Source of the DNA: an uncultured Litoreibacter sp. | GTDB taxonomy: Bacteria; Pseudomonadota; Alphaproteobacteria; Rhodobacterales; Rhodobacteraceae | DNA length: 64,000 nucleotides | Assembly (NCBI GenBank): GCA_947494645.1 | Contig: CANLVO010000001.1 | Coordinates: 558,001 to 622,000 of the forward strand | Direction: 5' to 3' | Position numbers and translations under genes: made by a program | Notes under the pieces: model-generated | The model's database searches: none | What the model was told of the DNA's origin: nothing | Seen by the model: only the letters and a program-made list of their open reading frames with translations | Part shown: in pieces, positions 1-64,000 of the stretch | Numbering within the stretch: the first letter of the stretch is position 1 | How the letters are laid out: each line of letters starts with the position of its first letter

Positions 1-75
1 GCTTTGCGTGTCACCGCGCGGGCTTTGGCCATGATTTCGCATATCAACGACCACGACGTGAAATTCGTTAGATAG
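1..75 (+). CDS. Possible 3' end of an upstream gene, truncated by the window edge
   Basis: Frame 1 is open from the first base to a TAG at 73-75, which would give the last 24 residues of a protein ending NDHDVKFVR. The stretch is too short to recognise a family, and the reverse strand is not excluded. The 45 bases that follow hold no clear terminator. Confidence 0.2.
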   Translation, partial: ALRVTARALAMISHINDHDVKFVR

Positions 76-120
76 CCGTTTGGCGATCACACCCCAGTTG
101 CGCGCAGATCCAAAAAGACC

Positions 121-642
121 ATGAGCGACAAGAAGGTTGGGAGCATTCGCCTCCCCATAGGTGACGTAATTCAGCATGTCTTTGCGGTATCAGGACTGGG
201 AGGGCTTGGAAAGCGTGAGTGCAAGCTTATAAGGGCGCTGGGGATGTTTAGCATCAAGGTGCACAACGCGATGGAACCGGCAGAGATACAGGCGCTCGTG
301 GCGCGGGTCTTCATTTTGTTGGAAAGCAAGCTCGGGGCACGTGGGGCGACTTTGCAGAAGCGTTTAGGATACGTCCAGCGCAAGTTGCCGGGCCGGATCT
401 GGCGGGCAGGGACGGCTCTCGTAGAGGCGGAAAGAATGGCGGAAAACCCCCGGCTCGCCATGCGCGTTGATAGGCACCGCATCGAGCGAGCAACCGAGGA
501 TATGGAGCGTTTCCTGAACGAAATTGATGTAGAAGCAGAACGCTCAAAACGCCGCTATAACAGGCTAGCTGCAATCGCGGGCCAATTCTTGCTCGTGACC
601 GGCGCACTAATGGGCCTGCTTGTTTGGCGTGGCTACGTTTAG
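121..642 (+). CDS. Hypothetical protein with a C-terminal membrane anchor
   Basis: 173-residue protein that I do not recognise. The body is basic and probably helical, with many Arg, Glu and Ala from about residue 55 to 145. A single hydrophobic segment near residues 150-170 is followed only by RGYV, so it resembles a C-terminally anchored cytoplasmic protein. The ATG at 121 has no strong Shine-Dalgarno sequence and the start is uncertain. It faces the pirin gene, with a 9-bp-stem hairpin between them. Confidence 0.5.
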   Translation: MSDKKVGSIRLPIGDVIQHVFAVSGLGGLGKRECKLIRALGMFSIKVHNAMEPAEIQALVARVFILLESKLGARGATLQKRLGYVQRKLPGRIWRAGTALVEAERMAENPRLAMRVDRHRIERATEDMERFLNEIDVEAERSKRRYNRLAAIAGQFLLVTGALMGLLVWRGYV

Positions 643-674
643 ACGAGGCTGCTCTCAACTAAGAACAGCCTCGT
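643..674. terminator. Hairpin between convergent genes
   Basis: Perfect 9-bp inverted repeat, ACGAGGCTG at 643-651 and CAGCCTCGT at 666-674, starting directly after the TAG of the upstream gene and 17 bases before the end of the pirin gene. There is no U-tract on either side, so it is terminator-like but not canonical. Confidence 0.45.
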
Positions 675-691
675 TGGACACGATAAGAGTA

Positions 692-1603
692 TCAGTGAAC
701 TGGCTTGATAAAGGTGTCGTTTCGCAAATCTGCCATCGCTTGTCGCAGTTCCTCCTGTGTATTCATCACAATGGGACCATGCCAGGCTACGGGTTCTTCA
801 ATGGGTGCGCCTGAGATCAGCAGGAAACGAACGCCCTCCGCGCCCGCCTGTACGGTCACTTCGTCGCCTGTCCCGAACTGAACCAGCGTACGGTCGCCTG
901 AGAGATCACGAATGTTGACCTCTTCGCCTTGGACTTCTTTTTCCAGCAGAACGCCCGACGGCTGAGAGGCATCACGGAAACTGGCTGCGCCCTCAAAGAC
1001 GTAAGCGAATGCACGGCGATAAGTGTCGACTTTAAACGTTTTGCGCAGCCCAGCGGGCACGGTGATGTCAAGAAACTGCGGATCGGCCGCGATGCCGTCG
1101 AAGGGACCCTTCTTGCCCCAGAATTCTCCAATGACAATACGTACTTTCGTGCCGTCATCATCAATAACTTGAGGAATATCTCCTCCTTCCACATCTTGAT
1201 ATCGAGGTGTGGTCATCTTCAAGCTGGCAGGCAGGTTAGCCCAAAGCTGGAAACCGTGCATTTGGCCCTGCGCATTACCCTTCGGCATCTCCTGATGAAG
1301 AATGCCAGAGCCAGCTGTCATCCACTGAACCGCACCATCTTGCAATTTGCCGGTATTGCCAAGGCTGTCGCTGTGTTCGACCTCGCCTTTCAAGACGTAG
1401 GTAATTGTCTCGATCCCGCGATGTGGATGCCAAGGGAAACCGCGCTCGTAATGCGCTGGAACATCATTTCGAAAGTCATCCATCATGAGGAACGGGTCCA
1501 GCATGGTGGGGTCGGTAAAGCCAAAGGCACGATGCAGGTGCACCCCTGCGCCTTCCATCGTGGGCATGGCCTTAGTTGTTTCTTTTACAGGTCTGATGGA
1601 CAT
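692..1603 (-). CDS. Pirin family protein (bicupin)
   Basis: 303 residues with the two-cupin layout of pirins. The N-terminal cupin carries the metal-site signature: HPHRGIET (His at about 59 and 61) and, some 44 residues on, LHQEM with a second His/Glu pair. These match the iron ligands of human pirin and the quercetinase YhhW. Members are Fe-dependent cofactors or dioxygenases, and the natural substrate here cannot be read from sequence. The start has a good AGGAGG sequence about 9 bases upstream. The gene is divergent from a dehydrogenase across a 259-bp spacer. Confidence 0.88.
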   Translation of the reverse strand: MSIRPVKETTKAMPTMEGAGVHLHRAFGFTDPTMLDPFLMMDDFRNDVPAHYERGFPWHPHRGIETITYVLKGEVEHSDSLGNTGKLQDGAVQWMTAGSGILHQEMPKGNAQGQMHGFQLWANLPASLKMTTPRYQDVEGGDIPQVIDDDGTKVRIVIGEFWGKKGPFDGIAADPQFLDITVPAGLRKTFKVDTYRRAFAYVFEGAASFRDASQPSGVLLEKEVQGEEVNIRDLSGDRTLVQFGTGDEVTVQAGAEGVRFLLISGAPIEEPVAWHGPIVMNTQEELRQAMADLRNDTFIKPVH

Positions 1604-1862
1604 AATGAGGTCCTCCTTCGCAGCCTAGGTAAGGTGTCGCTAGTCGCGGAGCAATCGCACCCATGCGCTCTTTCTGTGCATCTGCGCGCCAACCCTCGCA
1701 CCTAACGGCTTCGGCGAGAGCTCCAGCGCGTTTCGATCCACGCAGCAGCTATTTCGAAACTATCATGTCAGAACGCGCTAGAGGCTGCGGCAAGTCGCTA
1801 ATGGGAGCGACATGTCGGGAAACGCCGCCAACTCTGCAAGGGCAAGAACAAGGAAGCGAAAT

Positions 1863-2819
1863 ATGAAAATTGGGTTTATCGGTCTAGGCAATGTTGGCGG
1901 AAAGCTCTCGGGATCGCTGATCCGTAACGGCCTAGACGTAGTGGTGCGCGATTTGGACGAAACATTAGTCGCCGCCGCAGAGGCGCGCGGGGCCAGTTCG
2001 GCTGCATCGGCGCGCGAGATGATGGAGGCCTGCGATGTCGTTATTACTTGCCTCCCTCATCCCACAATCTCAGCTGCTGTGGTCGAGGGCAAAGACGGGC
2101 TACTAGAGGCCTGCAGGCCGGGCAAAGTCTGGCTTGAGATGTCAACGACAGACGAAGCAGAGATCAAGAGGCTGGGTGAAAAGGTCATGGCAACAGGTGC
2201 GGCGGCCGTGGACTGCCCTGTATCTGGGGGATGCCATCGGGCGGACACGGGAAATATCTCGATTTTTGCTGGCTGCGACCGCGCAACGTTTGAACATGTT
2301 CTGCCACTTCTGACCACGATGGGCCGCAGGGTGCTGCACACCGGCGATCTAGGGACGGCGAGTATGCTAAAAGTCATGACAAACTATCTAGCGACAGCGA
2401 ACCTGCTGAGCGTCTGCGAAGCTTTGGTGGTCTCAAAGGCTGCCGGAATGGACCTTGCCACTACCTACGAAGCAATCAAAATTTCCAGCGGGACTTCATT
2501 CGCCCACGAGACCGAAAGTCAGGTGATCTTGAACGGATCGCGTTGCGTCGATTTCACCATGGATTTGGTGTTGAAGGATATCGGTCTGTTTCAGGAGATA
2601 GCTGACCGAAACGGGGTTCCTCTTGAGCTCTCACCGAAGCTGATCGACATTTTCAAAGACGGGCAGGACCGCTATGGAGAACGGGCGCAATCGGATCGCA
2701 TAATTGAGCGGCTGGAAGAGGCGACAGGTCTCGATATTCGTGCCCCGGGCTTCCCCGCGGAGCTCGTAGACGATGAAGCAGAAGAACCAGGCTACGAAGT
2801 GAAAGTGCTTCGCGGTTGA
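1863..2819 (+). CDS. NAD(P)-dependent beta-hydroxyacid dehydrogenase (3-hydroxyisobutyrate dehydrogenase family)
   Basis: 318 residues from the ATG at 1863, preceded by AGGAAG; an upstream ATG at 1812 would add 17 poorly conserved residues. The Rossmann motif GLGNVG lies at residues 7-12. The substrate-binding loop SGG is at 121-123 and the catalytic Lys of the family is K170, in the context LKVMTNYL. The C-terminal all-helical domain is present, and the extra acidic tail (about 20 residues) is unusual. It oxidises a 3-hydroxy acid such as 3-hydroxyisobutyrate, glycerate or a relative; the exact substrate is unknown. No valine-catabolism genes are adjacent, so mmsB is not assigned. Confidence 0.8.
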   Translation: MKIGFIGLGNVGGKLSGSLIRNGLDVVVRDLDETLVAAAEARGASSAASAREMMEACDVVITCLPHPTISAAVVEGKDGLLEACRPGKVWLEMSTTDEAEIKRLGEKVMATGAAAVDCPVSGGCHRADTGNISIFAGCDRATFEHVLPLLTTMGRRVLHTGDLGTASMLKVMTNYLATANLLSVCEALVVSKAAGMDLATTYEAIKISSGTSFAHETESQVILNGSRCVDFTMDLVLKDIGLFQEIADRNGVPLELSPKLIDIFKDGQDRYGERAQSDRIIERLEEATGLDIRAPGFPAELVDDEAEEPGYEVKVLRG

Positions 2820-2869
2820 GGCTGGTAGCCCAACGGGCTAAGCGGTGAGCAACTGTGAAGGAGCCATCT

Positions 2870-3376
2870 ATGCCCGATGAAACGACATCCGAAGTCATCG
2901 CCGGTATCCGTCCCTCAGCACCGCGGCGCGTTTTTGGCACCGGTGTTCTTTATGCCTTGGGGCTATTGTTGCTCTACGTGGCTGCGACGAACCCGCCATC
3001 TATCCTTTATGCGTTCCTGCTGCTCGGGTTCGGCGTAGCCAGCCTCTACGGCGGCTACCGCATGTGGGAAGTCACAGGCCGTATGATAGAGTTGACCGAG
3101 CAAGCGCTGCAATTGTCGGACGGGACAGTTATTTGCAGAACCGAAGATATCCAAAAAGTGGACCGTTCCTTCTTTGCATTTAAGCCCTCCAACGGCTTTT
3201 TGGTCACGACGAAAGTCCGTTATCCATTCAAATGGGCTCCAGGACTTTGGTGGCGCTTTGGCAAACGGATCGGTATCGGCGGCGTCACACCCGGCTCGCA
3301 AGGCAAATTCATGGCCGACACGCTGTCGGCATTGGTTGCTCAGCGCGATGGCCAGTTCAAAGAACTCGATCTGTAG
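2870..3376 (+). CDS. Hypothetical membrane protein, two transmembrane segments
   Basis: 168 residues from the ATG at 2870, which sits 7 bases after AAGGAG; this start is preferred over an upstream GTG at 2855. Residues about 25-45 and 50-67 form a hairpin of two membrane segments with a short NPPS loop. They are followed by a C-terminal cytoplasmic domain of about 100 residues that resembles small PH-like membrane proteins, although I cannot assign a named family. It lies 50 bp behind the dehydrogenase gene and may be cotranscribed with it. Confidence 0.6.
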   Translation: MPDETTSEVIAGIRPSAPRRVFGTGVLYALGLLLLYVAATNPPSILYAFLLLGFGVASLYGGYRMWEVTGRMIELTEQALQLSDGTVICRTEDIQKVDRSFFAFKPSNGFLVTTKVRYPFKWAPGLWWRFGKRIGIGGVTPGSQGKFMADTLSALVAQRDGQFKELDL

Positions 3377-3453
3377 ACACACATCATTAGACCGTGCCGG
3401 AACCCCGACGCGGCCTTCTGAAGCTTCTAAATCTGAACTGCAAGGATAGGCCT

Positions 3454-4884
3454 CTAGAGCCCCTTGGCTCGGTAGCTTGCCGCAATCCGATCAATCGACA
3501 CGAGATAGGCGGCCATTCGTAAGTCTTCGACGTCATCACGCTCATGCCAGACCTTGCGCATGGCTTGGTAGGCGGTGCGCATCGTGTCATCGAGACCTGA
3601 TCGGACCAGCTCTAACTCGCCTGCACCGCGCATGTAGTTGTCCTTGAAGTCCGCGCTCAGCTCCCATCCGAGCCCTTTGTCGGCAGACAGGCGCTCAAGC
3701 TCCTCAATTAGAGCGCGGTGTTGAGCCTCTTCCTGACGTTTCTCCATCCGGCCAAAACGGATGTGGCTAAGATTTTTGACCCACTCGAAATAAGAGACTG
3801 TCACGCCGCCTGCGTTTGCATAGAGGTCAGGAATAATGACACAGCCCTTTTTGCGAAGGATTTCATCCGCCCCCGCGGTTACAGGGCCGTTAGCCGCCTC
3901 AATGATAAGCGGCGCTTTGATGTTCTTTGCGTTCGATAAGTTTATCACCCCCTCGAGCGCAGCCGGAATGAGAATGTCGCAATCATACTCCAGCGCTGCA
4001 GAGCCATCCGCAACATAGGTGCCTTTGGGGTAGCCCGACACACCGCCATGATCGCCGATCCATGCGCGAAGATCTTCCACGTCGATCCCGTCTTCATTGT
4101 GGATTGCGCCGTCGCGTTCGATAATCGCTGTAATGATGCTGCCGTCTTCTTCTGACAAGAACTTGGCGGCGTGATAGCCGACGTTCCCGAGCCCCTGTAC
4201 AATTATCCGCTTGCCCTTCAGCGTGCCTTCAAGACCAGCTTTGGCCATGTCTTCTGGGTAGCGGAAGAATTCCTGTAGCGCATATTCTACGCCACGACCG
4301 GTAGCCTCCGTACGGCCTTGAATGCCTCCTGCGTTGATCGGCTTGCCGGTAACGCAGGCTCGGGAGTTGATATCGGTCGTGTTCATGCGCGCATATTGAT
4401 CGGCGATCCATGCCATTTCACGCTCGCCTGTGCCCATATCCGGGGCTGGTACGTTTTGCGATGGATGGATCAGGTCGCGCTTTGCCAACTCATAGGCGAA
4501 ACGACGCGTGATCTGCTCCAATTCATGCTCTTCCCATTCGTTAGGATCAATGCGCAAGCCACCTTTCGATCCCCCAAAAGGCGTCTCAACCAACGCGCAC
4601 TTGAAGGTCATCAATGCGGCAAGCGCCTCTACCTCATCTTGATGAACGGCCATAGCAAAACGAATGCCACCCTTTACAGGTTCCATATGCTCTGAGTGTA
4701 CGGCACGGTAGCCAGTGAACGTATGCACTTGGCCACGCAAACGGACGCCAAAACGAACGGTGTAGGTGGCATTGCACACACGAATTTTCTCTTCAAGGCC
4801 CGGTGGCAGATCGATCAGTTTGACGGCGCGGCTATACATTAACTCTACGGAATCGCGGAATGATGGTTCGGATTGTGCGCTCAT
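3454..4884 (-). CDS. gdhA: Glu/Leu/Phe/Val dehydrogenase (glutamate dehydrogenase)
   Basis: 476 residues, the size of hexameric NAD(P)-glutamate dehydrogenases. Family motifs are clear: VKGGIRF with substrate-binding K71, MTFK with K95, and the catalytic lysine K107 in FGGSKGG. A second Rossmann domain contains the dinucleotide motif GLGNVG. The enzyme interconverts glutamate and 2-oxoglutarate plus ammonia. The VETPFGGSKGGL context and the length suit the catabolic-type enzymes of alphaproteobacteria, but coenzyme preference cannot be read safely. The gene stands alone, with its promoter side in the 345-bp spacer before the Tad genes. Confidence 0.9.
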   Translation of the reverse strand: MSAQSEPSFRDSVELMYSRAVKLIDLPPGLEEKIRVCNATYTVRFGVRLRGQVHTFTGYRAVHSEHMEPVKGGIRFAMAVHQDEVEALAALMTFKCALVETPFGGSKGGLRIDPNEWEEHELEQITRRFAYELAKRDLIHPSQNVPAPDMGTGEREMAWIADQYARMNTTDINSRACVTGKPINAGGIQGRTEATGRGVEYALQEFFRYPEDMAKAGLEGTLKGKRIIVQGLGNVGYHAAKFLSEEDGSIITAIIERDGAIHNEDGIDVEDLRAWIGDHGGVSGYPKGTYVADGSAALEYDCDILIPAALEGVINLSNAKNIKAPLIIEAANGPVTAGADEILRKKGCVIIPDLYANAGGVTVSYFEWVKNLSHIRFGRMEKRQEEAQHRALIEELERLSADKGLGWELSADFKDNYMRGAGELELVRSGLDDTMRTAYQAMRKVWHERDDVEDLRMAAYLVSIDRIAASYRAKGL

Positions 4885-5229
4885 GGTGGCTCCCTCAGGC
4901 TCTGAATTTTCTGTGCTCTAAGTGGCTAATTCTTAGGCAGGATAAGAACGAGCCTAACGGTATCCGCGAGCATATGGCCAGCATTCAAGAAAAATTCCTT
5001 AATAATCGATCATCGCTGACAAGGACGATTCGAGCGTCGTGGGGCATTGACCGAAATATGGAAACACTCACCCGAATCTGAGTAAATTTGTCTGTTTCCA
5101 AAGGTTAATATGGCATGAATTAGACCATTTTCGCCAAAATCTAGCCACAGTATTCGGGTCAATTAGTCCTCGGACGAGTCTCGTTCGAGTGAAGATTTTT
5201 GTGCGTGCTGGCACAGGGAAAGGGCAGTC
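4885..5229. other. 345-bp intergenic region between gdhA and the Tad genes
   Basis: This divergent spacer must hold both promoters. It is AT-richer than its flanks. It contains three GANTC sites, at 5027-5031, 5074-5078 and 5176-5180, more than chance predicts for its length, which could tie the pilus genes to CcrM methylation. I see no convincing full CtrA site and no open frame with coding character. Confidence 0.4.
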
Positions 5230-6957
5230 ATGAGTGGCTCAAAGGGAAATAGAATGAAGCGTTTAGGCATCGGTCGTGCAATGAGTCGGGCGAAAGGGTT
5301 TCGCCGTGACGAAGGTGGCGCGATGATCGTTTTCGGGCTCACGATTTTCGTTATGATGCTGTGGGTCGGAGGCATGGCCATCGACTTCATGCGTTTTGAG
5401 CATGACCGCGCCCGGGTTCAGTACACACTTGACCGCGCAGCGCTCGCGGCTGCGGCATTGAACCAGCCGCTCGATTGTGAAGACGTGGCCCTAGACTACT
5501 TCAATAAGGCGGGCCTCGACACAACTGCGATTAATGTTGTTGGCGACTGTAACAACCTGTCCAAGACGGTGCAGATTTCGGCACGTACTGAAGTAAAGAG
5601 CATGTTCCTGAACTTGCTCGGTATCGATGAAATGGTGGCATCCGGCACGAGCACCGCTGAAGAAAGTACGCAAGACATTGAAATCAGCCTTGTCGTAGAC
5701 GTCTCCGGTTCAATGGGTCAACTGGACAATACTGGATCGCAAACAAAGCTAGCGTCTCTTAAAGTCGCGGCGAACGAATTCATGGCTACGCTGCTGACTG
5801 CTGATAACGCTGATCGCGTCTCGATCAACATCATCCCATATAACATGCAGGTGAATGCCGGCGAAGACGTTCTTGATCAACTGAACGTAACTGACGAGCA
5901 CGACTATTCGCACTGCGTAGACTTCGCAGCGGATGACTTTGAAACTGTCGAAATTACTGACGATGTGGCTGGTGCTCTTTCGCTTGGCGAAATCTCGCTG
6001 GACGCCTCGCCGATGGGCAACACAAACGACCTGCAACGCACAGGTCACTTCGACCCATATTACACGACTATCGATCATCCGAACACAAGTTCCGATGATA
6101 ATGTGAGCCGTTCATTCGTCTGCCCGGTTACAGACGCGTCTCGCATTACGTTGATGTCGCAGAACCTTCCAAGACTGCAGGATCGCATCAATGCGCTGAC
6201 CTCAGGTGGTAACACGTCGATTGATCTGGGCGTTAAGTGGGGCTCGTACTTCTTGAACCCTAAGGCCGAGTTGGTTTTGGATGGTCTGCCTTCAGACTCT
6301 GACAATTTCACCGACGGTGGTCGCCCGACTGTTTTTGACGACCGCCCATTTGACTACGATCGCGACAACACACTCAAGATCCTTGTCGTCATGACAGATG
6401 GTATCAACACGACGCAGTACTCTTTGGATGAGGACTATGCGGAGGGTGACTCTACTCTGTGGTGGGATCCAAATACCAGCGAGGCAAGCACTTGGCTATC
6501 GCACTACAAGCAGCGCCCTGGCTGGAACAACGACTACTTCATGTCTCGCGGTGACTATTATGAAGACTACTTCAGTGGGACCCGTCGCCATGCAAGTCAT
6601 GATGAACGTCTGACCTGGCCGGAAGTCTGGGCAATGATGGGCGTGAAGTACTTTGCGTACTATTACAACTATGCGCGCGATTGGGATGCCGACGAGTATT
6701 ACGACACACGCAATGCGGTGATGAACTACACCTACGCAGGTGAAAAGAACGACCGCTTAAATGATGCATGTACTGCGGCGAAAGATGAGGAAGTGATCGT
6801 ATATACCATTGGTTTCGAAGTCTCCGACGCGTCGGCAGTCGTGATGGAAAACTGCGCCAGCTCTGCAAGTAATTTCTTCCGAGTAGAAGGCAAAGAAATC
6901 TCTGAAGCGTTTGGTGAAATTGCGAATGCCATCCAGCGTCTAAAGCTGACCTTCTAA
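5230..6957 (+). CDS. tadG: TadG-like pilus-associated protein with von Willebrand A domain
   Basis: 575 residues. The N-terminus is TadG-like: a basic leader, the motif RRDEGGAMIVFGL and one membrane helix at about 31-52, then a TadE/G pseudopilin stalk. The VWA domain starts near 150, with an intact MIDAS motif DVSGS at 157-161 and a second acidic strand VVMTDG. A segment of about 100 residues in the distal part is exceptionally rich in Tyr, Trp and Asp. TadG-type proteins are exported with the Tad/Flp tight-adherence pilus system. This gene heads a three-gene unit, and the ATPase and secretin genes lie outside the window. An ATG at 5254, with its own AGGGAA, is an alternative start. Confidence 0.82.
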   Translation: MSGSKGNRMKRLGIGRAMSRAKGFRRDEGGAMIVFGLTIFVMMLWVGGMAIDFMRFEHDRARVQYTLDRAALAAAALNQPLDCEDVALDYFNKAGLDTTAINVVGDCNNLSKTVQISARTEVKSMFLNLLGIDEMVASGTSTAEESTQDIEISLVVDVSGSMGQLDNTGSQTKLASLKVAANEFMATLLTADNADRVSINIIPYNMQVNAGEDVLDQLNVTDEHDYSHCVDFAADDFETVEITDDVAGALSLGEISLDASPMGNTNDLQRTGHFDPYYTTIDHPNTSSDDNVSRSFVCPVTDASRITLMSQNLPRLQDRINALTSGGNTSIDLGVKWGSYFLNPKAELVLDGLPSDSDNFTDGGRPTVFDDRPFDYDRDNTLKILVVMTDGINTTQYSLDEDYAEGDSTLWWDPNTSEASTWLSHYKQRPGWNNDYFMSRGDYYEDYFSGTRRHASHDERLTWPEVWAMMGVKYFAYYYNYARDWDADEYYDTRNAVMNYTYAGEKNDRLNDACTAAKDEEVIVYTIGFEVSDASAVVMENCASSASNFFRVEGKEISEAFGEIANAIQRLKLTF

Positions 6958-6973
6958 GGTATTGGAGTTCGTA

Positions 6974-7504
6974 GTGAGAAACATGTTTAACATCTGGCGA
7001 CGTGCAAAATCCGAGGACGGCAACGCGACTGTAGAGTTCGTGCTTGTAGTGCCCGTGTTCTTGCTGCTCTTCGTGTCGATTTTCGAGTTGGGGATGGCAA
7101 CCATTCGCCTGACTATTCTCGAGCACGGTATGGACAGTGCGATGCGGGACGTTCGTCTAGGCACGAGCCAAACGTTCTCACGCGAGGAAATTCGCGACCG
7201 GGTTTGCGACAACGCGGCCATGTTGAAGGATTGCCGGGAGAACTTGCTGCTTGAAATGGTCGTTATCGACCGTGATACGTTTGACCTTCCGCCTGTTCGG
7301 GCGACTTGCATCAACAAGAACGAAGATGGGCTTCCGATCACCGATTTCAGCAATGGTGGCCCAAGTGATCTGATGTTCATTCGTGCTTGCTATGTCATTG
7401 ATCCCTTGTACCCGTCTTTGGGACTCGGTGCGATGTTGAAGACCGATGAAGCTGGAAACATGCAGCTCGTTGCCAGCTCGATCTTTGCTCAGGAGCCAAA
7501 CTGA
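6974..7504 (+). CDS. tadE: TadE-like minor pseudopilin
   Basis: 176 residues from a GTG at 6974, chosen because GGAG lies 6 bases upstream; an in-frame TTG at 6962 has no ribosome site. The TadE signature is present: short cytoplasmic leader, SEDGNATVEFVLVVPVFLLL with the conserved Glu after the prepilin-like site, and one hydrophobic helix. The remainder would be periplasmic and contains five Cys. It lies 16 bp after tadG, and its stop overlaps the next start (TGATG), so translation is probably coupled. Confidence 0.8.
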   Translation: MRNMFNIWRRAKSEDGNATVEFVLVVPVFLLLFVSIFELGMATIRLTILEHGMDSAMRDVRLGTSQTFSREEIRDRVCDNAAMLKDCRENLLLEMVVIDRDTFDLPPVRATCINKNEDGLPITDFSNGGPSDLMFIRACYVIDPLYPSLGLGAMLKTDEAGNMQLVASSIFAQEPN

Positions 7505-8202
7505 TGTTTCATACTCAAAATCCAGTGTCCCACACTTGGAAGAAGTTGACGACGTGCTTCCGCCGCGAAGATGGATCGGTCACGACCGAGGCAGTCATCA
7601 TCATGCCGCTGTTGGCTGCATTCTATTGCGCTACCTTCGTCTGGTTTGATGCCTACCGGCAAAAGACGCTGGTTATGAAGGCCAGCTACGCCGTGAGCGA
7701 TGTGCTGTCTCGTCAAGAAGAAGTGGATGAGCCGTTTCTTGATAACATGCGCGATGTTCTGGACTACATGATCCCGAGTAATGCAGCTCCGAAAATGCGG
7801 ATCTCGCTGATCAACAGTGTGCTCGATAGTGATGGCAACAGCGTCTACACGGTCGTCTGGTCCTACGGGCCAAACGGTATGAACGATTTGACGCAAGAAG
7901 ACATCGACGCAGACTCGTCATGGATCCCGGTTATGGGTGATGATGACAACGTTGTGGTGACCGAAACTGCAGTTCTCTACCAGCCAATCTTCCGAGTAGG
8001 GATCGACGACAAAGTCTATCGCAATACCATTGTGACAAGGCCGCGGTTCCATCCTACTTTGGCCAAGGAAGACGAGCCTGACCTTTCCACGGATTTCGAA
8101 GACGAGGACGATGACGGCGATGGCGATCAAGTTGGATCGGAAGATGGCAGCGATTCTGGAGGAAGCTCGACCGGAGGGGGCAGCTCTTCAGGGGCTGACT
8201 GA
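7504..8202 (+). CDS. TadE/TadF-like minor pseudopilin with acidic Ser/Gly tail
   Basis: 232 residues, overlapping the previous stop by one base. The leader FRREDGSVTTEAVIIMPLL and a single hydrophobic helix place it in the TadE/TadF family. After a conserved periplasmic domain, the last 35-40 residues are low-complexity: Asp/Glu repeats, then Ser/Gly. Such tails are often flexible, and this one has no counterpart in the neighbouring gene. A strong intrinsic terminator follows 38 bp downstream and closes the Tad unit. Confidence 0.78.
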   Translation: MFHTQNPVSHTWKKLTTCFRREDGSVTTEAVIIMPLLAAFYCATFVWFDAYRQKTLVMKASYAVSDVLSRQEEVDEPFLDNMRDVLDYMIPSNAAPKMRISLINSVLDSDGNSVYTVVWSYGPNGMNDLTQEDIDADSSWIPVMGDDDNVVVTETAVLYQPIFRVGIDDKVYRNTIVTRPRFHPTLAKEDEPDLSTDFEDEDDDGDGDQVGSEDGSDSGGSSTGGGSSSGAD

Positions 8203-8239
8203 TCCCCAAACCAGATTGTTAACCCAAGAAATCAGATTG

Positions 8240-8269
8240 CGGCCCTTCAAGAGGGGCCGTTTTCTTTTT
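8240..8269 (+). terminator. Rho-independent terminator of the Tad unit
   Basis: CGGCCC at 8240-8245 pairs with GGGCCG at 8254-8259. The stem extends through a G-U and an A-T pair to a four-base CAAG loop, and a T-rich tract TTTTCTTTTT follows. It is placed 38 bp after the last pilin-like gene. Confidence 0.9.
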
Positions 8270-8355
8270 CCGAGGTTCAAATTTGCTGCGTTCCACATTG
8301 AATTCCTGAGATGCTGATGCTTTGCTTTTGACCAAAGGCGACAGGGGGCAGTCAA

Positions 8356-9609
8356 ATGGGGTACAATGCCCTTAGAATTCTAAAGGAAGGGTTGACCGGG
8401 AACTCAGGTTGGAAACCCATTTGGCGTAGTCCTCAACCCAAGTCCGAATACGACATGATCATTGTCGGCGGTGGCGGCCATGGATTGTCGACAGCGTATT
8501 ACCTGGCGAAAAACCATGGGATTACCAACGTCGCGGTGTTGGAAAAGGGTCATATCGGTTCCGGCAACATCGGTCGCAACACAACGATTGTGCGGGCAAA
8601 TTACTTTCTGCCTGGCAATTCAGAATTCTACTCTCACTCGTTGAAGCTATGGGAGGGGTTGGAGCAGGAGCTGAACTATAATGTCATGATGTCGCAACGA
8701 GGTGTGATCATGCTATGCCATTCTGATGGTCAGCGAGACGCCTTTGCCCGGCGTGGAAACGCAATGATCAATCAAGGCGATGACGCCGAATTGTGGTCGC
8801 CGGAGAAAGTCCGCGCTGAGATACCTTATCTAGACTTCGACAATACGCGCTTCCCAATCTATGGCGGCTTGATGCATGGGCGAGGTGGTTCCGCACGGCA
8901 CGATGCGGTTGCATGGGGCTATGCACGTGGTGCCGACCGTCTAGGTGTGGACCTGATCGAGAATTGCGAGGTCACCGGGATCGACGTCGTGGGCGGGGTT
9001 GTCAAAGGCGTGCATACCTCCCGCGGCGTCATTCGAGCCAAGAAAGTAGGAATCGTAACCGCTGGTCGTTCAAGCCAGGTCGCGGCCATGGCGGGAATTG
9101 AGGTCCCAATAGAGAGCCATGTGTTGCAGGCCTTTGTCTCTGAGGGGCTTAAGCCGGCGATTGACCACGTGATCAGCTACGGAATGGGGCATTTCTATAT
9201 CAGCCAATCGAATAAGGGTGGACTCGTGTTCGGCGGCGATCTGGATTTCTACGCCTCCTACGCGCAGCGGGGTAATTTACCAATGATGGAGCATGTTATG
9301 GAGGCCGGAATGACGCTGATGCCGGCAATTGGTAAAGCGAAGGTGCTACGTAGTTGGGGAGGCATTATGGACATGACACCAGACGGCTCTTTCGTGATCG
9401 ACCGCACCGCCGTCGATGGCCTCTATATGGACTGCGGCTGGTGTTATGGTGGCTTCAAGGCCGTGCCAGCGAGCGGTTGGTGCATGGCGCATTTGATGGC
9501 AGAGGACCGCCCGCACGAGGTGGCGAAGCGCCATACGTTCGAACGTTTTGAAACTGGCGAAGGTCTGATGGACGAAGAGGGTACAGGCTCTCAACACAAT
9601 CTGCACTAG
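8356..9609 (+). CDS. soxB: Sarcosine oxidase, subunit beta
   Basis: 417 residues, the usual length. The FAD-binding motif VGGGGHGLS lies at 37-45. The covalent-FMN histidine of heterotetrameric sarcosine oxidase is recognisable as His182 in GGSARHDAV. The beta subunit binds FAD non-covalently and carries the shared FMN; the holoenzyme demethylates sarcosine to glycine, transferring the C1 unit to tetrahydrofolate or releasing formaldehyde, with H2O2 formed. It is the first gene of soxBDAG, the last step of choline/glycine-betaine breakdown. Confidence 0.96.
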   Translation: MGYNALRILKEGLTGNSGWKPIWRSPQPKSEYDMIIVGGGGHGLSTAYYLAKNHGITNVAVLEKGHIGSGNIGRNTTIVRANYFLPGNSEFYSHSLKLWEGLEQELNYNVMMSQRGVIMLCHSDGQRDAFARRGNAMINQGDDAELWSPEKVRAEIPYLDFDNTRFPIYGGLMHGRGGSARHDAVAWGYARGADRLGVDLIENCEVTGIDVVGGVVKGVHTSRGVIRAKKVGIVTAGRSSQVAAMAGIEVPIESHVLQAFVSEGLKPAIDHVISYGMGHFYISQSNKGGLVFGGDLDFYASYAQRGNLPMMEHVMEAGMTLMPAIGKAKVLRSWGGIMDMTPDGSFVIDRTAVDGLYMDCGWCYGGFKAVPASGWCMAHLMAEDRPHEVAKRHTFERFETGEGLMDEEGTGSQHNLH

Positions 9610-9620
9610 GGAGGCAAAAA

Positions 9621-9881
9621 ATGCGGATCAATTGTCCTCTTTGTGGCGAACGCGACCGTCGTGAATTCTATTACCTTGGAGCGGCGGACTATCTGGATCG
9701 CCCATCAGAAGGTGCCTCAGAGGCAATGCATCGGTACCTACACATCCGAAAGAATCCAACGCAGCTTACAAAAGACCTCTGGCAGCACGAAGCAGGCTGC
9801 GCAGCTTGGCTGGTCATCGAACGTAACGTGACCACGCATGAAATTCTCTCTGTTGCCCTCGCCAATGAGACTGCGAAATGA
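9621..9881 (+). CDS. soxD: Sarcosine oxidase, subunit delta
   Basis: 86 residues, with GGGAGG 6 bases before the ATG. The zinc-binding pattern of the delta subunit is complete: C5 and C8 in NCPLCG, then HEAGC with the His/Cys pair in the second half (about H56 and C60). The subunit is structural, bridging alpha and beta. Its stop overlaps the soxA start (ATGA). Confidence 0.95.
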   Translation: MRINCPLCGERDRREFYYLGAADYLDRPSEGASEAMHRYLHIRKNPTQLTKDLWQHEAGCAAWLVIERNVTTHEILSVALANETAK

Positions 9882-12796
9882 GGCTGGATGGAAAGGGATT
9901 GGTGAACCGCGACGCCAAGGTGTCGTTCAAGTTTGATGGGGTCACTTATTCTGGTTTTGAAGGCGACACCATGGCTTCCGCCCTGCTGGCAAATGGCGTC
10001 TCTTTGGTAGGGCGGTCGTTCAAATACCATCGACCGCGTGGGATCATGTCAGATGGAAGTCAGGAACCAAACGGGCTGGTCGAGCTGCACCGCGCCGGTG
10101 AGATTACGCCAAACGTCAGGCTGACCCAGCAAGAGCTGCATCACGGGATTGACGCGAGAGCGCAGAACTACTGGGGCTCGCTGAGCTGGGATTTACTGGA
10201 GGTAAATGACCTTTTGGCTCCGTTCCTTGGCGCGGGCTTCTACTACAAGACCTTCATGTGGCCGAAGGCGTTCTGGGAGAAACTGTACGAGCCAACAATC
10301 AGACGGGCGGCGGGCCTTGGTCGATTGTTGATGGCAAAGAATACTCAGTATTACGAAAAGGCCTACGCGTTTTGTGATGTTCTTGTTGTGGGGGCGGGAC
10401 CGACGGGCATCATGGCCGCATTAACAGCAGCCCGCGCAGGAGCTGATGTAATCCTCTGTGACGAAGATTTCCGAATGGGAGGGCGGCTGAACTTCGAGAC
10501 CCATGAGATTGGTGGTAAGCCAGGCCATGTCTGGGCAGCGGAACGCGTGGCGGAATTACAGGCAATGGACAACGTTCGCGTGATGTGTCGAACAACGGTA
10601 ACTGGCGCATATGATGGCGGAACCTATGCGGCGCTAGAACGCGTGTCGCACCATCTCGCAAATTCTGGTGATGCCCCGTTGGAAACATTTTGGCGCATTG
10701 CCGCCAAGGGATGCGTTTATGCAGCCGGCGCGATGGAGCGACCAATCGCTTTTCGGAACAATGACCGCCCTGGCGTAATGATGGCGTCGGCGGTGCGCGG
10801 CTACGTCAACAGGTTTGGCGCAGCACCGGGAAAGCGGGTCGCGATCTTTGGCAACAACAATGACGCGTTTCGAACTGCAACGGATCTCGTTGATGCCGGT
10901 GTCCATGTCGCGGCATATATTGATAGCCGCCGTGACACTGATATCGCCGGCGATTTCCCAATTTACAAAGGGGCCCATGTGACCAATGTCCATGGTCGCA
11001 AAGAAGTGCAGGGGATCACGGTCAACGGTCGCGATGACATCATGGCTGATTGCCTAGCTGTCTCTGGGGGTTGGAACCCCACGGTGCACTTGGCTTGCCA
11101 TCTAGGTGGCAGACCTCAATGGAATGCGGCAATCTCCGCTTTCATACCGCGCCCTGGCATGGTGCCGGGCATGGAGGTTGCAGGGGCCGCAGGCGGGACG
11201 TTTTCCACAAGCGGCTGTTTGAAATCCGGGATCTTCAGAGCCAAGGAAGTCCTGAAGATGCTCGGTATAAATGCGCGGGCCCCGCGGATGCCAGAAGCCG
11301 AAGACAGTCAAACAGCGGTTGAACCTCTGTGGCAGGTCCCGGGAAAAGGACGCGCATGGCTGGATTTCCAGAACGATGTAACCGTTAAAGATGTTACGCA
11401 ATCTGCCCGCGAAAATATGTCCTCGGTCGAGCATATGAAGCGCTATACGACGCAAGGGATGGCGCCCGATCAGGGCAAAAATTCAAACATTGGCGCCCTT
11501 GCGGTGCTGGCAGATGCAACCGGGCGAGGCATTCCGGAAACTGGAACCACCACATACAGACCACCCTACACGCCGGTGAGCATCGCCGCTATGGGTGCCT
11601 ATGCTGAAGAAGAGGGCTTCGCGCCGCAGCGGTTCACCACTTCAGACGCGACCTCTCGTGAAATGGGCGCGCCCATGATTGAGGCCGCGCTTTGGTACCG
11701 CCCCTCTTACTTCCCCAAACAGAGCGAGACCCATTGGCGCCAGTCCTGCGACCGCGAAGTTGCGATGGTTCGCTCAGATGTCGGGATTTGCGACGTGTCA
11801 ACTTTGGGCAAGATTGATGTGCAAGGTCCTGATGCGGCCGCTTTTTTGGACTTCGTCTACACCAACACCATGTCGACCTTGAAAGTAGGCCGCGTGCGGT
11901 ACGGTTTGATGCTGCGCGAAGACGGTCACGTCATGGATGATGGTACCTGCGCCCGGCTTGGCAAGGCTCACTTTGTAATCACCACGACAACTGCCGCAGC
12001 AGGTCAGGTTATGCGGCATCTGGAATTCGTGCGGCAGTGCCTACGGCCAAATTGGGATGTGCAGCTGATCTCGACGACCGAACAATGGGCGCAGTTTGCG
12101 GTAGCCGGCCCAAAATCGCGAGACCTGCTCAACCAATTGTTGAGCAAGAAATTGACGGATGCGAGTTTCCCTTTCATGGCGTGTGGCAATGTCTCTATTG
12201 GAGGCTTCAAAGCCAGGCTGTTCCGTATTTCTTTTTCTGGGGAGCATGCATACGAAATAGCAGTTCCGGCACGATATGGTGCGAGCCTGTTTCAAGCACT
12301 TTTGGCGGCAGCCAAACCCTTGGGCGGCGGGGCATACGGGATGGAGGCTCTCAATGTCTTGCGGATCGAGAAAGGTTTCATCACACATGCCGAGATCCAC
12401 GGCAGAGTGACGGCATTCGACATCGGCATGGAGCGCATGATCTCGGCCAAGAAAGACTGTATTGGCAAAACGGCCGCGGCCCGGCCAGGACTGCTTGGAA
12501 AAAACCGTGAACAGTTGGTGGGACTTCAACCTGTTGGCGCCGTGAAGGAGATGAACGCGGGCGCATATCTCTTTGAAACCGAAGATGAACCGACGCGGGC
12601 AAACCAGCAGGGGTACACAACCTCAGTGGCGTTTTCGCCTGAACTTGGCATGTTGGCTCTGGCATTCCTGCGTGACGGTCGCGCCCGCTATGGCGAAACA
12701 CTACGTCTCGTGGACCATATCCGGAAGGTTCAAACTTTCGTAGTTGTCACAAATCCAGTGTTCTTGGACAAAGAGGGGGAGAGAGCACGTGGTTGA
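9878..12796 (+). CDS. soxA: Sarcosine oxidase, subunit alpha
   Basis: 972 residues, close to the family length. Three parts are visible. An N-terminal ferredoxin-like fold (about 10-100) has the motif FKYHRPRG. A dinucleotide-binding domain starting at GAGPTG near residue 170 binds NAD+. A C-terminal aminomethyltransferase (GcvT-like) half from about 600 binds tetrahydrofolate. The N-terminal domain lacks the four cysteines of true 2Fe-2S ferredoxins, as is normal for SoxA. The start overlaps soxD by 4 bp and the end overlaps soxG by 8 bp. Confidence 0.96.
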   Translation: MRLDGKGLVNRDAKVSFKFDGVTYSGFEGDTMASALLANGVSLVGRSFKYHRPRGIMSDGSQEPNGLVELHRAGEITPNVRLTQQELHHGIDARAQNYWGSLSWDLLEVNDLLAPFLGAGFYYKTFMWPKAFWEKLYEPTIRRAAGLGRLLMAKNTQYYEKAYAFCDVLVVGAGPTGIMAALTAARAGADVILCDEDFRMGGRLNFETHEIGGKPGHVWAAERVAELQAMDNVRVMCRTTVTGAYDGGTYAALERVSHHLANSGDAPLETFWRIAAKGCVYAAGAMERPIAFRNNDRPGVMMASAVRGYVNRFGAAPGKRVAIFGNNNDAFRTATDLVDAGVHVAAYIDSRRDTDIAGDFPIYKGAHVTNVHGRKEVQGITVNGRDDIMADCLAVSGGWNPTVHLACHLGGRPQWNAAISAFIPRPGMVPGMEVAGAAGGTFSTSGCLKSGIFRAKEVLKMLGINARAPRMPEAEDSQTAVEPLWQVPGKGRAWLDFQNDVTVKDVTQSARENMSSVEHMKRYTTQGMAPDQGKNSNIGALAVLADATGRGIPETGTTTYRPPYTPVSIAAMGAYAEEEGFAPQRFTTSDATSREMGAPMIEAALWYRPSYFPKQSETHWRQSCDREVAMVRSDVGICDVSTLGKIDVQGPDAAAFLDFVYTNTMSTLKVGRVRYGLMLREDGHVMDDGTCARLGKAHFVITTTTAAAGQVMRHLEFVRQCLRPNWDVQLISTTEQWAQFAVAGPKSRDLLNQLLSKKLTDASFPFMACGNVSIGGFKARLFRISFSGEHAYEIAVPARYGASLFQALLAAAKPLGGGAYGMEALNVLRIEKGFITHAEIHGRVTAFDIGMERMISAKKDCIGKTAAARPGLLGKNREQLVGLQPVGAVKEMNAGAYLFETEDEPTRANQQGYTTSVAFSPELGMLALAFLRDGRARYGETLRLVDHIRKVQTFVVVTNPVFLDKEGERARG

Positions 12797-13322
12797 TTTA
12801 ACGGCCAACACCCCTTGTGCCGGGCTCCTGCCTCTTTCCCATGGCGAGTTGTCCCTCAAAGAGCGCAATTACGGAGCAGTATGGTCAGTCGCGCCATTCA
12901 ACGGTGCGTCCAGAGACGTATCGGCGGCCTTGAAGAAGGCGATAGGCGCGGGATTGCCCGGCGATGGTCGCCTGCTTGCGGGAAAATCGGGGGAGGTCTT
13001 TTGGACAGGGCAGGGCCAGTACTTCGTGCGGGCACTAAAGCTCCCCAAACTTCCTGCAGCCTTAAGCGATCAATCCGACGCATGGGCTTGCGTCGGACTT
13101 GAAGGTGGGGGCGCAATAGACGTGTTGGCACGTCTCTGTCCGCTGAATTTGCGATCCATGGACGAAGGCGATGTGGCGCGTTCGCTGATCGGGCATATGC
13201 AAGCGATCATCATCATGCGTTCGGACGGAATTGATCTGATGGTTTTCCGGTCAATGGCGGCGACTTTGGTGCACGAGCTAGAACGTGTCATGCGATCCGT
13301 TACGGCGCAGCGCGCCCTCTAG
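12789..13322 (+). CDS. soxG: Sarcosine oxidase, subunit gamma
   Basis: 177 residues from a GTG at 12789 lying inside the soxA end and preceded by a G-rich GGGGGAG ribosome site. SoxG is a small GcvT-like structural subunit; length, position after soxA and the C-terminal VFRSMAATLVHEL support the call. The family is weakly conserved, so order in the operon is the main evidence. Folate genes often found with this operon (purU, glyA) are not adjacent here; dnaG follows 32 bp downstream. Confidence 0.88.
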   Translation: MVDLTANTPCAGLLPLSHGELSLKERNYGAVWSVAPFNGASRDVSAALKKAIGAGLPGDGRLLAGKSGEVFWTGQGQYFVRALKLPKLPAALSDQSDAWACVGLEGGGAIDVLARLCPLNLRSMDEGDVARSLIGHMQAIIIMRSDGIDLMVFRSMAATLVHELERVMRSVTAQRAL

Positions 13323-13354
13323 ACTCTTGGCCAAAGCGCCCCGATATAGGTTGT

Positions 13355-15319
13355 ATGAGCCTGCCACCTGGATTTCTCGACGAGCTTAAAAGCCGCACCT
13401 CAATTGCACAGGTCGTGGGCCGCAAAGTGATGTGGGATCAGCGCAAATCTCAACCCGGCAAAGGCGACATGTGGGCACCTTGCCCGTTCCATCAGGAAAA
13501 ATCGGCCTCGTTCCACGTAGACGATAAAAAGGGCTACTATTACTGCTTCGGGTGTCACGCAAAAGGGGACGCACTCGGCTTCATAAAAGAAACTGAAAAT
13601 GTTTCGTTCATGGAGGCAGTCGAGATTATGGCCCGAGAAGCGGGCATGACAATGCCAGCCCGCGACCCCAAAGCTCAGGAGAAACAAGACCGTCGATCCG
13701 AGCTTGTCGATGTGATGGAGCAAGCCGCACAATTCTTTAAACTACAGTTAAAGACCAATGCCGGAACTGCAGCGCGGGATTATCTTGCAGGTCGCAAGCT
13801 GGGCGAGGCGGCGCAAGAGCGATGGGATATTGGCTTTGCACCCGAGGGTTGGCAGAACCTCTGGGATCATCTGACAGGCAAGAATATCAAAGAAGAGCTG
13901 ATCTTAGCGGCTGGTCTCGCGAAGGCCTCCAACAAAGGGAAGAAGCCCTACGACACGTTCCGCAACAGGATCATGTTTCCCATTCGAGACGCTCGCGGCC
14001 GGTGCATCGCCTTTGGTGGCCGCGCATTGGATCCAGCGGATAACGCGAAATACTTGAACTCGCCCGAGACCGAACTCTTCGATAAGGGCCGCTCTCTCTA
14101 CAATATCTCGCCCGCGCGGGATGCGACAGGCAAAGGCCAGCCACTGCTCGTCGCCGAAGGCTACATGGACGTCATCGCGTTGAGCGAGGCAGGCTTCGGC
14201 GCGACCGTCGCTCCCCTGGGGACTGCGGTTACGGAAATGCAGCTGCAAATGCTTTGGCGCTTGGCCCCCGAACCGATCATCACTCTTGATGGCGACACAG
14301 CAGGCCAACGGGCCGCAATGCGGCTTATCGATCTGGCCCTCCCGCTCATTGGTCCCGGCCAGTCTTTGCGGTTTTGTGTGATGCCTGAGGGCCAAGACCC
14401 TGACGACCTCTTGCGTGCCGAAGGGGTAGGGGCGATGCGTAAGCTGATCGAAAACGCCAAGCCTTTGGTTCACTTGCTTTGGCAGCGAGAGACCGACGGG
14501 AAGGTTCTAGACAGCCCAGAACGTAAAGCCGCCTTGGACCAATCGCTCCGTCAGGCCTTAGGAAAGATCACAGATGCAGGTTTGCGCAACCACTACGCCG
14601 CTGAAATCAAGTATCTCAGGTCCGAGCTTTTCGCGGCTCAAAGGCCGAAGCGCGACGCCTCCGGGTGGCAGAAAAGCAACAGCACTGGCAAGGCTTGGAG
14701 AGAGGGTGGGGCCTTTGGTGGGAAGGGCGTTGCAGTGCCATCCACCAAAAATTCACTGCTTGCACAAAGCACCGATGTAGAAGAGCGGGTCCGCGAAGCG
14801 GTCATTCTGGCAATTTTGGCTCAACATCCCAGCCTCATTTCAGAGTTTCTTTCGGACCTTGAGATCCTCGACATGCACGGTCCGGACCATCGCTCTCTCA
14901 TGCAAGCATTGCTGCGTCACGAGCAAGAAACCGAGCCGGACGTGTTGCGGAATATTTTGGAGGCAGAACTTGGTCCGGCACCCCTTGAAAAGCTGTATTC
15001 TCTAAGCCATGTGCAGATCACGCCGGCAGTCAGGCCGGGAGCCGATCCAGACCTAACCCGTATGACCTTGGCCGAAGAATTGGCAAAACTTGAGGCCCGT
15101 AGAGGGGTGCAGCGAGAGGTGCAGGATGCGGTCGAAGATCTGGAAGGGCTGGCGGATGAGGGGCTGACTTGGCGCGTCGGTCAAGCGGCAGAAGCTCGTG
15201 AGATAGCTAACCGGAAAGGAATGTCGGACGACGACGGTGACTCTGAGGATCGGGGCGCTATGTCTAACTATCTCCAAAGCCTCATAGACGGTGAGGTTTG
15301 GGTAAAGAAAAGAAAGTAA
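13355..15319 (+). CDS. dnaG: DNA primase
   Basis: 654 residues. The N-terminal CHC2 zinc ribbon is complete (C43, H46, C64, C67), with CPFHQEK followed by YYYCFGCHAKGD. The TOPRIM domain shows the catalytic Glu in VAEGYMDV and the DGDTAG metal site. A C-terminal helicase-binding region follows. It makes RNA primers for the replication fork with DnaB. Its place directly upstream of rpoD is the conserved macromolecular-synthesis arrangement, here without rpsU. Confidence 0.97.
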   Translation: MSLPPGFLDELKSRTSIAQVVGRKVMWDQRKSQPGKGDMWAPCPFHQEKSASFHVDDKKGYYYCFGCHAKGDALGFIKETENVSFMEAVEIMAREAGMTMPARDPKAQEKQDRRSELVDVMEQAAQFFKLQLKTNAGTAARDYLAGRKLGEAAQERWDIGFAPEGWQNLWDHLTGKNIKEELILAAGLAKASNKGKKPYDTFRNRIMFPIRDARGRCIAFGGRALDPADNAKYLNSPETELFDKGRSLYNISPARDATGKGQPLLVAEGYMDVIALSEAGFGATVAPLGTAVTEMQLQMLWRLAPEPIITLDGDTAGQRAAMRLIDLALPLIGPGQSLRFCVMPEGQDPDDLLRAEGVGAMRKLIENAKPLVHLLWQRETDGKVLDSPERKAALDQSLRQALGKITDAGLRNHYAAEIKYLRSELFAAQRPKRDASGWQKSNSTGKAWREGGAFGGKGVAVPSTKNSLLAQSTDVEERVREAVILAILAQHPSLISEFLSDLEILDMHGPDHRSLMQALLRHEQETEPDVLRNILEAELGPAPLEKLYSLSHVQITPAVRPGADPDLTRMTLAEELAKLEARRGVQREVQDAVEDLEGLADEGLTWRVGQAAEAREIANRKGMSDDDGDSEDRGAMSNYLQSLIDGEVWVKKRK

Positions 15320-15343
15320 ATCTGTTTCCGGAAACCGACGTGC

Positions 15344-15404
15344 GAATCACCATGATTCGCGATAATGATTCGGAAACGAATCGATGCGAATCAAAACACG
15401 ACTC
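15344..15404. promoter_or_regulatory. Cluster of six GANTC (CcrM) methylation sites before rpoD
   Basis: GANTC occurs at 15344-15348, 15354-15358, 15367-15371, 15378-15382, 15388-15392 and 15400-15404, six sites in 61 bp of the 128-bp dnaG-rpoD spacer. Random expectation is about one per 256 bp. Four of the six lie in GATTCG or CGAATC contexts. In alphaproteobacteria CcrM methylates GANTC, and sites clustered in promoters can make transcription follow passage of the replication fork. The rpoD promoter is therefore probably here, but no -10/-35 pair is clear. Confidence 0.65.
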
Positions 15405-15447
15405 ATTTCGGCGATCCGTAGCCTCGCCGCGTTAGCAGGAGCACTCC

Positions 15448-17427
15448 ATGGCCCCCAAAGACACAGACGACCAAAAGCAGGAACGCGAAGACACCGCGGA
15501 AGGTCTGGATATGAGCCAGGCAGCGGTCAAAAAGATGATCAACGAGGCGCGACAACGCGGCTACATAACCTATGACCAGCTGAACCAAGTCCTGCCGCCT
15601 GACCAAGTGGCGTCTGAGCAAATTGAAGATGTGATGTCGATGCTCTCCGAGATGGGCATCAATATCATTGAGGAAGAAGAAGCCGAGGACGACGGCACCT
15701 CGAAAGAAGTCGCCACCACCAGCCAAGCTAAAGACGTAGTGCTCGCAACCTCTACAACAGAGGCACTTGATCGCACAGACGATCCCGTGCGGATGTACCT
15801 ACGCGAAATGGGCTCGGTCGAGCTTCTGAGCCGCGAAGGTGAGATTGCGATTGCCAAGCGCATTGAAGCAGGTCGCAAGACCATGATCGAGGGGCTTTGC
15901 GAAAGCCCGCTGACGTTCCAAGCGATCACGATCTGGCGTGACGAGCTCTTGTCCGAAGATATTTTGCTGCGTGACGTGATCGATCTCGAGACCACATTCG
16001 GCGATCAACTCGAAGAAGAGGGTGAAGAAGAGAATGTCGTCGCTGCCCCCGGTGCTGAAAAAGCAGAAGGCAAGGAAGACGCCCAAGAGCTGGACGCCGA
16101 CGGCAATCCCATCGCCAACGATGACGATGATGACGAAGACGAAGATGAACAGGCCAACCTGTCGCTAGCCGCAATGGAGGCCGCGCTGAAGCCACGCGTA
16201 CTGGAAACCTTGGACGTTATTGCAGGCCATTACGAAAAGCTTGCCGAGATGCAGGATTTGCGTATCTCAGCGGCGATTAATCACGACGACACCTTCTCGA
16301 AGAAAGAAGAAGGCGCATACCAGAAACTGCGTCAGGAAATCGTCGACTTGGTGAATTCGCTTCACTTGCACAACAACCGTATCGAAGCCCTGATTGATCA
16401 GCTTTACGGGATCAACCGTCGTATTATGTCGATCGACAGCTCGATGGTGAAACTGGCCGACCAAGCTCGCATCAACCGCCGTGAGTTCATTGATGAATAT
16501 CGCGGCTACGAGCTAGATCCCGGCTGGGTTGCTCGCATTACCGAGAAAACCGGCCGGGGCTGGCAGGCCCTGATCGAAAAATCACGCGAGAAGGTCGAAG
16601 ACTTGCGCGCTGAGATGGCCCAAGTCGGCCAATATGTCGGTGTGGACATCACCGAGTTCCGCCGCATTGTCGCGCAAGTTCAAAAAGGCGAAAAAGAAGC
16701 ACGCCAGGCCAAGAAAGAGATGGTCGAAGCCAACCTGCGCCTCGTCATTTCCATCGCCAAAAAATACACGAACCGTGGCCTGCAATTCCTTGATCTCATT
16801 CAGGAAGGGAATATCGGCCTGATGAAGGCCGTGGATAAGTTCGAATACCGCCGCGGTTATAAATTCTCCACCTATGCGACATGGTGGATCCGTCAGGCGA
16901 TCACCCGTTCGATTGCCGACCAGGCCCGCACGATCCGTATCCCGGTCCACATGATCGAGACGATCAACAAGCTGGTCCGCACAGGCCGCCAGATGCTGCA
17001 CGAGATTGGCCGGGAGCCGACACCTGAGGAATTGGCAGAAAAGCTGCAAATGCCTTTGGAAAAAGTCCGCAAGGTCATGAAGATCGCGAAAGAGCCGATA
17101 TCCCTTGAAACGCCGATTGGCGACGAGGAAGACAGCCAGCTTGGCGATTTCATCGAGGACAAGAATGCGGTGTTGCCGCTCGACTCGGCTATTCAGGAGA
17201 ACCTGAAAGAGACCACGACACGCGTTCTGGCCTCTCTGACCCCGCGCGAGGAACGCGTGCTGCGCATGCGGTTCGGCATCGGCATGAACACCGATCACAC
17301 GCTTGAAGAAGTAGGTCAGCAATTCAGTGTTACCCGCGAACGCATTCGTCAGATCGAGGCGAAGGCGTTGCGTAAGCTGAAACATCCAAGCCGGTCTCGC
17401 AAACTGCGCAGCTTCTTGGATCAGTAA
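15448..17427 (+). CDS. rpoD: RNA polymerase sigma factor RpoD (sigma-70)
   Basis: 659 residues with regions 1.1 to 4.2. Region 2 is unmistakable ([20 protein letters not shown], then [17 protein letters not shown]), and region 4 ends with the -35 helix [17 protein letters not shown]. The non-conserved region between 1.2 and 2.1 contains a strongly acidic run of Asp/Glu near residues 225-238. This is the housekeeping sigma factor. The ATG at 15448 follows AGGAG, and a perfect intrinsic terminator lies 27 bp after the stop. Confidence 0.98.
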
Positions 17428-17453
17428 TTTGATCAGACTTAGAACAAGTTAAG

Positions 17454-17478
17454 GGCGCCGCAAGGCGCCTTTTTCTTT
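17454..17478 (+). terminator. Rho-independent terminator after rpoD
   Basis: Perfect GGCGCC stem (17454-17459 and 17464-17469) around a GCAA tetraloop, followed by TTTTTCTTT. Confidence 0.95.
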
Positions 17479-17538
17479 ACGATCTTGCAGTTCAGAAAAT
17501 TGTGCTAGTCTGCCTCCACGATACGAGGAGGGCTGCAA

Positions 17539-18069
17539 ATGCGAGTATTGAAATGGGTTTTTGGATTGATCGCCGTGAGCGCGGTCATATTGGTAGCGAT
17601 TGGGATGATACTGCCTCGGCAGGTAAACGTGAGCCGCAGCATCGAAATCGATGCACCGGCTGAAAAAATCTTCCCGCATATCAACTCGCTGAAAGGTATG
17701 GCCGAATGGTCACCTTGGATGGGCCGCGACCCGGCAATGGAGGTGAGTTACAATGACATCGAGGCCGGGGAAGGCGCGGTTATGGAATGGGCCTCCGAAC
17801 AGCAAGATGTTGGAAGTGGACGTCAGGAGATTGTCGCTTCTTTGCCCAATGAAAAGGTCACAACAGCTCTCGACTTTGGCGACATGGGTCTCGCGGAGGC
17901 CAATCTCGCTTTGGCTGAGACAGCCGCCGGGACGTCTGTGACATGGACCTTGGACGCAGATATGGGCGGCGGGCCGATTGGTCGCTGGATGGGGCTTATG
18001 ATGGACAGCTGGGTTGGGGGTGACTACGAGCAAGGGCTCGCGAACCTTAAGGCACTGGTAGAACAATGA
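17539..18069 (+). CDS. SRPBCC-family protein (polyketide cyclase/START-like), membrane-anchored
   Basis: 176 residues. An N-terminal hydrophobic segment (about 5-27) is followed by the SRPBCC opening typical of polyketide cyclase-like proteins (VSRSIEIDAPAEKIFPHI) and the SLKGMAEWSPWMGRD motif, then alternating strands. The C-terminal long helix closes the ligand pocket. Substrate unknown. GAGGAGG precedes the ATG at a good distance. The stop overlaps the next ATG (ATGA), so the two genes are probably translationally coupled. Confidence 0.75.
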   Translation: MRVLKWVFGLIAVSAVILVAIGMILPRQVNVSRSIEIDAPAEKIFPHINSLKGMAEWSPWMGRDPAMEVSYNDIEAGEGAVMEWASEQQDVGSGRQEIVASLPNEKVTTALDFGDMGLAEANLALAETAAGTSVTWTLDADMGGGPIGRWMGLMMDSWVGGDYEQGLANLKALVEQ

Positions 18070-18572
18070 AGACATGTGTGACGGCAATTCTACTGGCGCT
18101 AACCGCGACGCAGGCACAGGCCAGATGCGCCCCGTCCGAGACGGAAGTGTTCTCTTGCAAGATCGCAGGAAGCAGCAAGCGGGTTGAAATCTGCGAGGGC
18201 GGTCAGGTGGCACGTTACAGCTTCGGTAAAGCGGGGCAGTCGCCTGAACTGGATTTAAGCGCTCCGATAGCCGCGTTGGACTATGTGCCTTGGAACGGCA
18301 TCGGTCGCACGATCTACGAACAAGTCACATTTCAGAACAAGGGCTACGGCTACACGGTCTATTTCCTTTTTGACCGTCTCTCCGAGGTGCCGACGCAAGC
18401 CGTTTTTGGTGGGGTTTCTGTCGAACAGAACGCGCAAGAGATAGCAAATCTAGAGTGTAATCCAGTTACCATCTCCTCAGGCATGGAGGTTTTGGTAGAA
18501 CGCAAGCGGGCCGTCGGGCTCTGCTGGGATTACAAGAGTTTCGTATGGACGCCAAATTGTCCGACAAACTGA
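18066..18572 (+). CDS. Hypothetical exported protein
   Basis: 168 residues with a typical Sec signal peptide, cleaved after about residue 19 (TQAQA). The mature part has five or six Cys that could form disulphides, and no motif that I recognise. It overlaps the upstream SRPBCC gene by 4 bp, so it may work with that membrane-anchored protein in the envelope. The last residues, PNCPTN, leave 7 bp to the next gene. Confidence 0.55.
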   Translation: MKTCVTAILLALTATQAQARCAPSETEVFSCKIAGSSKRVEICEGGQVARYSFGKAGQSPELDLSAPIAALDYVPWNGIGRTIYEQVTFQNKGYGYTVYFLFDRLSEVPTQAVFGGVSVEQNAQEIANLECNPVTISSGMEVLVERKRAVGLCWDYKSFVWTPNCPTN

Positions 18573-18579
18573 ATTATTG

Positions 18580-18996
18580 ATGCAGACTGTCTTTTCTTTG
18601 AGCACGCGAGGTCCAGGCCTGCTGGAGTTCACGCAGGATGTGGTGAGTTGGCTTGATGGGGCAGGCGATGGACTGGTGACACTATTCGTGCGTCATACGT
18701 CTTGTTCTCTCCTGATACAGGAGAACGCAGACCCAGAAGTGCAAACAGACCTACAAAACTACTTCGCGCGCCTCGTGCCACCAACGACTGATCCGTCGAT
18801 GGCCTATTTGACCCACACATATGAGGGGCCGGACGATATGCCCGCCCATATTAAGGCGTCGCTATTGCCTGTCTCACTGCAAATTCCGGTGCGCGAAGGA
18901 CAAATGGCATTGGGCACTTGGCAAGGGATTTACCTTTTCGAGCATCGAGACAGACCTCATCAGAGGCAAGTCGCGGCCCTCTTTCAAGCCAGTTAG
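18580..18996 (+). CDS. YjbQ family protein (UPF0047)
   Basis: 138 residues. The family signatures are clear: FVRHTSCSLLIQEN near the middle, then the C-terminal GTWQGIYLFEHRDRPHQR with its conserved Trp and His/Arg. YjbQ proteins form trimers, and some show weak thiamine-phosphate synthase activity that can rescue thiE mutants; their true role is unsettled. The ATG at 18580 is taken; an overlapping TTG three bases upstream adds one residue. No good ribosome site is visible, and coupling to the upstream gene is possible. Confidence 0.85.
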   Translation: MQTVFSLSTRGPGLLEFTQDVVSWLDGAGDGLVTLFVRHTSCSLLIQENADPEVQTDLQNYFARLVPPTTDPSMAYLTHTYEGPDDMPAHIKASLLPVSLQIPVREGQMALGTWQGIYLFEHRDRPHQRQVAALFQAS

Positions 18997-19068
18997 CAGC
19001 CAGAACTGTCCATCTATGGGGTGTCCAAATCGCCCCTACCCAAACTCTAGGCGCTGGCATATAGTGGC

Positions 19069-19077
19069 TGTGGATAA
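19069..19077 (-). promoter_or_regulatory. Perfect DnaA box upstream of nrdR
   Basis: TGTGGATAA at 19069-19077 is the reverse complement of the DnaA consensus TTATCCACA, 43 bases before the nrdR ATG. It may let DnaA affect the gene that represses ribonucleotide reductase. A single exact 9-mer can occur by chance, so function is unproven. Confidence 0.5.
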
Positions 19078-19120
19078 CTGGGGATGAACACCCAGCGGAT
19101 TGAGAAGAGGGAAGATCGGG

Positions 19121-19588
19121 ATGCGCTGTCCGTTTTGTGGAAATGTAGACACTCAGGTAAAGGACTCACGTCCGGCCGAGGACCATGTAGCCATCAGAAG
19201 ACGTCGGTTTTGCCCGGCCTGTGGTGGTCGGTTTACAACGTATGAACGGGTCCAACTGCGCGATCTGGTGGTAATCAAGACTTCCGGCAAGCGTGAGGAT
19301 TTTGACCGCGACAAACTGGAGCGTTCAATCCGTATTTCGATGCAAAAACGTCCGATTGATCCTGAACGTATCGATCAGATGATCTCGGGCATCGTACGTC
19401 GGCTGGAAAGCATGGGAGAGACAGACGTCCCCTCGACATCCATCGGTGAGATTGTGATGGAGGCACTGGCACGTATCGACACGGTCGCCTATGTCCGGTT
19501 CGCATCCGTATACAAAAACTTCCAGGCGGCTGATGATTTCGAGGAATTCGTCTCGGAACTGCGCCCGCCGGTCTCCAAAGAAGATTGA
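19121..19588 (+). CDS. nrdR: Transcriptional repressor NrdR
   Basis: 155 residues from the ATG at 19121, which starts the conserved MRCPFCG; an in-frame start at 19100 would add seven residues not seen in the family. The zinc ribbon has C3, C6, C31 and C34, and the ATP-cone domain follows from about 45 ([20 protein letters not shown]). NrdR senses dATP/ATP and represses nrd operons at paired NrdR boxes. It is followed after 4 bp by ribD, a common alphaproteobacterial pairing. Confidence 0.97.
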
Positions 19589-19592
19589 CCTC

Positions 19593-20735
19593 ATGAGTGC
19601 TGTCGCATCGGCTGGCGTCGATGCGCGCTGGATGCGCTTAGCGCTTGTGCTAGGTCGCCGTGGGTTGGGTCGCGTTTGGCCGAACCCTGCTGTCGGCTGT
19701 GTCATCGTCAAGGACAACCGCGTGCTCGGTCGCGGTTGGACCAAGGACGGGGGCAGGCCACACGCAGAGACAATTGCTTTAGCTCAAGCTGGCGCGGCCG
19801 CACGTGGCGCAACGGTCTATGTCACGCTCGAGCCCTGCGCTCATACGGGCAAAACGCCGCCATGCGCGACAGCGCTCATAGATGCAGGCGTGTCGCGTAT
19901 CGTTGTTGCGCTGCAAGACCCAGACCCGCGGGTCGCAGGCCGAGGGCTGAAAATGCTGCGCAAAGCCGGTATCGAAGTGAACGTGGGAACGCTGGAAGCC
20001 GAAGCGCGAGCCGACCAAATTGGCTTTTTGTCCCGCGTAACTAACGGACGACCCATGGTCACGCTCAAGCTTGCTATGTCTGTCGACGGCAAAATCGCGC
20101 TCGGCAATGGACAAAGTAAATGGATCACCGGCTCTCAAGCACGGCGCGCCGTGCACGCAATGCGGGCAAGCCATGATGCTGTAATGGTCGGAGCAGGCAC
20201 TACGCGTGCTGATGCGCCGTCATTGACGGTGAGGGGGCTGGGCGTGGACCGTCAGCCAGTTCGTCTCGTGGTAAGCTCTCGTTTGGACTTGCCCGTCAAC
20301 GGTCCGCTCTTTGAAACATGCGAAGAAGCTCCGGTCTGGCTCATCTGCGGTGCCAGTGCTTCTGCTGAAGCGCAGTCGGCTTGGCGGGACGCTGGAGCCG
20401 AGGTGCTGAGCACCGAAGCAGACCAAGTCCAGATCGAAGCGGCCCTGAGGTTGCTTGCTGACGCCGGACTAACGCGTGTCTTTTGCGAGGGAGGTGGCCA
20501 GTTGGCTGCCTCACTCCTCCGTGCAGACCTTGTGGATCGTCTGGTGGTATTTACGGCGGGGGTTGCTCTCGGCGCGGATGGTTTGCCGGGATTGGGCGCC
20601 CTAGGGCTAACCGAGTTGGATTCAGCGGCGCGGTTCAAGTTGAATGAGCAGCGGCGCATCGGGGATGATCTGCTCACAGAATGGCGCAGGCCTAGACGCG
20701 GTAATAGTCGCGATACCACTCCACAAAGGCCTTAA
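19593..20735 (+). CDS. ribD: Bifunctional diaminohydroxyphosphoribosylaminopyrimidine deaminase / reductase
   Basis: 380 residues. The deaminase domain has the zinc site H57-A-E59 plus PCAHTGKTPPC (C82 and C91). The reductase domain from about 150 has KLAMSVDGKIA and the distal FCEGGGQLAASLL. It catalyses steps two and three of riboflavin synthesis. The ATG at 19593 begins 4 bp after the nrdR stop. Its last 44 bp overlap the tail of the convergent epimerase gene, and the final 15 or so residues look unconserved. The rest of the rib genes are at 27-31 kb. Confidence 0.95.
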   Translation: MSAVASAGVDARWMRLALVLGRRGLGRVWPNPAVGCVIVKDNRVLGRGWTKDGGRPHAETIALAQAGAAARGATVYVTLEPCAHTGKTPPCATALIDAGVSRIVVALQDPDPRVAGRGLKMLRKAGIEVNVGTLEAEARADQIGFLSRVTNGRPMVTLKLAMSVDGKIALGNGQSKWITGSQARRAVHAMRASHDAVMVGAGTTRADAPSLTVRGLGVDRQPVRLVVSSRLDLPVNGPLFETCEEAPVWLICGASASAEAQSAWRDAGAEVLSTEADQVQIEAALRLLADAGLTRVFCEGGGQLAASLLRADLVDRLVVFTAGVALGADGLPGLGALGLTELDSAARFKLNEQRRIGDDLLTEWRRPRRGNSRDTTPQRP

Positions 20736-21717
20736 CCCCGGTACGCACGTCTGTTGTTGGCGCATAGCCGGTTAAAGATCGCAAGAGATCGGCTTTTGCC
20801 CATGTCCCGGGCACATCGCCGGGCTGCATGTCCATCATGTTCTTTTGGGCCGTCGTGCCTAACGCCTCTTCGATGGCTTCGATATAGGTCATCAACTTTA
20901 CAGGCGTGCCGTTGCCAATATTGACCACCCGGTAGGGTGCTACAGCGGACAGACTATCGCCTTCGGCAATCTGGTCCTCAGAATCCGGGCGCTCCGGCAC
21001 GGCGTCGATCAACAGGCGAATTCCCTGCACAAGATCGCTTACATAAGTGAAGTCGCGCATCATGTCGCCATGGTTGTAGACGTCAATCGGCGCGCCTTCC
21101 AAAATGGCCTTGGTAAACTTGAACAGCGCCATATCGGGGCGGCCCCAAGGGCCGTAGACGGTGAAGAACCGGAACATCGTCGTAGGAATGTCGTAGAGAT
21201 GCGCATAGCTGTGCGCCATGGCCTCGTTGGCCTTCTTGGTCGCCGCATAAAAGCTCATCTGCATGTCGGCCTTGTCGGTCTCCGCATAGGGCATTTCTGT
21301 GTTTGCGCCGAACACGGATGAGGTGGAGGCCATCAAAAGGTGCTTGGGCGCATGCGCCCGAGCGGCCTCGATGATGTTAAAGCTGCCGATGAGGTTGGCA
21401 TCGACATAGGCGCGTGGGTTTTCGATGGACCACCGTACGCCAGCTTGACCGGCCAAATGTACGACGATGTCAGGACTGTGCTCTTCAAACAGACCCATAA
21501 CGAGACCGTCGGTCTCAAGCAGGCCCTCTACGGGGTGAAATGCGCCATTTTGAGCCAGCATCTGATGACGTCGCTGTTTCAACGAAATGTCATAATAGTC
21601 AGTAAACCCGTCAAGCCCGACGACCTTGAACCCGTCTGCCAACAGCCTCGCGCAGAGATGATACCCAATGAAACCGGCTGATCCGGTCACAAGCGCGCAG
21701 CGTTTTGTTTGGGTCAT
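20692..21717 (-). CDS. NAD-dependent nucleotide-sugar epimerase (UDP-glucuronate 4-epimerase type)
   Basis: 341 residues from the ATG at 21717, with AGAGGAG upstream; an in-frame start 54 bp earlier is less likely. The Rossmann motif is GSAGFIG. The catalytic YxxxK is FYAATKK, and GLDGFTDYYDISLK and GVRWSIENP are typical of the CapI/LpsL group that makes UDP-galacturonate from UDP-glucuronate. The neighbouring kps genes suggest that it supplies an acidic sugar for capsule. The activated substrate is inferred from similarity only. The gene overlaps ribD tail to tail by 44 bp. Confidence 0.87.
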   Translation of the reverse strand: MTQTKRCALVTGSAGFIGYHLCARLLADGFKVVGLDGFTDYYDISLKQRRHQMLAQNGAFHPVEGLLETDGLVMGLFEEHSPDIVVHLAGQAGVRWSIENPRAYVDANLIGSFNIIEAARAHAPKHLLMASTSSVFGANTEMPYAETDKADMQMSFYAATKKANEAMAHSYAHLYDIPTTMFRFFTVYGPWGRPDMALFKFTKAILEGAPIDVYNHGDMMRDFTYVSDLVQGIRLLIDAVPERPDSEDQIAEGDSLSAVAPYRVVNIGNGTPVKLMTYIEAIEEALGTTAQKNMMDMQPGDVPGTWAKADLLRSLTGYAPTTDVRTGVKAFVEWYRDYYRV

Positions 21718-21883
21718 ATGGGGTGGCTCCTCTTGACGTACTTGCTTCAATAAAAATGCCGGGTTGGTCAAATGTTGCAGCGCAATTTACGCGATTTACT
21801 GCCATAGCGTGATGGTTTTGCTTGCATTATTTCGCCGCATCGTCGTCACTGGAACCGAGCATTCAGAACCGCAGGGCAGACCT

Positions 21884-22699
21884 ATGAGCATTCTTGGTTC
21901 ACTATTTGGCCGTGGCAAAGCCGAAGACACCACCGCACACACCTCGAAGCCAGACCCAGTGTCTGCGCCACTCGACAACAAACCCGCGCCAGAACAACCG
22001 ATCTTTGTCGTCGGCGATTTGCATGGCCGCGTTGATCTGCTCGAACATATGCTTGAACTGATTGACCTTCAGATCGGGGCCTTGCGGCTGGACAACCCGA
22101 AGCTCGTATTCGTGGGCAATTTGATAGACCATGGTCCCGCCAGCGCAGATGTAATACGGCGGATGCGCGAGCTGACGGGTGAGTTCCCCGCCCACGTCCA
22201 GTGCCTTTTGGGCAGCAACGAGCAGATGTGCCTCGACTTCCTAGAAGCGCCCGTCGCACGGCAAGCTCGTTGGCTTAAGGACGGCGGTGCAATGACACTG
22301 CAGAGCTTTGCAGTCGGCCTGCCTGGATCAGAGCCGCAAGAGGCCGAACGGGTTGCCGCAGAGCTCAAACAAGCGATGGGCGACGAAGTGATCGCTTGGA
22401 TGCGTGCGCTCCCATCGAAAGTCTCGAGTGGAAATCTGCATGTGGTACACGCGGCCGCCGACCCCCGGCGCGCGATGGACGACCAAACCGATCGCGTCCT
22501 AACGTGGGGCCATCCTGAATTTTTGGGCGTGGCCCGCGGTGATGCGCATTGGGTCGCTCATGGACACTCTGTCTTTGAGCAGCCTGAAATGAAAGACAGC
22601 CGCATCTCGGTGAATACAGCAGGGTGGAAGACGTCGGTCCTGTCATCGGCCATGATTTTGCCAGACGGCCGCGTCGATTTCCTGCAAACGAAACCTTAA
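21884..22699 (+). CDS. Metallophosphoesterase-fold (PPP-like) protein with altered catalytic motifs
   Basis: 271 residues from the ATG at 21884. It has the plan of PPP-type serine/threonine phosphatases: GDLHGR near 48, then motifs two and three, then late His motifs HAAADP and HGHSVF. Motif two reads GNLIDHG instead of GDxxDRG, so the metal-bridging Asp is Asn. Motif three reads GSNE instead of GNHE, which loses both the metal-ligand Asn and the catalytic His. It is therefore either inactive as a phosphatase or chemically different. The N-terminal 35 residues are a low-complexity linker. It sits beside capsule genes, tail to tail with kpsC, overlapping it by 4 bp. Confidence 0.72.
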   Translation: MSILGSLFGRGKAEDTTAHTSKPDPVSAPLDNKPAPEQPIFVVGDLHGRVDLLEHMLELIDLQIGALRLDNPKLVFVGNLIDHGPASADVIRRMRELTGEFPAHVQCLLGSNEQMCLDFLEAPVARQARWLKDGGAMTLQSFAVGLPGSEPQEAERVAAELKQAMGDEVIAWMRALPSKVSSGNLHVVHAAADPRRAMDDQTDRVLTWGHPEFLGVARGDAHWVAHGHSVFEQPEMKDSRISVNTAGWKTSVLSSAMILPDGRVDFLQTKP

Positions 22700-24729
22700 C
22701 GCCGCCATAGTGGCGCAAGCGCGCTCAATCTGCGTTGCAGCTTCGCCAGCACTCGATTCCGGGTAGTAGGCTGGGGCAGTTCTGCTGTCGCGAGGCGTTC
22801 CACAGCGACTTCGGGAGGACAGGGCAAGCCCGTTTTAGGGTCAAAGTAGCGTGGATACCCAATCAGACAGGCATGGACCAGCTGCGTCAGCGTGGGGTTC
22901 GCATTTCTGCGAGGAGGAGGCGTGTCACGGTCATCAGTAAGTCCCCAACCCGCGTAGAAAGGCACGCCGTAGCAGGTAACGGGGATCTCACGGATCAAGG
23001 CTTCAAAGCCCAACAGAGAGGTCAATGTCACGACCCGGTCGCAACGCTCTAACAAGGTGATTGGGTCAACGCGTTTGGCGACTAGGTCAACGTTCTCCGA
23101 AAAGGCGCCTTCGCGTAGACCCGCTTCAACATCGGGATGCGGTTTGTAAATGAGGAAGCTCTCGGGAAAGTCGCGTCGAGCAGCCTTGATCAGCATATCG
23201 TTGCTTGGCATTTCTGATGCCCCTGTGAGGACAGAAGCATCGTTTTCAACCTGTCCAACCACCAAGATCACCTCGCGGCCTTGAGCGTCAAATTCTGGGG
23301 CAGGCCCGTCGAGATTGTATTTGCTAAGGCCCGCCTTGATGACATTTCGCCGCAAACGCTCCGCTCGATCCAAGGCATCTTGCGGTAAATCCACCGAAGC
23401 CTTGATCAAAAGCTCCAGATCACTCGCTGACCTAGGATCGTAATAGATGCCGGTCTGATCGGTGACCAAAGAAACAGGCGGAATCAAATCGGCGCCCAGC
23501 CCATGGGATCGCAGAAAACCGTCCTCGACACGGTAAAGAGGCCATTGAGCCTGTCGCGGCAGCAGATCAGAGGTTTTCCCTGCCCACGAAAGTATTGGTT
23601 TGCCTGCCCCGAGCGTATCTTTCTCGGACCCTAAGGTGTCCACGTCCCCAAAGAACTCGGCAAGATGTGGCCGCTTCCACGCGCTCATACCGACGGCGGC
23701 ATAGCCGTGCCTGTCCTGTCTACGGGCCCTGGTCATCGCTTCCAGAGTATCTAGTACAGTTTCCAGCTCACAGAGCCTATCGCGGTACGGGTCATACCAT
23801 TTCGGATAGAGCATCATCGCACCCGCAAAAAGCTGCGCCCGGGTAAGTCGTCGCTGCCTGCGGTCAATTGGTTGGTGATCCTCTGTCAGCCCCCATCCGG
23901 CATAAAATGGCTGCCCAAACACGTTTGGCTTGTGACCGGCCATGATCGCCTCGAACCCTAAAGTGGAACTGACCGTGTAGACCGCCAATGCGCCATCCAT
24001 CAATTCATAAGGAGAGACCGGGTCAGTCAGCAGGGTCATCCGATCTGTAAGATGTTCAGGGCCAAAATGCCCGTTTCGGTGACCGGCTACTGTGTCGGGA
24101 TGTGATTTGATGATGATCCGCGCACCCGGAAAGTCTTGCTGCGCATAGACCAGCATCTCGCGGAAATGCGAGACTGAGGCGTTGCCATACTCAATTGCCG
24201 CGTCATCGCGGGTCTGATCAATGACCAGGACATAACCAGGGGCGGGTGGGGATAGGCTAAGGTCGAGGTCGTTATACTTCGATAAATGAAGTGTTCTCAT
24301 CCGCGCCATCGCGTTCCGTGCACGCGTCAACAGCGCGGCGTCATCAAACGGCGCCTCTGCCAATAGTGTTTCCAAGTCGGATGGTCCGGCGCTGTCAAAA
24401 TAGGGGCGCTGTCGGTCTAGCGTCAGACCCAGCGGTGGCTCACCGGAGCGGCCGGGTTTGATCGAACGCAAGAACGCATCTTCTACATAGAGCAGGGGGG
24501 AGCCCGTAGCGCCGCTCACCACCTCACCGCGTCCAGACGTGGGGCTTTTGCCCCAGACAGCCACCAGGTCATCGGCGCCGGGCTTGCCAAGAGTCAGGTC
24601 GAAGCCGGAAAGGTCTAGGATACGGCGCACTCGAGATTGAGTGAAAAAGCCACCACTAAAATAAAAAAGCCGCGAGCGGTGGGAGGTGCCGCTCGCGGTT
24701 TTGTTTGGGACCTCGGTCCCGGTCGTCAA
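22696..24729 (-). CDS. kpsC: Capsular polysaccharide beta-Kdo transferase KpsC
   Basis: About 677 residues made of two related halves. The motif around LYVEDAFLRSIKPG near residue 85 recurs as YRVEDGFLRSHGLG near 415, and YAGWGLT occurs in both. This is the dual retaining beta-Kdo transferase architecture that builds the Kdo linker on phosphatidylglycerol for group 2-type capsules. Conserved coding begins at RLFYFSGGFF. No ATG exists nearby, so a TTG at 24729, one base after the stop of the upstream export gene, is the best start; a TTG at 24774 is also in frame. A terminator-like hairpin lies just inside this start. Confidence 0.88.
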   Translation of the reverse strand: MTTGTEVPNKTASGTSHRSRLFYFSGGFFTQSRVRRILDLSGFDLTLGKPGADDLVAVWGKSPTSGRGEVVSGATGSPLLYVEDAFLRSIKPGRSGEPPLGLTLDRQRPYFDSAGPSDLETLLAEAPFDDAALLTRARNAMARMRTLHLSKYNDLDLSLSPPAPGYVLVIDQTRDDAAIEYGNASVSHFREMLVYAQQDFPGARIIIKSHPDTVAGHRNGHFGPEHLTDRMTLLTDPVSPYELMDGALAVYTVSSTLGFEAIMAGHKPNVFGQPFYAGWGLTEDHQPIDRRQRRLTRAQLFAGAMMLYPKWYDPYRDRLCELETVLDTLEAMTRARRQDRHGYAAVGMSAWKRPHLAEFFGDVDTLGSEKDTLGAGKPILSWAGKTSDLLPRQAQWPLYRVEDGFLRSHGLGADLIPPVSLVTDQTGIYYDPRSASDLELLIKASVDLPQDALDRAERLRRNVIKAGLSKYNLDGPAPEFDAQGREVILVVGQVENDASVLTGASEMPSNDMLIKAARRDFPESFLIYKPHPDVEAGLREGAFSENVDLVAKRVDPITLLERCDRVVTLTSLLGFEALIREIPVTCYGVPFYAGWGLTDDRDTPPPRRNANPTLTQLVHACLIGYPRYFDPKTGLPCPPEVAVERLATAELPQPTTRNRVLAKLQRRLSALAPLWRR
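24662..24698 (-). terminator. Intrinsic terminator at the 5' end of kpsC
   Basis: Perfect 10-bp stem: CCGCGAGCGG at 24670-24679 and CCGCTCGCGG at 24689-24698, with a 9-base loop. Read on the minus strand it is followed by six T (24663-24668), giving a textbook terminator 33 bases past the export-gene stop. It also lies within the first codons of kpsC as called, so it could attenuate kpsC transcription. Confidence 0.8.
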
Positions 24730-24730
24730 C

Positions 24731-25867
24731 TTAGTTGTTGTCGGCGATATTCGCCAACGCGCTAACAGTACCAAGCGAACCCGTCAGCGTGGAGATAGTC
24801 TTGCTCCAAGTCACAAAGGGCGCTTCGGTGACATACACGGTGTCGTCGTCGCGAATGACAAAATCACGCGCTTCGAACATGCCGTTTGGCTCTGTCAGAT
24901 CAAGTACGTAGACCACGCGCTGTTGACCTTGCAGATCAGTGCGGCCAAGCACCTGATTGGCAATCTCGGCGGGCTCGTTGCGGAATACAAAGACGCCAGT
25001 CGGGTCAGCAATATTGGCGTTCAACCCACCAACTTGAGCCAAAGCCTCAATGGCAGACAGGGTCTGTGTTTCAAACTCAAGCCGGTTCTGAGCGCCAGTT
25101 GAGCCCAGCACAGTAAAGGCGCGGCTGTCTTGCTCGATCAGAATCCGGTCTCCGCCACGCAGGGCGATGTCGAACTCAGGGTTGGTATAAAGGTCTTCGA
25201 ACCAGATCGTGCAGCGATGCGAGCCACGGATCACAGTGATTTGGGCAACCTCAGGCGGCAATGCGATGCCTCCGGCTCGCGCAATCATGGAAGACAATGT
25301 GCGGGTAGGGCGCTCAATGGCGTATAGCCCTTGGCTACCAACTCCGCCGACAAGTGATACTGTCGAACCGTCACCTGCCAGACGGCGTACAATGACCTGC
25401 GGGTCAGGGGTCTGGGTGTCCAGTTTGTTGGTGATGATCCGGCGCAAACCCTCAGGCGTGTTCCCAGCGGCCATGATCCGGCCCGCATAAGGCACGAAGA
25501 TAAAGCCTTGCCCGTCGACCTGCACCTCGTCCAGTGCGGTCGCATTGGCGCCAGCGGCAGCCAAAAGCCCATCATCGACGTTCTCGTATATAAGCAGACC
25601 AAGCGTATCGCCAGGATTGATCGTGTCAGAGCCTACAACGCCTGCGTTCAGAAACGACTGGGAGAAGCCAAGAACCGGTTGAACGGCTGTTGCACGTGTC
25701 ACCCGGCTGTTGACGGACACGATGAACGCGTCGCCTTCATTTTGAACTGATCCTGCAAAGATTTCTTTTTTGCTGGGGCCCGAACGGGGCAAGCCACATG
25801 ATGCAACCAAGGTTGCCACCAAAACAAAGGACGCAATGCGGGCGCCCCTTTTAGATATAGTAGTCAC
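24731..25867 (-). CDS. Outer-membrane polysaccharide export lipoprotein (Wza/KpsD-like OPX protein)
   Basis: 378 residues from a GTG with GAGGAG 8 bases upstream. A lipoprotein signal peptide ends in LVASCG, with the lipidated Cys at about residue 24. The polysaccharide export domain follows (INPGDTLGLLIYEN, then VQVDGQGFIFVPYAGRI). Two SLBB-like beta domains come next, and the C-terminus, rich in small residues, may form the outer-membrane helix. It should form the outer-membrane end of a capsule or exopolysaccharide channel. It lies between kpsS and kpsC on the same strand. The inner-membrane ABC partners are not in the window. Confidence 0.88.
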   Translation of the reverse strand: MTTISKRGARIASFVLVATLVASCGLPRSGPSKKEIFAGSVQNEGDAFIVSVNSRVTRATAVQPVLGFSQSFLNAGVVGSDTINPGDTLGLLIYENVDDGLLAAAGANATALDEVQVDGQGFIFVPYAGRIMAAGNTPEGLRRIITNKLDTQTPDPQVIVRRLAGDGSTVSLVGGVGSQGLYAIERPTRTLSSMIARAGGIALPPEVAQITVIRGSHRCTIWFEDLYTNPEFDIALRGGDRILIEQDSRAFTVLGSTGAQNRLEFETQTLSAIEALAQVGGLNANIADPTGVFVFRNEPAEIANQVLGRTDLQGQQRVVYVLDLTEPNGMFEARDFVIRDDDTVYVTEAPFVTWSKTISTLTGSLGTVSALANIADNN

Positions 25868-25952
25868 TGCGTGAGCTCCTCGTTGGGAAACTGCCTCAAG
25901 ATTTTCTTTTTTTATAAACCTATAGAATCGCAGTGAAAAAGATAGCGTTGTT

Positions 25953-27266
25953 TCAGCGAACCACGTGTAACTGTTGCCGTGGCGTCGCAGTCCCCGCTGT
26001 CAGAGCATCATAAGGGTCATGGATTTGCATCATCATATCGACCACTTGTCTTAGCAACTGCCGACGCCCCCTCGCCGAATAATACCCACCAGGAATTTGC
26101 GAGGTTTCCAGCAAATAATGACGATAATCGCGATAGGCCATACTGTCTGGACGGGTCGGGTTTAGGAAGAATTCCGGTAAAGACTGTGTCGAGACAAACT
26201 CCGGTTTGTTATAGACTGCATCACCAAACGCTTTCAGCGGGAAGCCGCGCCAAAGGACTTGCTGAGCGGCGGTAGAATTCACCGTGACCGCACTGCGTGC
26301 GGTGTTCAGAAGCTCAGCAAGCTTGCCGCCTCTTACAAAATGCACTCGGTCTGTGACGCCATATGTACGGGCCAGCTTCTTAATGAGCCGTCTCAATGGC
26401 ACGCGTCCATCTTCCAGCGGGTGCGCTTTCAGCACGAGGTGATGATGGGTCGGCGCACCAGAGGCAAATCCCGCGATGACCAGCTCCAAAAACTCTGACA
26501 TCGTGTCAAAGCGCGAATGCATCCGAAAGCTGGCATCATGTTCCAGTTGCAGCAGACACAGATGATATGGAAACCCGCCCCATTTGATGCGGCGCGTGGC
26601 AATTGCGCGCGTCAAAGCAGTGACAGGCATGGTCAACAACCGTTTGACGTATAACCAGAATTCGCTTGAGACTGAGATCTCGCGATGTGGCCGGAACTGT
26701 CTGTAGCGCTGATTTCGAAGCAAGACGAAATAGTGGTACAAAGCGCCATAAAATACATGCTCTCGCATGTCTCCCCACCGGGCAGGTGCGTCTGGAAGGT
26801 CCAGATCAATGCCCTCCAGAGCGGTCTGCATTTGCTGGACATCCATCTGCATCAAGCGCGAATTTCCGTTTGCACCCCCACGCTCATAGGTCACCCAATA
26901 GGGCCGTAGATAGCCTTCCTCAAAGACATGAACCGTGAGCCCCGCATCTTTTGCGATCTGAACGGCTTGTGCATGAATGGGACGCGTATCACCATACAGC
27001 ACAATGTCGGTAATTGATTTCTCGGTGATAAGTTCGCGGAAACGGTCCGGCCAAGACGCCTGATCTCCTTCAAAGGGAATATAGCTCTGCCGCTTCGGCC
27101 AGAAAGCCTGGTCCCCTCGGTTGAAGCCTACGCGCCAGACCTGCGCACCAGCGGCCTCAACCATCTTACCCAATCGGTAGAAAAACGGCCCATGAGGTCC
27201 TTGCAAGAAAAGGAAGGTTCTAGAAGCCTCTGGCATAGCGGGCTTTCTCAAGACTTGGTCAACCAT
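25953..27266 (-). CDS. kpsS: Capsular polysaccharide Kdo transferase KpsS
   Basis: 437 residues. Family motifs are LQGPHGPFFYRL near the N-terminus, VFEEGYLRPYWVTYE near 125, LKAHPLEDG near 285 and VNSTAAQQVLWRGFP near 335. KpsS adds the first beta-Kdo to phosphatidylglycerol, and KpsC then elongates the linker. The ATG at 27266 is used; a second ATG ten codons in has a slightly better GAGAAAG site. It is the first gene of the three-gene minus-strand capsule unit and is divergent from ribE. Confidence 0.88.
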   Translation of the reverse strand: MVDQVLRKPAMPEASRTFLFLQGPHGPFFYRLGKMVEAAGAQVWRVGFNRGDQAFWPKRQSYIPFEGDQASWPDRFRELITEKSITDIVLYGDTRPIHAQAVQIAKDAGLTVHVFEEGYLRPYWVTYERGGANGNSRLMQMDVQQMQTALEGIDLDLPDAPARWGDMREHVFYGALYHYFVLLRNQRYRQFRPHREISVSSEFWLYVKRLLTMPVTALTRAIATRRIKWGGFPYHLCLLQLEHDASFRMHSRFDTMSEFLELVIAGFASGAPTHHHLVLKAHPLEDGRVPLRRLIKKLARTYGVTDRVHFVRGGKLAELLNTARSAVTVNSTAAQQVLWRGFPLKAFGDAVYNKPEFVSTQSLPEFFLNPTRPDSMAYRDYRHYLLETSQIPGGYYSARGRRQLLRQVVDMMMQIHDPYDALTAGTATPRQQLHVVR

Positions 27267-27434
27267 TGTTGTACTCTAACCGCTTAAACTCCTCACGCGA
27301 GGGGAGAAACCTTTCCCTAGCTGCAAACTTGGGCCGAAATTGGCGCAATTCGGGGCACCTGAAGGCTTCCGGTCGCACTTGCAGCAAACAGAACAGCGGG
27401 TTACGTCAAACATACAGCCCAAGGAGTTAGCACT

Positions 27435-28022
27435 TTGTTTACAGGCATCGTTACAGATATCGGCCAGATCACGCAGATCGAGCAACGCGGTGACTTGCGT
27501 GCGCGGATCGCCTGCAGCTACGACACCAAAGGTATCGATCTTGGCGCCTCAATTGCCTGCAACGGGTGCTGCCTCACTGTGGTGACGCTCGGTGACACAT
27601 GGTTCGAGGTCGACGTCTCGGCAGAGAGCGTGTCGAAAACCAACCTTGGCGACTGGGCAGAAGGCACTCGGGTGAACTTGGAACGCGCTCTGAAGGTCGG
27701 CGACGAGTTGGGAGGGCATATTGTCTCCGGCCATGTCGACGGCGTTGCAACGATCACCGCAATGACCGACGATGGTGATAGCACGAGGGTCACCTTGCAA
27801 GCTCCTGATACGTTAGCGAAATTTATTGCTTCAAAGGGCTCTGTCGCGCTGAATGGGACCTCGCTGACGGTCAACGAAGTTGAAGGCGCGAGTTTCGGTA
27901 TCAACTTCATTCCGCATACCAAATCCGTCACCAATTGGGGGGACGCCTCCGTTGGGGATCGTGTAAATTTAGAGATCGACACCTTGGCACGCTACGTCGC
28001 GCGGCTGCAGGACTGGGCATGA
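27435..28022 (+). CDS. ribE: Riboflavin synthase, alpha chain
   Basis: 195 residues from a TTG at 27435, fixed by AAGGAG at 27421-27426 and by the invariant N-terminus MFTGIV. Two lumazine-binding barrels are present; the first has ACNGCCLTV, the second SVALNGTSLTVN, and GHxDG follows each as GHVDG and similar. It dismutates two molecules of 6,7-dimethyl-8-ribityllumazine to riboflavin. The 168-bp upstream spacer shows no FMN riboswitch that I can recognise. The stop overlaps the next gene (ATGA). Confidence 0.96.
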   Translation: MFTGIVTDIGQITQIEQRGDLRARIACSYDTKGIDLGASIACNGCCLTVVTLGDTWFEVDVSAESVSKTNLGDWAEGTRVNLERALKVGDELGGHIVSGHVDGVATITAMTDDGDSTRVTLQAPDTLAKFIASKGSVALNGTSLTVNEVEGASFGINFIPHTKSVTNWGDASVGDRVNLEIDTLARYVARLQDWA

Positions 28023-28594
28023 GTCAGCTCGGCCACAACAACGGTCCCACAATGGAGGCAGGCTATAGCTGGCGCAAGCACAGCTGGGCCAAGGCCCGTA
28101 CAGACCTTTTGCCAAATCTGCCAATCGAAGTTTTGCGTAACCGTGTCAGGCGCGCAAAAGAGCTAGGCCTCCCATACAAGACCTACGCGTCCGTTCGTGC
28201 TGCGTCCGGTCATGACGTTGTCGGTTTTTTGTTCTCGAACAATGCATTGCGCGCCATACATAATGTAGAAAATATCCCGGCTGACAGAGTGGAAAGACTG
28301 GCAAAGTGTGACGCGACCCTTGCCGCGCTTGTGCATCGCCCACTAGACCCTGCAGCCCTCGCCGACCTTCTCCGCGATCAGGGCGTGGCGCTCACAGCCA
28401 GCCGTGCCCCACATTTTGCGGATCGTTGGTCTGACATTGCAACTGCCGTCGCCGCGCCGCTGCGTAAGGTCGGATTGCCCCGCGACGGCGTCTTGGTCGT
28501 CGGTGACACCGCTTTCGAGCAGGAATGGTCTCAAGCCGGACGTTTGGCGGGCTTTATCAGCTCAGACCGGTTCTTTGCTGGCCATACGGCTTAG
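28019..28594 (+). CDS. Conserved-looking protein of unknown function inside the riboflavin operon
   Basis: 191 residues from the ATG at 28019, overlapping ribE by 4 bp. I do not recognise a family. The N-terminal half is basic, with WRKHSWAKAR and EVLRNRVRRAKELGLPYKTY, which resembles a short nucleic-acid-binding helical region. The C-terminal half has LLRDQGVALTASRAPHFADRW and VLVVGDTAFEQEWSQA. Its tight coupling to ribE suggests a role with riboflavin or its regulation, but this is inference from position only. A 144-bp gap follows before ribB. Confidence 0.6.
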   Translation: MSQLGHNNGPTMEAGYSWRKHSWAKARTDLLPNLPIEVLRNRVRRAKELGLPYKTYASVRAASGHDVVGFLFSNNALRAIHNVENIPADRVERLAKCDATLAALVHRPLDPAALADLLRDQGVALTASRAPHFADRWSDIATAVAAPLRKVGLPRDGVLVVGDTAFEQEWSQAGRLAGFISSDRFFAGHTA

Positions 28595-28738
28595 ATGGCC
28601 AACCAACACTAGTCTCATTTTGGGTCGTTGGCGTGTCACAACCGGAGTAAGTTCTGATCAAGAGGTTGGAACGCAGCGCTTGGCCTTCCCAAGAGCCCGC
28701 AAACGCACTATCTGGCGTGCCAACAAAGGACGCTGACC

Positions 28739-29833
28739 ATGACCGACTATTCCGATGCGATTTCTCCCATTGAGGAAATACTGGATGACGCCCGAAATGG
28801 GCGGATGTTCATTTTGGTTGACCATGAGGACCGTGAGAATGAAGGGGATCTTGTGATCCCCGCACAGATGGCGACACCGGAGGCAATCAATTTCATGGCC
28901 AAATATGGCCGCGGGCTGATCTGCCTGACACTCACGAACGAGCGGATCGATGCCCTTGGCCTCCCGCTTATGGCTTCCTACAACTCTTCGCGGCATGAGA
29001 CGGCCTTCACGATCTCTATTGAGGCCCGCGAAGGCGTCACGACCGGCATCTCCGCCCAAGATCGGGCGCGGACCGTTGCTGTTGCGATTGATAGCTCCAA
29101 AACAGCTGCAGATATCGCGACGCCGGGGCATGTCTTTCCGCTGCGCGCCCGCGAGGGAGGCGTGCTGGTCCGTGCAGGCCATACTGAGGCGGCCGTCGAT
29201 GTTTCGCGCTTGGCAGGTTTGAACCCGTCAGGTGTGATCTGCGAGATTATGAATGAAGACGGAACCATGTCTCGGCTCCCCGACTTGGTCGGTTTTGCGC
29301 AGCTTCATAACCTGAAGATCGGCACAATCAGCGACCTGATCGCCTATCGCCGTCGCCACGATAACCTGGTGAAGCTGGCCTCCGAGGCGCAGGTGACGTC
29401 GGAATTTGGTGGCGACTGGACGATGCGAATTTTCAACGACGAAACACAAGGCGCGGAGCATATCGCGCTGAGCGTCGGGGATCTTGAAGACCCCACCCCG
29501 ATCCTAGTGCGCATGCATGCGCTGAACCCTTTGCAAGATGTGCTGGGGCTTGGGCCGTCTCCAGCCGACGAGCTCCGCATGTCGATGTGGATCATTGCTG
29601 AGGAAGGGCGGGGCGCTGTGGTGTTGTTGCGGGACACGATGATGAAACTGGTGGCCGACAGCGACGCTGCGCCGCAAAAGCTGCGGCAATATGGAGTGGG
29701 GGCACAGATCTTGGCGGCGCTGGGGCTGCATAAGCTGGAGCTTCTCACCAACAGCCCATCACCTAAAGTGGTGGGGCTCGACGCCTATGGGCTCGAGATC
29801 ACCGGCACCCGCAAGATAGCGATGAAGGAATAA
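28739..29833 (+). CDS. ribB: 3,4-dihydroxy-2-butanone-4-phosphate synthase with degenerate GTP cyclohydrolase II-like domain (RibBX type)
   Basis: 364 residues. Residues 1-205 are a complete DHBP synthase: [11 protein letters not shown] with the acidic metal site, then [16 protein letters not shown]. The remaining half aligns by position with GTP cyclohydrolase II but lacks its three zinc cysteines: where active enzymes read SECLTGD and RCDCG, this protein reads [12 protein letters not shown]. Such RibB-RibX proteins have DHBP synthase activity only, so a separate RibA must exist elsewhere. It makes the four-carbon precursor used by RibH, whose gene follows after 3 bp. Confidence 0.9.
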
Positions 29834-29836
29834 GAC

Positions 29837-30376
29837 ATGGCTGGAACCGAGACCCATTTCGTGATGCCCACCCCAAAGGTAAGTGCACCGACCAAGCTGC
29901 TGATTGTGGTGTCGCCTTACTACAAAGACATCGCAGACAATCTTGTTGCGGGCGCTCGGGCGGAGATCGAAGCGGCAGGTGCCACTTGTGAGGTTCAGGA
30001 AATGCCGGGTGCTTTGGAAGTACCGCCCGCAATTCGGATCGCGGACCGGTTGGGCGATTACGATGGCTATGTTGCGCTGGGCTGCATTATTCGGGGCGAG
30101 ACCACGCATTACGACACGGTGTGTAACGACAGCTCGCGCGGATTGATGTTGCTGGGCCTGCAGGGCTGCAATATCGGCAATGGTATCTTGACTGTCGAGA
30201 ACAGGGCGCAGGCAGAGGTGCGGGCGGACCCGAGCGATCAGAACAAGGGCGGCGGTGCCGCAGCGGCGGCCTTGCATCTGATCGAGATGCAGCGCACATA
30301 CGGCCAGACCAAGAAGGGTATCGGCTTCAAGCCAAGCTCTTCGCTTGATGATGACGGAAGCTTCCAGATCGCATGA
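29837..30376 (+). CDS. ribH: 6,7-dimethyl-8-ribityllumazine synthase
   Basis: 179 residues. Motifs are EMPGALEVPPAI, GCIIRGETTHYD with the catalytic His, and NGILTVENRAQA. It condenses the RibD/phosphatase pyrimidine product with dihydroxybutanone phosphate to lumazine, the substrate of RibE. The extra N-terminal 20 residues and polar C-terminal tail are modest additions. It starts 3 bp after ribB and overlaps nusB by 4 bp (ATGA). Confidence 0.96.
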   Translation: MAGTETHFVMPTPKVSAPTKLLIVVSPYYKDIADNLVAGARAEIEAAGATCEVQEMPGALEVPPAIRIADRLGDYDGYVALGCIIRGETTHYDTVCNDSSRGLMLLGLQGCNIGNGILTVENRAQAEVRADPSDQNKGGGAAAAALHLIEMQRTYGQTKKGIGFKPSSSLDDDGSFQIA

Positions 30377-30846
30377 CCCTCTCGAACAACCAGAAACGGG
30401 CGATGAAATCCGCCTCGCGGCTTTACGCGGTGCAGGCTTTGTTTCAAATGGAGCACTCCTCGCAATCCATTGATGCGGTGCGGGCGGAGTTTGAGGATCA
30501 CCGCTTTGGTGCCGTCTATGAGGGCGAGGAGATGATCGAGGGGGATGTCGACACGTTCCGGGCGCTGCTCGAGGGGGCTGTGGCGGAGCAGTCAACAATT
30601 GATCGGCTGGCGGACGCGGCCATTGTGGAGACTTGGAAGATTGACCGGATTGATCCGACCCTTCGGGCGCTGTTCAGGGCGGCGGGGGCGGAGCTGGTGG
30701 CGGGTAAGACGCCACCCAAGGTTGTGATCGTCGAATTCGTCGACGTGGCGCGTGCCTTTTTTGAAGGCGGCAAGGAGCCGAAATTCGTCAATGCGGTGCT
30801 CGATCACATGGCGCGTGCGGCCCAGCCTGAAGCGTTCTCCGGCTAA
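30373..30846 (+). CDS. nusB: Transcription antitermination factor NusB
   Basis: 157 residues. It has the all-helical NusB signature (RLYAVQALFQMEHS near the start, DRIDPTLRALFRAAGAEL and PPKVVIVEFVDVARAFFEG later). It binds boxA RNA with NusE (S10) in rRNA antitermination. The ribH-nusB overlap is conserved in many proteobacteria. A GC-rich palindrome (CGGCGCATGCGCCG) follows the stop, without a U-tract. Confidence 0.95.
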   Translation: MTLSNNQKRAMKSASRLYAVQALFQMEHSSQSIDAVRAEFEDHRFGAVYEGEEMIEGDVDTFRALLEGAVAEQSTIDRLADAAIVETWKIDRIDPTLRALFRAAGAELVAGKTPPKVVIVEFVDVARAFFEGGKEPKFVNAVLDHMARAAQPEAFSG

Positions 30847-30950
30847 TTTGACGCGTCGCGGCGCATGCGCCGGATTGACCTAAAGCTCTGTCACAGAACA
30901 GTTTTTCAAAATTTTGAAAGGTTTTGTTAACCCGCCAATGACGCGGCCTG

Positions 30951-31469
30951 TCAGCTGGTGCAGTCCGTCAATCTGACCTGCGCGCGGCTGGTATTGTCAA
31001 AGACACCGATCCCTTTGACCGAAGCCGTTTCCAAAACGACTGTCGCGCCGGCAATCTCGCTATCGGTTACCCGGATCTGGCCCAGCGAGGAATGCCGCAG
31101 CGTATCATCGACGTCGATGGTAAAGGCCACGGATTGCCCAGCAGCGAGCCCGTTGAGGTTCAGGGTGATGGAAGTGTCACCATCTGTAACGGATGTGACG
31201 CTGAGAACGCTCTCAGCGCCTGCCACGGTTTCATAGGGTTGGAAGACTTCGACCCCGGCACCGTCACCGGTCGTGTCAAAGATCAAACCGCCGACACTTT
31301 GCTCAAGCAACACAATCAGCGTTGCGGGACCGATATCGCAGGCCCCTGTATTGGTGAAGGAGAACCGATCCTTGGGAGCTGACTCAATGAAATTTGCGTC
31401 AAGGGTGCCACTGAGGCCAGCGCTAGCGGGCAGGGCGGCGAGACATGCTGCGGTCAGGATATATTTCAT
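30951..31469 (-). CDS. Hypothetical exported protein
   Basis: 172 residues from the ATG at 31469, with GGAGG 10 bases upstream. A Sec signal peptide ends near ALPASA, at about residue 16. The mature protein is beta-rich and acidic (many Thr, Ser, Asp and Val), with one Cys near the middle and one near the end. It resembles a small secreted beta-sandwich protein, but no family is recognised. A copy of the dispersed palindromic element overlaps its ribosome-binding site. Confidence 0.6.
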   Translation of the reverse strand: MKYILTAACLAALPASAGLSGTLDANFIESAPKDRFSFTNTGACDIGPATLIVLLEQSVGGLIFDTTGDGAGVEVFQPYETVAGAESVLSVTSVTDGDTSITLNLNGLAAGQSVAFTIDVDDTLRHSSLGQIRVTDSEIAGATVVLETASVKGIGVFDNTSRAQVRLTDCTS

Positions 31470-31476
31470 AGCGAGG

Positions 31477-31513
31477 GAGCCTCCGGCGGGGATATTTTGA
31501 AACATGGGAAGGA
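31477..31513. repeat. Dispersed palindromic element, copy A
   Basis: On the minus strand this reads CCTTCCCATGTTTC, then AAAATATCCCCGCCGGAGG. It starts 6 bases after the stop of the ClpP-like gene. It matches copy B in CCTTCCCATGTT and AAATATCC. It is the shortest of the four copies and provides the GGAGG of the next gene. Confidence 0.55.
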
Positions 31514-31518
31514 GCGGT

Positions 31519-32361
31519 CTAGCTGTCGGGGTCAGTGTCCATATTATATTCGGTCAATTGAGCAGGCAGCAGGACGTAGATCTCATCGGGCGGGGTCACG
31601 AGCGCGTGGCGCATGATCAGGGGATCGACCCCCATATCATTGAGGTAGGCCATTACCTCGCCTTGTCCACGTTGAATGTCCTCGACCGCCAAAAAGGCAG
31701 GCAGCGCAGAGTTGGTTCCAAAATAATGTTGATGGACGCCAACTTGCGCGTCGTCGTGAATGTTACGCGTCACACCAGAGGCCAGAACATAGGGGCAGGC
31801 GGAGAGGCAAATATCGCCTGCACCCATCAGCGTATCCACCTCCTTTTCGCGCAGCTGACGCCCGATGCTGAGTGCATCCTGAACCGAGCCGCCGGGCGAG
31901 TTGAGACGGATGAAGCTGGGCGGCGTGGCGTTTGTGCCGAGATAGTCTGCAAAACGCTCTGCATCGCCCACCGCAATTTCACCCGTTAGGGTCAGGGTCT
32001 CGCCGGAACGGGCGAAATCGAGCCGGGACGGCATCTCTCCGGTGGAGCGATAGGGGCGGTCAGGGTTTCCGTCCTCAGAGGGCCTGAGCGGCGTATCACG
32101 CGGATTGTAGCGTCTTGTTTGGTCGCCGGGGATCACCGGCGTGTCAAAGCGTGGCTGCGAGGACGGCCACGCGATGTGCGGGATCGCCCGAAACAGATCG
32201 CTGCCCATCAGGAACAGAGCGATGGCAAGCTGAACCGCCAAGACACCAGTGATCGCGGCCTTGGCAGAAAAGCGGCGTGGTTTTGGCTGTGACGCCGCTT
32301 TCCGCTCTGCCTTTCGTTCTGCCCGGCTAGGCGGCAGGACTGGGATGTCCGGGCTGCTCAC
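31519..32361 (-). CDS. ClpP-like periplasmic serine protease-fold protein (COG3904 type), membrane-anchored
   Basis: 280 residues. A basic N-terminus is followed by one transmembrane helix at about 35-55, then a Pro-rich linker. The ClpP/crotonase-like domain starts near 115. Its markers are FIRLNSPGGSVQDAL, the CLSACPYVLASG segment with the likely nucleophile Ser, and VGVHQHYFG with a likely catalytic His. That layout matches predicted periplasmic ClpP-like proteins. The function is unknown. The start overlaps the end of an upstream coiled-coil membrane protein gene by 4 bp, so the two are probably partners. Confidence 0.68.
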   Translation of the reverse strand: MSSPDIPVLPPSRAERKAERKAASQPKPRRFSAKAAITGVLAVQLAIALFLMGSDLFRAIPHIAWPSSQPRFDTPVIPGDQTRRYNPRDTPLRPSEDGNPDRPYRSTGEMPSRLDFARSGETLTLTGEIAVGDAERFADYLGTNATPPSFIRLNSPGGSVQDALSIGRQLREKEVDTLMGAGDICLSACPYVLASGVTRNIHDDAQVGVHQHYFGTNSALPAFLAVEDIQRGQGEVMAYLNDMGVDPLIMRHALVTPPDEIYVLLPAQLTEYNMDTDPDS

Positions 32362-33668
32362 GCCTGCTTGTCCGGTTTAACTTCTGTGGGCAGTGGTTTG
32401 ATCTTATTGGGATCCGATGCGGGCGGGGTCCAGGTCTCACTGCCTCTGAGCGAGGTTTCGACCTCTTGTATGGCGTTCAGCGCGGCGCGCAGCTCGGCCA
32501 AGGTGAGCGTGTCTTCGACGCCCACGCGGGATTTGCCAGAGCGGATCGCAGCCTGAGTGATTGCCAGAATGAAGACCAGCACCGCAGGCAGCAGGTCGAT
32601 GGCAATTGCGCCGGCCCAGCTGGGCACAAAGTTCTCAGCATACCGGATCACGGCATCCGCTGTGGAAATGGGGGTGTAGATCGTGTCTGCCGCAGGCTCC
32701 ATTGCCATAACGCCGTCAGCGGCGATGCGCAGCGTATCAGCCCGCTGGCCGAGCAGTTGCAACACGGAGGAGATCGTCGATTGCTGGCCTGCGCGACTTT
32801 CAGCGGTGCGCCCGTCCAACTCGGGCAAGACCACGGAGGCGGAAAGGTCCTGCGCGGCGCGGCTGACAAGCGGCGCGACGGAGAGCTGTCTGAGTTGCGT
32901 GATGACGCCCGCGAGACGTACAGCTTCCTCGGAGAACTGGACGGAGCGTGCCTCGATCGGGCCGGGCTCGACGGTGAGGGAGCGCATGCGGGACAAGATG
33001 GCGTTGCCTTCGGTGAAGGCCGCATTTACCAGCGGTTGTTGGGACGCGATTTGGGTTTCGAGCCCCGCGAGTTCGTCTGATTTCTGGCGCAGCACGCGGA
33101 AGACGGCACCCCGGCCCGCGAGGCCTGACAGATCGCCAGTGGCTTCCTGTTCCGACAGGTCTTCGAAGGATTGGCGCACACGGGCGACATCGCGGCCAAG
33201 ACCCTGGGCGGAAATCGCGATCTCGTTGGAGCGTTCAAGGGCGGATTGGTAGTCTTGGACGGTGCGGGCGAGGTGCTGTTCGACCGCTGCTGCGCCCGCG
33301 AGGGCCGCCGCATTCAGCCAGGACGACATGGCAATAATGGCCGCCGAGCCGAGAAGCATAGAGACAAACAGCCCGATGCGCGCGCCCATCGTGCGCACGG
33401 CAGGCAGCAGCCGCATGAGATAGGACCAGAACACAAAGATGCCGACAGAGACCGCAATGGAGTAGCTGACGGCGGCAAAGAAGCTGAGCGCCCCGTTGTC
33501 ATCAAGGAGCGAGGAGACCCCGAGATAGGTGTAGATGCCCGACGCAACAGCCAGCACGCCAAGTGCTGCTGCAGTGAAGCTGTCGAGCCAAGAGACGTGG
33601 CCCTCGAGTTCCTTGGCGTATCTGAGGCCCTGCGCCTCTGCGCGGGTCAGCGTGTCTTGGTCGGTCAT
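32358..33668 (-). CDS. Membrane protein with long periplasmic or cytoplasmic coiled-coil domain, unknown function
   Basis: 436 residues. Three hydrophobic helices near 30-50, 58-85 and 92-125 are followed by about 230 residues of heptad-rich helical sequence, then another membrane helix near 345-372 and a short Pro-rich tail. No catalytic motif is seen. The architecture (N-terminal helices, long coiled coil, a further helix) suits a scaffold or receptor. The 4-bp overlap with the downstream ClpP-like gene makes that protein its likely partner. I do not recognise the family. Confidence 0.6.
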   Translation of the reverse strand: MTDQDTLTRAEAQGLRYAKELEGHVSWLDSFTAAALGVLAVASGIYTYLGVSSLLDDNGALSFFAAVSYSIAVSVGIFVFWSYLMRLLPAVRTMGARIGLFVSMLLGSAAIIAMSSWLNAAALAGAAAVEQHLARTVQDYQSALERSNEIAISAQGLGRDVARVRQSFEDLSEQEATGDLSGLAGRGAVFRVLRQKSDELAGLETQIASQQPLVNAAFTEGNAILSRMRSLTVEPGPIEARSVQFSEEAVRLAGVITQLRQLSVAPLVSRAAQDLSASVVLPELDGRTAESRAGQQSTISSVLQLLGQRADTLRIAADGVMAMEPAADTIYTPISTADAVIRYAENFVPSWAGAIAIDLLPAVLVFILAITQAAIRSGKSRVGVEDTLTLAELRAALNAIQEVETSLRGSETWTPPASDPNKIKPLPTEVKPDKQA

Positions 33669-33773
33669 GAAAAAGGCCCTCCTGCCGGAAGGCCTTAATA
33701 TGGGGCAGAGGCCCTCGGGTTTCCAGTCTGCGCGAACCGGTGCGGGTGCACGAAAGCGCGAGACAAGGCGTGG

Positions 33774-34310
33774 TTACGCGGATTGTTCTACGAAATTCAG
33801 CGATGCGCCGTTGATGCAGTGTACGACTTGCCCATCCACTTGCAGGTGGTGGCCAAGGTGGCTGCCGCAGCGGCGGCAATGCACTTCGGCAATGGCTTTG
33901 CCAGCCGACATGGAGCCGTATTCCGGGACCTTGCCGTCAATACCAAAGAGCACGGCATCGGGGACGGCGTGGAAGAAGAAGACCCATCCTTTGTCGAGGA
34001 GGACCTTCCATTGGCCGTCATAGACGGGGAGCTCGCAGCCTTTGCAATTGTACATGCCGGGCTTCACTTCAAGCCAGAGCGGGCTGGATTTGGGCTTCTC
34101 TGTGAAGCCTTCGCGCAGGATGGCGTAGTCGTTATCGCCCAAAAGCGCGCGCCACTCCTCTTCAGTGCGGGTGATCTCGTATTCGTAGTCGGAGCTGGTG
34201 CCTGCGGCGACGCGGGCCTTGGCGGCTCCGGTGACAGCTGCGAACGCGGTAGCGGCACCCCCTGCGAAGAGGCGGCGACGGCTGAAGGATTTGGCAAGGA
34301 TGCTTTTCAT
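33774..34310 (-). CDS. Peptide-methionine (R)-S-oxide reductase (MsrB-like), Tat-exported
   Basis: 178 residues. The N-terminus carries a twin-arginine signal, SFSRRRLFAGG (residues 8-18), followed by an alanine-rich hydrophobic stretch. The MsrB zinc cysteines are C89, C92, C145 and C148. The catalytic Cys is C165 in HCINGASLNF, near the family's RYCxNSASL, and HLGHH matches HLGHV. The substrate-loop motif GWPSF is replaced by GWVFF. The protein should reduce oxidised methionine in the periplasm, if active. The gene lies alone on the minus strand, downstream of a small exported protein gene. Confidence 0.82.
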   Translation of the reverse strand: MKSILAKSFSRRRLFAGGAATAFAAVTGAAKARVAAGTSSDYEYEITRTEEEWRALLGDNDYAILREGFTEKPKSSPLWLEVKPGMYNCKGCELPVYDGQWKVLLDKGWVFFFHAVPDAVLFGIDGKVPEYGSMSAGKAIAEVHCRRCGSHLGHHLQVDGQVVHCINGASLNFVEQSA

Positions 34311-34363
34311 GCAGCCCTCCTTTTCATAAAGATGAAAGTTTCGGTGCGGCTGTCGTGTTGTGT

Positions 34364-34396
34364 GTCCCGGGCAGCCGCGTGACGCGTGCCCGGGAC
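34364..34396. other. Long GC-rich hairpin between two minus-strand genes
   Basis: GTCCCGGGCA at 34364-34373 pairs perfectly with TGCCCGGGAC at 34387-34396, and the interior holds a further CGCG-TGA-CGCG pairing. No U-tract follows on either strand. It may end the transcript of the small exported protein gene (34416-34736) by a factor-dependent route, or stabilise its 3' end. Confidence 0.45.
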
Positions 34397-34415
34397 GGTG
34401 TTCTTAGGTCCGGGC

Positions 34416-34736
34416 TTAGTTGCCTTCGGAGAATGCGTTGGCTTCAGCGGCCATTTCAGCAGCGCTGTTGCCGTCGCCGAAGATCACAGCTTTTTCCAGA
34501 ATGCGCAGACGATCAACGTGGTCAGCCTGGAAGAAGGCTTCACGCTCAGCGGCGCTCATGTTGCCCAAAGCGAGTTGGACGCGGGCTGCAGTGATGTCAC
34601 CCATGGAGGTTTCACGCACCAGCGTCTCAGCTGCGGAAGAGTTGCTCATTGCAAAAAGCTCTGCAGGTGAGGTGTCAGCGAAGGTCGGGGCAGCGGAAGC
34701 TACGGCGAATGCGACAGCAAGTTTCAAGGTTTTCAT
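34416..34736 (-). CDS. Small hypothetical exported protein
   Basis: 106 residues from an ATG at 34736 (an ATG four codons earlier lacks support). A signal peptide ends at PTFA, about residue 21. The mature peptide is acidic, alanine-rich and helical (SSAAETLVRETSMGD, ARVQLALGNMSAAEREAFF). No Cys and no recognised domain. It is divergent from the AraC-type regulator gene across 236 bp and may be its target, although nothing in the sequence shows this. Confidence 0.55.
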   Translation of the reverse strand: MKTLKLAVAFAVASAAPTFADTSPAELFAMSNSSAAETLVRETSMGDITAARVQLALGNMSAAEREAFFQADHVDRLRILEKAVIFGDGNSAAEMAAEANAFSEGN

Positions 34737-34972
34737 GTACGTCTCCAAAGTTAAATCTATGGCTGTGATACCAAGATGTTAGCTGATGCTATTCATCCCG
34801 ATTGATCCCAGCAATGGGGTATGACGAAGTTGTCAAATTCCGTGATCAGTTAAAAGGCTTGCCATATGGTTAAATAGTGCCGAAACGCCCGTTTATCTTG
34901 CAGATACCACAATTTGGCGTCGCGTTTCTTGGAAGAAAATCGTTTTCCTCATATCCGAATTGGATGAAGCAC

Positions 34973-35902
34973 ATGATCTCTGACCTGCTCGACATGATGC
35001 GTGTAAGAAGCACGGCCTATGTTGGCAAGAACCTAACCGCGCCGTGGGGCATTTTGGTGTCGGAGCATCCAACGTTTGCACGCTTTCACCTTGTGATGGC
35101 TGGCAACACATGGATGCGGCTGGATGACGGCAGCGAGCCCAGAAAGCTGGAGCAGGGTGACATCGTGATCATCCCGCATGGGGCGGCACATATTTACAGC
35201 GACACCAAGTTCGGGCCCGTCAGGGGAAGTGGTGATCTGCCCAATTACCAGGTCGGGCCGTATTTCCATCGTTTAGGCGAGGACCCGGACGCGACAAACA
35301 TCCTGTGCGGCTTTTTTGAAATCTCGACCCGCACACCTCCTGCTATCTTGCAGCGCCTTCCAAGCATGTTGGTGGCAAATGTCGGGGCGTCCCAGTCCGA
35401 AGACGCGCAGAGCCCGTTGGTGGAGCTGTTGCGCATCGAGCTGAGCAAGGATCAAGAGCCATCAAACGTGGTATTGAACCGGCTGACGGAGCTGATCTGC
35501 CTTTATGCAATCGAGCATTGGCTGGATGAGTCGCTAAATCACGATGAGCGCCTCACGGCTCTTGCGGAACCCAAGATCAAACTGGTGCTGGACCACATTC
35601 ATGACGACCCCGCTGAGCCTTGGACTGTCGAGCGGCTTGCCAAGCTATACGGCCAGTCTCGCAATGCTTTTGCGGGGCAGTTCAAACATGCCACGGGTCT
35701 TGCGCCGATGAGCTATGTGCGCAGGTGGCGCATTCAGGCAGCATGCAGAATGCTGGCCGATCCCGGCCTGACCATTGACGAGATTGCGTTCAAGTCGGGC
35801 TACGCGGATACCAATGCGTTCAGCCGGGCCTTCAAACGTGAGATCGGCGACTCGCCTGGCGCGTATAAACGCGGATTGAGGAGCCAACCCCGCATCGCCT
35901 AG
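34973..35902 (+). CDS. AraC family transcriptional regulator with N-terminal cupin
   Basis: 309 residues from the ATG at 34973, chosen to match the usual cupin_6 N-terminus; a GTG at 34877 would add 32 residues and ATG 34964 three. The sensing domain contains the cupin-type LEQGDIVIIPHGAAHIY near residue 60-75. The C-terminal DNA-binding pair of helix-turn-helices has PWTVERLAKLYGQSRNAFAGQF and IDEIAFKSGYADTNAFSRAFKR, the AraC signature. The ligand is unknown. The end lies 12 bp from the stop of a convergent dioxygenase gene. Confidence 0.87.
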   Translation: MISDLLDMMRVRSTAYVGKNLTAPWGILVSEHPTFARFHLVMAGNTWMRLDDGSEPRKLEQGDIVIIPHGAAHIYSDTKFGPVRGSGDLPNYQVGPYFHRLGEDPDATNILCGFFEISTRTPPAILQRLPSMLVANVGASQSEDAQSPLVELLRIELSKDQEPSNVVLNRLTELICLYAIEHWLDESLNHDERLTALAEPKIKLVLDHIHDDPAEPWTVERLAKLYGQSRNAFAGQFKHATGLAPMSYVRRWRIQAACRMLADPGLTIDEIAFKSGYADTNAFSRAFKREIGDSPGAYKRGLRSQPRIA

Positions 35903-35914
35903 TCTCTGCGCGCC

Positions 35915-37054
35915 TTACGGGGCCTTGCGGTTGGTCTGCGCACTCAACTGCGCTTCGAACGCGTCAGCCGGAAGGCCTTCGCGCAGCGCGCGTGCCACAA
36001 ATTCGGCCTGACTTTCGGGGATCAGCCCACCGACGGGCGGGTCCGCGTCAAGATTGGTAGGAAAAGCGTAGCCTTCTGCAGCGGCGGCGATCACCCGTGC
36101 GCGCATATCGTCAGCCAGTCCTTGCAGCACCGGGTAAAGCGCGCGGCACATAGCGTCGCGATTCACGGCCTCGATGGAGCGACCAAAGGGCGAGCCGATT
36201 TGCAGCAAATTGGCCATCCGGTATTGATCTTGGGTAACGTTGTTGCCCGCGCCATGCATGACGGCCGGATTGAAGAACACGGCGTCGCCTTTCTCCAACG
36301 GCAATTGAGTGTGATGCGCGGCAAAGAAGTCTTGGAACTCTTCACGGCCAAAGGCGACATAGCCTTCAAGCATCTGATGCGAATAGGGCAGGTAAAGCGT
36401 CGGCCCCGTCTCAAGGGGCATGTCGCAATGCGCAATAGCGCCCTGCAATGTCAGCAAAGGGGAGAGCGCATGAACCTGCGCCGGGTATGTTGCCACCCGC
36501 GCCCCGTCCATGAAGCCCAGATGGTAGTCTCGATGTGCTTTCTGCGCGGCCCCGCCGGGATTGACCCGGTTGACCTGCGCGGTGAGCTGATAGCCTTGGC
36601 CGAGCCATGCGCGGCAGGGCAGGTCAATCGCGGGGTTGGCAAAGTAGGCGGCGAAGTTCTGCGGATCTGCGAGGCAATGCTTCTGCGCGGCATTCCAGAC
36701 CCGGTCATTGGCACCCGGCTTTGCGAAGTGGTCGCCGCCGCCCGTGCCGCGTTCGTCTTCGATCATCTTCTCGAAGAGCGCGGTGGTGGCATCGACTACG
36801 TCTTGATCGGGCAGGGCGCCTTTGATGGCAATGATGCCAGGGCCTTGGTCAAATGCGCGATTTATCTCAGACATGAGCGCGCGCGGGTCAGCGCTCAGGA
36901 AGGTTTCGCCCTGATAGATGACCGTATTCTGTATGATCTCGAATGCCAGCGGGTAGTCGCTGGCATCTGTTTGCTGGGCGACCAGCTTTTCAAGCTGCGC
37001 AATCGAGCCTGCGTCAGCGTCCAGCCAGACAGGCGGATGGGTTGGTGTAAGCAT
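35915..37054 (-). CDS. PhyH-family Fe(II)/2-oxoglutarate dioxygenase
   Basis: 379 residues from the ATG at 37054, preceded by GGAGG; an in-frame start 33 bp earlier is weak. The facial triad is visible as H174-R-D176 in QKAHRDYHLG and H267 in AVMHGAGNN. A basic residue about a dozen positions later, in DQYRMANLLQ, would bind 2-oxoglutarate. The fold is phytanoyl-CoA hydroxylase-like; such enzymes hydroxylate diverse small molecules, and the substrate is not predictable here. No pathway partner lies alongside it. Confidence 0.78.
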   Translation of the reverse strand: MLTPTHPPVWLDADAGSIAQLEKLVAQQTDASDYPLAFEIIQNTVIYQGETFLSADPRALMSEINRAFDQGPGIIAIKGALPDQDVVDATTALFEKMIEDERGTGGGDHFAKPGANDRVWNAAQKHCLADPQNFAAYFANPAIDLPCRAWLGQGYQLTAQVNRVNPGGAAQKAHRDYHLGFMDGARVATYPAQVHALSPLLTLQGAIAHCDMPLETGPTLYLPYSHQMLEGYVAFGREEFQDFFAAHHTQLPLEKGDAVFFNPAVMHGAGNNVTQDQYRMANLLQIGSPFGRSIEAVNRDAMCRALYPVLQGLADDMRARVIAAAAEGYAFPTNLDADPPVGGLIPESQAEFVARALREGLPADAFEAQLSAQTNRKAP

Positions 37055-37347
37055 GATCCCTCCAGTTTGAGGCCAGCTTAGCCACAATCAGGGCACGCAG
37101 AACAGAGGGGAAATGTGACGGAACCGCCCAGACGTAAGGGAGCTTATTCCCGCAGACCTGTATATACAGGTGGGCGCCAGGTAACTGAACCAGGGTCCAG
37201 ACAGAGCCAGCTCCCGCGGAATTGCTTAAGGCCACCGGAATGTAGTCCCTATGGCACGAAAAGGGCAGAACCGTCACCTTGTCAGATAGGGGCGCGCGAC
37301 CCGTCTGGCAAGTTCTGCTATGATGATCTGAGGTAAGGGGGACAGAT

Positions 37348-37782
37348 ATGGCAACCGCAGAAAACAAAACCAAACCGGGTCCGGGTGATGTCGCGGCGTT
37401 TATTGATGGGGTCGACCACCCAGCACGCCGGGCCGATGCCCAGATCCTGCTGGAGCTGTTTGGCCGGGTCACCGACTGGCAACCGCAGCTTTGGGGCCCC
37501 AGCATCGTGGGCTATGGCCGCTACGAATACAAATACGAGAGCGGCCGAGAAGGGAGCTTTCTGGTGACCGGGTTCAGCCCTCGCAAGTCCTATACCAGCC
37601 TCTACATCATGCCTGGCTACCGAGACCTGTCAGATCAATTGGCAAGGCTCGGCAAACACAAGGCGGGTAAGGCCTGTATCAACATCAACAAGCTTGCTGA
37701 TGTTGATTTGGCTGTGGTCGAAGAGATCGTGCGCCACGGCGTTGCCTATATGAAAGCGCATTACCCGGTATATGACCTCTAG
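37348..37782 (+). CDS. DUF1801 domain protein
   Basis: 144 residues with AAGGGGG 6-7 bases before the ATG. It shows the DUF1801 core (WGPSIVGYGRYEYKYESG, then the FSPRKSYTSLYIMPGY strand) and ends in a conserved-looking helix. DUF1801 proteins have a fold related to YdhG/YjbR-type small proteins and no established biochemical role. Its stop overlaps the tail of the convergent SRPBCC gene by 4 bp. The 293-bp spacer before it holds no further gene. Confidence 0.78.
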   Translation: MATAENKTKPGPGDVAAFIDGVDHPARRADAQILLELFGRVTDWQPQLWGPSIVGYGRYEYKYESGREGSFLVTGFSPRKSYTSLYIMPGYRDLSDQLARLGKHKAGKACININKLADVDLAVVEEIVRHGVAYMKAHYPVYDL

Positions 37783-38204
37783 GCGCTTTCTTCGGTGTGA
37801 AGAGCGGCCCGCATCTCGTTGAAATGGTTGTCCCATCCCTTGTCGAGGGCGAGAGTCAGATCAAACGCCTCAGCACCTTGCGGCAGGCCCGTATGTTCCA
37901 GATCAAGCTGAGTGCCGCCGGGCACTGAATGCAGCTTCCAGTTGACCGTGCTCACTGCATCGCCCATCGGACCGACCGTGAAGCTGTATTCCAGCTCATC
38001 CGGCGGTGTGAAGGTGGTGACAGTGCCCCAGATCAGCTTGTCGCCGCTCTCGCGCCCATAACAGGCATAGTCTTCGCCTTGCCTGAGTGCGGTTTTGGGT
38101 TTGTGAAACCACTTCTCCATCATCTCTGGCTGTGTGAGATAGGCCCAGACCGTCTCCCGGTCCGCTTTCAGGAAGATCGTCTTGCTCAGGCGTGTGTCAG
38201 TCAT
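37779..38204 (-). CDS. SRPBCC-domain protein (AHSA1-like), ArsR partner
   Basis: 141 residues from the ATG at 38204, which has AAGGA 8 bases upstream. The AHSA1-type fold is marked by IFLKADRETVWAYLTQPEMMEKWF, GTVTTFTPPDELEYSF and GWDNHFNEMRAAL near the end. Small SRPBCC proteins next to an ArsR gene form a recurrent pair in bacteria. The ArsR gene overlaps this start by 8 bp, which supports one transcript. The ligand is unknown. Confidence 0.82.
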   Translation of the reverse strand: MTDTRLSKTIFLKADRETVWAYLTQPEMMEKWFHKPKTALRQGEDYACYGRESGDKLIWGTVTTFTPPDELEYSFTVGPMGDAVSTVNWKLHSVPGGTQLDLEHTGLPQGAEAFDLTLALDKGWDNHFNEMRAALHTEESA

Positions 38205-38523
38205 TTGATTGGTCCTTTTCAACCGCAGATTTCAGTGCTTCGAGGCGGTCGTCCCAGAAGTGGTCGAACGTCTCCAGCCAGTTAAAGAGCGGCGCGAAGC
38301 CGTCCTTGTTGAGGGCATTGATCTTTTCGCGCCCCCGCGCCCGCACGGTGATCAACCCGCCGTCGCTCAGCACCGTGAGGTGCTTTTTCACCGCAGCGCG
38401 GGTCATATCGAAATTTTCCGCGACCTCGGCGATGGTCATGTCACGCTGCGCCAGATGGTGCAGAATGCCGCGCCGCGTAGGGTCTGCGAGCGCACGGAAG
38501 GTGGGTTGGCTTGCGGGGGTCAT
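38197..38523 (-). CDS. ArsR family transcriptional regulator
   Basis: 108 residues from the ATG at 38523, whose ATGA overlaps the stop of the upstream cupin gene. The winged helix is complete: FRALADPTRRGILHHLAQ, AEVAENFDMTRAAVKKHLTVL with the recognition helix, and GLITVRARGREKIN in the wing. No metal-binding cysteine pair is present, so it is not a metal sensor of the ArsR/SmtB type. It belongs to the SRPBCC-associated ArsR group. An inverted repeat upstream of the first gene of this operon is a plausible operator. Confidence 0.85.
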   Translation of the reverse strand: MTPASQPTFRALADPTRRGILHHLAQRDMTIAEVAENFDMTRAAVKKHLTVLSDGGLITVRARGREKINALNKDGFAPLFNWLETFDHFWDDRLEALKSAVEKDQSND

Positions 38524-38936
38524 TGCGTCACCGGCAGGAAGTCGAACTTCCCGTCCTGATACAGGAACGTGATACAAGGCGTGTCCGATATGCAGGCCGA
38601 CACATGCGGCAGGTCCTTGGGGATCTTGTAGAACGCCCCCGAGGGCAGGGGCGTTGGCGTGCCCGCTTCGTCATGGGGCATATGGGTCATGACACCCTCG
38701 ATGACGATGCCGAACATATTGGCGGATTTGATGTGGGGCGGGCTGACAAGGCCAGCTGGCAGGCGCACCATCGCCATGTAATCCTCGACAAAACGGTCGC
38801 CTTGGAGCGGGGCAAAGGCCACACCTTCAGGCGTCGTCGCCCAATTCAGCTGCGGCAAAGGCTGGGTGATAATGTCGTTCTCGGCGGCGATGGCCGGGGC
38901 CGCGAGGCAGGAGATCAGGAGGGCGAGCCTGCGCAT
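38520..38936 (-). CDS. Exported cupin-domain protein
   Basis: 138 residues. A signal peptide ends near AIAAE, at about residue 18. The mature part is a single cupin barrel, with YMAMVRLPAGLVSPPHIKSAN giving the first His motif and FYKIPKDLPHVSACISD the second. Two Cys near the C-terminus (CISDTPC) could form a disulphide. It heads the operon cupin-arsR-SRPBCC, whose promoter region holds a palindrome. Function unknown; a periplasmic small-molecule binding or dioxygenase role is possible. Confidence 0.75.
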   Translation of the reverse strand: MRRLALLISCLAAPAIAAENDIITQPLPQLNWATTPEGVAFAPLQGDRFVEDYMAMVRLPAGLVSPPHIKSANMFGIVIEGVMTHMPHDEAGTPTPLPSGAFYKIPKDLPHVSACISDTPCITFLYQDGKFDFLPVTQ

Positions 38937-38958
38937 GAAGGCATCCTTTCGAAAATGT

Positions 38959-38999
38959 GATACTATTGGGTATCATTTAATATGAAACCAAATGGTATC
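38959..38999. promoter_or_regulatory. Candidate ArsR operator
   Basis: GATAC at 38959-38963 and GTATC at 38970-38974 form an inverted repeat with a 6-base spacer, and a further GTATC lies at 38995-38999. The segment is AT-rich and lies 23-63 bases upstream of the cupin gene start. Its position suggests autoregulation by the ArsR protein encoded in the same operon. Confidence 0.5.
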
Positions 39000-39055
39000 G
39001 CGTCAAGTGATTCCTTTGGGTTGATTTTTGTTTACGGTTTGTTCACTATTTGGAG

Positions 39056-39532
39056 ATGCCCGATGATCTGACACCCTCCGCGCCAGTGCAGCCGCCCCTA
39101 CAGCCCGGGCAATTGCTGGCGCGTGGCGTTTGCCGCCACCTTGCCAGTCACGGGTTTGCCTGCGTTGAGGAATTGGTGCCCGACCGCGGCCTGCGCGTTG
39201 ACGTGATGGCGCTGGGGCCGAAGGGCGAGATCTGGGTGGTGGAGTGCAAATCCTCGCGGGCGGATTTTCAGACAGACCACAAATGGGAAGGCTACCTAGC
39301 TTGGTGCGACCGATTTTTCTGGGCCGTGGACGACGCGTTCCCGACAGAGCTGCTGCCGGGTGGAACCGGGCTGATCATCGCGGATGCCTATGACGCGGAG
39401 ATCATCGCGATGGGGCAGGAGGACAAATTGGCAGGCGCGCGGCGCAAAGTGCTGACAACGAAATTTGCCCGCCACGCGGCACGTCGGTTGCACACGCTTC
39501 GTGATCCGGGATTTGTCGAGAGTTTTGGCTGA
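39056..39532 (+). CDS. mmcB: MmcB family DNA repair protein
   Basis: 158 residues from the ATG at 39056; a TTG two codons earlier is an alternative. The family core is clear: GLRVDVMALGPKGEIWVVECKSSRADFQTDHKWEGY in the first half, with the PD-(D/E)XK-like D/ExK residues, and an FFWAVDD strand. MmcB was identified in Caulobacter as a DNA-damage tolerance factor. The regulatory sequence upstream has a GTTC half-site but no full GTTC-N7-GTTC LexA box. It converges on the DUF6324 gene, with a palindromic element between. Confidence 0.88.
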   Translation: MPDDLTPSAPVQPPLQPGQLLARGVCRHLASHGFACVEELVPDRGLRVDVMALGPKGEIWVVECKSSRADFQTDHKWEGYLAWCDRFFWAVDDAFPTELLPGGTGLIIADAYDAEIIAMGQEDKLAGARRKVLTTKFARHAARRLHTLRDPGFVESFG

Positions 39533-39557
39533 CCCGGTTGGGCGCGTGCCGCGCGAG

Positions 39558-39636
39558 TGATGTTTTTGCGTTCTTGGGGCGTTTCACGCCCCGCCACGCG
39601 GGCATCCCCCAGAGGATATTTCAGAACATGGGAAGG
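39558..39636. repeat. Dispersed palindromic element, copy B
   Basis: The centre is a perfect hairpin, GGGGCG-TTTCA-CGCCCC, at 39576-39592. On the minus strand the order is CCTTCCCATGTTC, AAATATCC, GCCCGCGTGG, hairpin, AAGAACGCAAAAACAT. It begins about 20 bases after the DUF6324 stop. The flanks match copy D closely although the stem sequence differs. Confidence 0.65.
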
Positions 39637-39654
39637 GCATGGACGTGATTGCTG

Positions 39655-39840
39655 TTACGCCATTGCGCGCGCACGGGCAGCGGCGGCGCGGATTTCCTCG
39701 GCGATTTCGTCAGCCTCTTCCGGGTCAAAATCGAAGGGGAGGTCAATGCCGTCCCCTTGCACATAGAGCCGCACCATACCTTGATCCGTGGGGCCAATTT
39801 GCAGATTGGCTGCGATATCGCTTTCTGAGTTGATGCCCAT
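39655..39840 (-). CDS. DUF6324 family small protein
   Basis: 61 residues from the ATG at 39840, supported by GGAGAG 8 bases upstream; longer upstream starts in this frame are not supported. The sequence is acidic (GDGIDLPFDFDPEEADEIAEE) with an Ala/Arg-rich helical C-terminus, as in a small Rhodobacterales-type conserved protein I associate with DUF6324. No function is known. It is convergent with mmcB, and the GNAT acetyltransferase gene lies divergently 84 bp upstream. Confidence 0.65.
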   Translation of the reverse strand: MGINSESDIAANLQIGPTDQGMVRLYVQGDGIDLPFDFDPEEADEIAEEIRAAAARARAMA

Positions 39841-39924
39841 GGGTGCTCTCCGACTGTTTGGAATGTTGCTACTGAGATGACGCGGGTGTTGCAAGGCTTG
39901 CGCCACACTCAGCTGTGCCGTCAA

Positions 39925-40434
39925 ATGGCAGACATGACAGCCGAAAGCTTCGTGATCAAAGAATTTGAGCCAAGTGACGCGCGTTGGATCGCAGCGCGCC
40001 ACGGGGCGCTATACGCCGAGCATGACAAATTCAATGAGAGTTTCGAGCCGCTGGTGGCCGGGATTGTGCAGGATTTTGTCACCGATCATGATCTGGCGCG
40101 CGAACGCGGTTGGGTTGCATGGCAGGCTGGCCGCCGCGTCGGCTGTATCTTTTGCGTGCGGCTGAAGGACGATATCGCCAAGCTGCGCCTGTTTCTTGTA
40201 GAGCCGGACATGCGCGGGACCGGCTTGGGGCGCGCGCTTTTGAGCAGGTGCATGGAGTTTGCAACCCAGGCAGGATACCGCGAAATGACCCTCTGGACGC
40301 ATGAAAGCCACGAGGCGGCGTGCAGGCTTTATGCCAAGAATGGGTTTCGCTGCGTGGCCTCTGAGCCTGTGCACTCCTTCGGGCAGGATTTGGTAGAGCA
40401 AACCTGGACCCGGTTGTTGCCGGAACCGCTTTAG
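39925..40434 (+). CDS. GNAT family N-acetyltransferase
   Basis: 169 residues from ATG 39925; an ATG three codons later is equally possible. Acetyl-CoA binding motif A reads FLVEPDMRGTGLGRALLSRC, and motif B follows as REMTLWTHESHEAACRLYAKNGF. The N-terminal part has the two acceptor-site strands. The acceptor is not predictable. It lies 45 bp before tRNA-His, on the same strand. Confidence 0.85.
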   Translation: MADMTAESFVIKEFEPSDARWIAARHGALYAEHDKFNESFEPLVAGIVQDFVTDHDLARERGWVAWQAGRRVGCIFCVRLKDDIAKLRLFLVEPDMRGTGLGRALLSRCMEFATQAGYREMTLWTHESHEAACRLYAKNGFRCVASEPVHSFGQDLVEQTWTRLLPEPL

Positions 40435-40478
40435 AGGACTTGCAATCAGCCGAGGGCTTGGCTAAGTCAGCGTCGTGT

Positions 40479-40555
40479 GCCGCCTTAGCTCAGTTGGTTA
40501 GAGCACTGGTTTGTGGAACCAGGGGTCCCCCGTTCAAGCCGGGGAGGCGGTACCA
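40479..40555 (+). tRNA. tRNA-His (GTG anticodon)
   Basis: The cloverleaf is complete. The acceptor arm pairs GCCGCCT (40479-40485) with AGGCGGT (40545-40551), giving a G-U pair at 1-72. The anticodon stem CTGGT/ACCAG encloses TTGTGGA with anticodon GTG at 40513-40515, and the T-arm holds GTTCAA. Position 73 is A and CCA is encoded. Standard bacterial tRNA-His has G-1 opposite C73. Here the base before position 1 is T and position 73 is A, the known form in many alphaproteobacteria. Confidence 0.97.
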
Positions 40556-40564
40556 TCCTCCCCA

Positions 40565-40870
40565 CTATTGCGCGATGTCTACGGATTGGATCAGCTCGCT
40601 GGTAACCCGGTCGAAGATCAGGATCTGGTTTTCTGTTGTGACCACGGCATACCAATCCGCGCTGGCGGTAAAACTCTGCGCCGTGGTGCCGTCTGGCAGG
40701 GTGATCTGATTTGGTATCGCCAATCCCGGGCTGGGCTGCTGCACCCTGATGACAATCAGCGCGATCAGGATTAGAAGGCCCCCAATCATCACCGCTGTCA
40801 GCACTGTCACCAGACGGCGCAGAAATCTCAGGTTGGCAGGTTCCGCCACCTCATCCTCAGGAAGTCTCAT
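40565..40870 (-). CDS. Small single-pass membrane protein (DUF6476-like)
   Basis: 101 residues from the ATG at 40870. A basic N-terminus is followed by one strong transmembrane helix (VTVLTAVMIGGLLILIALIV) at about 20-42. The C-terminal periplasmic part is beta-rich (ADWYAVVTTENQILIFDR). I associate it with DUF6476, a protein found beside rluD in Rhodobacteraceae; the function is unknown. The start codon shares bases with that of the divergent rluD gene (CATG), and the stop falls 10 bp past tRNA-His. Confidence 0.65.
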   Translation of the reverse strand: MRLPEDEVAEPANLRFLRRLVTVLTAVMIGGLLILIALIVIRVQQPSPGLAIPNQITLPDGTTAQSFTASADWYAVVTTENQILIFDRVTSELIQSVDIAQ

Positions 40871-41897
40871 GTCTGACGCCACTCTTGTCTCCGTTGAAAT
40901 CAGCGACCCAGCGCCTGCGCGACTTGATAAGGCATTGGCGCGGGACGTGCCAGTGGAGGCAAACCTGTCCCGGTCTCGGCTGGCGCGGCTGATTGCAGAA
41001 GGCGCGGTGACGCGTCGCGGCGTGGCCATAACGGATCAAAAGGCCAAGGTGGCCGTGGGCGAGGTCTATGACATCGCGGTGGCCGCGGCGGTTGATCTGG
41101 AGACCGGGCCCGAAGATATCCCGCTCGATGTGGTATATGAGGACGCTGCTCTGATTGTGGTGAACAAGCCTGCTGGCATGGTTGTGCATCCTGCGCCGGG
41201 CTCGCCTTCGGGGACATTGGTGAACGCGCTTTTGCATCATTGCGCCGACAGCCTGTCGGGCATTGGTGGTGCGAAGAGGCCCGGTATCGTGCACCGGATC
41301 GACAAGGATACATCCGGCTTGCTGGTGGTGGCCAAATCCGACGAGGCGCATCACGGGTTGGCCAAGCAATTCGAAAAACACAGTGTCGAGCGTCATTACC
41401 GTGCGCTGGCATACGGGATGCCAGATGCAGCCGACCCGCGGCTGCGCGGCATGGCGGGCGTCGATTTCGAGGCCGCAAACATCTTGCGGGTGAATGCAAA
41501 CCTGGCGCGACACAAGACGGACCGGCAGCGCCAAGCGGTGGTCAAGAACGCCGGCCGCCATGCGATCACGCGGGCCCGGGTCGTTGAAGGATTTGGTGCG
41601 CCGCCCACGGCTTGCCTGCTGGATTGCTGGCTGGAGACGGGCCGAACGCATCAAATTCGGGTGCATATGGCCTATTGCGGCCATGCGCTGATCGGTGATC
41701 CGGTCTATGGCGGCAAACGCAAACTGGCCAAGACTGCATTGTCTGAGGCCGCAATAGCCGCGATTGGGGCGTTTCCCCGGCAGGCGTTGCACGCAGCCTC
41801 GCTTGGGTTTGTGCATCCTGTGACGGGCGAAAACCTGCATTTCGAGGCGGATTTACCCGCCGATCTTGCTGGTCTGGTCGACGTGTTGAGCGGGTGA
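40869..41897 (+). CDS. rluD: RluA family 23S rRNA pseudouridine synthase
   Basis: 342 residues from the ATG at 40869, preceded by AGGAAG at 6-7 bases. An S4 RNA-binding domain is visible at the N-terminus (RLDKALARDVPVEANLSRSRL). The catalytic Asp lies in VHRIDKDTSGLLVVAK. TGRTHQIRVHMAYCGHALIGDPVYG closes the domain. RluD makes pseudouridines in helix 69 of 23S rRNA and is the closest named match; RluC-type assignment is less likely with an S4 domain of this form. The next gene on this strand is rpoH. Confidence 0.88.
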   Translation: MSDATLVSVEISDPAPARLDKALARDVPVEANLSRSRLARLIAEGAVTRRGVAITDQKAKVAVGEVYDIAVAAAVDLETGPEDIPLDVVYEDAALIVVNKPAGMVVHPAPGSPSGTLVNALLHHCADSLSGIGGAKRPGIVHRIDKDTSGLLVVAKSDEAHHGLAKQFEKHSVERHYRALAYGMPDAADPRLRGMAGVDFEAANILRVNANLARHKTDRQRQAVVKNAGRHAITRARVVEGFGAPPTACLLDCWLETGRTHQIRVHMAYCGHALIGDPVYGGKRKLAKTALSEAAIAAIGAFPRQALHAASLGFVHPVTGENLHFEADLPADLAGLVDVLSG

Positions 41898-42037
41898 ACT
41901 CACCTCTACGTGAGCGCGTGTTTCAGCCTCTTTTTATGAGGTTTTGGCGTGTTTACCTCTTGGTAACATCTGTCTCGCACAAGCATATCGCAGAGCATTC
42001 GCACAGCTGATGTGCGCTGAAACCGGCGGCATGATCC

Positions 42038-42066
42038 TTGAAATTGAACCGACCAGTTCATATTTC
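42038..42066 (+). promoter_or_regulatory. Candidate sigma-70 promoter of rpoH
   Basis: TTGAAA at 42038-42043 and TATTTC at 42061-42066 are separated by exactly 17 bases, 43 bases before the rpoH start. The -35 is near consensus, while the -10 is poor. The overlapping CTTGAA could also serve a heat-shock sigma, but no CCCCAT-type -10 lies at the right spacing. Confidence 0.35.
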
Positions 42067-42108
42067 ATGATTAAGAAACGATGAATATCCTCAAAGGGGG
42101 GCACATAC

Positions 42109-43005
42109 ATGTCCAATATTGGCAATCTTCCCGCACCAAGCCCGGAACAGGGCCTGAACCGGTACATGCAGGAAATTCGTAAATTTCCGATGCTGGAACC
42201 GGAAGAAGAATACATGCTGGCCAAGCGCTGGGTGGAAGAAGAAGACACCGAAGCCGCGCATAAAATGGTCACCTCGCATCTGCGGTTGGCCGCCAAAATC
42301 GCCATGGGCTATCGCGGCTACGGCCTGCCGACGGCCGAGGTGATCTCGGAGGCCAATGTGGGTCTGATGCAGGCCGTCAAGAAGTTCGACCCTGAGAAGG
42401 GGTTCCGCCTTGCCACCTATGCCATGTGGTGGATCCGCGCCAGCATTCAGGAATATGTGCTGCGGTCGTGGTCCATGGTCAAACTTGGCACCACCAGCGC
42501 GCAAAAGAAGCTGTTCTTCAACCTGCGTAAGGCGAAGAACCGCATTGGGGCGTTGGAAGACGGCGACCTGCGACCGGAAAACGTTGCCCGGATCGCCAAC
42601 GATCTGAACGTCACTGAGGACGAGGTGATCTCCATGAACCGGCGGATGTCCGGCGGGGACGCGTCATTGAACGCCGTGATCTCGGCAGATGGCGAAGGGG
42701 CCACGCAGTGGCAGGATTGGCTGGAAGACGAAGATGCAGACCAAGCCGGCGATTATGCCGAGAAGGATGAGCTGGAAACCCGCCGTGAGATGCTGGCCGA
42801 CGCCATGTCGGTGCTGAATGACCGGGAGAAAGACATCCTGATGCAGCGCCGCCTGTCAGAAAAGACGGTGACGCTGGAGGACTTGTCCGGCCAGTATGAT
42901 GTCAGCCGCGAACGCATCCGTCAGATCGAGGTGCGGGCCTTTGAAAAGCTGCAAAAGCGTATGCGCGAACTTGCAAAGGAAAAAGGGCTGCTGGCTAACG
43001 CGTAG
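42109..43005 (+). CDS. rpoH: RNA polymerase sigma factor RpoH (sigma-32)
   Basis: 298 residues. Region 2 has GFRLATYAMWWIRASIQEYVL, the hallmark being the RpoH box QKKLFFNLRKAKNRI just after it. Region 4 ends with [20 protein letters not shown]. This is the heat and oxidative-stress sigma; Rhodobacterales often have two (RpoHI and RpoHII), and this sequence with its full RpoH box looks like RpoHI. No extended 5' leader able to form the E. coli-type thermosensor is evident. A strong terminator follows 43 bp after the stop. Confidence 0.95.
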   Translation: MSNIGNLPAPSPEQGLNRYMQEIRKFPMLEPEEEYMLAKRWVEEEDTEAAHKMVTSHLRLAAKIAMGYRGYGLPTAEVISEANVGLMQAVKKFDPEKGFRLATYAMWWIRASIQEYVLRSWSMVKLGTTSAQKKLFFNLRKAKNRIGALEDGDLRPENVARIANDLNVTEDEVISMNRRMSGGDASLNAVISADGEGATQWQDWLEDEDADQAGDYAEKDELETRREMLADAMSVLNDREKDILMQRRLSEKTVTLEDLSGQYDVSRERIRQIEVRAFEKLQKRMRELAKEKGLLANA

Positions 43006-43048
43006 CGCCATCGTGGGCCGCGCGTCCAAGTTGCGCCCTACATCAAAC

Positions 43049-43083
43049 AAAGCGTCGGCGGGGAAACCTGCCGGCGCTTTTCC
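43049..43083 (+). terminator. Rho-independent terminator after rpoH
   Basis: A stem of about 13 bp with two G-U wobbles (AAGCGTCGGCGGG with CCTGCCGGCGCTT) around a short loop near 43062-43066, followed by TTTTCC. It lies 43 bp after rpoH. Confidence 0.85.
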
Positions 43084-43185
43084 TTTACACGTCATAGGCA
43101 GGACGCGGAATGTGGTTGGAAGCTAGGCCTTCCGGCGGGCATTTTTCTGTCCTAGGTTCCAATTGTTCAACCAATGGAGACGGAC

Positions 43186-44148
43186 ATGACGCCAGTCAAT
43201 TGGGGCATTCTCGGCGCCTCGAAATTCGCGCGCGAGCATATGGGGCCTGCGATACATGCAGCGTCAGGCGCGCGGCTTTACGGGGTCGCGTCCCGCTCGG
43301 GCGATATCTCGGGTTTTCAGGCCTTCGCGCTCGATTGCGTGGCGTTTACTGGCTATGAGGCCCTGCTGGCCGACCCCGAGATTGACGCGGTCTACATTCC
43401 GTTGCCCAACCACCTGCATATAGAGTGGGCCGAGAAAGCCCTACGCGCGGGCAAGCATGTGCTTTGTGAAAAGCCGATTGCCATGACTGCCGCAGAGATC
43501 GACCCGCTGATCGCGCTGCGCGAAGAGACCGGGCTGCTTTGTGCTGAGGCCTATATGATCATCCACCACCCGCAATGGCAGCGGGCTCGGGAGATTGTGC
43601 AGTCTGGCGGGATTGGCGCGTTGCGCCATGTCAGCGCGCAGTTCTGCTACAACAACGCATCTGATCTCGGCAACATCCGCAACAAGCCGGAGACGGGCGG
43701 TGGCGGCATTCCTGATATCGGCGTCTATACATTCGGCTCTACAAGATTCGTGACAGGGCAGGAGCCAATCGACATCAATGCGCAGATCACATGGGAGAAC
43801 GGCGTCGATGTGAAGGCCGAGGTTGCGGCGCAGTTTGACGGGTTCAGCTTTCAGTCGATGGTCTCGATGCGGCTGGCAAATTATCAAGAGGTGCTGTTTC
43901 TGGGCGAGGCCGGTCATGTGAAGCTGACCGCGCCGTTCAACCCGATGGTCTATGGCGGGGCCGTCTTGTATCACGGCGATGCGGCGGGCAACATTACTGC
44001 TGAAAAGTTTCCTAGCGCCAATCACTACGTGCTGCAGGTGGAGGCCTTCAGCCGTTCCGTGCGTGACGGCGTCGACTATCCCGCGACGTTGGAATTCGCC
44101 AAAGGCACGCAGGCGATGATCGACCGGGTCTTTGCGGCAGCCAATTAA
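43186..44148 (+). CDS. Gfo/Idh/MocA family oxidoreductase
   Basis: 320 residues from the ATG at 43186, with GGAG 8 bases upstream; an ATG four codons earlier is possible. The N-terminal Rossmann motif is GILGASKFA, with PLPNHLHIEWAEKALRAGKHVLCEKP giving the family signature EKP. The middle Lys/His region EAYMIIHHPQW and GGGGIPDIGVY, the substrate-domain motif, follow. It oxidises or reduces a sugar or inositol-like substrate with NAD(P). No sugar transporter is adjacent, and the specific reaction is unknown. Confidence 0.87.
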   Translation: MTPVNWGILGASKFAREHMGPAIHAASGARLYGVASRSGDISGFQAFALDCVAFTGYEALLADPEIDAVYIPLPNHLHIEWAEKALRAGKHVLCEKPIAMTAAEIDPLIALREETGLLCAEAYMIIHHPQWQRAREIVQSGGIGALRHVSAQFCYNNASDLGNIRNKPETGGGGIPDIGVYTFGSTRFVTGQEPIDINAQITWENGVDVKAEVAAQFDGFSFQSMVSMRLANYQEVLFLGEAGHVKLTAPFNPMVYGGAVLYHGDAAGNITAEKFPSANHYVLQVEAFSRSVRDGVDYPATLEFAKGTQAMIDRVFAAAN

Positions 44149-44498
44149 AGGCCCAATTCAGTGCGCAGCTTCTTTGTGAGCTTCTCCACTGCCATGTCGT
44201 AAGAGGCTTTGACATGGTTTTTCAGCTCGTCATCAGACAGCCCCGGTTCGGCGTAGTGCTGGACCCATTTCATACCCCTTGAGGCCAGATATGGCGCGGG
44301 CCTGATCCCCGGCATATCCGGCAGAATTTCCCACGCCATATCGGAAACCTTGAAGGTAAATGCCGGTGCGTCATCCGCCCAGCCGCTGACAGCAAATAGC
44401 TTGCCGCCGACCTTCCACACGTCCGAATTGCCCCATTGCACGACATGTGTCGTGGCTTTGAGCGAGGCGCAGTAGGCATTGAATTCATCGCGGGTCAT
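44145..44498 (-). CDS. MmcQ/YjbR family protein
   Basis: 117 residues from the ATG at 44498; an in-frame extension upstream has no coding support. Family features are FNAYCASLKATTHVVQWGNSDVWKVGGKLFA near the start, FKVSDMAWEIL in the middle and GMKWVQHYAEPGLSDDEL with the YDMAVEKL C-terminal helix. YjbR proteins have a CyaY-like fold, and some are suggested to bind DNA; the function is not established. Its tail overlaps that of the convergent oxidoreductase gene by 4 bp. Confidence 0.85.
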   Translation of the reverse strand: MTRDEFNAYCASLKATTHVVQWGNSDVWKVGGKLFAVSGWADDAPAFTFKVSDMAWEILPDMPGIRPAPYLASRGMKWVQHYAEPGLSDDELKNHVKASYDMAVEKLTKKLRTELGL

Positions 44499-44656
44499 GA
44501 TTGGACTCAAACGCTTTTTCGCGCGGGATAGAAGCGAAATGTTAGGCAAGAGCTCAAGCTGCAGAATGCAGCGGTTCTGACAGACGCCCGTTTTCGAGTA
44601 GTTGACAAGCGCCCCGCGCGATACACGTTGCCCACTCATATAAGAATGGAGCGCCC

Positions 44657-45913
44657 GTGACCCGACTGAAGTGGCTGAAACTCATCTTCCTGCGGTACTA
44701 CAGGAGCATGGGATTGCGCGTATTTCTTTATGCGCTTCTGTCGGTCGCGGCGACGCTTCTCAGCCCGATCGCGAACATGTTTATTGGCATAGACCTGAAG
44801 ACCGATATCGACTTCGCGTCCGTCACTCCGGTGCTCACAATTCTTGCGAGCTCGATGCTGGCCGTCTCGACCTTTTCCCTCAGCATCATGGTTTCGGCTC
44901 ACCGGGCAGCGGCAAATACCGCAACGCCGCGGATGCATCGCATTTTGCTCGAAGATACGACCACACAATCTGTCCTGTCGGTCTTTATTGGTGCGTTTGT
45001 ATACTCGCTGGGCTCGCTCGTCCTGTATCGTCTTGGGTTTTATCCTGATGACGCCGCGCTTGTTGTCATGGCGGTGACAACGCTTGTCGTGGTCGCGGTG
45101 ATCTTGTCCCTGTTGCGTTGGATCAACCACCTGACAACGCTGGGCAGCCTTCAAAACAGCCTCGAAACGGCACAAGCCCGCGCCGAAGATGCACTTCTTG
45201 GGCTGGCACACCACCCAAGGTTCGGAGCCTCAGAACTGACCGAGGACACGGTCCTACCCACCGCGACGACCCCGCTGCGCGCTCCGCAATCAGGATATCT
45301 TCAGCTCATTGATATGGCGATGCTGCAAGACCGCTTGCCCGAGCAAACCGTACTTTACCTGAATGTGACGCCCGGCAGGCATGTCTTGGTCGGAGACGTC
45401 ATCGGTCAGGTCTCTGGCAGCATTGAGGACGCTTTGTGTGATGAGCTGTTGGGCGCTTTCACCTTTGGAACCTACAGAACGCATGAGCAGGACGCTGAAT
45501 TCGGTTTGGGCGTCATCTCCGAGATCGGGTTGAAGGCCCTTTCCCCAAGTCTCAATGATCCCGGTACAGCGGTCGAGGCGATATTGCTGATGAAAACCCT
45601 GCTGTGGCGATATGCACAGGAAACGCCAGATAAAGAGGCGTCGACCGCCCCAAACGTGGTTGCACGTTTTCCGGAAGCTTCCGACTTCATTGAGGCCGCA
45701 TTTGCTCCGATTGCGCGCCAATGCGATGGAAGCTTCGACGTCCAATTGTGCCTGTTGGAGAGTCTTGCGGCGCTTCACGCGTCGGACAACGGCGGCCTTT
45801 CCAAAGCTGCACACGAGCTTGCCGGTCGGATGATTTCAGCGTTGGATGCGTCCAAGTTGACGGATGAGGATTTGAACCGATTGCGATCTGCAGCACCGAA
45901 AGCCGCAGCCTAG
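44657..45913 (+). CDS. DUF2254 family membrane protein
   Basis: 418 residues from a GTG at 44657, with GGAG 5 bases upstream. Four transmembrane helices at about 20-42, 55-82, 105-127 and 132-155 are followed by a cytoplasmic domain of 250 residues. The TPRMHRILLEDTTTQSVL loop and the late ALSPSLNDPGTAVEAI are characteristic of DUF2254. These are conserved integral membrane proteins with no experimentally defined role. It stands alone and ends 28 bp from the convergent oligopeptidase gene. Confidence 0.8.
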   Translation: MTRLKWLKLIFLRYYRSMGLRVFLYALLSVAATLLSPIANMFIGIDLKTDIDFASVTPVLTILASSMLAVSTFSLSIMVSAHRAAANTATPRMHRILLEDTTTQSVLSVFIGAFVYSLGSLVLYRLGFYPDDAALVVMAVTTLVVVAVILSLLRWINHLTTLGSLQNSLETAQARAEDALLGLAHHPRFGASELTEDTVLPTATTPLRAPQSGYLQLIDMAMLQDRLPEQTVLYLNVTPGRHVLVGDVIGQVSGSIEDALCDELLGAFTFGTYRTHEQDAEFGLGVISEIGLKALSPSLNDPGTAVEAILLMKTLLWRYAQETPDKEASTAPNVVARFPEASDFIEAAFAPIARQCDGSFDVQLCLLESLAALHASDNGGLSKAAHELAGRMISALDASKLTDEDLNRLRSAAPKAAA

Positions 45914-45940
45914 CTTTCTGCAGCAAACGGTTTTGACCGC

Positions 45941-47785
45941 TTACCCCTCCATCGCCTCCAACTCATCGATCATGCCAGAAATCATCGACAGACCTTTGTC
46001 CCAGAATTTCGGGTCGCTCGCATCCAGACCGAAGGGGGCCAGAAGCTCTTTGTGGTGCTTCGATCCACCGGCCTTGAGCATGTCGAAATACTTGTCCTGA
46101 AAGTCGTCGCCGCCTTCCTCGTAAACGGCGTAAAGCGCGTTCACCAAACCGTCGCCGAAAGCGTAAGCGTAGACATAAAACGGTGAGTGCACGAAGTGAG
46201 GGATATAGGCCCAGAAGGTCTCGTAGCCATCCATATATTCGAATGCGGGGCCGAGGCTTTCGGCTTGTACCGACATCCACAGGCTGTTGATCTCGTCCGG
46301 TGTCAGCTCGCCCTTCGAGCGCGCGTCATGCAGCTTGCACTCGAAGTCGTAGAACGCGATCTGGCGCACGACCGTGTTGATCATATCCTCGACCTTACCG
46401 GCCAGCATCACCTTGCGTTGTTCTTTGGTCTCGGCCCCCTCCAGCATTTTGCGGAACGTGAGCATCTCCCCAAAGACAGACGCGGTTTCGGCCAGGGTCA
46501 GCGGGGTCGAGCTGAGCATCTCGCCCTGACCTGCGGCCAGAACCTGGTGGACGCCGTGACCCAACTCATGCGCCAGGGTCATCACGTCGCGTGGCTTGCC
46601 GAGGTAGTTCAGCATCACATACGGGTGCACATCGGTGACCGTCGGGTGGGCAAAAGCCCCCGGCGCCTTGCCGGGTTTCACGGCGGCATCAATCCAGCCA
46701 TCCGTGAAAAACGGCTTCGCGATTTCGGCCATCTCCGGCGCAAAATCGGCATAGGCCTCCATGACTGTTGCTTGAGCCGCCTCCCATTGGACCAGCGTCG
46801 GGTCTTCCATTGGCAAAGGCGCGTTGCGGTCCCAGACCTGCATGACATCCAGCCCCAGCCATTTGCGCTTCAACTCATAATAGCGGTGCGACAGCTTCGG
46901 ATAGGCGGCGACCACGGCGTTGCGCAGGGCCTCGACGACTTCCGGCTCCACATGGTTGGACAAGTGCCGGCCCGTTTGCGGCGTCGGCATGCCGCGCCAG
47001 CGATCCTCGATCTCTTTCTCCTTGGCCAATGTGTTGTGCACGCGGGAGAAGAGTTTGACGTTCTTGCCAAAGACCGCCGCCAGCTCGCGCGCGCCTTTTT
47101 CGCGCCGGTCCCGGTCGGGGTCGGTCAGCAGGTTCAACGTCCCTTCGATGTTCAGCTCTTCGCCGTCCACGGTGAACGTGAGCCCGGCAATGGTCTCGTC
47201 AAACAACCGGTTCCACGCAGCAGAGCCGACGGTGGATTGATCATGCAGAAATTTCTCCAGCTCGTCAGACAGCTGGTATGGTTTCATCGCCCGCAGACGC
47301 TCAAACACCGGCTTATAGCGGCCAAGATCAGGATTCTCCGCCAGCCAACCGTCCAGCACGGTGTCGTCAATCCGGTTCAGTTCCAGCGAGAAGAAAACCA
47401 GCGGGGTGGTATATGTCGTGATTTTGTCCTGCGCGTTGGCCATGAACTGCGCGCGGTCCGCGTCGGTGGTGTTTTGATAATACCGCAGCCCGGCAAAGGA
47501 CATGATACGGCCCGCCACCGTTTCGATCTTTTCGTAGCGCAGCACACATTCCAGCAGGCCGCCCGCGCCAAGATCGGCCATCTTGCCTTCGTAATCCGCG
47601 GCAAAATCGGCGCAGGCTTTCTCCAGCCAATCCATGTCGCGCTTGAACTCCTTGGCATCAGGCGCCGGGTACAAATCGCCGAGGTCCCATTCCGGCAGAT
47701 TGCCCAGACCCTTGCCGTCCCCTCCAGCGGTGTCATGCGCGTCACGCAATGGGGCAGGGAGGGTGAACTGGAAGGGCGATGTCAT
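45941..47785 (-). CDS. pepF: M3 family oligoendopeptidase (PepF type)
   Basis: 614 residues, usual for oligoendopeptidase F. The zinc motif HELGH is in LAHELGHGVHQVL around residue 402, and the downstream third ligand Glu is in LAETASVFGEM, about 30 residues later. The N-terminal half is the helical M3 clam-shell with the early LGDLYP motif. The enzyme cleaves short cytoplasmic peptides. The gene is preceded by the phosphodiesterase gene on the same strand, 79 bp away. Confidence 0.94.
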   Translation of the reverse strand: MTSPFQFTLPAPLRDAHDTAGGDGKGLGNLPEWDLGDLYPAPDAKEFKRDMDWLEKACADFAADYEGKMADLGAGGLLECVLRYEKIETVAGRIMSFAGLRYYQNTTDADRAQFMANAQDKITTYTTPLVFFSLELNRIDDTVLDGWLAENPDLGRYKPVFERLRAMKPYQLSDELEKFLHDQSTVGSAAWNRLFDETIAGLTFTVDGEELNIEGTLNLLTDPDRDRREKGARELAAVFGKNVKLFSRVHNTLAKEKEIEDRWRGMPTPQTGRHLSNHVEPEVVEALRNAVVAAYPKLSHRYYELKRKWLGLDVMQVWDRNAPLPMEDPTLVQWEAAQATVMEAYADFAPEMAEIAKPFFTDGWIDAAVKPGKAPGAFAHPTVTDVHPYVMLNYLGKPRDVMTLAHELGHGVHQVLAAGQGEMLSSTPLTLAETASVFGEMLTFRKMLEGAETKEQRKVMLAGKVEDMINTVVRQIAFYDFECKLHDARSKGELTPDEINSLWMSVQAESLGPAFEYMDGYETFWAYIPHFVHSPFYVYAYAFGDGLVNALYAVYEEGGDDFQDKYFDMLKAGGSKHHKELLAPFGLDASDPKFWDKGLSMISGMIDELEAMEG

Positions 47786-47864
47786 GAAGATGTCCTTTGC
47801 AATAAGCGGTTAGGGCGAACCTATGTCCGCGCGGGCGCAGTCTCAAGGCATGTCGCGGTCTATC

Positions 47865-48689
47865 TCAAGCTGAAGTGATGTCTTGCGTGGCGGTGGCCGC
47901 CGCCGCAATGGCGAAATCCTCGGTATGGACCACCACGCTGCTCGCGGAGGTCAGCACGATGCCGTAAGCACCGGGTTCCGCAACCGAATGCGCGGAGCCC
48001 TCATCGCCCAGCCGCATCGGCATCTGGTGGCAGGGGGATTTGAAGATCGTAAACGGCAGCCCGTCGACATGGCCTGAGATCGTGCGGTGCACATGTCCGC
48101 AGAGCAGGTGGATCGTCCCGGAATAGGCCTTAAGCAGAGCGAGCAACCGGTCTGGCTCTTGCAGCGCAATCGCGTCCATGCCGGTGAAGCCGGTGGCAAA
48201 TGGCGGATGGTGCATCGCCAGACAGACAGGGCGGCCAGCGGCCTGCGCCAAAACCTGTTCCAACCACTCAAGCTGGTCCGCATCAAGCCTGCCTGAATGA
48301 AGCGGGTCGGCTTCATCATCAAGCGTATCAAGACTGATCAGGCAGGCCGGACCCATCTCGACCACCTGCTGGACATGGCCCTGCGCGGTCACGTCAGCCT
48401 GCGGAAAGACGCTGCGAAAATTGGCGCGGTCGTCATGATTTCCAAGCAGAAAGCTCACGGGCAGCGTCAGTCCCTCAAGGGCCCCTCGCAGCCGCTCATA
48501 TTGCGCGACGCGCCCATGATGGGTGAGGTCGCCCAGCAGGACAATCCGGCTGGCGTCCGGGTGAAGCGACAATGCATGTGCAAGCCCTTCAGAGAACTGG
48601 AACAGGGGGTCAAGGCCAATGATATCTCCGCCATCCTCGACCAGATGCAAGTCCGAGAACACCAAGGTTTTGGTCATCTCAACAACCAT
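47865..48689 (-). CDS. Class III metallophosphoesterase (CpdA-like cyclic nucleotide phosphodiesterase)
   Basis: 274 residues, starting from an ATG with AGGAG 6 bases upstream. All class III phosphodiesterase motifs are intact: SDLH (about 12-15), GDLTHHG (53-59), GNHDD (about 83-87), MHHPP and GHVHR near 197. CpdA-type enzymes hydrolyse 3',5'-cAMP, but these motifs are shared with other phosphodiesterases and the substrate is not certain. It lies downstream of pyruvate carboxylase, with a palindromic element in between. Confidence 0.82.
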   Translation of the reverse strand: MVVEMTKTLVFSDLHLVEDGGDIIGLDPLFQFSEGLAHALSLHPDASRIVLLGDLTHHGRVAQYERLRGALEGLTLPVSFLLGNHDDRANFRSVFPQADVTAQGHVQQVVEMGPACLISLDTLDDEADPLHSGRLDADQLEWLEQVLAQAAGRPVCLAMHHPPFATGFTGMDAIALQEPDRLLALLKAYSGTIHLLCGHVHRTISGHVDGLPFTIFKSPCHQMPMRLGDEGSAHSVAEPGAYGIVLTSASSVVVHTEDFAIAAAATATQDITSA

Positions 48690-48705
48690 TCTGCGCTCCT
48701 CGCCT

Positions 48706-48815
48706 CATCACTGCTTCACAAATACCTCCGGGGGTGCGACCAAAGGGAGCGGGGGCAGAGCCCCCACATCCCGAGCGTCAGCGAGGGGCATGAAACGCCC
48801 GCCCGCGCGGGCACA
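48706..48815. repeat. Dispersed palindromic element, copy C (compound)
   Basis: CATCACTGCTTCACAAATACC at its left end repeats the CATCACTGCTT and CAAATAC of copy D. A hairpin GGGGGC-AGA-GCCCCC lies at 48751-48765, and a second palindrome GCCCGCGCGGGC lies near 48800-48811. The right end, read from the pyc stop, resembles another element end (TCCAAAT then GCCCGCGCGG). It occupies the whole pyc-to-phosphodiesterase spacer. Confidence 0.6.
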
Positions 48816-48821
48816 TTTGGA

Positions 48822-51800
48822 TCACTCCAGTTCAACCAGCAGGTCTTTCGCGTCAATCTGGCCGCCGGGGGTCACATAGACGGCCTTCACCACCGCGTCG
48901 CGTTCCGCATGAATACCAGTTTCCATCTTCATCGCCTCAATGGTCAACAGCAGGTCACCTTCCTTGACCTCCTGGCCTGCCTTCGCCGCCACTGTTGCCA
49001 CAACGCCAGGCATCGGGGCGCCAATGTGGTTGGCGTTGCCGGCCTCGGCTTTGGCCATTTTGGCCACGGCGGAGGCGATCTTGCGGTCCGGCACCCGGAT
49101 TGTGCGAGGTTGGCCGTTGATCTCGAAAAACACTTTCGCCTCGCCATCGGCGTTGGTGGCAGAGCGGGCCTGCATGCGGATCTCAAGCGTTTTGCCGGGA
49201 TCAATCTCGACGCTGATCTCCTCGCTAGGGCTCATCCCATAAAAGAACGTATGCGTCGGCAGGGTACGCACCGGGCCGTAGACCCGGTGGCGGCCCATGT
49301 AATCAAGGAAAACCTTGGGATACATCAGATAGCCGTTGAGGTCTTCGTTATCGATCTCCTTGCCGTCCAACTCGGCAGACAGCTCGGCGCGGACCGCTTC
49401 CAGATCCACCGGCTCCAGCTCTTCACCGGGGCGTTTTGTCGTAGGCTTCTCGCCCTTAAGGATTTTCTTCTGAATGGGTTTTGGCCACCCACCCGGAGGT
49501 TGCCCAAGCGAGCCACGCATCATGTCGACAACACTTTCAGGGAAGGCCACATCCGTTTTGGGGTCTTCCACCTGATCTCTGGTCAGCCCCTGGCTGACCA
49601 TCATCAGCGCCATGTCACCCACCACTTTGGACGACGGTGTCACTTTCACGATGTCGCCAAACATCTGGTTCACATCGGCATAGGTCTGCGCCACCTCATG
49701 CCAGCGCTCTTCCAATCCAACCGAGCGCGCCTGCGCTTTGAGGTTGGTGAATTGCCCGCCGGGCATCTCGTGCAGATACACCTCCGAGGCGGGGGCCTGC
49801 ATGCCGCTCTCAAACGCCGCATATTGCCCGCGCACGGCCTCCCAGTAATCGCTGATCTGGCGCACGGTCTTGATGTCGAGCCCGGTGTCGCGCTCGGTAT
49901 TGGCCAGAACCTCAACGACGGACCCAAGGGTTGCCTGCGAGGTGTTCCCGCTGAGCGCGTCCATGGCGCAATCAACAGCATCGACGCCCGCCTCAGAGGC
50001 CGCAAGGATCGTGGCGACTGCGGTGCCTGCTGTGTCGTGGGTATGGAAGTGGATAGGCAGGCCAACCTCTTCCTTTAGCGCCTTGACCAGGATCGTGGCC
50101 GATGCGGGCTTCAACAGCCCCGCCATATCTTTCAGCCCTAGCACATGAGCGCCTGCCGCTTTGAGCTCTTTGCCCATGTCGACATAGTATTTCAGGTCAT
50201 ATTTGGAACGCTCGGGGTTCAGCAGATCACCGGTGTAGCAGATGGAGCCCTCGCAAACCTTGCCGCTCTCCACCACGGCGTCCATCGCGACGCGCATGTT
50301 CTCGACCCAGTTCAGGCTGTCAAAGACGCGGAACACGTCGACACCGGTTTCCGCAGCTTGGCGCACAAATTCCTGCACCACGTTGTCAGGGTAATTGGTA
50401 TAGCCCACGCCATTGGAGGCACGCAGCAGCATTTGCGTCATCAGGTTCGGCATGGCTTTGCGCAGATCGCGTAGGCGCTGCCACGGGCATTCCTGCAAGA
50501 AGCGGTAGGCCACATCGAAGGTCGCGCCGCCCCAACATTCCATCGAGAACAGCCCCGGCATATTCGCCGCATAGGTCGGCGCGACACGGATCATGTCAAT
50601 CGAGCGCATCCGCGTGGCCAGCAATGATTGATGCCCGTCGCGCATCGTGGTGTCGGTGATCAAAAGCTGCTTCTGCTCACCCATCCAATCGGCCACCGCC
50701 TGTGCGCCATGCTCCTCAAGGATGTTGCGCGTGCCATAGGCCGGATCGCCCTTGGGCTCTGGTGGCTTGGGGGTGCGGGCCTCGGCGGGCAGGGGGCGGC
50801 CTTCGGTCTCGGGATGGCCGTTGACGGTGATGTCGGCAATGTAGGTCAGGATTTTCGTGGCCCGGTCACGCCGCTTCTTGAAGTCAAACAGCTCCGGCGT
50901 CTCGTCGATGAATTTGGTGTGATAGCCGTAATTCAGGAAGGTCGGGTGTTTCAGCAGGTTTTCTACGAAGGCAATATTGGTGCTGACCCCGCGAATACGA
51001 AACTCGCGCAACGCGCGGTCCATACGGCTGATCGTGGCCTCGGGCGTGGGCGCCCATGCGGTGACTTTTTCCAGAAGCGAGTCGTAATAGCGCGTGATCA
51101 CCGCGCCGGAATAGGCGGTGCCGCCATCAAGCCGGATGCCCATGCCCGTGGCCGAGCGGTAGGTGGTGATGCGGCCATAATCGGGGATGAAATTGTTCTG
51201 CGGGTCCTCTGTTGTCACCCGGCATTGCAGCGCATGGCCGTCCAGTTTGACGTCATATTGCGAGGCGACCCCGGTGGCCTCCACCAGCGATTTGCCCTCA
51301 GCAATCAGGATTTGTGCGCGCACAATGTCGATGCCGGTGACTTCTTCGGTAACCGTGTGCTCAACTTGGACACGCGGGTTTACTTCGATGAAATAAAACG
51401 CGCCGGTGTCCATATCCATCAGGAATTCGACGGTCCCGGCGCATTCATAATTCACATGCTCGCAAATCTTCTTGCCGAGCGCGCAGATTTGTTCGCGCTG
51501 GGCGCTGCTGAGATAGGGCGCTGGCGCGCGCTCGACGACCTTCTGGTTGCGGCGCTGCACCGAGCAGTCGCGCTCCCACAAATGATATGTCGCCCCGTGG
51601 CTGTCGCCGAGGATTTGTACTTCAACGTGGCGCGCGCGCATGATCATCTTTTCGAGATAACCTTCGCCATTGCCGAACGCGGCTTCCGCTTCGCGGCGGC
51701 CTTCCAGGACTTTCTCCTCCAGTTCGTCTTCGGACATGATCGGCCGCATGCCGCGCCCGCCGCCGCCCCACGAGGCTTTCAACATCAAAGGATAGCCTAC

Positions 51801-52259
51801 CTCAGCCGCTTCCTTTTTGATCGCATCCATATCATCGCCCAAGACGGCTGTGGCCGGGATCACCGGCACATCGGCGGCAATGGCCACCTCGCGGGCGGAG
51901 GCCTTGTCGCCCAGCGCGCGCATGGTTTCCGCCCGCGGGCCGATGAATTTGATGCCGTTGGCGGCGCAGGCATCAACAAATTCGGGGTTTTCCGACAATA
52001 GTCCATAGCCCGGATGGATGGCGTCAGCGCCGCTCATCTTGGCGACGCGGATGATTTCTTCAATTGAGAGATAGGCCGCGACCGGGCCCAGCCCCTCGCC
52101 AATCCGGTAAGCCTCATCCGCCTTGAAACGGTGCAGCCCCAGCTTGTCTTCCTCGGCAAACACGGCGACCGTTTTCTTGCCCATTTCGTTGGCGGCACGC
52201 ATTACGCGGATGGCAATTTCGCCCCGGTTGGCAATCAGAATTTTCTTGAAATCGGCCAT
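48822..52259 (-). CDS. pyc: Pyruvate carboxylase
   Basis: 1145 residues with the full single-chain layout. The biotin carboxylase half (1 to about 460) opens with KKILIANRGEIAIRVMRAA and carries KASWGGGGRGM and VEVNPRVQVEHTVTEEVTG. The pyruvate carboxyltransferase domain (about 540-800) has DTTMRDGHQSLLATRMR. The biotinyl domain at the end carries the biotinylated lysine K1111 in EAMKMET. It makes oxaloacetate from pyruvate and bicarbonate, with ATP, for anaplerosis. The upstream spacer holds repeat copy D, and no partner gene follows. Confidence 0.97.
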   Translation of the reverse strand: MADFKKILIANRGEIAIRVMRAANEMGKKTVAVFAEEDKLGLHRFKADEAYRIGEGLGPVAAYLSIEEIIRVAKMSGADAIHPGYGLLSENPEFVDACAANGIKFIGPRAETMRALGDKASAREVAIAADVPVIPATAVLGDDMDAIKKEAAEVGYPLMLKASWGGGGRGMRPIMSEDELEEKVLEGRREAEAAFGNGEGYLEKMIMRARHVEVQILGDSHGATYHLWERDCSVQRRNQKVVERAPAPYLSSAQREQICALGKKICEHVNYECAGTVEFLMDMDTGAFYFIEVNPRVQVEHTVTEEVTGIDIVRAQILIAEGKSLVEATGVASQYDVKLDGHALQCRVTTEDPQNNFIPDYGRITTYRSATGMGIRLDGGTAYSGAVITRYYDSLLEKVTAWAPTPEATISRMDRALREFRIRGVSTNIAFVENLLKHPTFLNYGYHTKFIDETPELFDFKKRRDRATKILTYIADITVNGHPETEGRPLPAEARTPKPPEPKGDPAYGTRNILEEHGAQAVADWMGEQKQLLITDTTMRDGHQSLLATRMRSIDMIRVAPTYAANMPGLFSMECWGGATFDVAYRFLQECPWQRLRDLRKAMPNLMTQMLLRASNGVGYTNYPDNVVQEFVRQAAETGVDVFRVFDSLNWVENMRVAMDAVVESGKVCEGSICYTGDLLNPERSKYDLKYYVDMGKELKAAGAHVLGLKDMAGLLKPASATILVKALKEEVGLPIHFHTHDTAGTAVATILAASEAGVDAVDCAMDALSGNTSQATLGSVVEVLANTERDTGLDIKTVRQISDYWEAVRGQYAAFESGMQAPASEVYLHEMPGGQFTNLKAQARSVGLEERWHEVAQTYADVNQMFGDIVKVTPSSKVVGDMALMMVSQGLTRDQVEDPKTDVAFPESVVDMMRGSLGQPPGGWPKPIQKKILKGEKPTTKRPGEELEPVDLEAVRAELSAELDGKEIDNEDLNGYLMYPKVFLDYMGRHRVYGPVRTLPTHTFFYGMSPSEEISVEIDPGKTLEIRMQARSATNADGEAKVFFEINGQPRTIRVPDRKIASAVAKMAKAEAGNANHIGAPMPGVVATVAAKAGQEVKEGDLLLTIEAMKMETGIHAERDAVVKAVYVTPGGQIDAKDLLVELE

Positions 52260-52372
52260 GGCAGCTGTCCCGTACTGGTCTCAATTATGCAGTCGCAGCA
52301 TGCATAGGCGGGAAATGCCTTGGCGTAAACTAACTACATGTGGGTATGTGTAAGGCGGTGCGGCTGCGCCGC

Positions 52373-52458
52373 GCATGTTGTTTTGCGCTCTTTGAGGACG
52401 TTCCGTCCTCAGCCGCGCGGGCAAACTCCTGAAGAGTATTTGGAAAGCAGTGATGGGC
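52373..52458. repeat. Dispersed palindromic element, copy D
   Basis: Central hairpin GAGGACG-TTC-CGTCCTC at 52394-52410. Read on the minus strand it follows the TGA of the hydroxyacid oxidase gene directly: GCCCATCACTGCTTTCC, AAATACTC, GCCCGCGCGG, hairpin, AAAGAGCGCAAAACAACAT. The flanking blocks match copy B and the left block matches copy C. Confidence 0.65.
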
Positions 52459-53601
52459 TCAAAGCAGCGCTTTGGAGATGTCTTTCAATGTCTTGGTGCC
52501 GAGCTGGCCCATATTCGCGGTCAGGTCCTTGGCCAGAATATCGGCCATATGCGCAGGGCCTTTGGCGCCAAGTGCGCCGAGCGCGTAATGCCACGGACGG
52601 CCCAGCATGATGAAGTCCGCCCCCAAGGCCAGCCCTCGAAGTATGTCGAGGCCGGTCTCAAAGCCGCTGTCGACAATGATCGGTAATTTGGTGGCCTTGC
52701 GGACGGCGGGCAGCGTTTCGATCGTTGCTGGGCCGCCATCAAACTGACGGCCCGCATGGTTTGAGACCCAAAGCGCGTCGACGCCTTCTTTTTCCAGCGC
52801 GACCGCGTCCTTGGCGCGTGAGACGCCCTTCACGATAAGCGCGCCATCCCATTCGCCACGCAATTTGCGCACATATTCCCAGTCTGGCGAGGTTCTGAGC
52901 AAATAGCCGACATGCGCTGTCGAAGACCGCATGGTTTTGTCGAGCTGCACTTGTTCGGCATATCCATCCATCAACTTCATGCGCGGCATGCCTGTCTTGC
53001 GGATGCCATTCAGCCAAGCGGGGCATTGCGCGGCCTGCAGCGCCAGCCTGGGCGTCAATCTGGGTGGCTGGCTCAGCCCGCCGCGGGTCTGGCGCTCCCG
53101 TCTGCTGGCCACAGGCACGTCGACGGTCATCACCAGTGTTGAAAAGCCAGCTGCCTTGGCGCGTGCCATCATGTCGAGGCGAATGTCGGTGTCGCGCGGC
53201 GGATACATTTGAAACCATGCATGTGCGCCCAAATGCGGCGCGACATCTTCCGGCGTCTGGGTGGCGACCGTGGACATGGAATAGGGGATCGTCAGCGCGG
53301 CGGCAGCCTTTGCCAGCAGACGCTCTGCCTCTGGCCAGATCAGCCCGGACATGCCGACAGGCGCGATGCCAAAGGGCAAGCCATGCGTCTGGCCCAAGAA
53401 AGTTGTGCTGAGATCGGGGGAAAACTCGCCATGCAGGATCGAAGGGCTGAAGAGCACCTCATCAAGCTTGTCGCGGTTGCGTTGCAATGTCCGCTCTTGC
53501 CCGGTCGCGCTGTCGAGATATTCCCACACGAAATGCGGGATGCGCTTGCGGGCGGCCGCGCGCAGATCGGAGATGGCGGGATATTTCGCGTGAAGATCCA
53601 T
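52459..53601 (-). CDS. FMN-dependent alpha-hydroxy-acid oxidase/dehydrogenase (lactate dehydrogenase LldD-like)
   Basis: 380 residues with the FMN-binding TIM-barrel of the glycolate oxidase family. Recognisable segments are the N-terminal PHFVWEYLDSATGQE, PFGIAPVGMSGLIWPEAE, WFQMYPP, VMTVDVPVASRRERQTRGG and the catalytic SNHAGRQFDGGPATIE, with the active-site His and Arg in place (the usual SNHGGRQLD has Gly and Leu). L-lactate or a related 2-hydroxyacid is the probable substrate. It is divergent from uvrD, with a LexA box in the 105-bp spacer. Confidence 0.88.
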   Translation of the reverse strand: MDLHAKYPAISDLRAAARKRIPHFVWEYLDSATGQERTLQRNRDKLDEVLFSPSILHGEFSPDLSTTFLGQTHGLPFGIAPVGMSGLIWPEAERLLAKAAAALTIPYSMSTVATQTPEDVAPHLGAHAWFQMYPPRDTDIRLDMMARAKAAGFSTLVMTVDVPVASRRERQTRGGLSQPPRLTPRLALQAAQCPAWLNGIRKTGMPRMKLMDGYAEQVQLDKTMRSSTAHVGYLLRTSPDWEYVRKLRGEWDGALIVKGVSRAKDAVALEKEGVDALWVSNHAGRQFDGGPATIETLPAVRKATKLPIIVDSGFETGLDILRGLALGADFIMLGRPWHYALGALGAKGPAHMADILAKDLTANMGQLGTKTLKDISKALL

Positions 53602-53650
53602 TGCGCAACTTTGTCAGAGCAATCGCCGCCCGTGTCCAGAGAAAGCTGTG

Positions 53651-53665
53651 GAACATATATAGAAC
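53651..53665. promoter_or_regulatory. LexA (SOS) box of the alphaproteobacterial type
   Basis: GAAC at 53651-53654 and GAAC at 53662-53665, separated by exactly seven bases (ATATATA), give GAAC-N7-GAAC. This equals the GTTC-N7-GTTC LexA site known in alphaproteobacteria. It lies 42 bp before uvrD and 50 bp from the hydroxyacid oxidase start, so it should control uvrD and might also touch the divergent gene. Confidence 0.85.
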
Positions 53666-53706
53666 ACCTCTTTCCCTAGAGCAGGCTTGGCGCTATCTTG
53701 GCCGCT

Positions 53707-56106
53707 ATGAGCCAATCAGATGATTTCGACGCCTTCGAGGCGGCTTCTTCCGTGCCCTTGTCGCAGCGTGCTTTTGGGGCAGCTGTTGCCTCGCGTGCGC
53801 AGCCCTATCTGGAGGGGTTGAACCCCGCACAGCGCGAGGCGGTGGAGACGCTGGACGGCCCCGTCTTGATGTTGGCAGGTGCGGGCACCGGCAAAACACG
53901 GGCGCTGACGGCGCGAATTGCGCATTTGCTGACCACGGGCTCGGCGCGGCCCAATGAAATTCTGGCGGTGACCTTCACCAACAAGGCCGCGCGAGAGATG
54001 AAAACCCGTGTCGGCAAATTGTTGGGCGAGCAGGTGGAGGGTGTGCCATGGCTGGGCACGTTTCACTCGATCTGCGTGAAGCTGCTACGCCGCCATGCGG
54101 AACTGGTGGGGCTGAAGTCGAACTTCACCATTCTCGACACCGATGACCAGTTGCGGCTTTTGAAGCAGTTGATCGCGGCAGAGGGCATTGACGACAAACG
54201 CTGGCCCGCGCGGATGCTGGCGGGGCTGATTGATCAGTGGAAAAACCGGGCCTGGACGCCGCAAGCGCTGCCAGCCTCTGAGTATGCGGCCTATAACAAC
54301 CGCGGCGGTGAGTTCTACGACGCATATCAACAGCGGCTGAAGACCCTGAACGCGGTCGATTTCGGTGACCTGCTTTTGCATATGGTCACTATTTTCCAGA
54401 ACCACGATGACGTGCTGAAACAGTACCAGCGCTGGTTCAAATACATCCTTGTTGATGAGTATCAGGATACCAACGTGGCCCAGTATATGTGGCTGCGCCT
54501 TTTGGCCGCCGGGCACCGCAATATTTGCTGCGTGGGCGATGATGACCAGTCAATTTATGGCTGGCGCGGCGCAGAGGTCGGCAACATTTTGCGCTTTGAA
54601 TCCGACTTCGAGGGCGCCAAAATTGTCAAATTGGAACAAAACTACCGCTCGACGGAGCATATCCTGGCTGCCGCCGCTGGCGTGATCGCGGCCAACAAGG
54701 GGCGGCTGGGAAAAACGCTGTTCACGGAGGCCGAAGGCGGCGAGAAGGTGCGGCTGATCGGCCATTGGGACGGCGATGAGGAAGCCCGCTGGATTGGCGA
54801 CGAGATTGAGGCCATGCAGGTCGGCACCCGCGGCATGGCTCCGAAGTCCCTCAATGACATGGCCATTCTGGTGCGCGCCTCGCATCAGATGCGGGCCTTT
54901 GAGGATCGTTTCCTGACCATTGGCCTGCCGTATCGCGTTATTGGCGGGCCGCGTTTCTACGAACGGCTCGAAATTCGCGACGCCATGGCGTATTTCCGTC
55001 TCGCCGTCAGCCCGGAGGATGATCTGGCGTTCGAGCGGATTGTGAACACGCCCAAACGCGGGCTGGGCGACAAGGCGCAGCAGAAAATTCAGGTCTCTGC
55101 GCGGGCCAACGGGGTTTCCCTGCATGAAGGGGCGCGGCTGCTCTTGATGTCGAACGGGTTGGGCGGCAAAGGCGCGGTCGAGCTGCAAAAGCTGGTCGAC
55201 GGTATTGACCGATGGTCTGCGCAAGTGCGGGCAGAAGAAGACACACATATCGAGCTGGCAGAAATGATGCTGGAGGAGTCCGGTTATACCGAGATGTGGC
55301 AAAACGACAAAACGCCAGAAGGACCGGGGCGGCTCGACAACCTCAAGGAGCTGATCAAGGCCCTCGAGGGGTTCGAAAATCTGCAAGGGTTCCTGGAGCA
55401 TATCAGCCTAGTGATGGACAACGACACCGAAGCGGCGGGGGAGCAGGTCTCCATCATGACGTTGCACGGTGCCAAGGGGCTGGAGTTTCCCGCAGTCTTT
55501 CTGCCGGGGTGGGAAGATGGCTTGTTTCCGTCGCAACGCTCGATGGACGAAAGCGGGCTGAAGGGTCTCGAGGAAGAGCGCAGGCTGGCTTACGTGGGCA
55601 TCACACGGGCTGAAGAGATTTGCACCATTTCATTCGCGGGCAACCGTAGGGTCTACGGCCAATGGCAATCGCAACTGCCCTCGCGCTTCATCGACGAGTT
55701 GCCGGAAGCGCATGTGGAGGTGCTGACCCCGCCGGGGCTTTACGGCCATCAGGGGTCGATGATGCAGCAGGCGAGCCCGGATCTGCAGGCGGTCTCTGAA
55801 AGCGATCTGCACGACCGCGCGGCCTCGGCCAATGTCTATAACTCGCCCGGATGGCGGCGCTTGCAGGAACGCCAAGGTCAGCGTGGCATGGGCCAGCCGC
55901 GCGAAAGCAAGAATATGGTGATCGATGCGCAGGCGGTCTCCAGCTTCACCACCGGGGAGCGGGTGTTTCACCAGAAATTCGGCTACGGCACGGTCGACGC
56001 GATTGAGGGCGACAAGCTCGATATTGCGTTTGACAAGGCTGGCACCAAAAAGGTGGTTGGCAAATTTCTGGTCGCCGCAGATAGCGCAGGAGACGTGCCG
56101 TTCTGA
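53707..56106 (+). CDS. uvrD: ATP-dependent DNA helicase UvrD/PcrA
   Basis: 799 residues from the ATG at 53707. Superfamily 1 helicase motifs are present in order: Q-like LNPAQREAV, Walker A AGAGTGKTRALTAR near 58-70, TFTNKAAREM (Ia), VDEYQDTN (II), VGDDDQSIYGWRGAE (III), QNYRST (IV), HGAKGLEFPAVFLPGWEDG (V) and EERRLAYVGITRAEE (VI). The C-terminal tail contains a Tudor-like domain (FHQKFGYGTVDAIEGDKLDI). It acts in excision and mismatch repair and removes RecA. The upstream LexA box suits SOS induction. Confidence 0.96.
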   Translation: MSQSDDFDAFEAASSVPLSQRAFGAAVASRAQPYLEGLNPAQREAVETLDGPVLMLAGAGTGKTRALTARIAHLLTTGSARPNEILAVTFTNKAAREMKTRVGKLLGEQVEGVPWLGTFHSICVKLLRRHAELVGLKSNFTILDTDDQLRLLKQLIAAEGIDDKRWPARMLAGLIDQWKNRAWTPQALPASEYAAYNNRGGEFYDAYQQRLKTLNAVDFGDLLLHMVTIFQNHDDVLKQYQRWFKYILVDEYQDTNVAQYMWLRLLAAGHRNICCVGDDDQSIYGWRGAEVGNILRFESDFEGAKIVKLEQNYRSTEHILAAAAGVIAANKGRLGKTLFTEAEGGEKVRLIGHWDGDEEARWIGDEIEAMQVGTRGMAPKSLNDMAILVRASHQMRAFEDRFLTIGLPYRVIGGPRFYERLEIRDAMAYFRLAVSPEDDLAFERIVNTPKRGLGDKAQQKIQVSARANGVSLHEGARLLLMSNGLGGKGAVELQKLVDGIDRWSAQVRAEEDTHIELAEMMLEESGYTEMWQNDKTPEGPGRLDNLKELIKALEGFENLQGFLEHISLVMDNDTEAAGEQVSIMTLHGAKGLEFPAVFLPGWEDGLFPSQRSMDESGLKGLEEERRLAYVGITRAEEICTISFAGNRRVYGQWQSQLPSRFIDELPEAHVEVLTPPGLYGHQGSMMQQASPDLQAVSESDLHDRAASANVYNSPGWRRLQERQGQRGMGQPRESKNMVIDAQAVSSFTTGERVFHQKFGYGTVDAIEGDKLDIAFDKAGTKKVVGKFLVAADSAGDVPF

Positions 56107-56567
56107 TGCTGGAAACTCCGAAAATTCAGAAGCTTAGCCTGCTGTTTTTGCGTGTGGCGACGGGGTTTCTGCTGGTCTGGATCGGGCTGCGGCGGATCGT
56201 GAACGGCTCCGCGCCCTCGGCGTTGCGCGACATTGTTGATCTGGGCGAAGGCGCGACAGCGGTCTTGGGCTATGCTGCGGGCGGGGTGCAGCTGGCCATC
56301 GGGCTGTTTTGCGTGATCGGCCTGCGGCGGCGCGTGGTCTTGCCCTTGCAGGCGTTAATCCACGGGTTCACAGCGGCCAGTGTGTGGTGGGCGATCATCG
56401 ATCCTTATCGCTGGTACATTTCAGGCGTGGACCGGATCGTATTCAACAGCCACGTCTTCTACCCCACGATCATCACCTTCGCGGCCTGTCTTCTCCTGAT
56501 CGCGTTCCGCAACCAAGACGAGTACGCCATCGACCATCTGCGGGCTCAGCCCAAAAGCACCGGGTAG
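56106..56567 (+). CDS. Hypothetical four-helix membrane protein
   Basis: 153 residues beginning with the A of the uvrD stop codon (TGATG), so translation is probably coupled. Four hydrophobic helices at about 10-30, 48-70, 75-97 and 118-135 resemble the small DoxX-like or COG2259-type layout, but the similarity is weak. Conserved-looking Trp and Arg residues lie in VWIGLRRIVNG and WWAIIDPYRWYISG. No function is inferred. The 3' end overlaps the LysE gene tail by 22 bp. Confidence 0.6.
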   Translation: MLETPKIQKLSLLFLRVATGFLLVWIGLRRIVNGSAPSALRDIVDLGEGATAVLGYAAGGVQLAIGLFCVIGLRRRVVLPLQALIHGFTAASVWWAIIDPYRWYISGVDRIVFNSHVFYPTIITFAACLLLIAFRNQDEYAIDHLRAQPKSTG

Positions 56568-57139
56568 AGCGAGGCAATCAACAGGGCAGCCATCAGCCAG
56601 TTGAAGGCGCGCAGCCGGGCAGGGTTCGTCAACACGCGGCGCATTTGCTGGCCCATGATCGTCCAGAGGCTGACCGACGGGCCGTTTACCGCGCCAAAGA
56701 CCACCGCCACGCCTGCCACTGCAAGGGCAGAGCTGCCGAGGCTGTAAACCGTCACAGCGGTCAGGGCCATGGCCCATGCTTTCGGGTTCACCCATTGAAA
56801 GGCTGCTGCCTGTAGAAATGTCATCGGGGTTCCTGCGGCCTCTCCGGGCTTTGGGGGTGCCGCGTTGGCGATTTTCCACGCCAGCCAGCACATATAGATG
56901 ACACTCACCACTTTCAGGACGTCGTGCAGGACGGGGTAGATGTCGAACACCTGCGCCAGTCCAAGTCCCACCAAGAACACCATCAAAACAAAGCCCAGCG
57001 AGATGCCCAGCATATGCGGGATGGAGCGCCAGAACCCGAAATTTGCACCAGACGCCATCAGCATCAGATTGTTCGGGCCCGGAGTGATCGAAGAGACGAA
57101 GGCGAAGCCGGTAAGGCCTATGAGAATCTCGGTATTCAT
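56546..57139 (-). CDS. LysE/RhtB family amino-acid exporter
   Basis: 197 residues with six hydrophobic helices. The family signature FVSSITPGPNNLMLM lies in the first helix, and FQWVNPKAWAMALTA is characteristic in the middle. Members export lysine, threonine or homoserine-like compounds. Directly divergent is an Lrp/AsnC regulator gene 61 bp away, which very probably controls this exporter. The tail overlaps a plus-strand gene by 22 bp. Confidence 0.9.
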   Translation of the reverse strand: MNTEILIGLTGFAFVSSITPGPNNLMLMASGANFGFWRSIPHMLGISLGFVLMVFLVGLGLAQVFDIYPVLHDVLKVVSVIYMCWLAWKIANAAPPKPGEAAGTPMTFLQAAAFQWVNPKAWAMALTAVTVYSLGSSALAVAGVAVVFGAVNGPSVSLWTIMGQQMRRVLTNPARLRAFNWLMAALLIASLYPVLLG

Positions 57140-57200
57140 AGACGCAACCTTACGCCGCGATCTTTGCCACGAAATTGCGTTGTTGCGCGTGGGGAGGGAA

Positions 57201-57665
57201 ATGTTGCAACTTCGCGGCGTGATGGATCAGATAACCGAGAATATATTGCAAGAGCTTTCCCGCGACGGGCGGTTGAGCAACCTCGAACTGTCAGAGCGGG
57301 TCGGGCTGTCGCCTTCCGCCTGTCTCAGGCGCGTGCAGGATTTGGAACGACGCGGTGTGATCAAAGGCTACCGCGCTGTGCTGGACCGTGACCAGATGGG
57401 GGCGGGGTTCGTGGCCTATATTGCGGTCGGGCTTTCGGACCACTCAAAGGCCAGCCAAGAGGCATTTGAACGCTCCATTGCGCGGGCCCACGAGGTGCGC
57501 GAGTGTCACAACATCACCGGAACAGTGGAATACCTGCTGCGCATCGAATGCGCGGATCTGCCCAGCTATAAGCACTTTCACACGGAAATCTTGGGTGTTC
57601 TGCCGCAGGTCAACTCGATCACCAGCTATATCGTCATGGGGTCACCCAAGGACGAGCGCGCCTAA
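57201..57665 (+). CDS. Lrp/AsnC family transcriptional regulator
   Basis: 154 residues from the ATG at 57201, where GGAGG is only 3-4 bases upstream; the next ATG (57222) is a good alternative and gives MDQITENILQELSRD. The helix-turn-helix is SNLELSERVGLSPSACLRRVQDLERRGVI, and the C-terminal RAM domain has VRECHNITGTVEYLLRIECAD. Such proteins sense an amino acid. The gene is divergent from the LysE-type exporter, a typical regulator-target pair. Confidence 0.9.
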   Translation: MLQLRGVMDQITENILQELSRDGRLSNLELSERVGLSPSACLRRVQDLERRGVIKGYRAVLDRDQMGAGFVAYIAVGLSDHSKASQEAFERSIARAHEVRECHNITGTVEYLLRIECADLPSYKHFHTEILGVLPQVNSITSYIVMGSPKDERA

Positions 57666-57676
57666 ATCCCGCGCTT

Positions 57677-57850
57677 GAAAAGAAAAAACGGTGACACCGG
57701 GAGGAGGTGCCACCGTCTCTTATCAGTACGGTCCATCCAAGGGAGGAGGAGGATTGGACCGTAGGGTGCGGCGTGCTCAGGGAGGAGGACGAGCGTACCG
57801 CTATATTGCGCCGGGCCATCAATCGGGAGGAAATCGGACCGGGCGCAAAT
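57677..57850 (-). ncRNA. Tandem anti-Shine-Dalgarno hairpin RNAs (CcsR/cuckoo RNA type)
   Basis: Read on the minus strand this region, directly after the DUF1127 gene, contains four stem-loops whose loops expose C-rich anti-Shine-Dalgarno motifs. Hairpin 1 is at 57811-57842 (TCCTCCCG). Hairpin 2 is at 57768-57801 (CCTCCTCCCT). Hairpin 3 is at 57728-57762 (CCTCCTCCTCCC, 8-bp stem). Hairpin 4 is at 57688-57716 (TCCTCCC, 11-bp stem with one mismatch) and ends in a T-tract. In Rhodobacter sphaeroides the CcsR1-4 sRNAs, with the same CCUCCUCCC motif and location behind a DUF1127 gene, act in stress response. The four hairpins fit a two-hairpin unit in two copies. Confidence 0.85.
57683..57716 (-). 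terminator. Rho-independent terminator, last hairpin of the sRNA array
   Basis: Stem ACGGTGACACC (57688-57698) with GGTGCCACCGT (57706-57716), one mismatch, then TTTTTT on the minus strand at 57683-57688. It is both hairpin 4 of the array and the end of the DUF1127-sRNA transcript, and it stops short of the Lrp gene tail. Confidence 0.85.
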
Positions 57851-57853
57851 CTC

Positions 57854-58060
57854 TTAGTTCAAATACGCAGCCTCATAGGCCAGGCGTTTGATTTCGCTGC
57901 GGTGAATGCCCAGATCGGCAAGTTCACGGCCCGACAGGTTGTTGAGCTCTTCCAGCGTGGTGCGATACATCTTCCGGCGGGTCGCACGATCGAGCACATC
58001 AGCGAAAACTGCGCGGACACGGTCAGCGATGCCGGTGTTTACTGCGGAGATATAAGCCAT
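57854..58060 (-). CDS. DUF1127 small protein
   Basis: 68 residues from the ATG at 58060, with AAAGGA 7 bases upstream. The C-terminal DUF1127 helix is clear: TLEELNNLSGRELADLGIHRSEIKRLAYEAAY, preceded by a basic segment (RATRRKMYR). DUF1127 proteins with this Arg-rich layout are RNA-binding or small regulatory proteins in alphaproteobacteria. In Rhodobacter sphaeroides the homologue sits on the same transcript as the CcsR sRNAs. Here the sRNA hairpins begin within about 10 bp of the stop. Confidence 0.88.
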   Translation of the reverse strand: MAYISAVNTGIADRVRAVFADVLDRATRRKMYRTTLEELNNLSGRELADLGIHRSEIKRLAYEAAYLN

Positions 58061-58412
58061 GTTAGTATCCTTTGTTTCGGTTATGCGGCTCGGCGTTGTG
58101 CCGATGGGCCGCGGTGTTCGTCTCTTGTTGTGACCAATATGTAGGTAAATGCTGCGCTGCCGCAATACCTCTTTCATCAATGCTGCTATGCAGCAATTGC
58201 ATGGCTTAACATATTGTTTTATATGATTAACCTTACGGCAGATCCCGGCCGAATTGCCTCTATTTCGGGCAAACTAAGAACAATCTCCGCGCATATATCT
58301 TGTTGTTTCTCGCCAATTTGCCGTGATCTGCTGACCCTATAAGCAATGTGGGGTTGTTCTTGGGCGATATGGTCTCCAATTAGGCAGATAGAAAAACCCA
58401 ACAGGTGCCCAC
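58061..58412. other. 352-bp spacer between DUF1127 and apbC
   Basis: This divergent region holds the candidate DUF1127 promoter and the palindrome at 58181-58195 described above, with an AT-rich tract around 58205-58230. No open frame with coding character is visible. The apbC promoter is presumably in the right half but cannot be pinned down. Confidence 0.4.
58138..58165 (-). promoter_or_regulatory. Candidate promoter of the DUF1127-sRNA transcript
   Basis: On the minus strand TTGCGG (58160-58165) and TACATA (58138-58143) are spaced 16 bases apart, about 78 bases before the DUF1127 start. The -10 match is partial, and the R. sphaeroides homologue is known to use stress sigma factors. A perfect inverted repeat TGCTGC-TAT-GCAGCA (58181-58195) lies just upstream. 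Confidence 0.35.
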
Positions 58413-59510
58413 ATGACCCCGACACATGAGCAGATCCTAGCCGCCCTGAGCAGTTTGGGCCTGCCCGACGGCGGAAATCTCGTCTCGCACGACATGATCC
58501 GGGCCTTGTCAGTCGACGGTGGCGCTGTGAGATTCGTCATCGAGGTTTCACCTGAGCAAGCTCCGAAGTTCTCAGGCGTCCGCGATGCAGCACAAGCCAT
58601 TGTCAGTCGTCTCGAGGGCGTCGAGAGCGTCTCTGCCGTTCTGACCGCGCATGGGCCTGCTGCAAAACCTGCGGCCCCACCGCCCAACTTGGGCACCGGC
58701 GCCAAGCCCGCGCTAAAAATTGGCGGCCACCCGACACCGCAGGCCGAGGCGACAAAACCCTCCGGCGTTGATCGCATCGTTGCGATTGCCTCAGGCAAGG
58801 GTGGGGTGGGCAAATCGACCCTGTCTTCTAACCTCGCGGTCGCGCTCGCCAAGCAAGGCCGCAAGGTGGGGTTGCTGGACGCCGATATATATGGGCCCTC
58901 CCAGCCGCGCATGATGGGCGTCTCGGACCGACCCAAATCACCAGACGGCAAAACCATCATCCCGCTTACCGCACATGGCGTTACGATGATGAGCATCGGG
59001 TTGATGATGGACCCAGACAAAGCTGTCGTCTGGCGCGGACCTATGTTGATGGGTGCTCTGCAACAAATGATGGGGCAGGTTGAATGGGGCGAGTTGGACA
59101 TTCTGCTGGTCGACTTGCCGCCTGGCACGGGCGACGTGCAGCTGACGCTTTGCACCAAAACACAGATGACCGGAGCGATTGTGGTCTCTACGCCGCAGGA
59201 CGTGGCCCTTCTGGACGCGCGCAAGGCGCTCGATATGTTCAAGACGCTACATACGCCCGTTCTCGGCCTCGTTGAAAACATGTCCCACTATATATGTCCG
59301 ACCTGCGGCACCGAGGCGCATATCTTTGGCCATGGCGGCGTTGCCGCAGAGGCTGAGAAGCTTGGCCTGCCATTCCTCGGGGAGATCCCGCTAGAGCTGG
59401 ATATCCGGCTGGCGGCAGATAGCGGCACGCCGATCGCGGCGGGGCAGGGTGCGGTGTCCGAGGCCTATAGCGTGTTGGCCAAACGACTTATCGACGGCGG
59501 AATGGCGTAA
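58413..59510 (+). CDS. apbC: Mrp/NBP35 family iron-sulphur carrier ATPase
   Basis: 365 residues. The N-terminal MIP18-like domain (about 1-80) is followed by a Pro/Ala linker and a P-loop ATPase domain with [11 protein letters not shown] near 126-136. [15 protein letters not shown] is the deviant Walker A/switch region, and [12 protein letters not shown] follows. The two-Cys motif YICPTCG, the Fe-S ligand of Mrp homodimers, is near the C-terminus. ApbC loads [4Fe-4S] clusters to target proteins. The ATG at 58413 opens the family start MTPTHEQIL. Confidence 0.95.
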
Positions 59511-59600
59511 GCCGACCTCCCTACATCTCATATAGTCCCTTAGAACGAGCCCGGGCCATCACGGGTCGGCGGGCTTTGGCCTGCCGATGGATGACATCCC

Positions 59601-59609
59601 TGTGGATAA
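59601..59609 (-). promoter_or_regulatory. Perfect DnaA box upstream of mraZ (first)
   Basis: TGTGGATAA at 59601-59609, the exact complement of TTATCCACA, 91 bp after apbC. A second perfect box follows at 59733-59741 in the opposite orientation. Two exact matches in one spacer are unlikely by chance. Confidence 0.6.
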
Positions 59610-59619
59610 CTTGATCTGC

Positions 59620-59649
59620 GAATCAAAATGACTCAAAACATGGTGATTC
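59620..59649. promoter_or_regulatory. Three GANTC (CcrM) sites upstream of mraZ
   Basis: GAATC at 59620-59624, GACTC at 59630-59634 and GATTC at 59645-59649 fall within 30 bp. The first two are exactly 10 bp apart. As at rpoD, this suggests methylation-linked control of the cluster. Confidence 0.6.
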
Positions 59650-59692
59650 GTTGGGCTGGGATGGGCCGAGGCCGCGAAATTCCCGACTAAGC

Positions 59693-59717
59693 CGGGAAAA
59701 TCTGGGACTTTATGGGA
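59693..59717 (+). promoter_or_regulatory. MraZ-box array, plus orientation
   Basis: CGGGA (59693), TGGGA (59703) and TGGGA (59713) start exactly 10 bp apart, with 5-base AT-rich spacers. MraZ operators in other bacteria are TGGGN repeats separated by 5 bases, so this matches the known site shape in the direction of mraZ transcription. Confidence 0.75.
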
Positions 59718-59732
59718 AATCGTGTAAAAAAG

Positions 59733-59741
59733 TTATCCACA
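59733..59741 (+). promoter_or_regulatory. Perfect DnaA box upstream of mraZ (second)
   Basis: TTATCCACA at 59733-59741, 16 bases after the plus-oriented MraZ repeats and 68 bases before the reverse array, so it is in the middle of the regulatory region. Confidence 0.65.
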
Positions 59742-59809
59742 ATATCTAGTGGTTCATGGAGTGGCTGACCGCAACCACGGCCACAAACTGTCTCGCTTAC
59801 AGCATGATG

Positions 59810-59864
59810 TCCCATTGATCCCCATCAAAGCCCATAAATTTCCATTGCTTCCCATATTTCCCCG
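59810..59864 (-). promoter_or_regulatory. MraZ-box array, reverse orientation
   Basis: TCCCA (59810), CCCCA (59820), GCCCA (59830), TTCCA (59840) and TCCCA (59850) follow at exact 10-bp steps, with CCCCG at 59860. Each is the complement of TGGGN (one is TGGAA), and all spacers are 5 bases. The exact 10-bp period over at least five units is strong evidence for a multimeric DNA-binding protein such as MraZ. Confidence 0.78.
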
Positions 59865-60082
59865 TGGCACAACAGTTCCACGATGAGGACGGGCTAAAAA
59901 ACAAGGGGCAGCTAAGAACCCCAAAGGCGACCGAAAAGGTTTCATACAGGCGCCCATTCACATCGAACGACGACGGCCCCTGCGCGAGCAGACATCCCCC
60001 CAGGTGGCGCGGGACCGTCCTTCCCCAAGCGGGAAACATACGGCGAGTTGATCAGTGGCAGCAGATCAACTCGCCGTTTTTA
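59865..60082 (+). ncRNA. UpsM-like small RNA from the extended mraZ leader
   Basis: Between the reverse MraZ array and mraZ is about 220 bp of non-coding sequence ending in a strong intrinsic terminator 48 bp before the mraZ start. Rhodobacter sphaeroides makes the abundant sRNA UpsM by premature termination in an uncommonly long mraZ leader; its size is about 200 nt. The layout here agrees. The 5' end given is a guess, because no clear promoter is visible. The nominal 83-codon frame beginning at GTG 59864 is not judged a gene. Confidence 0.7.
60041..60081 (+). terminator. Strong intrinsic terminator in the mraZ leader
   Basis: Perfect 13-bp inverted repeat: CGGCGAGTTGATC at 60041-60053 and GATCAACTCGCCG at 60064-60076, with a 10-base loop and TTTTT after it. 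It ends 48 bases before the mraZ start codon, so readthrough of it sets how much of the division cluster is transcribed from the leader promoter. Confidence 0.92.
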
Positions 60083-60129
60083 GTTCAAAGAAATCTGGGC
60101 GGGAGACGGACATAAGGGGTCACTTACAC

Positions 60130-60642
60130 GTGGCACAACGGTTCAGAGGCGAAAGCGTCCACAAGGTGGACAGCAAGGGCAGGGTGTCTATCCCGGCCCT
60201 CTTTCGCCGTGTGCTTGAGGCCGCTGACCCCGACTGGACCGACGGATTGCAGCCCAACGTGGTGGTGGTCTACGGCGGCGCAAACCAAAAATACCTGGAA
60301 TGCTATACGGTGAAGGCCATCGAAGAGGTCGATGCCAAGATATCGGCCCTGCCACGCGGCTCAAAACGCCGCCGCGCACTCGAGCGCATCTTTAATGGTC
60401 AATCCCTGCCCACGCAGACCGATGATACTGGACGCTTGGTGTTGCCCGCGCAGTTGCGCGAGAAAATCGGCATCAGCGATAAAGCCTATTTCACCGCTTC
60501 CGGCGACACGTTCCAGATCTGGGCGCCCGATGCGTTCGAGGCGCGTGATGCCGATCTTGAGGAATTCGTCGCCATGGAAGGTGAGGATTTCGACCCGCTC
60601 ACTTGGCTTGATGACGACCCGTTCGGGTCCGCAGGGGAGTAG
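60130..60642 (+). CDS. mraZ: Transcriptional regulator MraZ
   Basis: 170 residues from a GTG at 60130; an ATG-less upstream extension to 60055 overlaps the terminator and is rejected. Both SpoVT/AbrB-like swapped-hairpin domains are present: [20 protein letters not shown] at the start and [18 protein letters not shown] around 95-112. MraZ assembles into rings and represses its own dcw operon by binding repeated TGGGN sites; two such arrays lie upstream. It is first of mraZ-rsmH-ftsL-ftsI-murE. Confidence 0.96.
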
Positions 60643-60644
60643 CC

Positions 60645-61643
60645 GTGGCAGATCAGGCGCGTGATCTTGAAAGTGATGCACCGCACCTGCCGGTCTTAAT
60701 CGACGCAATCCTTGAGCATGTTGACCCCTCCGGCACTTGGCTGGATGGCACGTTTGGCGCAGGCGGCTACAGCCGTGCGTTTCTGGACGCGGGCACTGAG
60801 ACTGTTATCGGGGTGGACCGCGACCCGTCCGTGTTTGACCTCGCAGAGCCATGGCTTGGCGATTACGGTGACCGCCTCAAGCTGGTCGCGGGCACATTTT
60901 CTGACCTTGATGCGTTGGCCGGAGATCTTTTGCCTTTGGACGGCGTGGTGCTGGACCTTGGCGTCTCCTCTATGCAGCTGGATCAACCGGATCGCGGGTT
61001 CTCTTTCCTCCGGGACGGCCCGCTGGATATGCGCATGGCGCAAGACGGCCCCTCTGCGGCGGACCTGATCAATGGGGCAGATGAGGCGATGATCGCCGAC
61101 ATTCTCTTTCAATATGGCGAAGAGCGTGCATCTCGCCGTATCGCGCGTGCAATCCTGTCGGCCCGTCCGATCACCACCACCGGCGCATTGGCCGAGGTGA
61201 TCGAGGCCGTGTTGCCGAAATCCAAGCCCGGCCAAAGCCACCCGGCGACCCGCAGCTTTCAAGCCATCCGTATCGCAGTGAATGATGAATTTGGACAACT
61301 TATCAAGGGGTTGGAGGCCGCAGAGCGCGCGCTCAAACCCGGTGGGCAATTGGCTGTGGTGAGCTTCCACTCGCTGGAAGATCGCGTCGTCAAAAAGTTC
61401 ATGGCGTCCCGCGCAGGTGCGACATCAGGGGGCTCGCGCTACGCGCCCGCCGTCGAAAAAGATGCGCCAACGTTCGAGCTGACGCCGCGCCGTGCCATTT
61501 CGGCCGATAGAGATGAGCTGGCCCGGAACCCTCGGTCCCGTTCTGCAAAACTGCGGGTCGCCACCCGCACCGACCAGCCACCGCGCGAAATCGACCGCGC
61601 CGGGCTGGGGCTTCCCAAATTAGTCGGAAAGGACCTGTTCTGA
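60645..61643 (+). CDS. rsmH: 16S rRNA (cytosine-1402-N4)-methyltransferase RsmH (MraW)
   Basis: 332 residues from a GTG two bases after the mraZ stop, with GGGGAG upstream. The SAM site is [17 protein letters not shown] near 28-45. [29 protein letters not shown] carries the substrate-binding residues, and the C-terminal [13 protein letters not shown] closes the Rossmann fold. RsmH methylates C1402 in the decoding centre of 16S rRNA. The stop overlaps ftsL (TGATG). Confidence 0.97.
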
Positions 61644-62014
61644 TGCGTGGTTTGTTGTTTGGCGCATTTGCGTTGGCGGTGATGGGGCTGGCCTATTGGG
61701 CCTATTACGAAAATTACAAAACCCAAGAAGCGCTGCGGACCGCCACATCATTGCAACGTGAAATCGGAGCCTCCCGCGAAACCCTAGCCGTGCTGCAGGC
61801 CGAATGGGCCTATCTCAACCGTCCTGAGCGCTTGGCAGATCTCGCCGCGCTGAATTTTGAGCGGTTGCAGTTGCAACCCATCACACGCGAGCAGTTTGGC
61901 GCATTGAAACAAGTTGGCTACCCAGTGCCGGAGTTCAACATCGACGAGCTTTTGGGCTCTATCGAAGTGCGCGGCCAGATCGAGAACACCGAAGTTGATG
62001 GAGACCGCCCCTGA
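61643..62014 (+). CDS. ftsL: Cell division protein FtsL
   Basis: 123 residues in the right position between rsmH and ftsI, overlapping both by one base. There is a single N-terminal transmembrane helix (GLLFGAFALAVMGLAYWAYY, residues 3-22), followed by a short periplasmic coiled coil with heptad-like Leu/Arg spacing (TSLQREIGASRETLAVLQAEW). FtsL sequences are poorly conserved, so context carries the call. With FtsB and FtsQ it activates FtsW/FtsI at the septum. Confidence 0.9.
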   Translation: MRGLLFGAFALAVMGLAYWAYYENYKTQEALRTATSLQREIGASRETLAVLQAEWAYLNRPERLADLAALNFERLQLQPITREQFGALKQVGYPVPEFNIDELLGSIEVRGQIENTEVDGDRP

Positions 62015-63795
62015 TGCGCACGCCCCTCCGCCCACTTGCCCGCATCCTGCCCGCGCGTCTGCGTGGTGAAAACACTGACCGGATCGAAGCGGAAAACATT
62101 CGCCAGCGTCACGAGGAAATGCGCGACCGGATGCGCGCCCGCGCGGAATCGCGGCTATTGTTCGTGGCCGTTCTGTTTCTCGCAGGCTTCTCGGTGGTTG
62201 GCGCCCGGATGACCGTGCTGGCCTCATCTGAGCCCGTCGAGCCGCAAGCGTCAGCCTCCTCCGCCGCCATCGTGGCGCAACGGGCCAATATCGTGGACCG
62301 TCAGGGTCGCGTTCTGGCGACCAACCTGATCACCAATTCGCTTTATGCCCAACCGCAGCTGATGATCGAGCCGAAACGCGCCGCCAAGGCGTTGGTTGAA
62401 ATCTTCCCCGACCTGGATGAGGCGAAGCTGGTCAAGGACTTCACAGGAAAGCGCAAGTTCCTGTGGGTAAAGAAGAAAATCAGCCCCGAACAGCAACAGG
62501 CCGTGCATGAAATCGGTGATCCCGGTCTGCTGTTTGGCCCGCGCGAGATGCGGCTTTATCCCAATGGCAAGTTGGCCTCCCACGTTTTGGGCGGGGCCTC
62601 TTTTGGCCGCGAAGGGGTGCATTCTGCCGAAGTCATCGGCACCGCAGGCGTAGAGAAAGCCTTCGACGATTTCCTGCGTGACCCCGCCTTGGAGGGCGCG
62701 CCGCTGCGTCTCTCAGTGGACATGACGATCCAGTCCGCCATGCGCCGGGTGCTTTATGGCGGCATGAAACTGATGAATGCCAAAGGCGCCACTGCCGTGT
62801 TGATGAAGGTCGACACAGGCGAGGTGGTCTCCATGGTGTCGCTGCCGGATTTCGATCCCAACACGCGGCCCCGTGGGCTGATAAAGGGCGACCCGTCGGA
62901 CAGCCCGCTGTTTAACCGCTCCGTGCAGGGCGTCTACGAGCTTGGCTCCACCTTCAAGGTCTTTGCTGCCGCGCAGGCGCTTGATCTGGGGTTGGTCAAC
63001 CCAAGCACAATTCTTGACACCAAGGGCCCGATGATCTGGGGCAAATACAAAATTCGCGACTTCCACGACTATGGCGATACGCTCAGCGTCACGGACGTGA
63101 TAGTGGAGTCTTCCAATATTGGCACCGCCCGCATGGCGCTGAGCATTGGGGCACCGCGGCAGCAAGCGTTTCTAAAGTCGCTTGGCTTCTTTGACCCCAC
63201 CAAGGTTGAGCTGGTCGAGGCCCCCGGCGCAAAACCGCTTTTGCCCAAGAAATGGTCCGAGCTTCACACAATGACGATCAGCTACGGTCACGGGATGGCC
63301 GCAAGCCCTCTGCATCTGGCTGCTGGGTATGCCACAATGGTGGGCGGCGGCACGCTGGTCACGCCGACTTTGTTGAAGGTTGATCAGGTCGCCCCCGGGC
63401 CGCGCATCATTTCAGAGCAGACCTCGGGCCAGATCCGCGACATGCTGCGGCAAGTGGTTGACCGTGGCACCGCGTCTTTCGCCAAGGACACAGGCTACCA
63501 GATTGGCGGCAAGACCGGCACCGCCGACAAGCCAAAACGCAAGGGCGGCGGTTACTATAAGGACAAGGTGATCGCCACCTTCGCCTCGGCCTTCCCGATC
63601 AATGATCCGGAATATGTGCTGGTCGTGACGCTGGACGAGCCCTCCGAGAACTCAGGCGACAAGCCGCGTCGCACCGCCGGGTGGACCGCCGTGCCCGTGG
63701 CAGCCGAGATCATCAAACGCACCGCGCCGCTTCTGGGCCTCAGACCGATTGAACCTGCCGCGCCAACTGGGGTAACAGCGGTTAAGTTCGAATAA
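62014..63795 (+). CDS. ftsI: Peptidoglycan transpeptidase FtsI (PBP3)
   Basis: 593 residues. A single transmembrane segment at about 47-68 is followed by the pedestal domain, with QRANIVDRQGRVLATNL. The penicillin-binding motifs are S312-T-F-K315 (SxxK), S366-S-N368 (SxN) and K500-T-G-T503 (KTG). FtsI cross-links septal peptidoglycan with FtsW. It starts at the ftsL stop, and murE follows 22 bp downstream. Confidence 0.97.
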   Translation: MRTPLRPLARILPARLRGENTDRIEAENIRQRHEEMRDRMRARAESRLLFVAVLFLAGFSVVGARMTVLASSEPVEPQASASSAAIVAQRANIVDRQGRVLATNLITNSLYAQPQLMIEPKRAAKALVEIFPDLDEAKLVKDFTGKRKFLWVKKKISPEQQQAVHEIGDPGLLFGPREMRLYPNGKLASHVLGGASFGREGVHSAEVIGTAGVEKAFDDFLRDPALEGAPLRLSVDMTIQSAMRRVLYGGMKLMNAKGATAVLMKVDTGEVVSMVSLPDFDPNTRPRGLIKGDPSDSPLFNRSVQGVYELGSTFKVFAAAQALDLGLVNPSTILDTKGPMIWGKYKIRDFHDYGDTLSVTDVIVESSNIGTARMALSIGAPRQQAFLKSLGFFDPTKVELVEAPGAKPLLPKKWSELHTMTISYGHGMAASPLHLAAGYATMVGGGTLVTPTLLKVDQVAPGPRIISEQTSGQIRDMLRQVVDRGTASFAKDTGYQIGGKTGTADKPKRKGGGYYKDKVIATFASAFPINDPEYVLVVTLDEPSENSGDKPRRTAGWTAVPVAAEIIKRTAPLLGLRPIEPAAPTGVTAVKFE

Positions 63796-63817
63796 CGCAA
63801 AGCCAAGCGGGGGCGGC

Positions 63818-64000
63818 ATGGGGCAAAAGACGACAGAGTTATCTCAGCTGGGTCTGACCGCTGTCGGCGGCAAGGACGTCGTGATCACGGGCCTGTCGGT
63901 GGACAGCCGCTTTGTCAAACCCGGACACCTCTTTGCCGCTCTCCCGGGCTCCCAACGTCACGGCGCGGATTTCATCCAATACGCCCTGCGCATGGACGCC
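63818..64000 (+). CDS. murE: UDP-N-acetylmuramoyl-tripeptide synthetase MurE (5' part, cut by window end)
   Basis: Only the first 61 codons are in the window, from the ATG at 63818. The N-terminal Mur ligase domain is recognisable in VVITGLSVDSRFVKPGHLFAALPGSQRHGADFI, which includes the conserved SRxVxPGxLF. MurE adds meso-diaminopimelate to UDP-MurNAc-dipeptide in Gram-negative bacteria. It follows ftsI in the usual dcw order. Confidence 0.9.
   Translation, partial: MGQKTTELSQLGLTAVGGKDVVITGLSVDSRFVKPGHLFAALPGSQRHGADFIQYALRMDA

Follow-up and report, generated by a model that had tools for sequence, protein, structure and literature searches.

Bacterial division has to keep step with DNA synthesis, and the region that precedes the division cluster of an uncultured Litoreibacter sp. 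raises the question of which regulators may act there and how their sites are arranged around the promoter. The stretch of DNA under study (the window) comprises 64,000 nucleotides and contains mraZ, the first gene of the dcw cluster, on the + strand (60130..60642, from a GTG start at 60130 to the stop at 60642), its upstream region being bounded by mrp (58413-59510). MraZ is a ring-shaped protein, and a first-pass annotation of this sequence had described two opposed arrays of MraZ boxes upstream of its gene, suggesting that two rings could loop the promoter or act on both strands. Our analysis supports this interpretation in part: the arrays are present, they are not equivalent, and between them lies a third element which had been overlooked, a palindrome (59737-59752) resembling the sites of NrdR, a sensor of the supply of DNA building blocks that responds to ATP/dATP. 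Judged from sequence, the three elements probably constitute a composite MraZ and NrdR operator of the UpsM-dcw promoter. The genome encodes both mraZ and nrdR, and the latter, the predicted regulator of the palindrome, was identified by a family match within the window (19121..19558, + strand).

Regions compared

A set of 77 regions was obtained from 80 loci by removing four with less than 600 bp of upstream sequence (L012, L023, L034 and L062) and adding the window to the remaining 76. It was extended to 98 regions with 21 of 29 further loci of the family (L159-L187), the eight omitted being seven without a usable reverse-core match and the window's own locus (L183); L188 was excluded, being a further match within the gene of L167. 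Outside the family, 47 genomes had a match and 30 loci from 30 families were examined. The held-out set consisted of 29 new loci, ten of which failed the reverse-core threshold, leaving 19 to be scored. All these regions share ancestry, and the counts given below are counts of related loci.

Two opposed arrays of predicted MraZ boxes

The predicted forward array (F1, 59693..59717, + strand) has three units, starting at 59693 (CGGGA), 59703 (TGGGA) and 59713 (TGGGA), and the reverse array (59810..59864, - strand) has six, at 59810 (TCCCA), 59820 (CCCCA), 59830 (GCCCA), 59840 (TTCCA), 59850 (TCCCA) and 59860 (CCCCG). The 10-bp period, the 5-base spacers and the 92-bp gap between the arrays (59718-59809) are all as first described; both arrays resemble MraZ boxes, and the opposed layout recurs in most of the Rhodobacteraceae regions examined. 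When the 619-bp mrp-mraZ region was shuffled with its dinucleotides preserved, the score of the six reverse units was reached in 0 of 1000 shuffles and that of the three forward units in 5 of 1000, and the forward array is therefore convincing mainly through its conservation. Pairs of TGGG on the + strand of the 77 upstream regions show a marked peak at a lag of 10 (97 versus 2.1 in shuffles), with smaller ones at 9 and 19 (28 and 33), and on the - strand 23, 27 and 19 pairs are found at lags of 10, 20 and 30, as compared with less than 1 in shuffles.

The DnaA box reported between the arrays does exist (TTATCCACA, 59733-59741, overlapping the palindrome) but is not a conserved element. As a conserved feature, control by DnaA through this site was rejected, since among 81 regions scanned TTATCCACA occurs there only in the window and in L001; single DnaA boxes lie elsewhere in a few of the others.

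The reverse array and the putative UpsM-dcw promoter

In the alignment of the 77 regions, each column of the TTG at 59845-59847 is conserved in 97-100% of the sequences; next come CCAT (59852-59855), TCCCAT (59860-59865) and, less strictly, ATCCCT (59869-59874), so that the conserved units of the reverse core are those at 59850, 59860 and 59870. The window itself has lost the third of these core units and has gained units upstream. Column conservation in these 77 sequences points to the TTG as part of a putative -35 element (59845..59850, + strand), followed after a 17-bp spacer by a candidate -10 element (59868..59873, + strand), with transcription probably starting near 59880. This promoter is deduced from conservation, a simple scan for a sigma-70 consensus promoter having returned none. 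Given the conserved TTG and the reverse units at 59850, 59860 and 59870, the reverse array would therefore cover the core promoter.

Downstream of the proposed start, the stretch 59880-60088 has a fold z of -4.25 and contains, upstream of mraZ, a strong terminator hairpin (60040-60077, + strand) followed by a T run, which is absent from the list produced by a simple terminator scan; no known RNA family matched the region near curated level. The mraZ leader would thus be long and have a terminator inside it, like the UpsM leader of R. sphaeroides, which likewise has a distal promoter and which, according to the accessible part of that report, starts 268 nt upstream of mraZ and yields a 206-nt RNA ending at the internal terminator (PMC5089854; the accessible follow-up work is PMC8307010). 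The leader expected from the putative start would measure about 250 nt and the terminated UpsM-like RNA about 203 nt (59880..60082, + strand, ends approximate), near the published 268 and 206. The terms 'binding site' and 'repeat' do not occur in the main text of the R. sphaeroides study as accessible (PMC5089854).

A general and a family-specific array

The distribution of the two arrays differs markedly. Upstream of mraZ, 29 of the 30 loci from other alphaproteobacterial families have a reverse pair, and one of these 29 also has a forward pair (0.57 expected); when the rule is tightened to three units or to three perfect ones, the figures are 26/30 for the reverse and 0/30 for the forward orientation. 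Within Rhodobacteraceae, 87 of the 98 regions have a forward pair 60-350 bp upstream of the -35 element (7.2 expected from shuffles), at 128-160 bp in 74 of them, and only 5 have a reverse pair in that same stretch. The held-out loci behave alike, with a forward pair in 17/19 and a reverse pair in 0/19. Hence, as far as sequence comparison can tell, the reverse array, placed on the putative promoter, is the MraZ operator usual among Alphaproteobacteria, and the forward array is a Rhodobacteraceae addition. The first-pass annotation had proposed to challenge its reading by looking for the reverse array in close relatives; this was aimed at the wrong array, because the reverse one is widespread and it is the forward one that is specific to the family.

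The features found here, namely TGGGN-type repeats with a 10-bp period, on or beside the dcw promoter and conserved together with mraZ, are those of MraZ operators, and binding of MraZ is predicted. The operator of E. coli MG1655 (L219) likewise consists of TGGGN direct repeats with 5-base spacers and a 10-bp period just upstream of mraZ; however, it is a single forward array, whereas the window has a reversed array at the promoter, supplemented by a forward array and an NrdR-type box. Those of Burkholderia cenocepacia and of Mollicutes share direct repeats at or near a 10-bp pitch at the dcw promoter, but the accessible text of these reports describes a single repeat series for each and mentions neither an opposed array nor an NrdR box (PMC7761207, PMC8475190, PMC5282649). 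As a separate observation, the MraZ array is thus in forward orientation in E. coli MG1655 and reversed in 29 of the 30 alphaproteobacterial loci of other families (L189-L218).

Spacing and helical phase

Among the 77 regions examined, 58 have a forward pair 10-40 bp from the palindrome; in 53 of these, the palindrome follows the start of the pair's second unit by 24-27 bp. The distance from the palindrome to the -35 element clusters at about 100, 110 and 121 bp, that is, in steps near one helical turn. For all matches to the NrdR matrix described below, the distances from box centre to TTG in the 98 regions peak at 27-28, 57-58, 90, 100, 110-111 and 120-123 bp, with a minor peak at 5; 108 of the 135 matches fall at the main positions, and 78 regions have at least one there. 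Some relatives seem to have two tandem pairs of boxes, at 121/90 and at 57/27. When the strongest match at 80-140 bp was taken from each of 81 regions, the resultant length was 0.82 at a period of 10.5 bp, the maximum being broad. These clustered positions were fixed after the 98-region scan had been seen, and fresh loci to check them were provided by the held-out set alone: there, 30 of 34 NrdR matches fall at the same positions, and 2 of the 19 loci have no match.

The window, L001 and L002 have a distance of 100 bp and the other Litoreibacter loci scanned one of about 110. On a tree of rsmH plus mraZ comprising 97 of the 98 regions (one was too short), the binned classes 100, 110 and 121 changed at least 7 times, a count which omits 7 loci whose distance is about 90 bp and 3 with other distances and which becomes 15 when the 90 and other classes are included; the tree was built with a quick method, 31 of its 94 inner branches are open and its loci are related, so that it offers a partial remedy for shared ancestry. 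Such stepwise clustering is what a DNA loop or a same-face contact would need.

These regularities bear on the strongest competing explanation, according to which only the reverse array works as a MraZ operator, the forward array and the palindrome making no contact with the promoter complex and acting upstream on their own account, for another regulator or as two separate inputs. It is indeed the reverse array alone that characterises the other families examined (29 of 30 loci), and among the 98 Rhodobacteraceae regions the proximal forward pair is missing in 24 and an NrdR match of any kind in 12. Nevertheless, an independent function would hardly account for the near-fixed spacing between forward array and palindrome, or for the clustering of the distances from this block to the promoter at helical steps, and we regard it as rather unlikely.

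The palindrome as an NrdR-type box

The palindrome reads CCACAATATCTAGTGG in the window (59737..59752, no strand assigned), and its family form is CWAYATNTDGTG. In 66 of the 77 regions it stands at one of the main distances, and these regions served for its sequence logo. A like palindrome lies upstream of a reductase gene, found through PF02867 and which we take to be nrdJ, with the reductase class that this name implies, in 21 Rhodobacteraceae genomes (20 regions of about 29 listed, plus the genome under study). In this set (L108 and L139-L158) the operator combines a strong box, CCACWAnATnTAGTGG, with a weaker one, nTACGYCAnWTTGTGn, 31-32 bp upstream in 18/21.

A matrix trained on these nrdJ promoters selects the palindrome as the best match in 65 of the 77 dcw regions, with a mean score of 13.8 bits as against 1.8 (sd 3.3) in shuffles; 64 regions score above the 95th percentile of the shuffles and 54 above the 99th. 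The first palindrome searches were seeded from an existing NrdR consensus, and the seed consensus of the nrdJ matrix postdates inspection of both the dcw and the nrdJ palindromes, so that the matrix is independent in its training letters and not in its seed. At a threshold of at least 5 bits, the 98 regions contain 135 matches where 13 were expected, and these are clustered; 20 regions have no match at any of the clustered positions. By comparison, rsmH coding stretches of the same size gave 4 matches in 77 loci. When offsets within 12 bp of the palindrome are set aside, the inverted weak-partner matrix, averaged over the same 66 regions, reaches its maximum at +31 (-7.3 versus a baseline of -17.0, sd 2.8); this partner is a property of the family average, the window having a single NrdR match.

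Considering the matrix score, the weak partner at +31 and the rsmH control, we therefore call the palindrome an NrdR-type box, at which NrdR may bind and exert control. What it shares with the box pairs of ribonucleotide reductase promoters is the palindrome itself; it differs in that it precedes the division cluster and adjoins a MraZ array, and in that, on the family average, the order of strong and weak box is inverted. That the palindrome is instead the site of another regulator with a similar motif is improbable: the seeding described above speaks for it, but the nrdJ matrix picks the palindrome in 65/77 regions, and the weak partner at 31 bp is shared on average. Still less credible is the proposal that the forward array and the palindrome belong to a second, upstream dcw promoter, which agrees with their position about 100-160 bp upstream of the putative -35 but not with the lack of any conserved -35 before the palindrome, for which reason its role as a -10 element was also rejected, nor with R. 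sphaeroides, where the UpsM start is the sole one reported in the accessible text of a study not aimed at far-upstream sites (PMC5089854).

In the genome under study, the strict palindrome pattern is not enriched (16 occurrences versus 13 for the reversed-pattern control), and the one-mismatch TGGG pattern occurs 26 times versus 14 in its reversed control; neither a genome-wide NrdR regulon nor a MraZ one is claimed. As for the other reductase gene, matched by PF02867 at C1:71299, its box is only weak (11/16). In other alphaproteobacterial families, NrdR-like matches of any kind were found in 5 of 29 loci; those upstream of the reverse MraZ array in L216 (18.3 bits) and L197 (three matches) are such that the link between NrdR and dcw may extend beyond Rhodobacteraceae.

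A proposed composite operator that may link division to deoxynucleotide supply

In the composite operator that we favour, MraZ bound to the reverse array, over the spacer and the -10 region, would block RNA polymerase, so that MraZ would autorepress the division genes along with the UpsM leader. The second and opposed array F1 would have been added upstream in Rhodobacteraceae, next to the NrdR-type palindrome, the two forming a block of near-fixed inner spacing that is helix-phased to the promoter. NrdR loaded with ATP/dATP would bind the palindrome and, with MraZ at F1, strengthen repression through a short DNA loop or a same-face contact, and dcw expression would in this way track deoxynucleotide supply. 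The sites, their conservation, orientation and spacing and their likeness to the nrdJ-promoter boxes are established from the sequences, and they suggest that expression of the division genes may be adjusted to the supply of nucleotides; the promoter elements, the start site, occupancy by MraZ and NrdR, the sign of regulation and the loop enter the scheme as proposals. More tentatively, and with odds that we place somewhat against it, a single nucleoprotein complex of MraZ, bound to both opposed arrays, and NrdR, bound to phased boxes, might loop or wrap the dcw promoter in Rhodobacteraceae. The division cluster and the UpsM RNA would then respond directly to the dATP/ATP ratio, which would constitute a deoxynucleotide checkpoint on division at the level of transcription.

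If the composite operator is real, an NrdR site at the division cluster would represent a direct transcriptional link between division and DNA synthesis. The opposed arrays also offer a natural system for studying how the MraZ ring engages multiple arrays. The MraZ octamer is mentioned in the accessible text of two reports (PMC7761207, PMC5282649). In the accessible open-licence literature we found no description of an NrdR site in the control region of a division cluster; a survey of proteobacterial regulons places NrdR under deoxyribonucleotide biosynthesis, and the accessible main text mentions neither mraZ, nrdJ nor cell division (PMC5343134).

Further sites upstream of the forward array

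Distal forward arrays with up to 11 [CT]GGG units lie 175-520 bp upstream of the -35 element in several relatives (L069, L057, L055, L048, L035 and L061). They were found by allowing steps of 9-11 bp, and steps of 9 and 10 alternate in 55 of 62 successive step pairs; arrays of at least 4 units occur in 17/98 regions, as against 0.1 in shuffled sequence, and in none on the opposite strand. Their helical phase was weak (resultant 0.34 at 10.5 bp) and was set aside. A further TGGG-type pair of the window, upstream of F1 (59652..59666, + strand), is possibly a remnant of such a distal array.

Upstream of F1, the window also contains three GANTC (CcrM-type) sites within 30 bp (59620-59649), and another perfect DnaA box, at 59601-59609 on the - strand, which has counterparts in 11 of 15 Litoreibacter-titled loci and in L056, L073 and L080 (Sulfitobacter).
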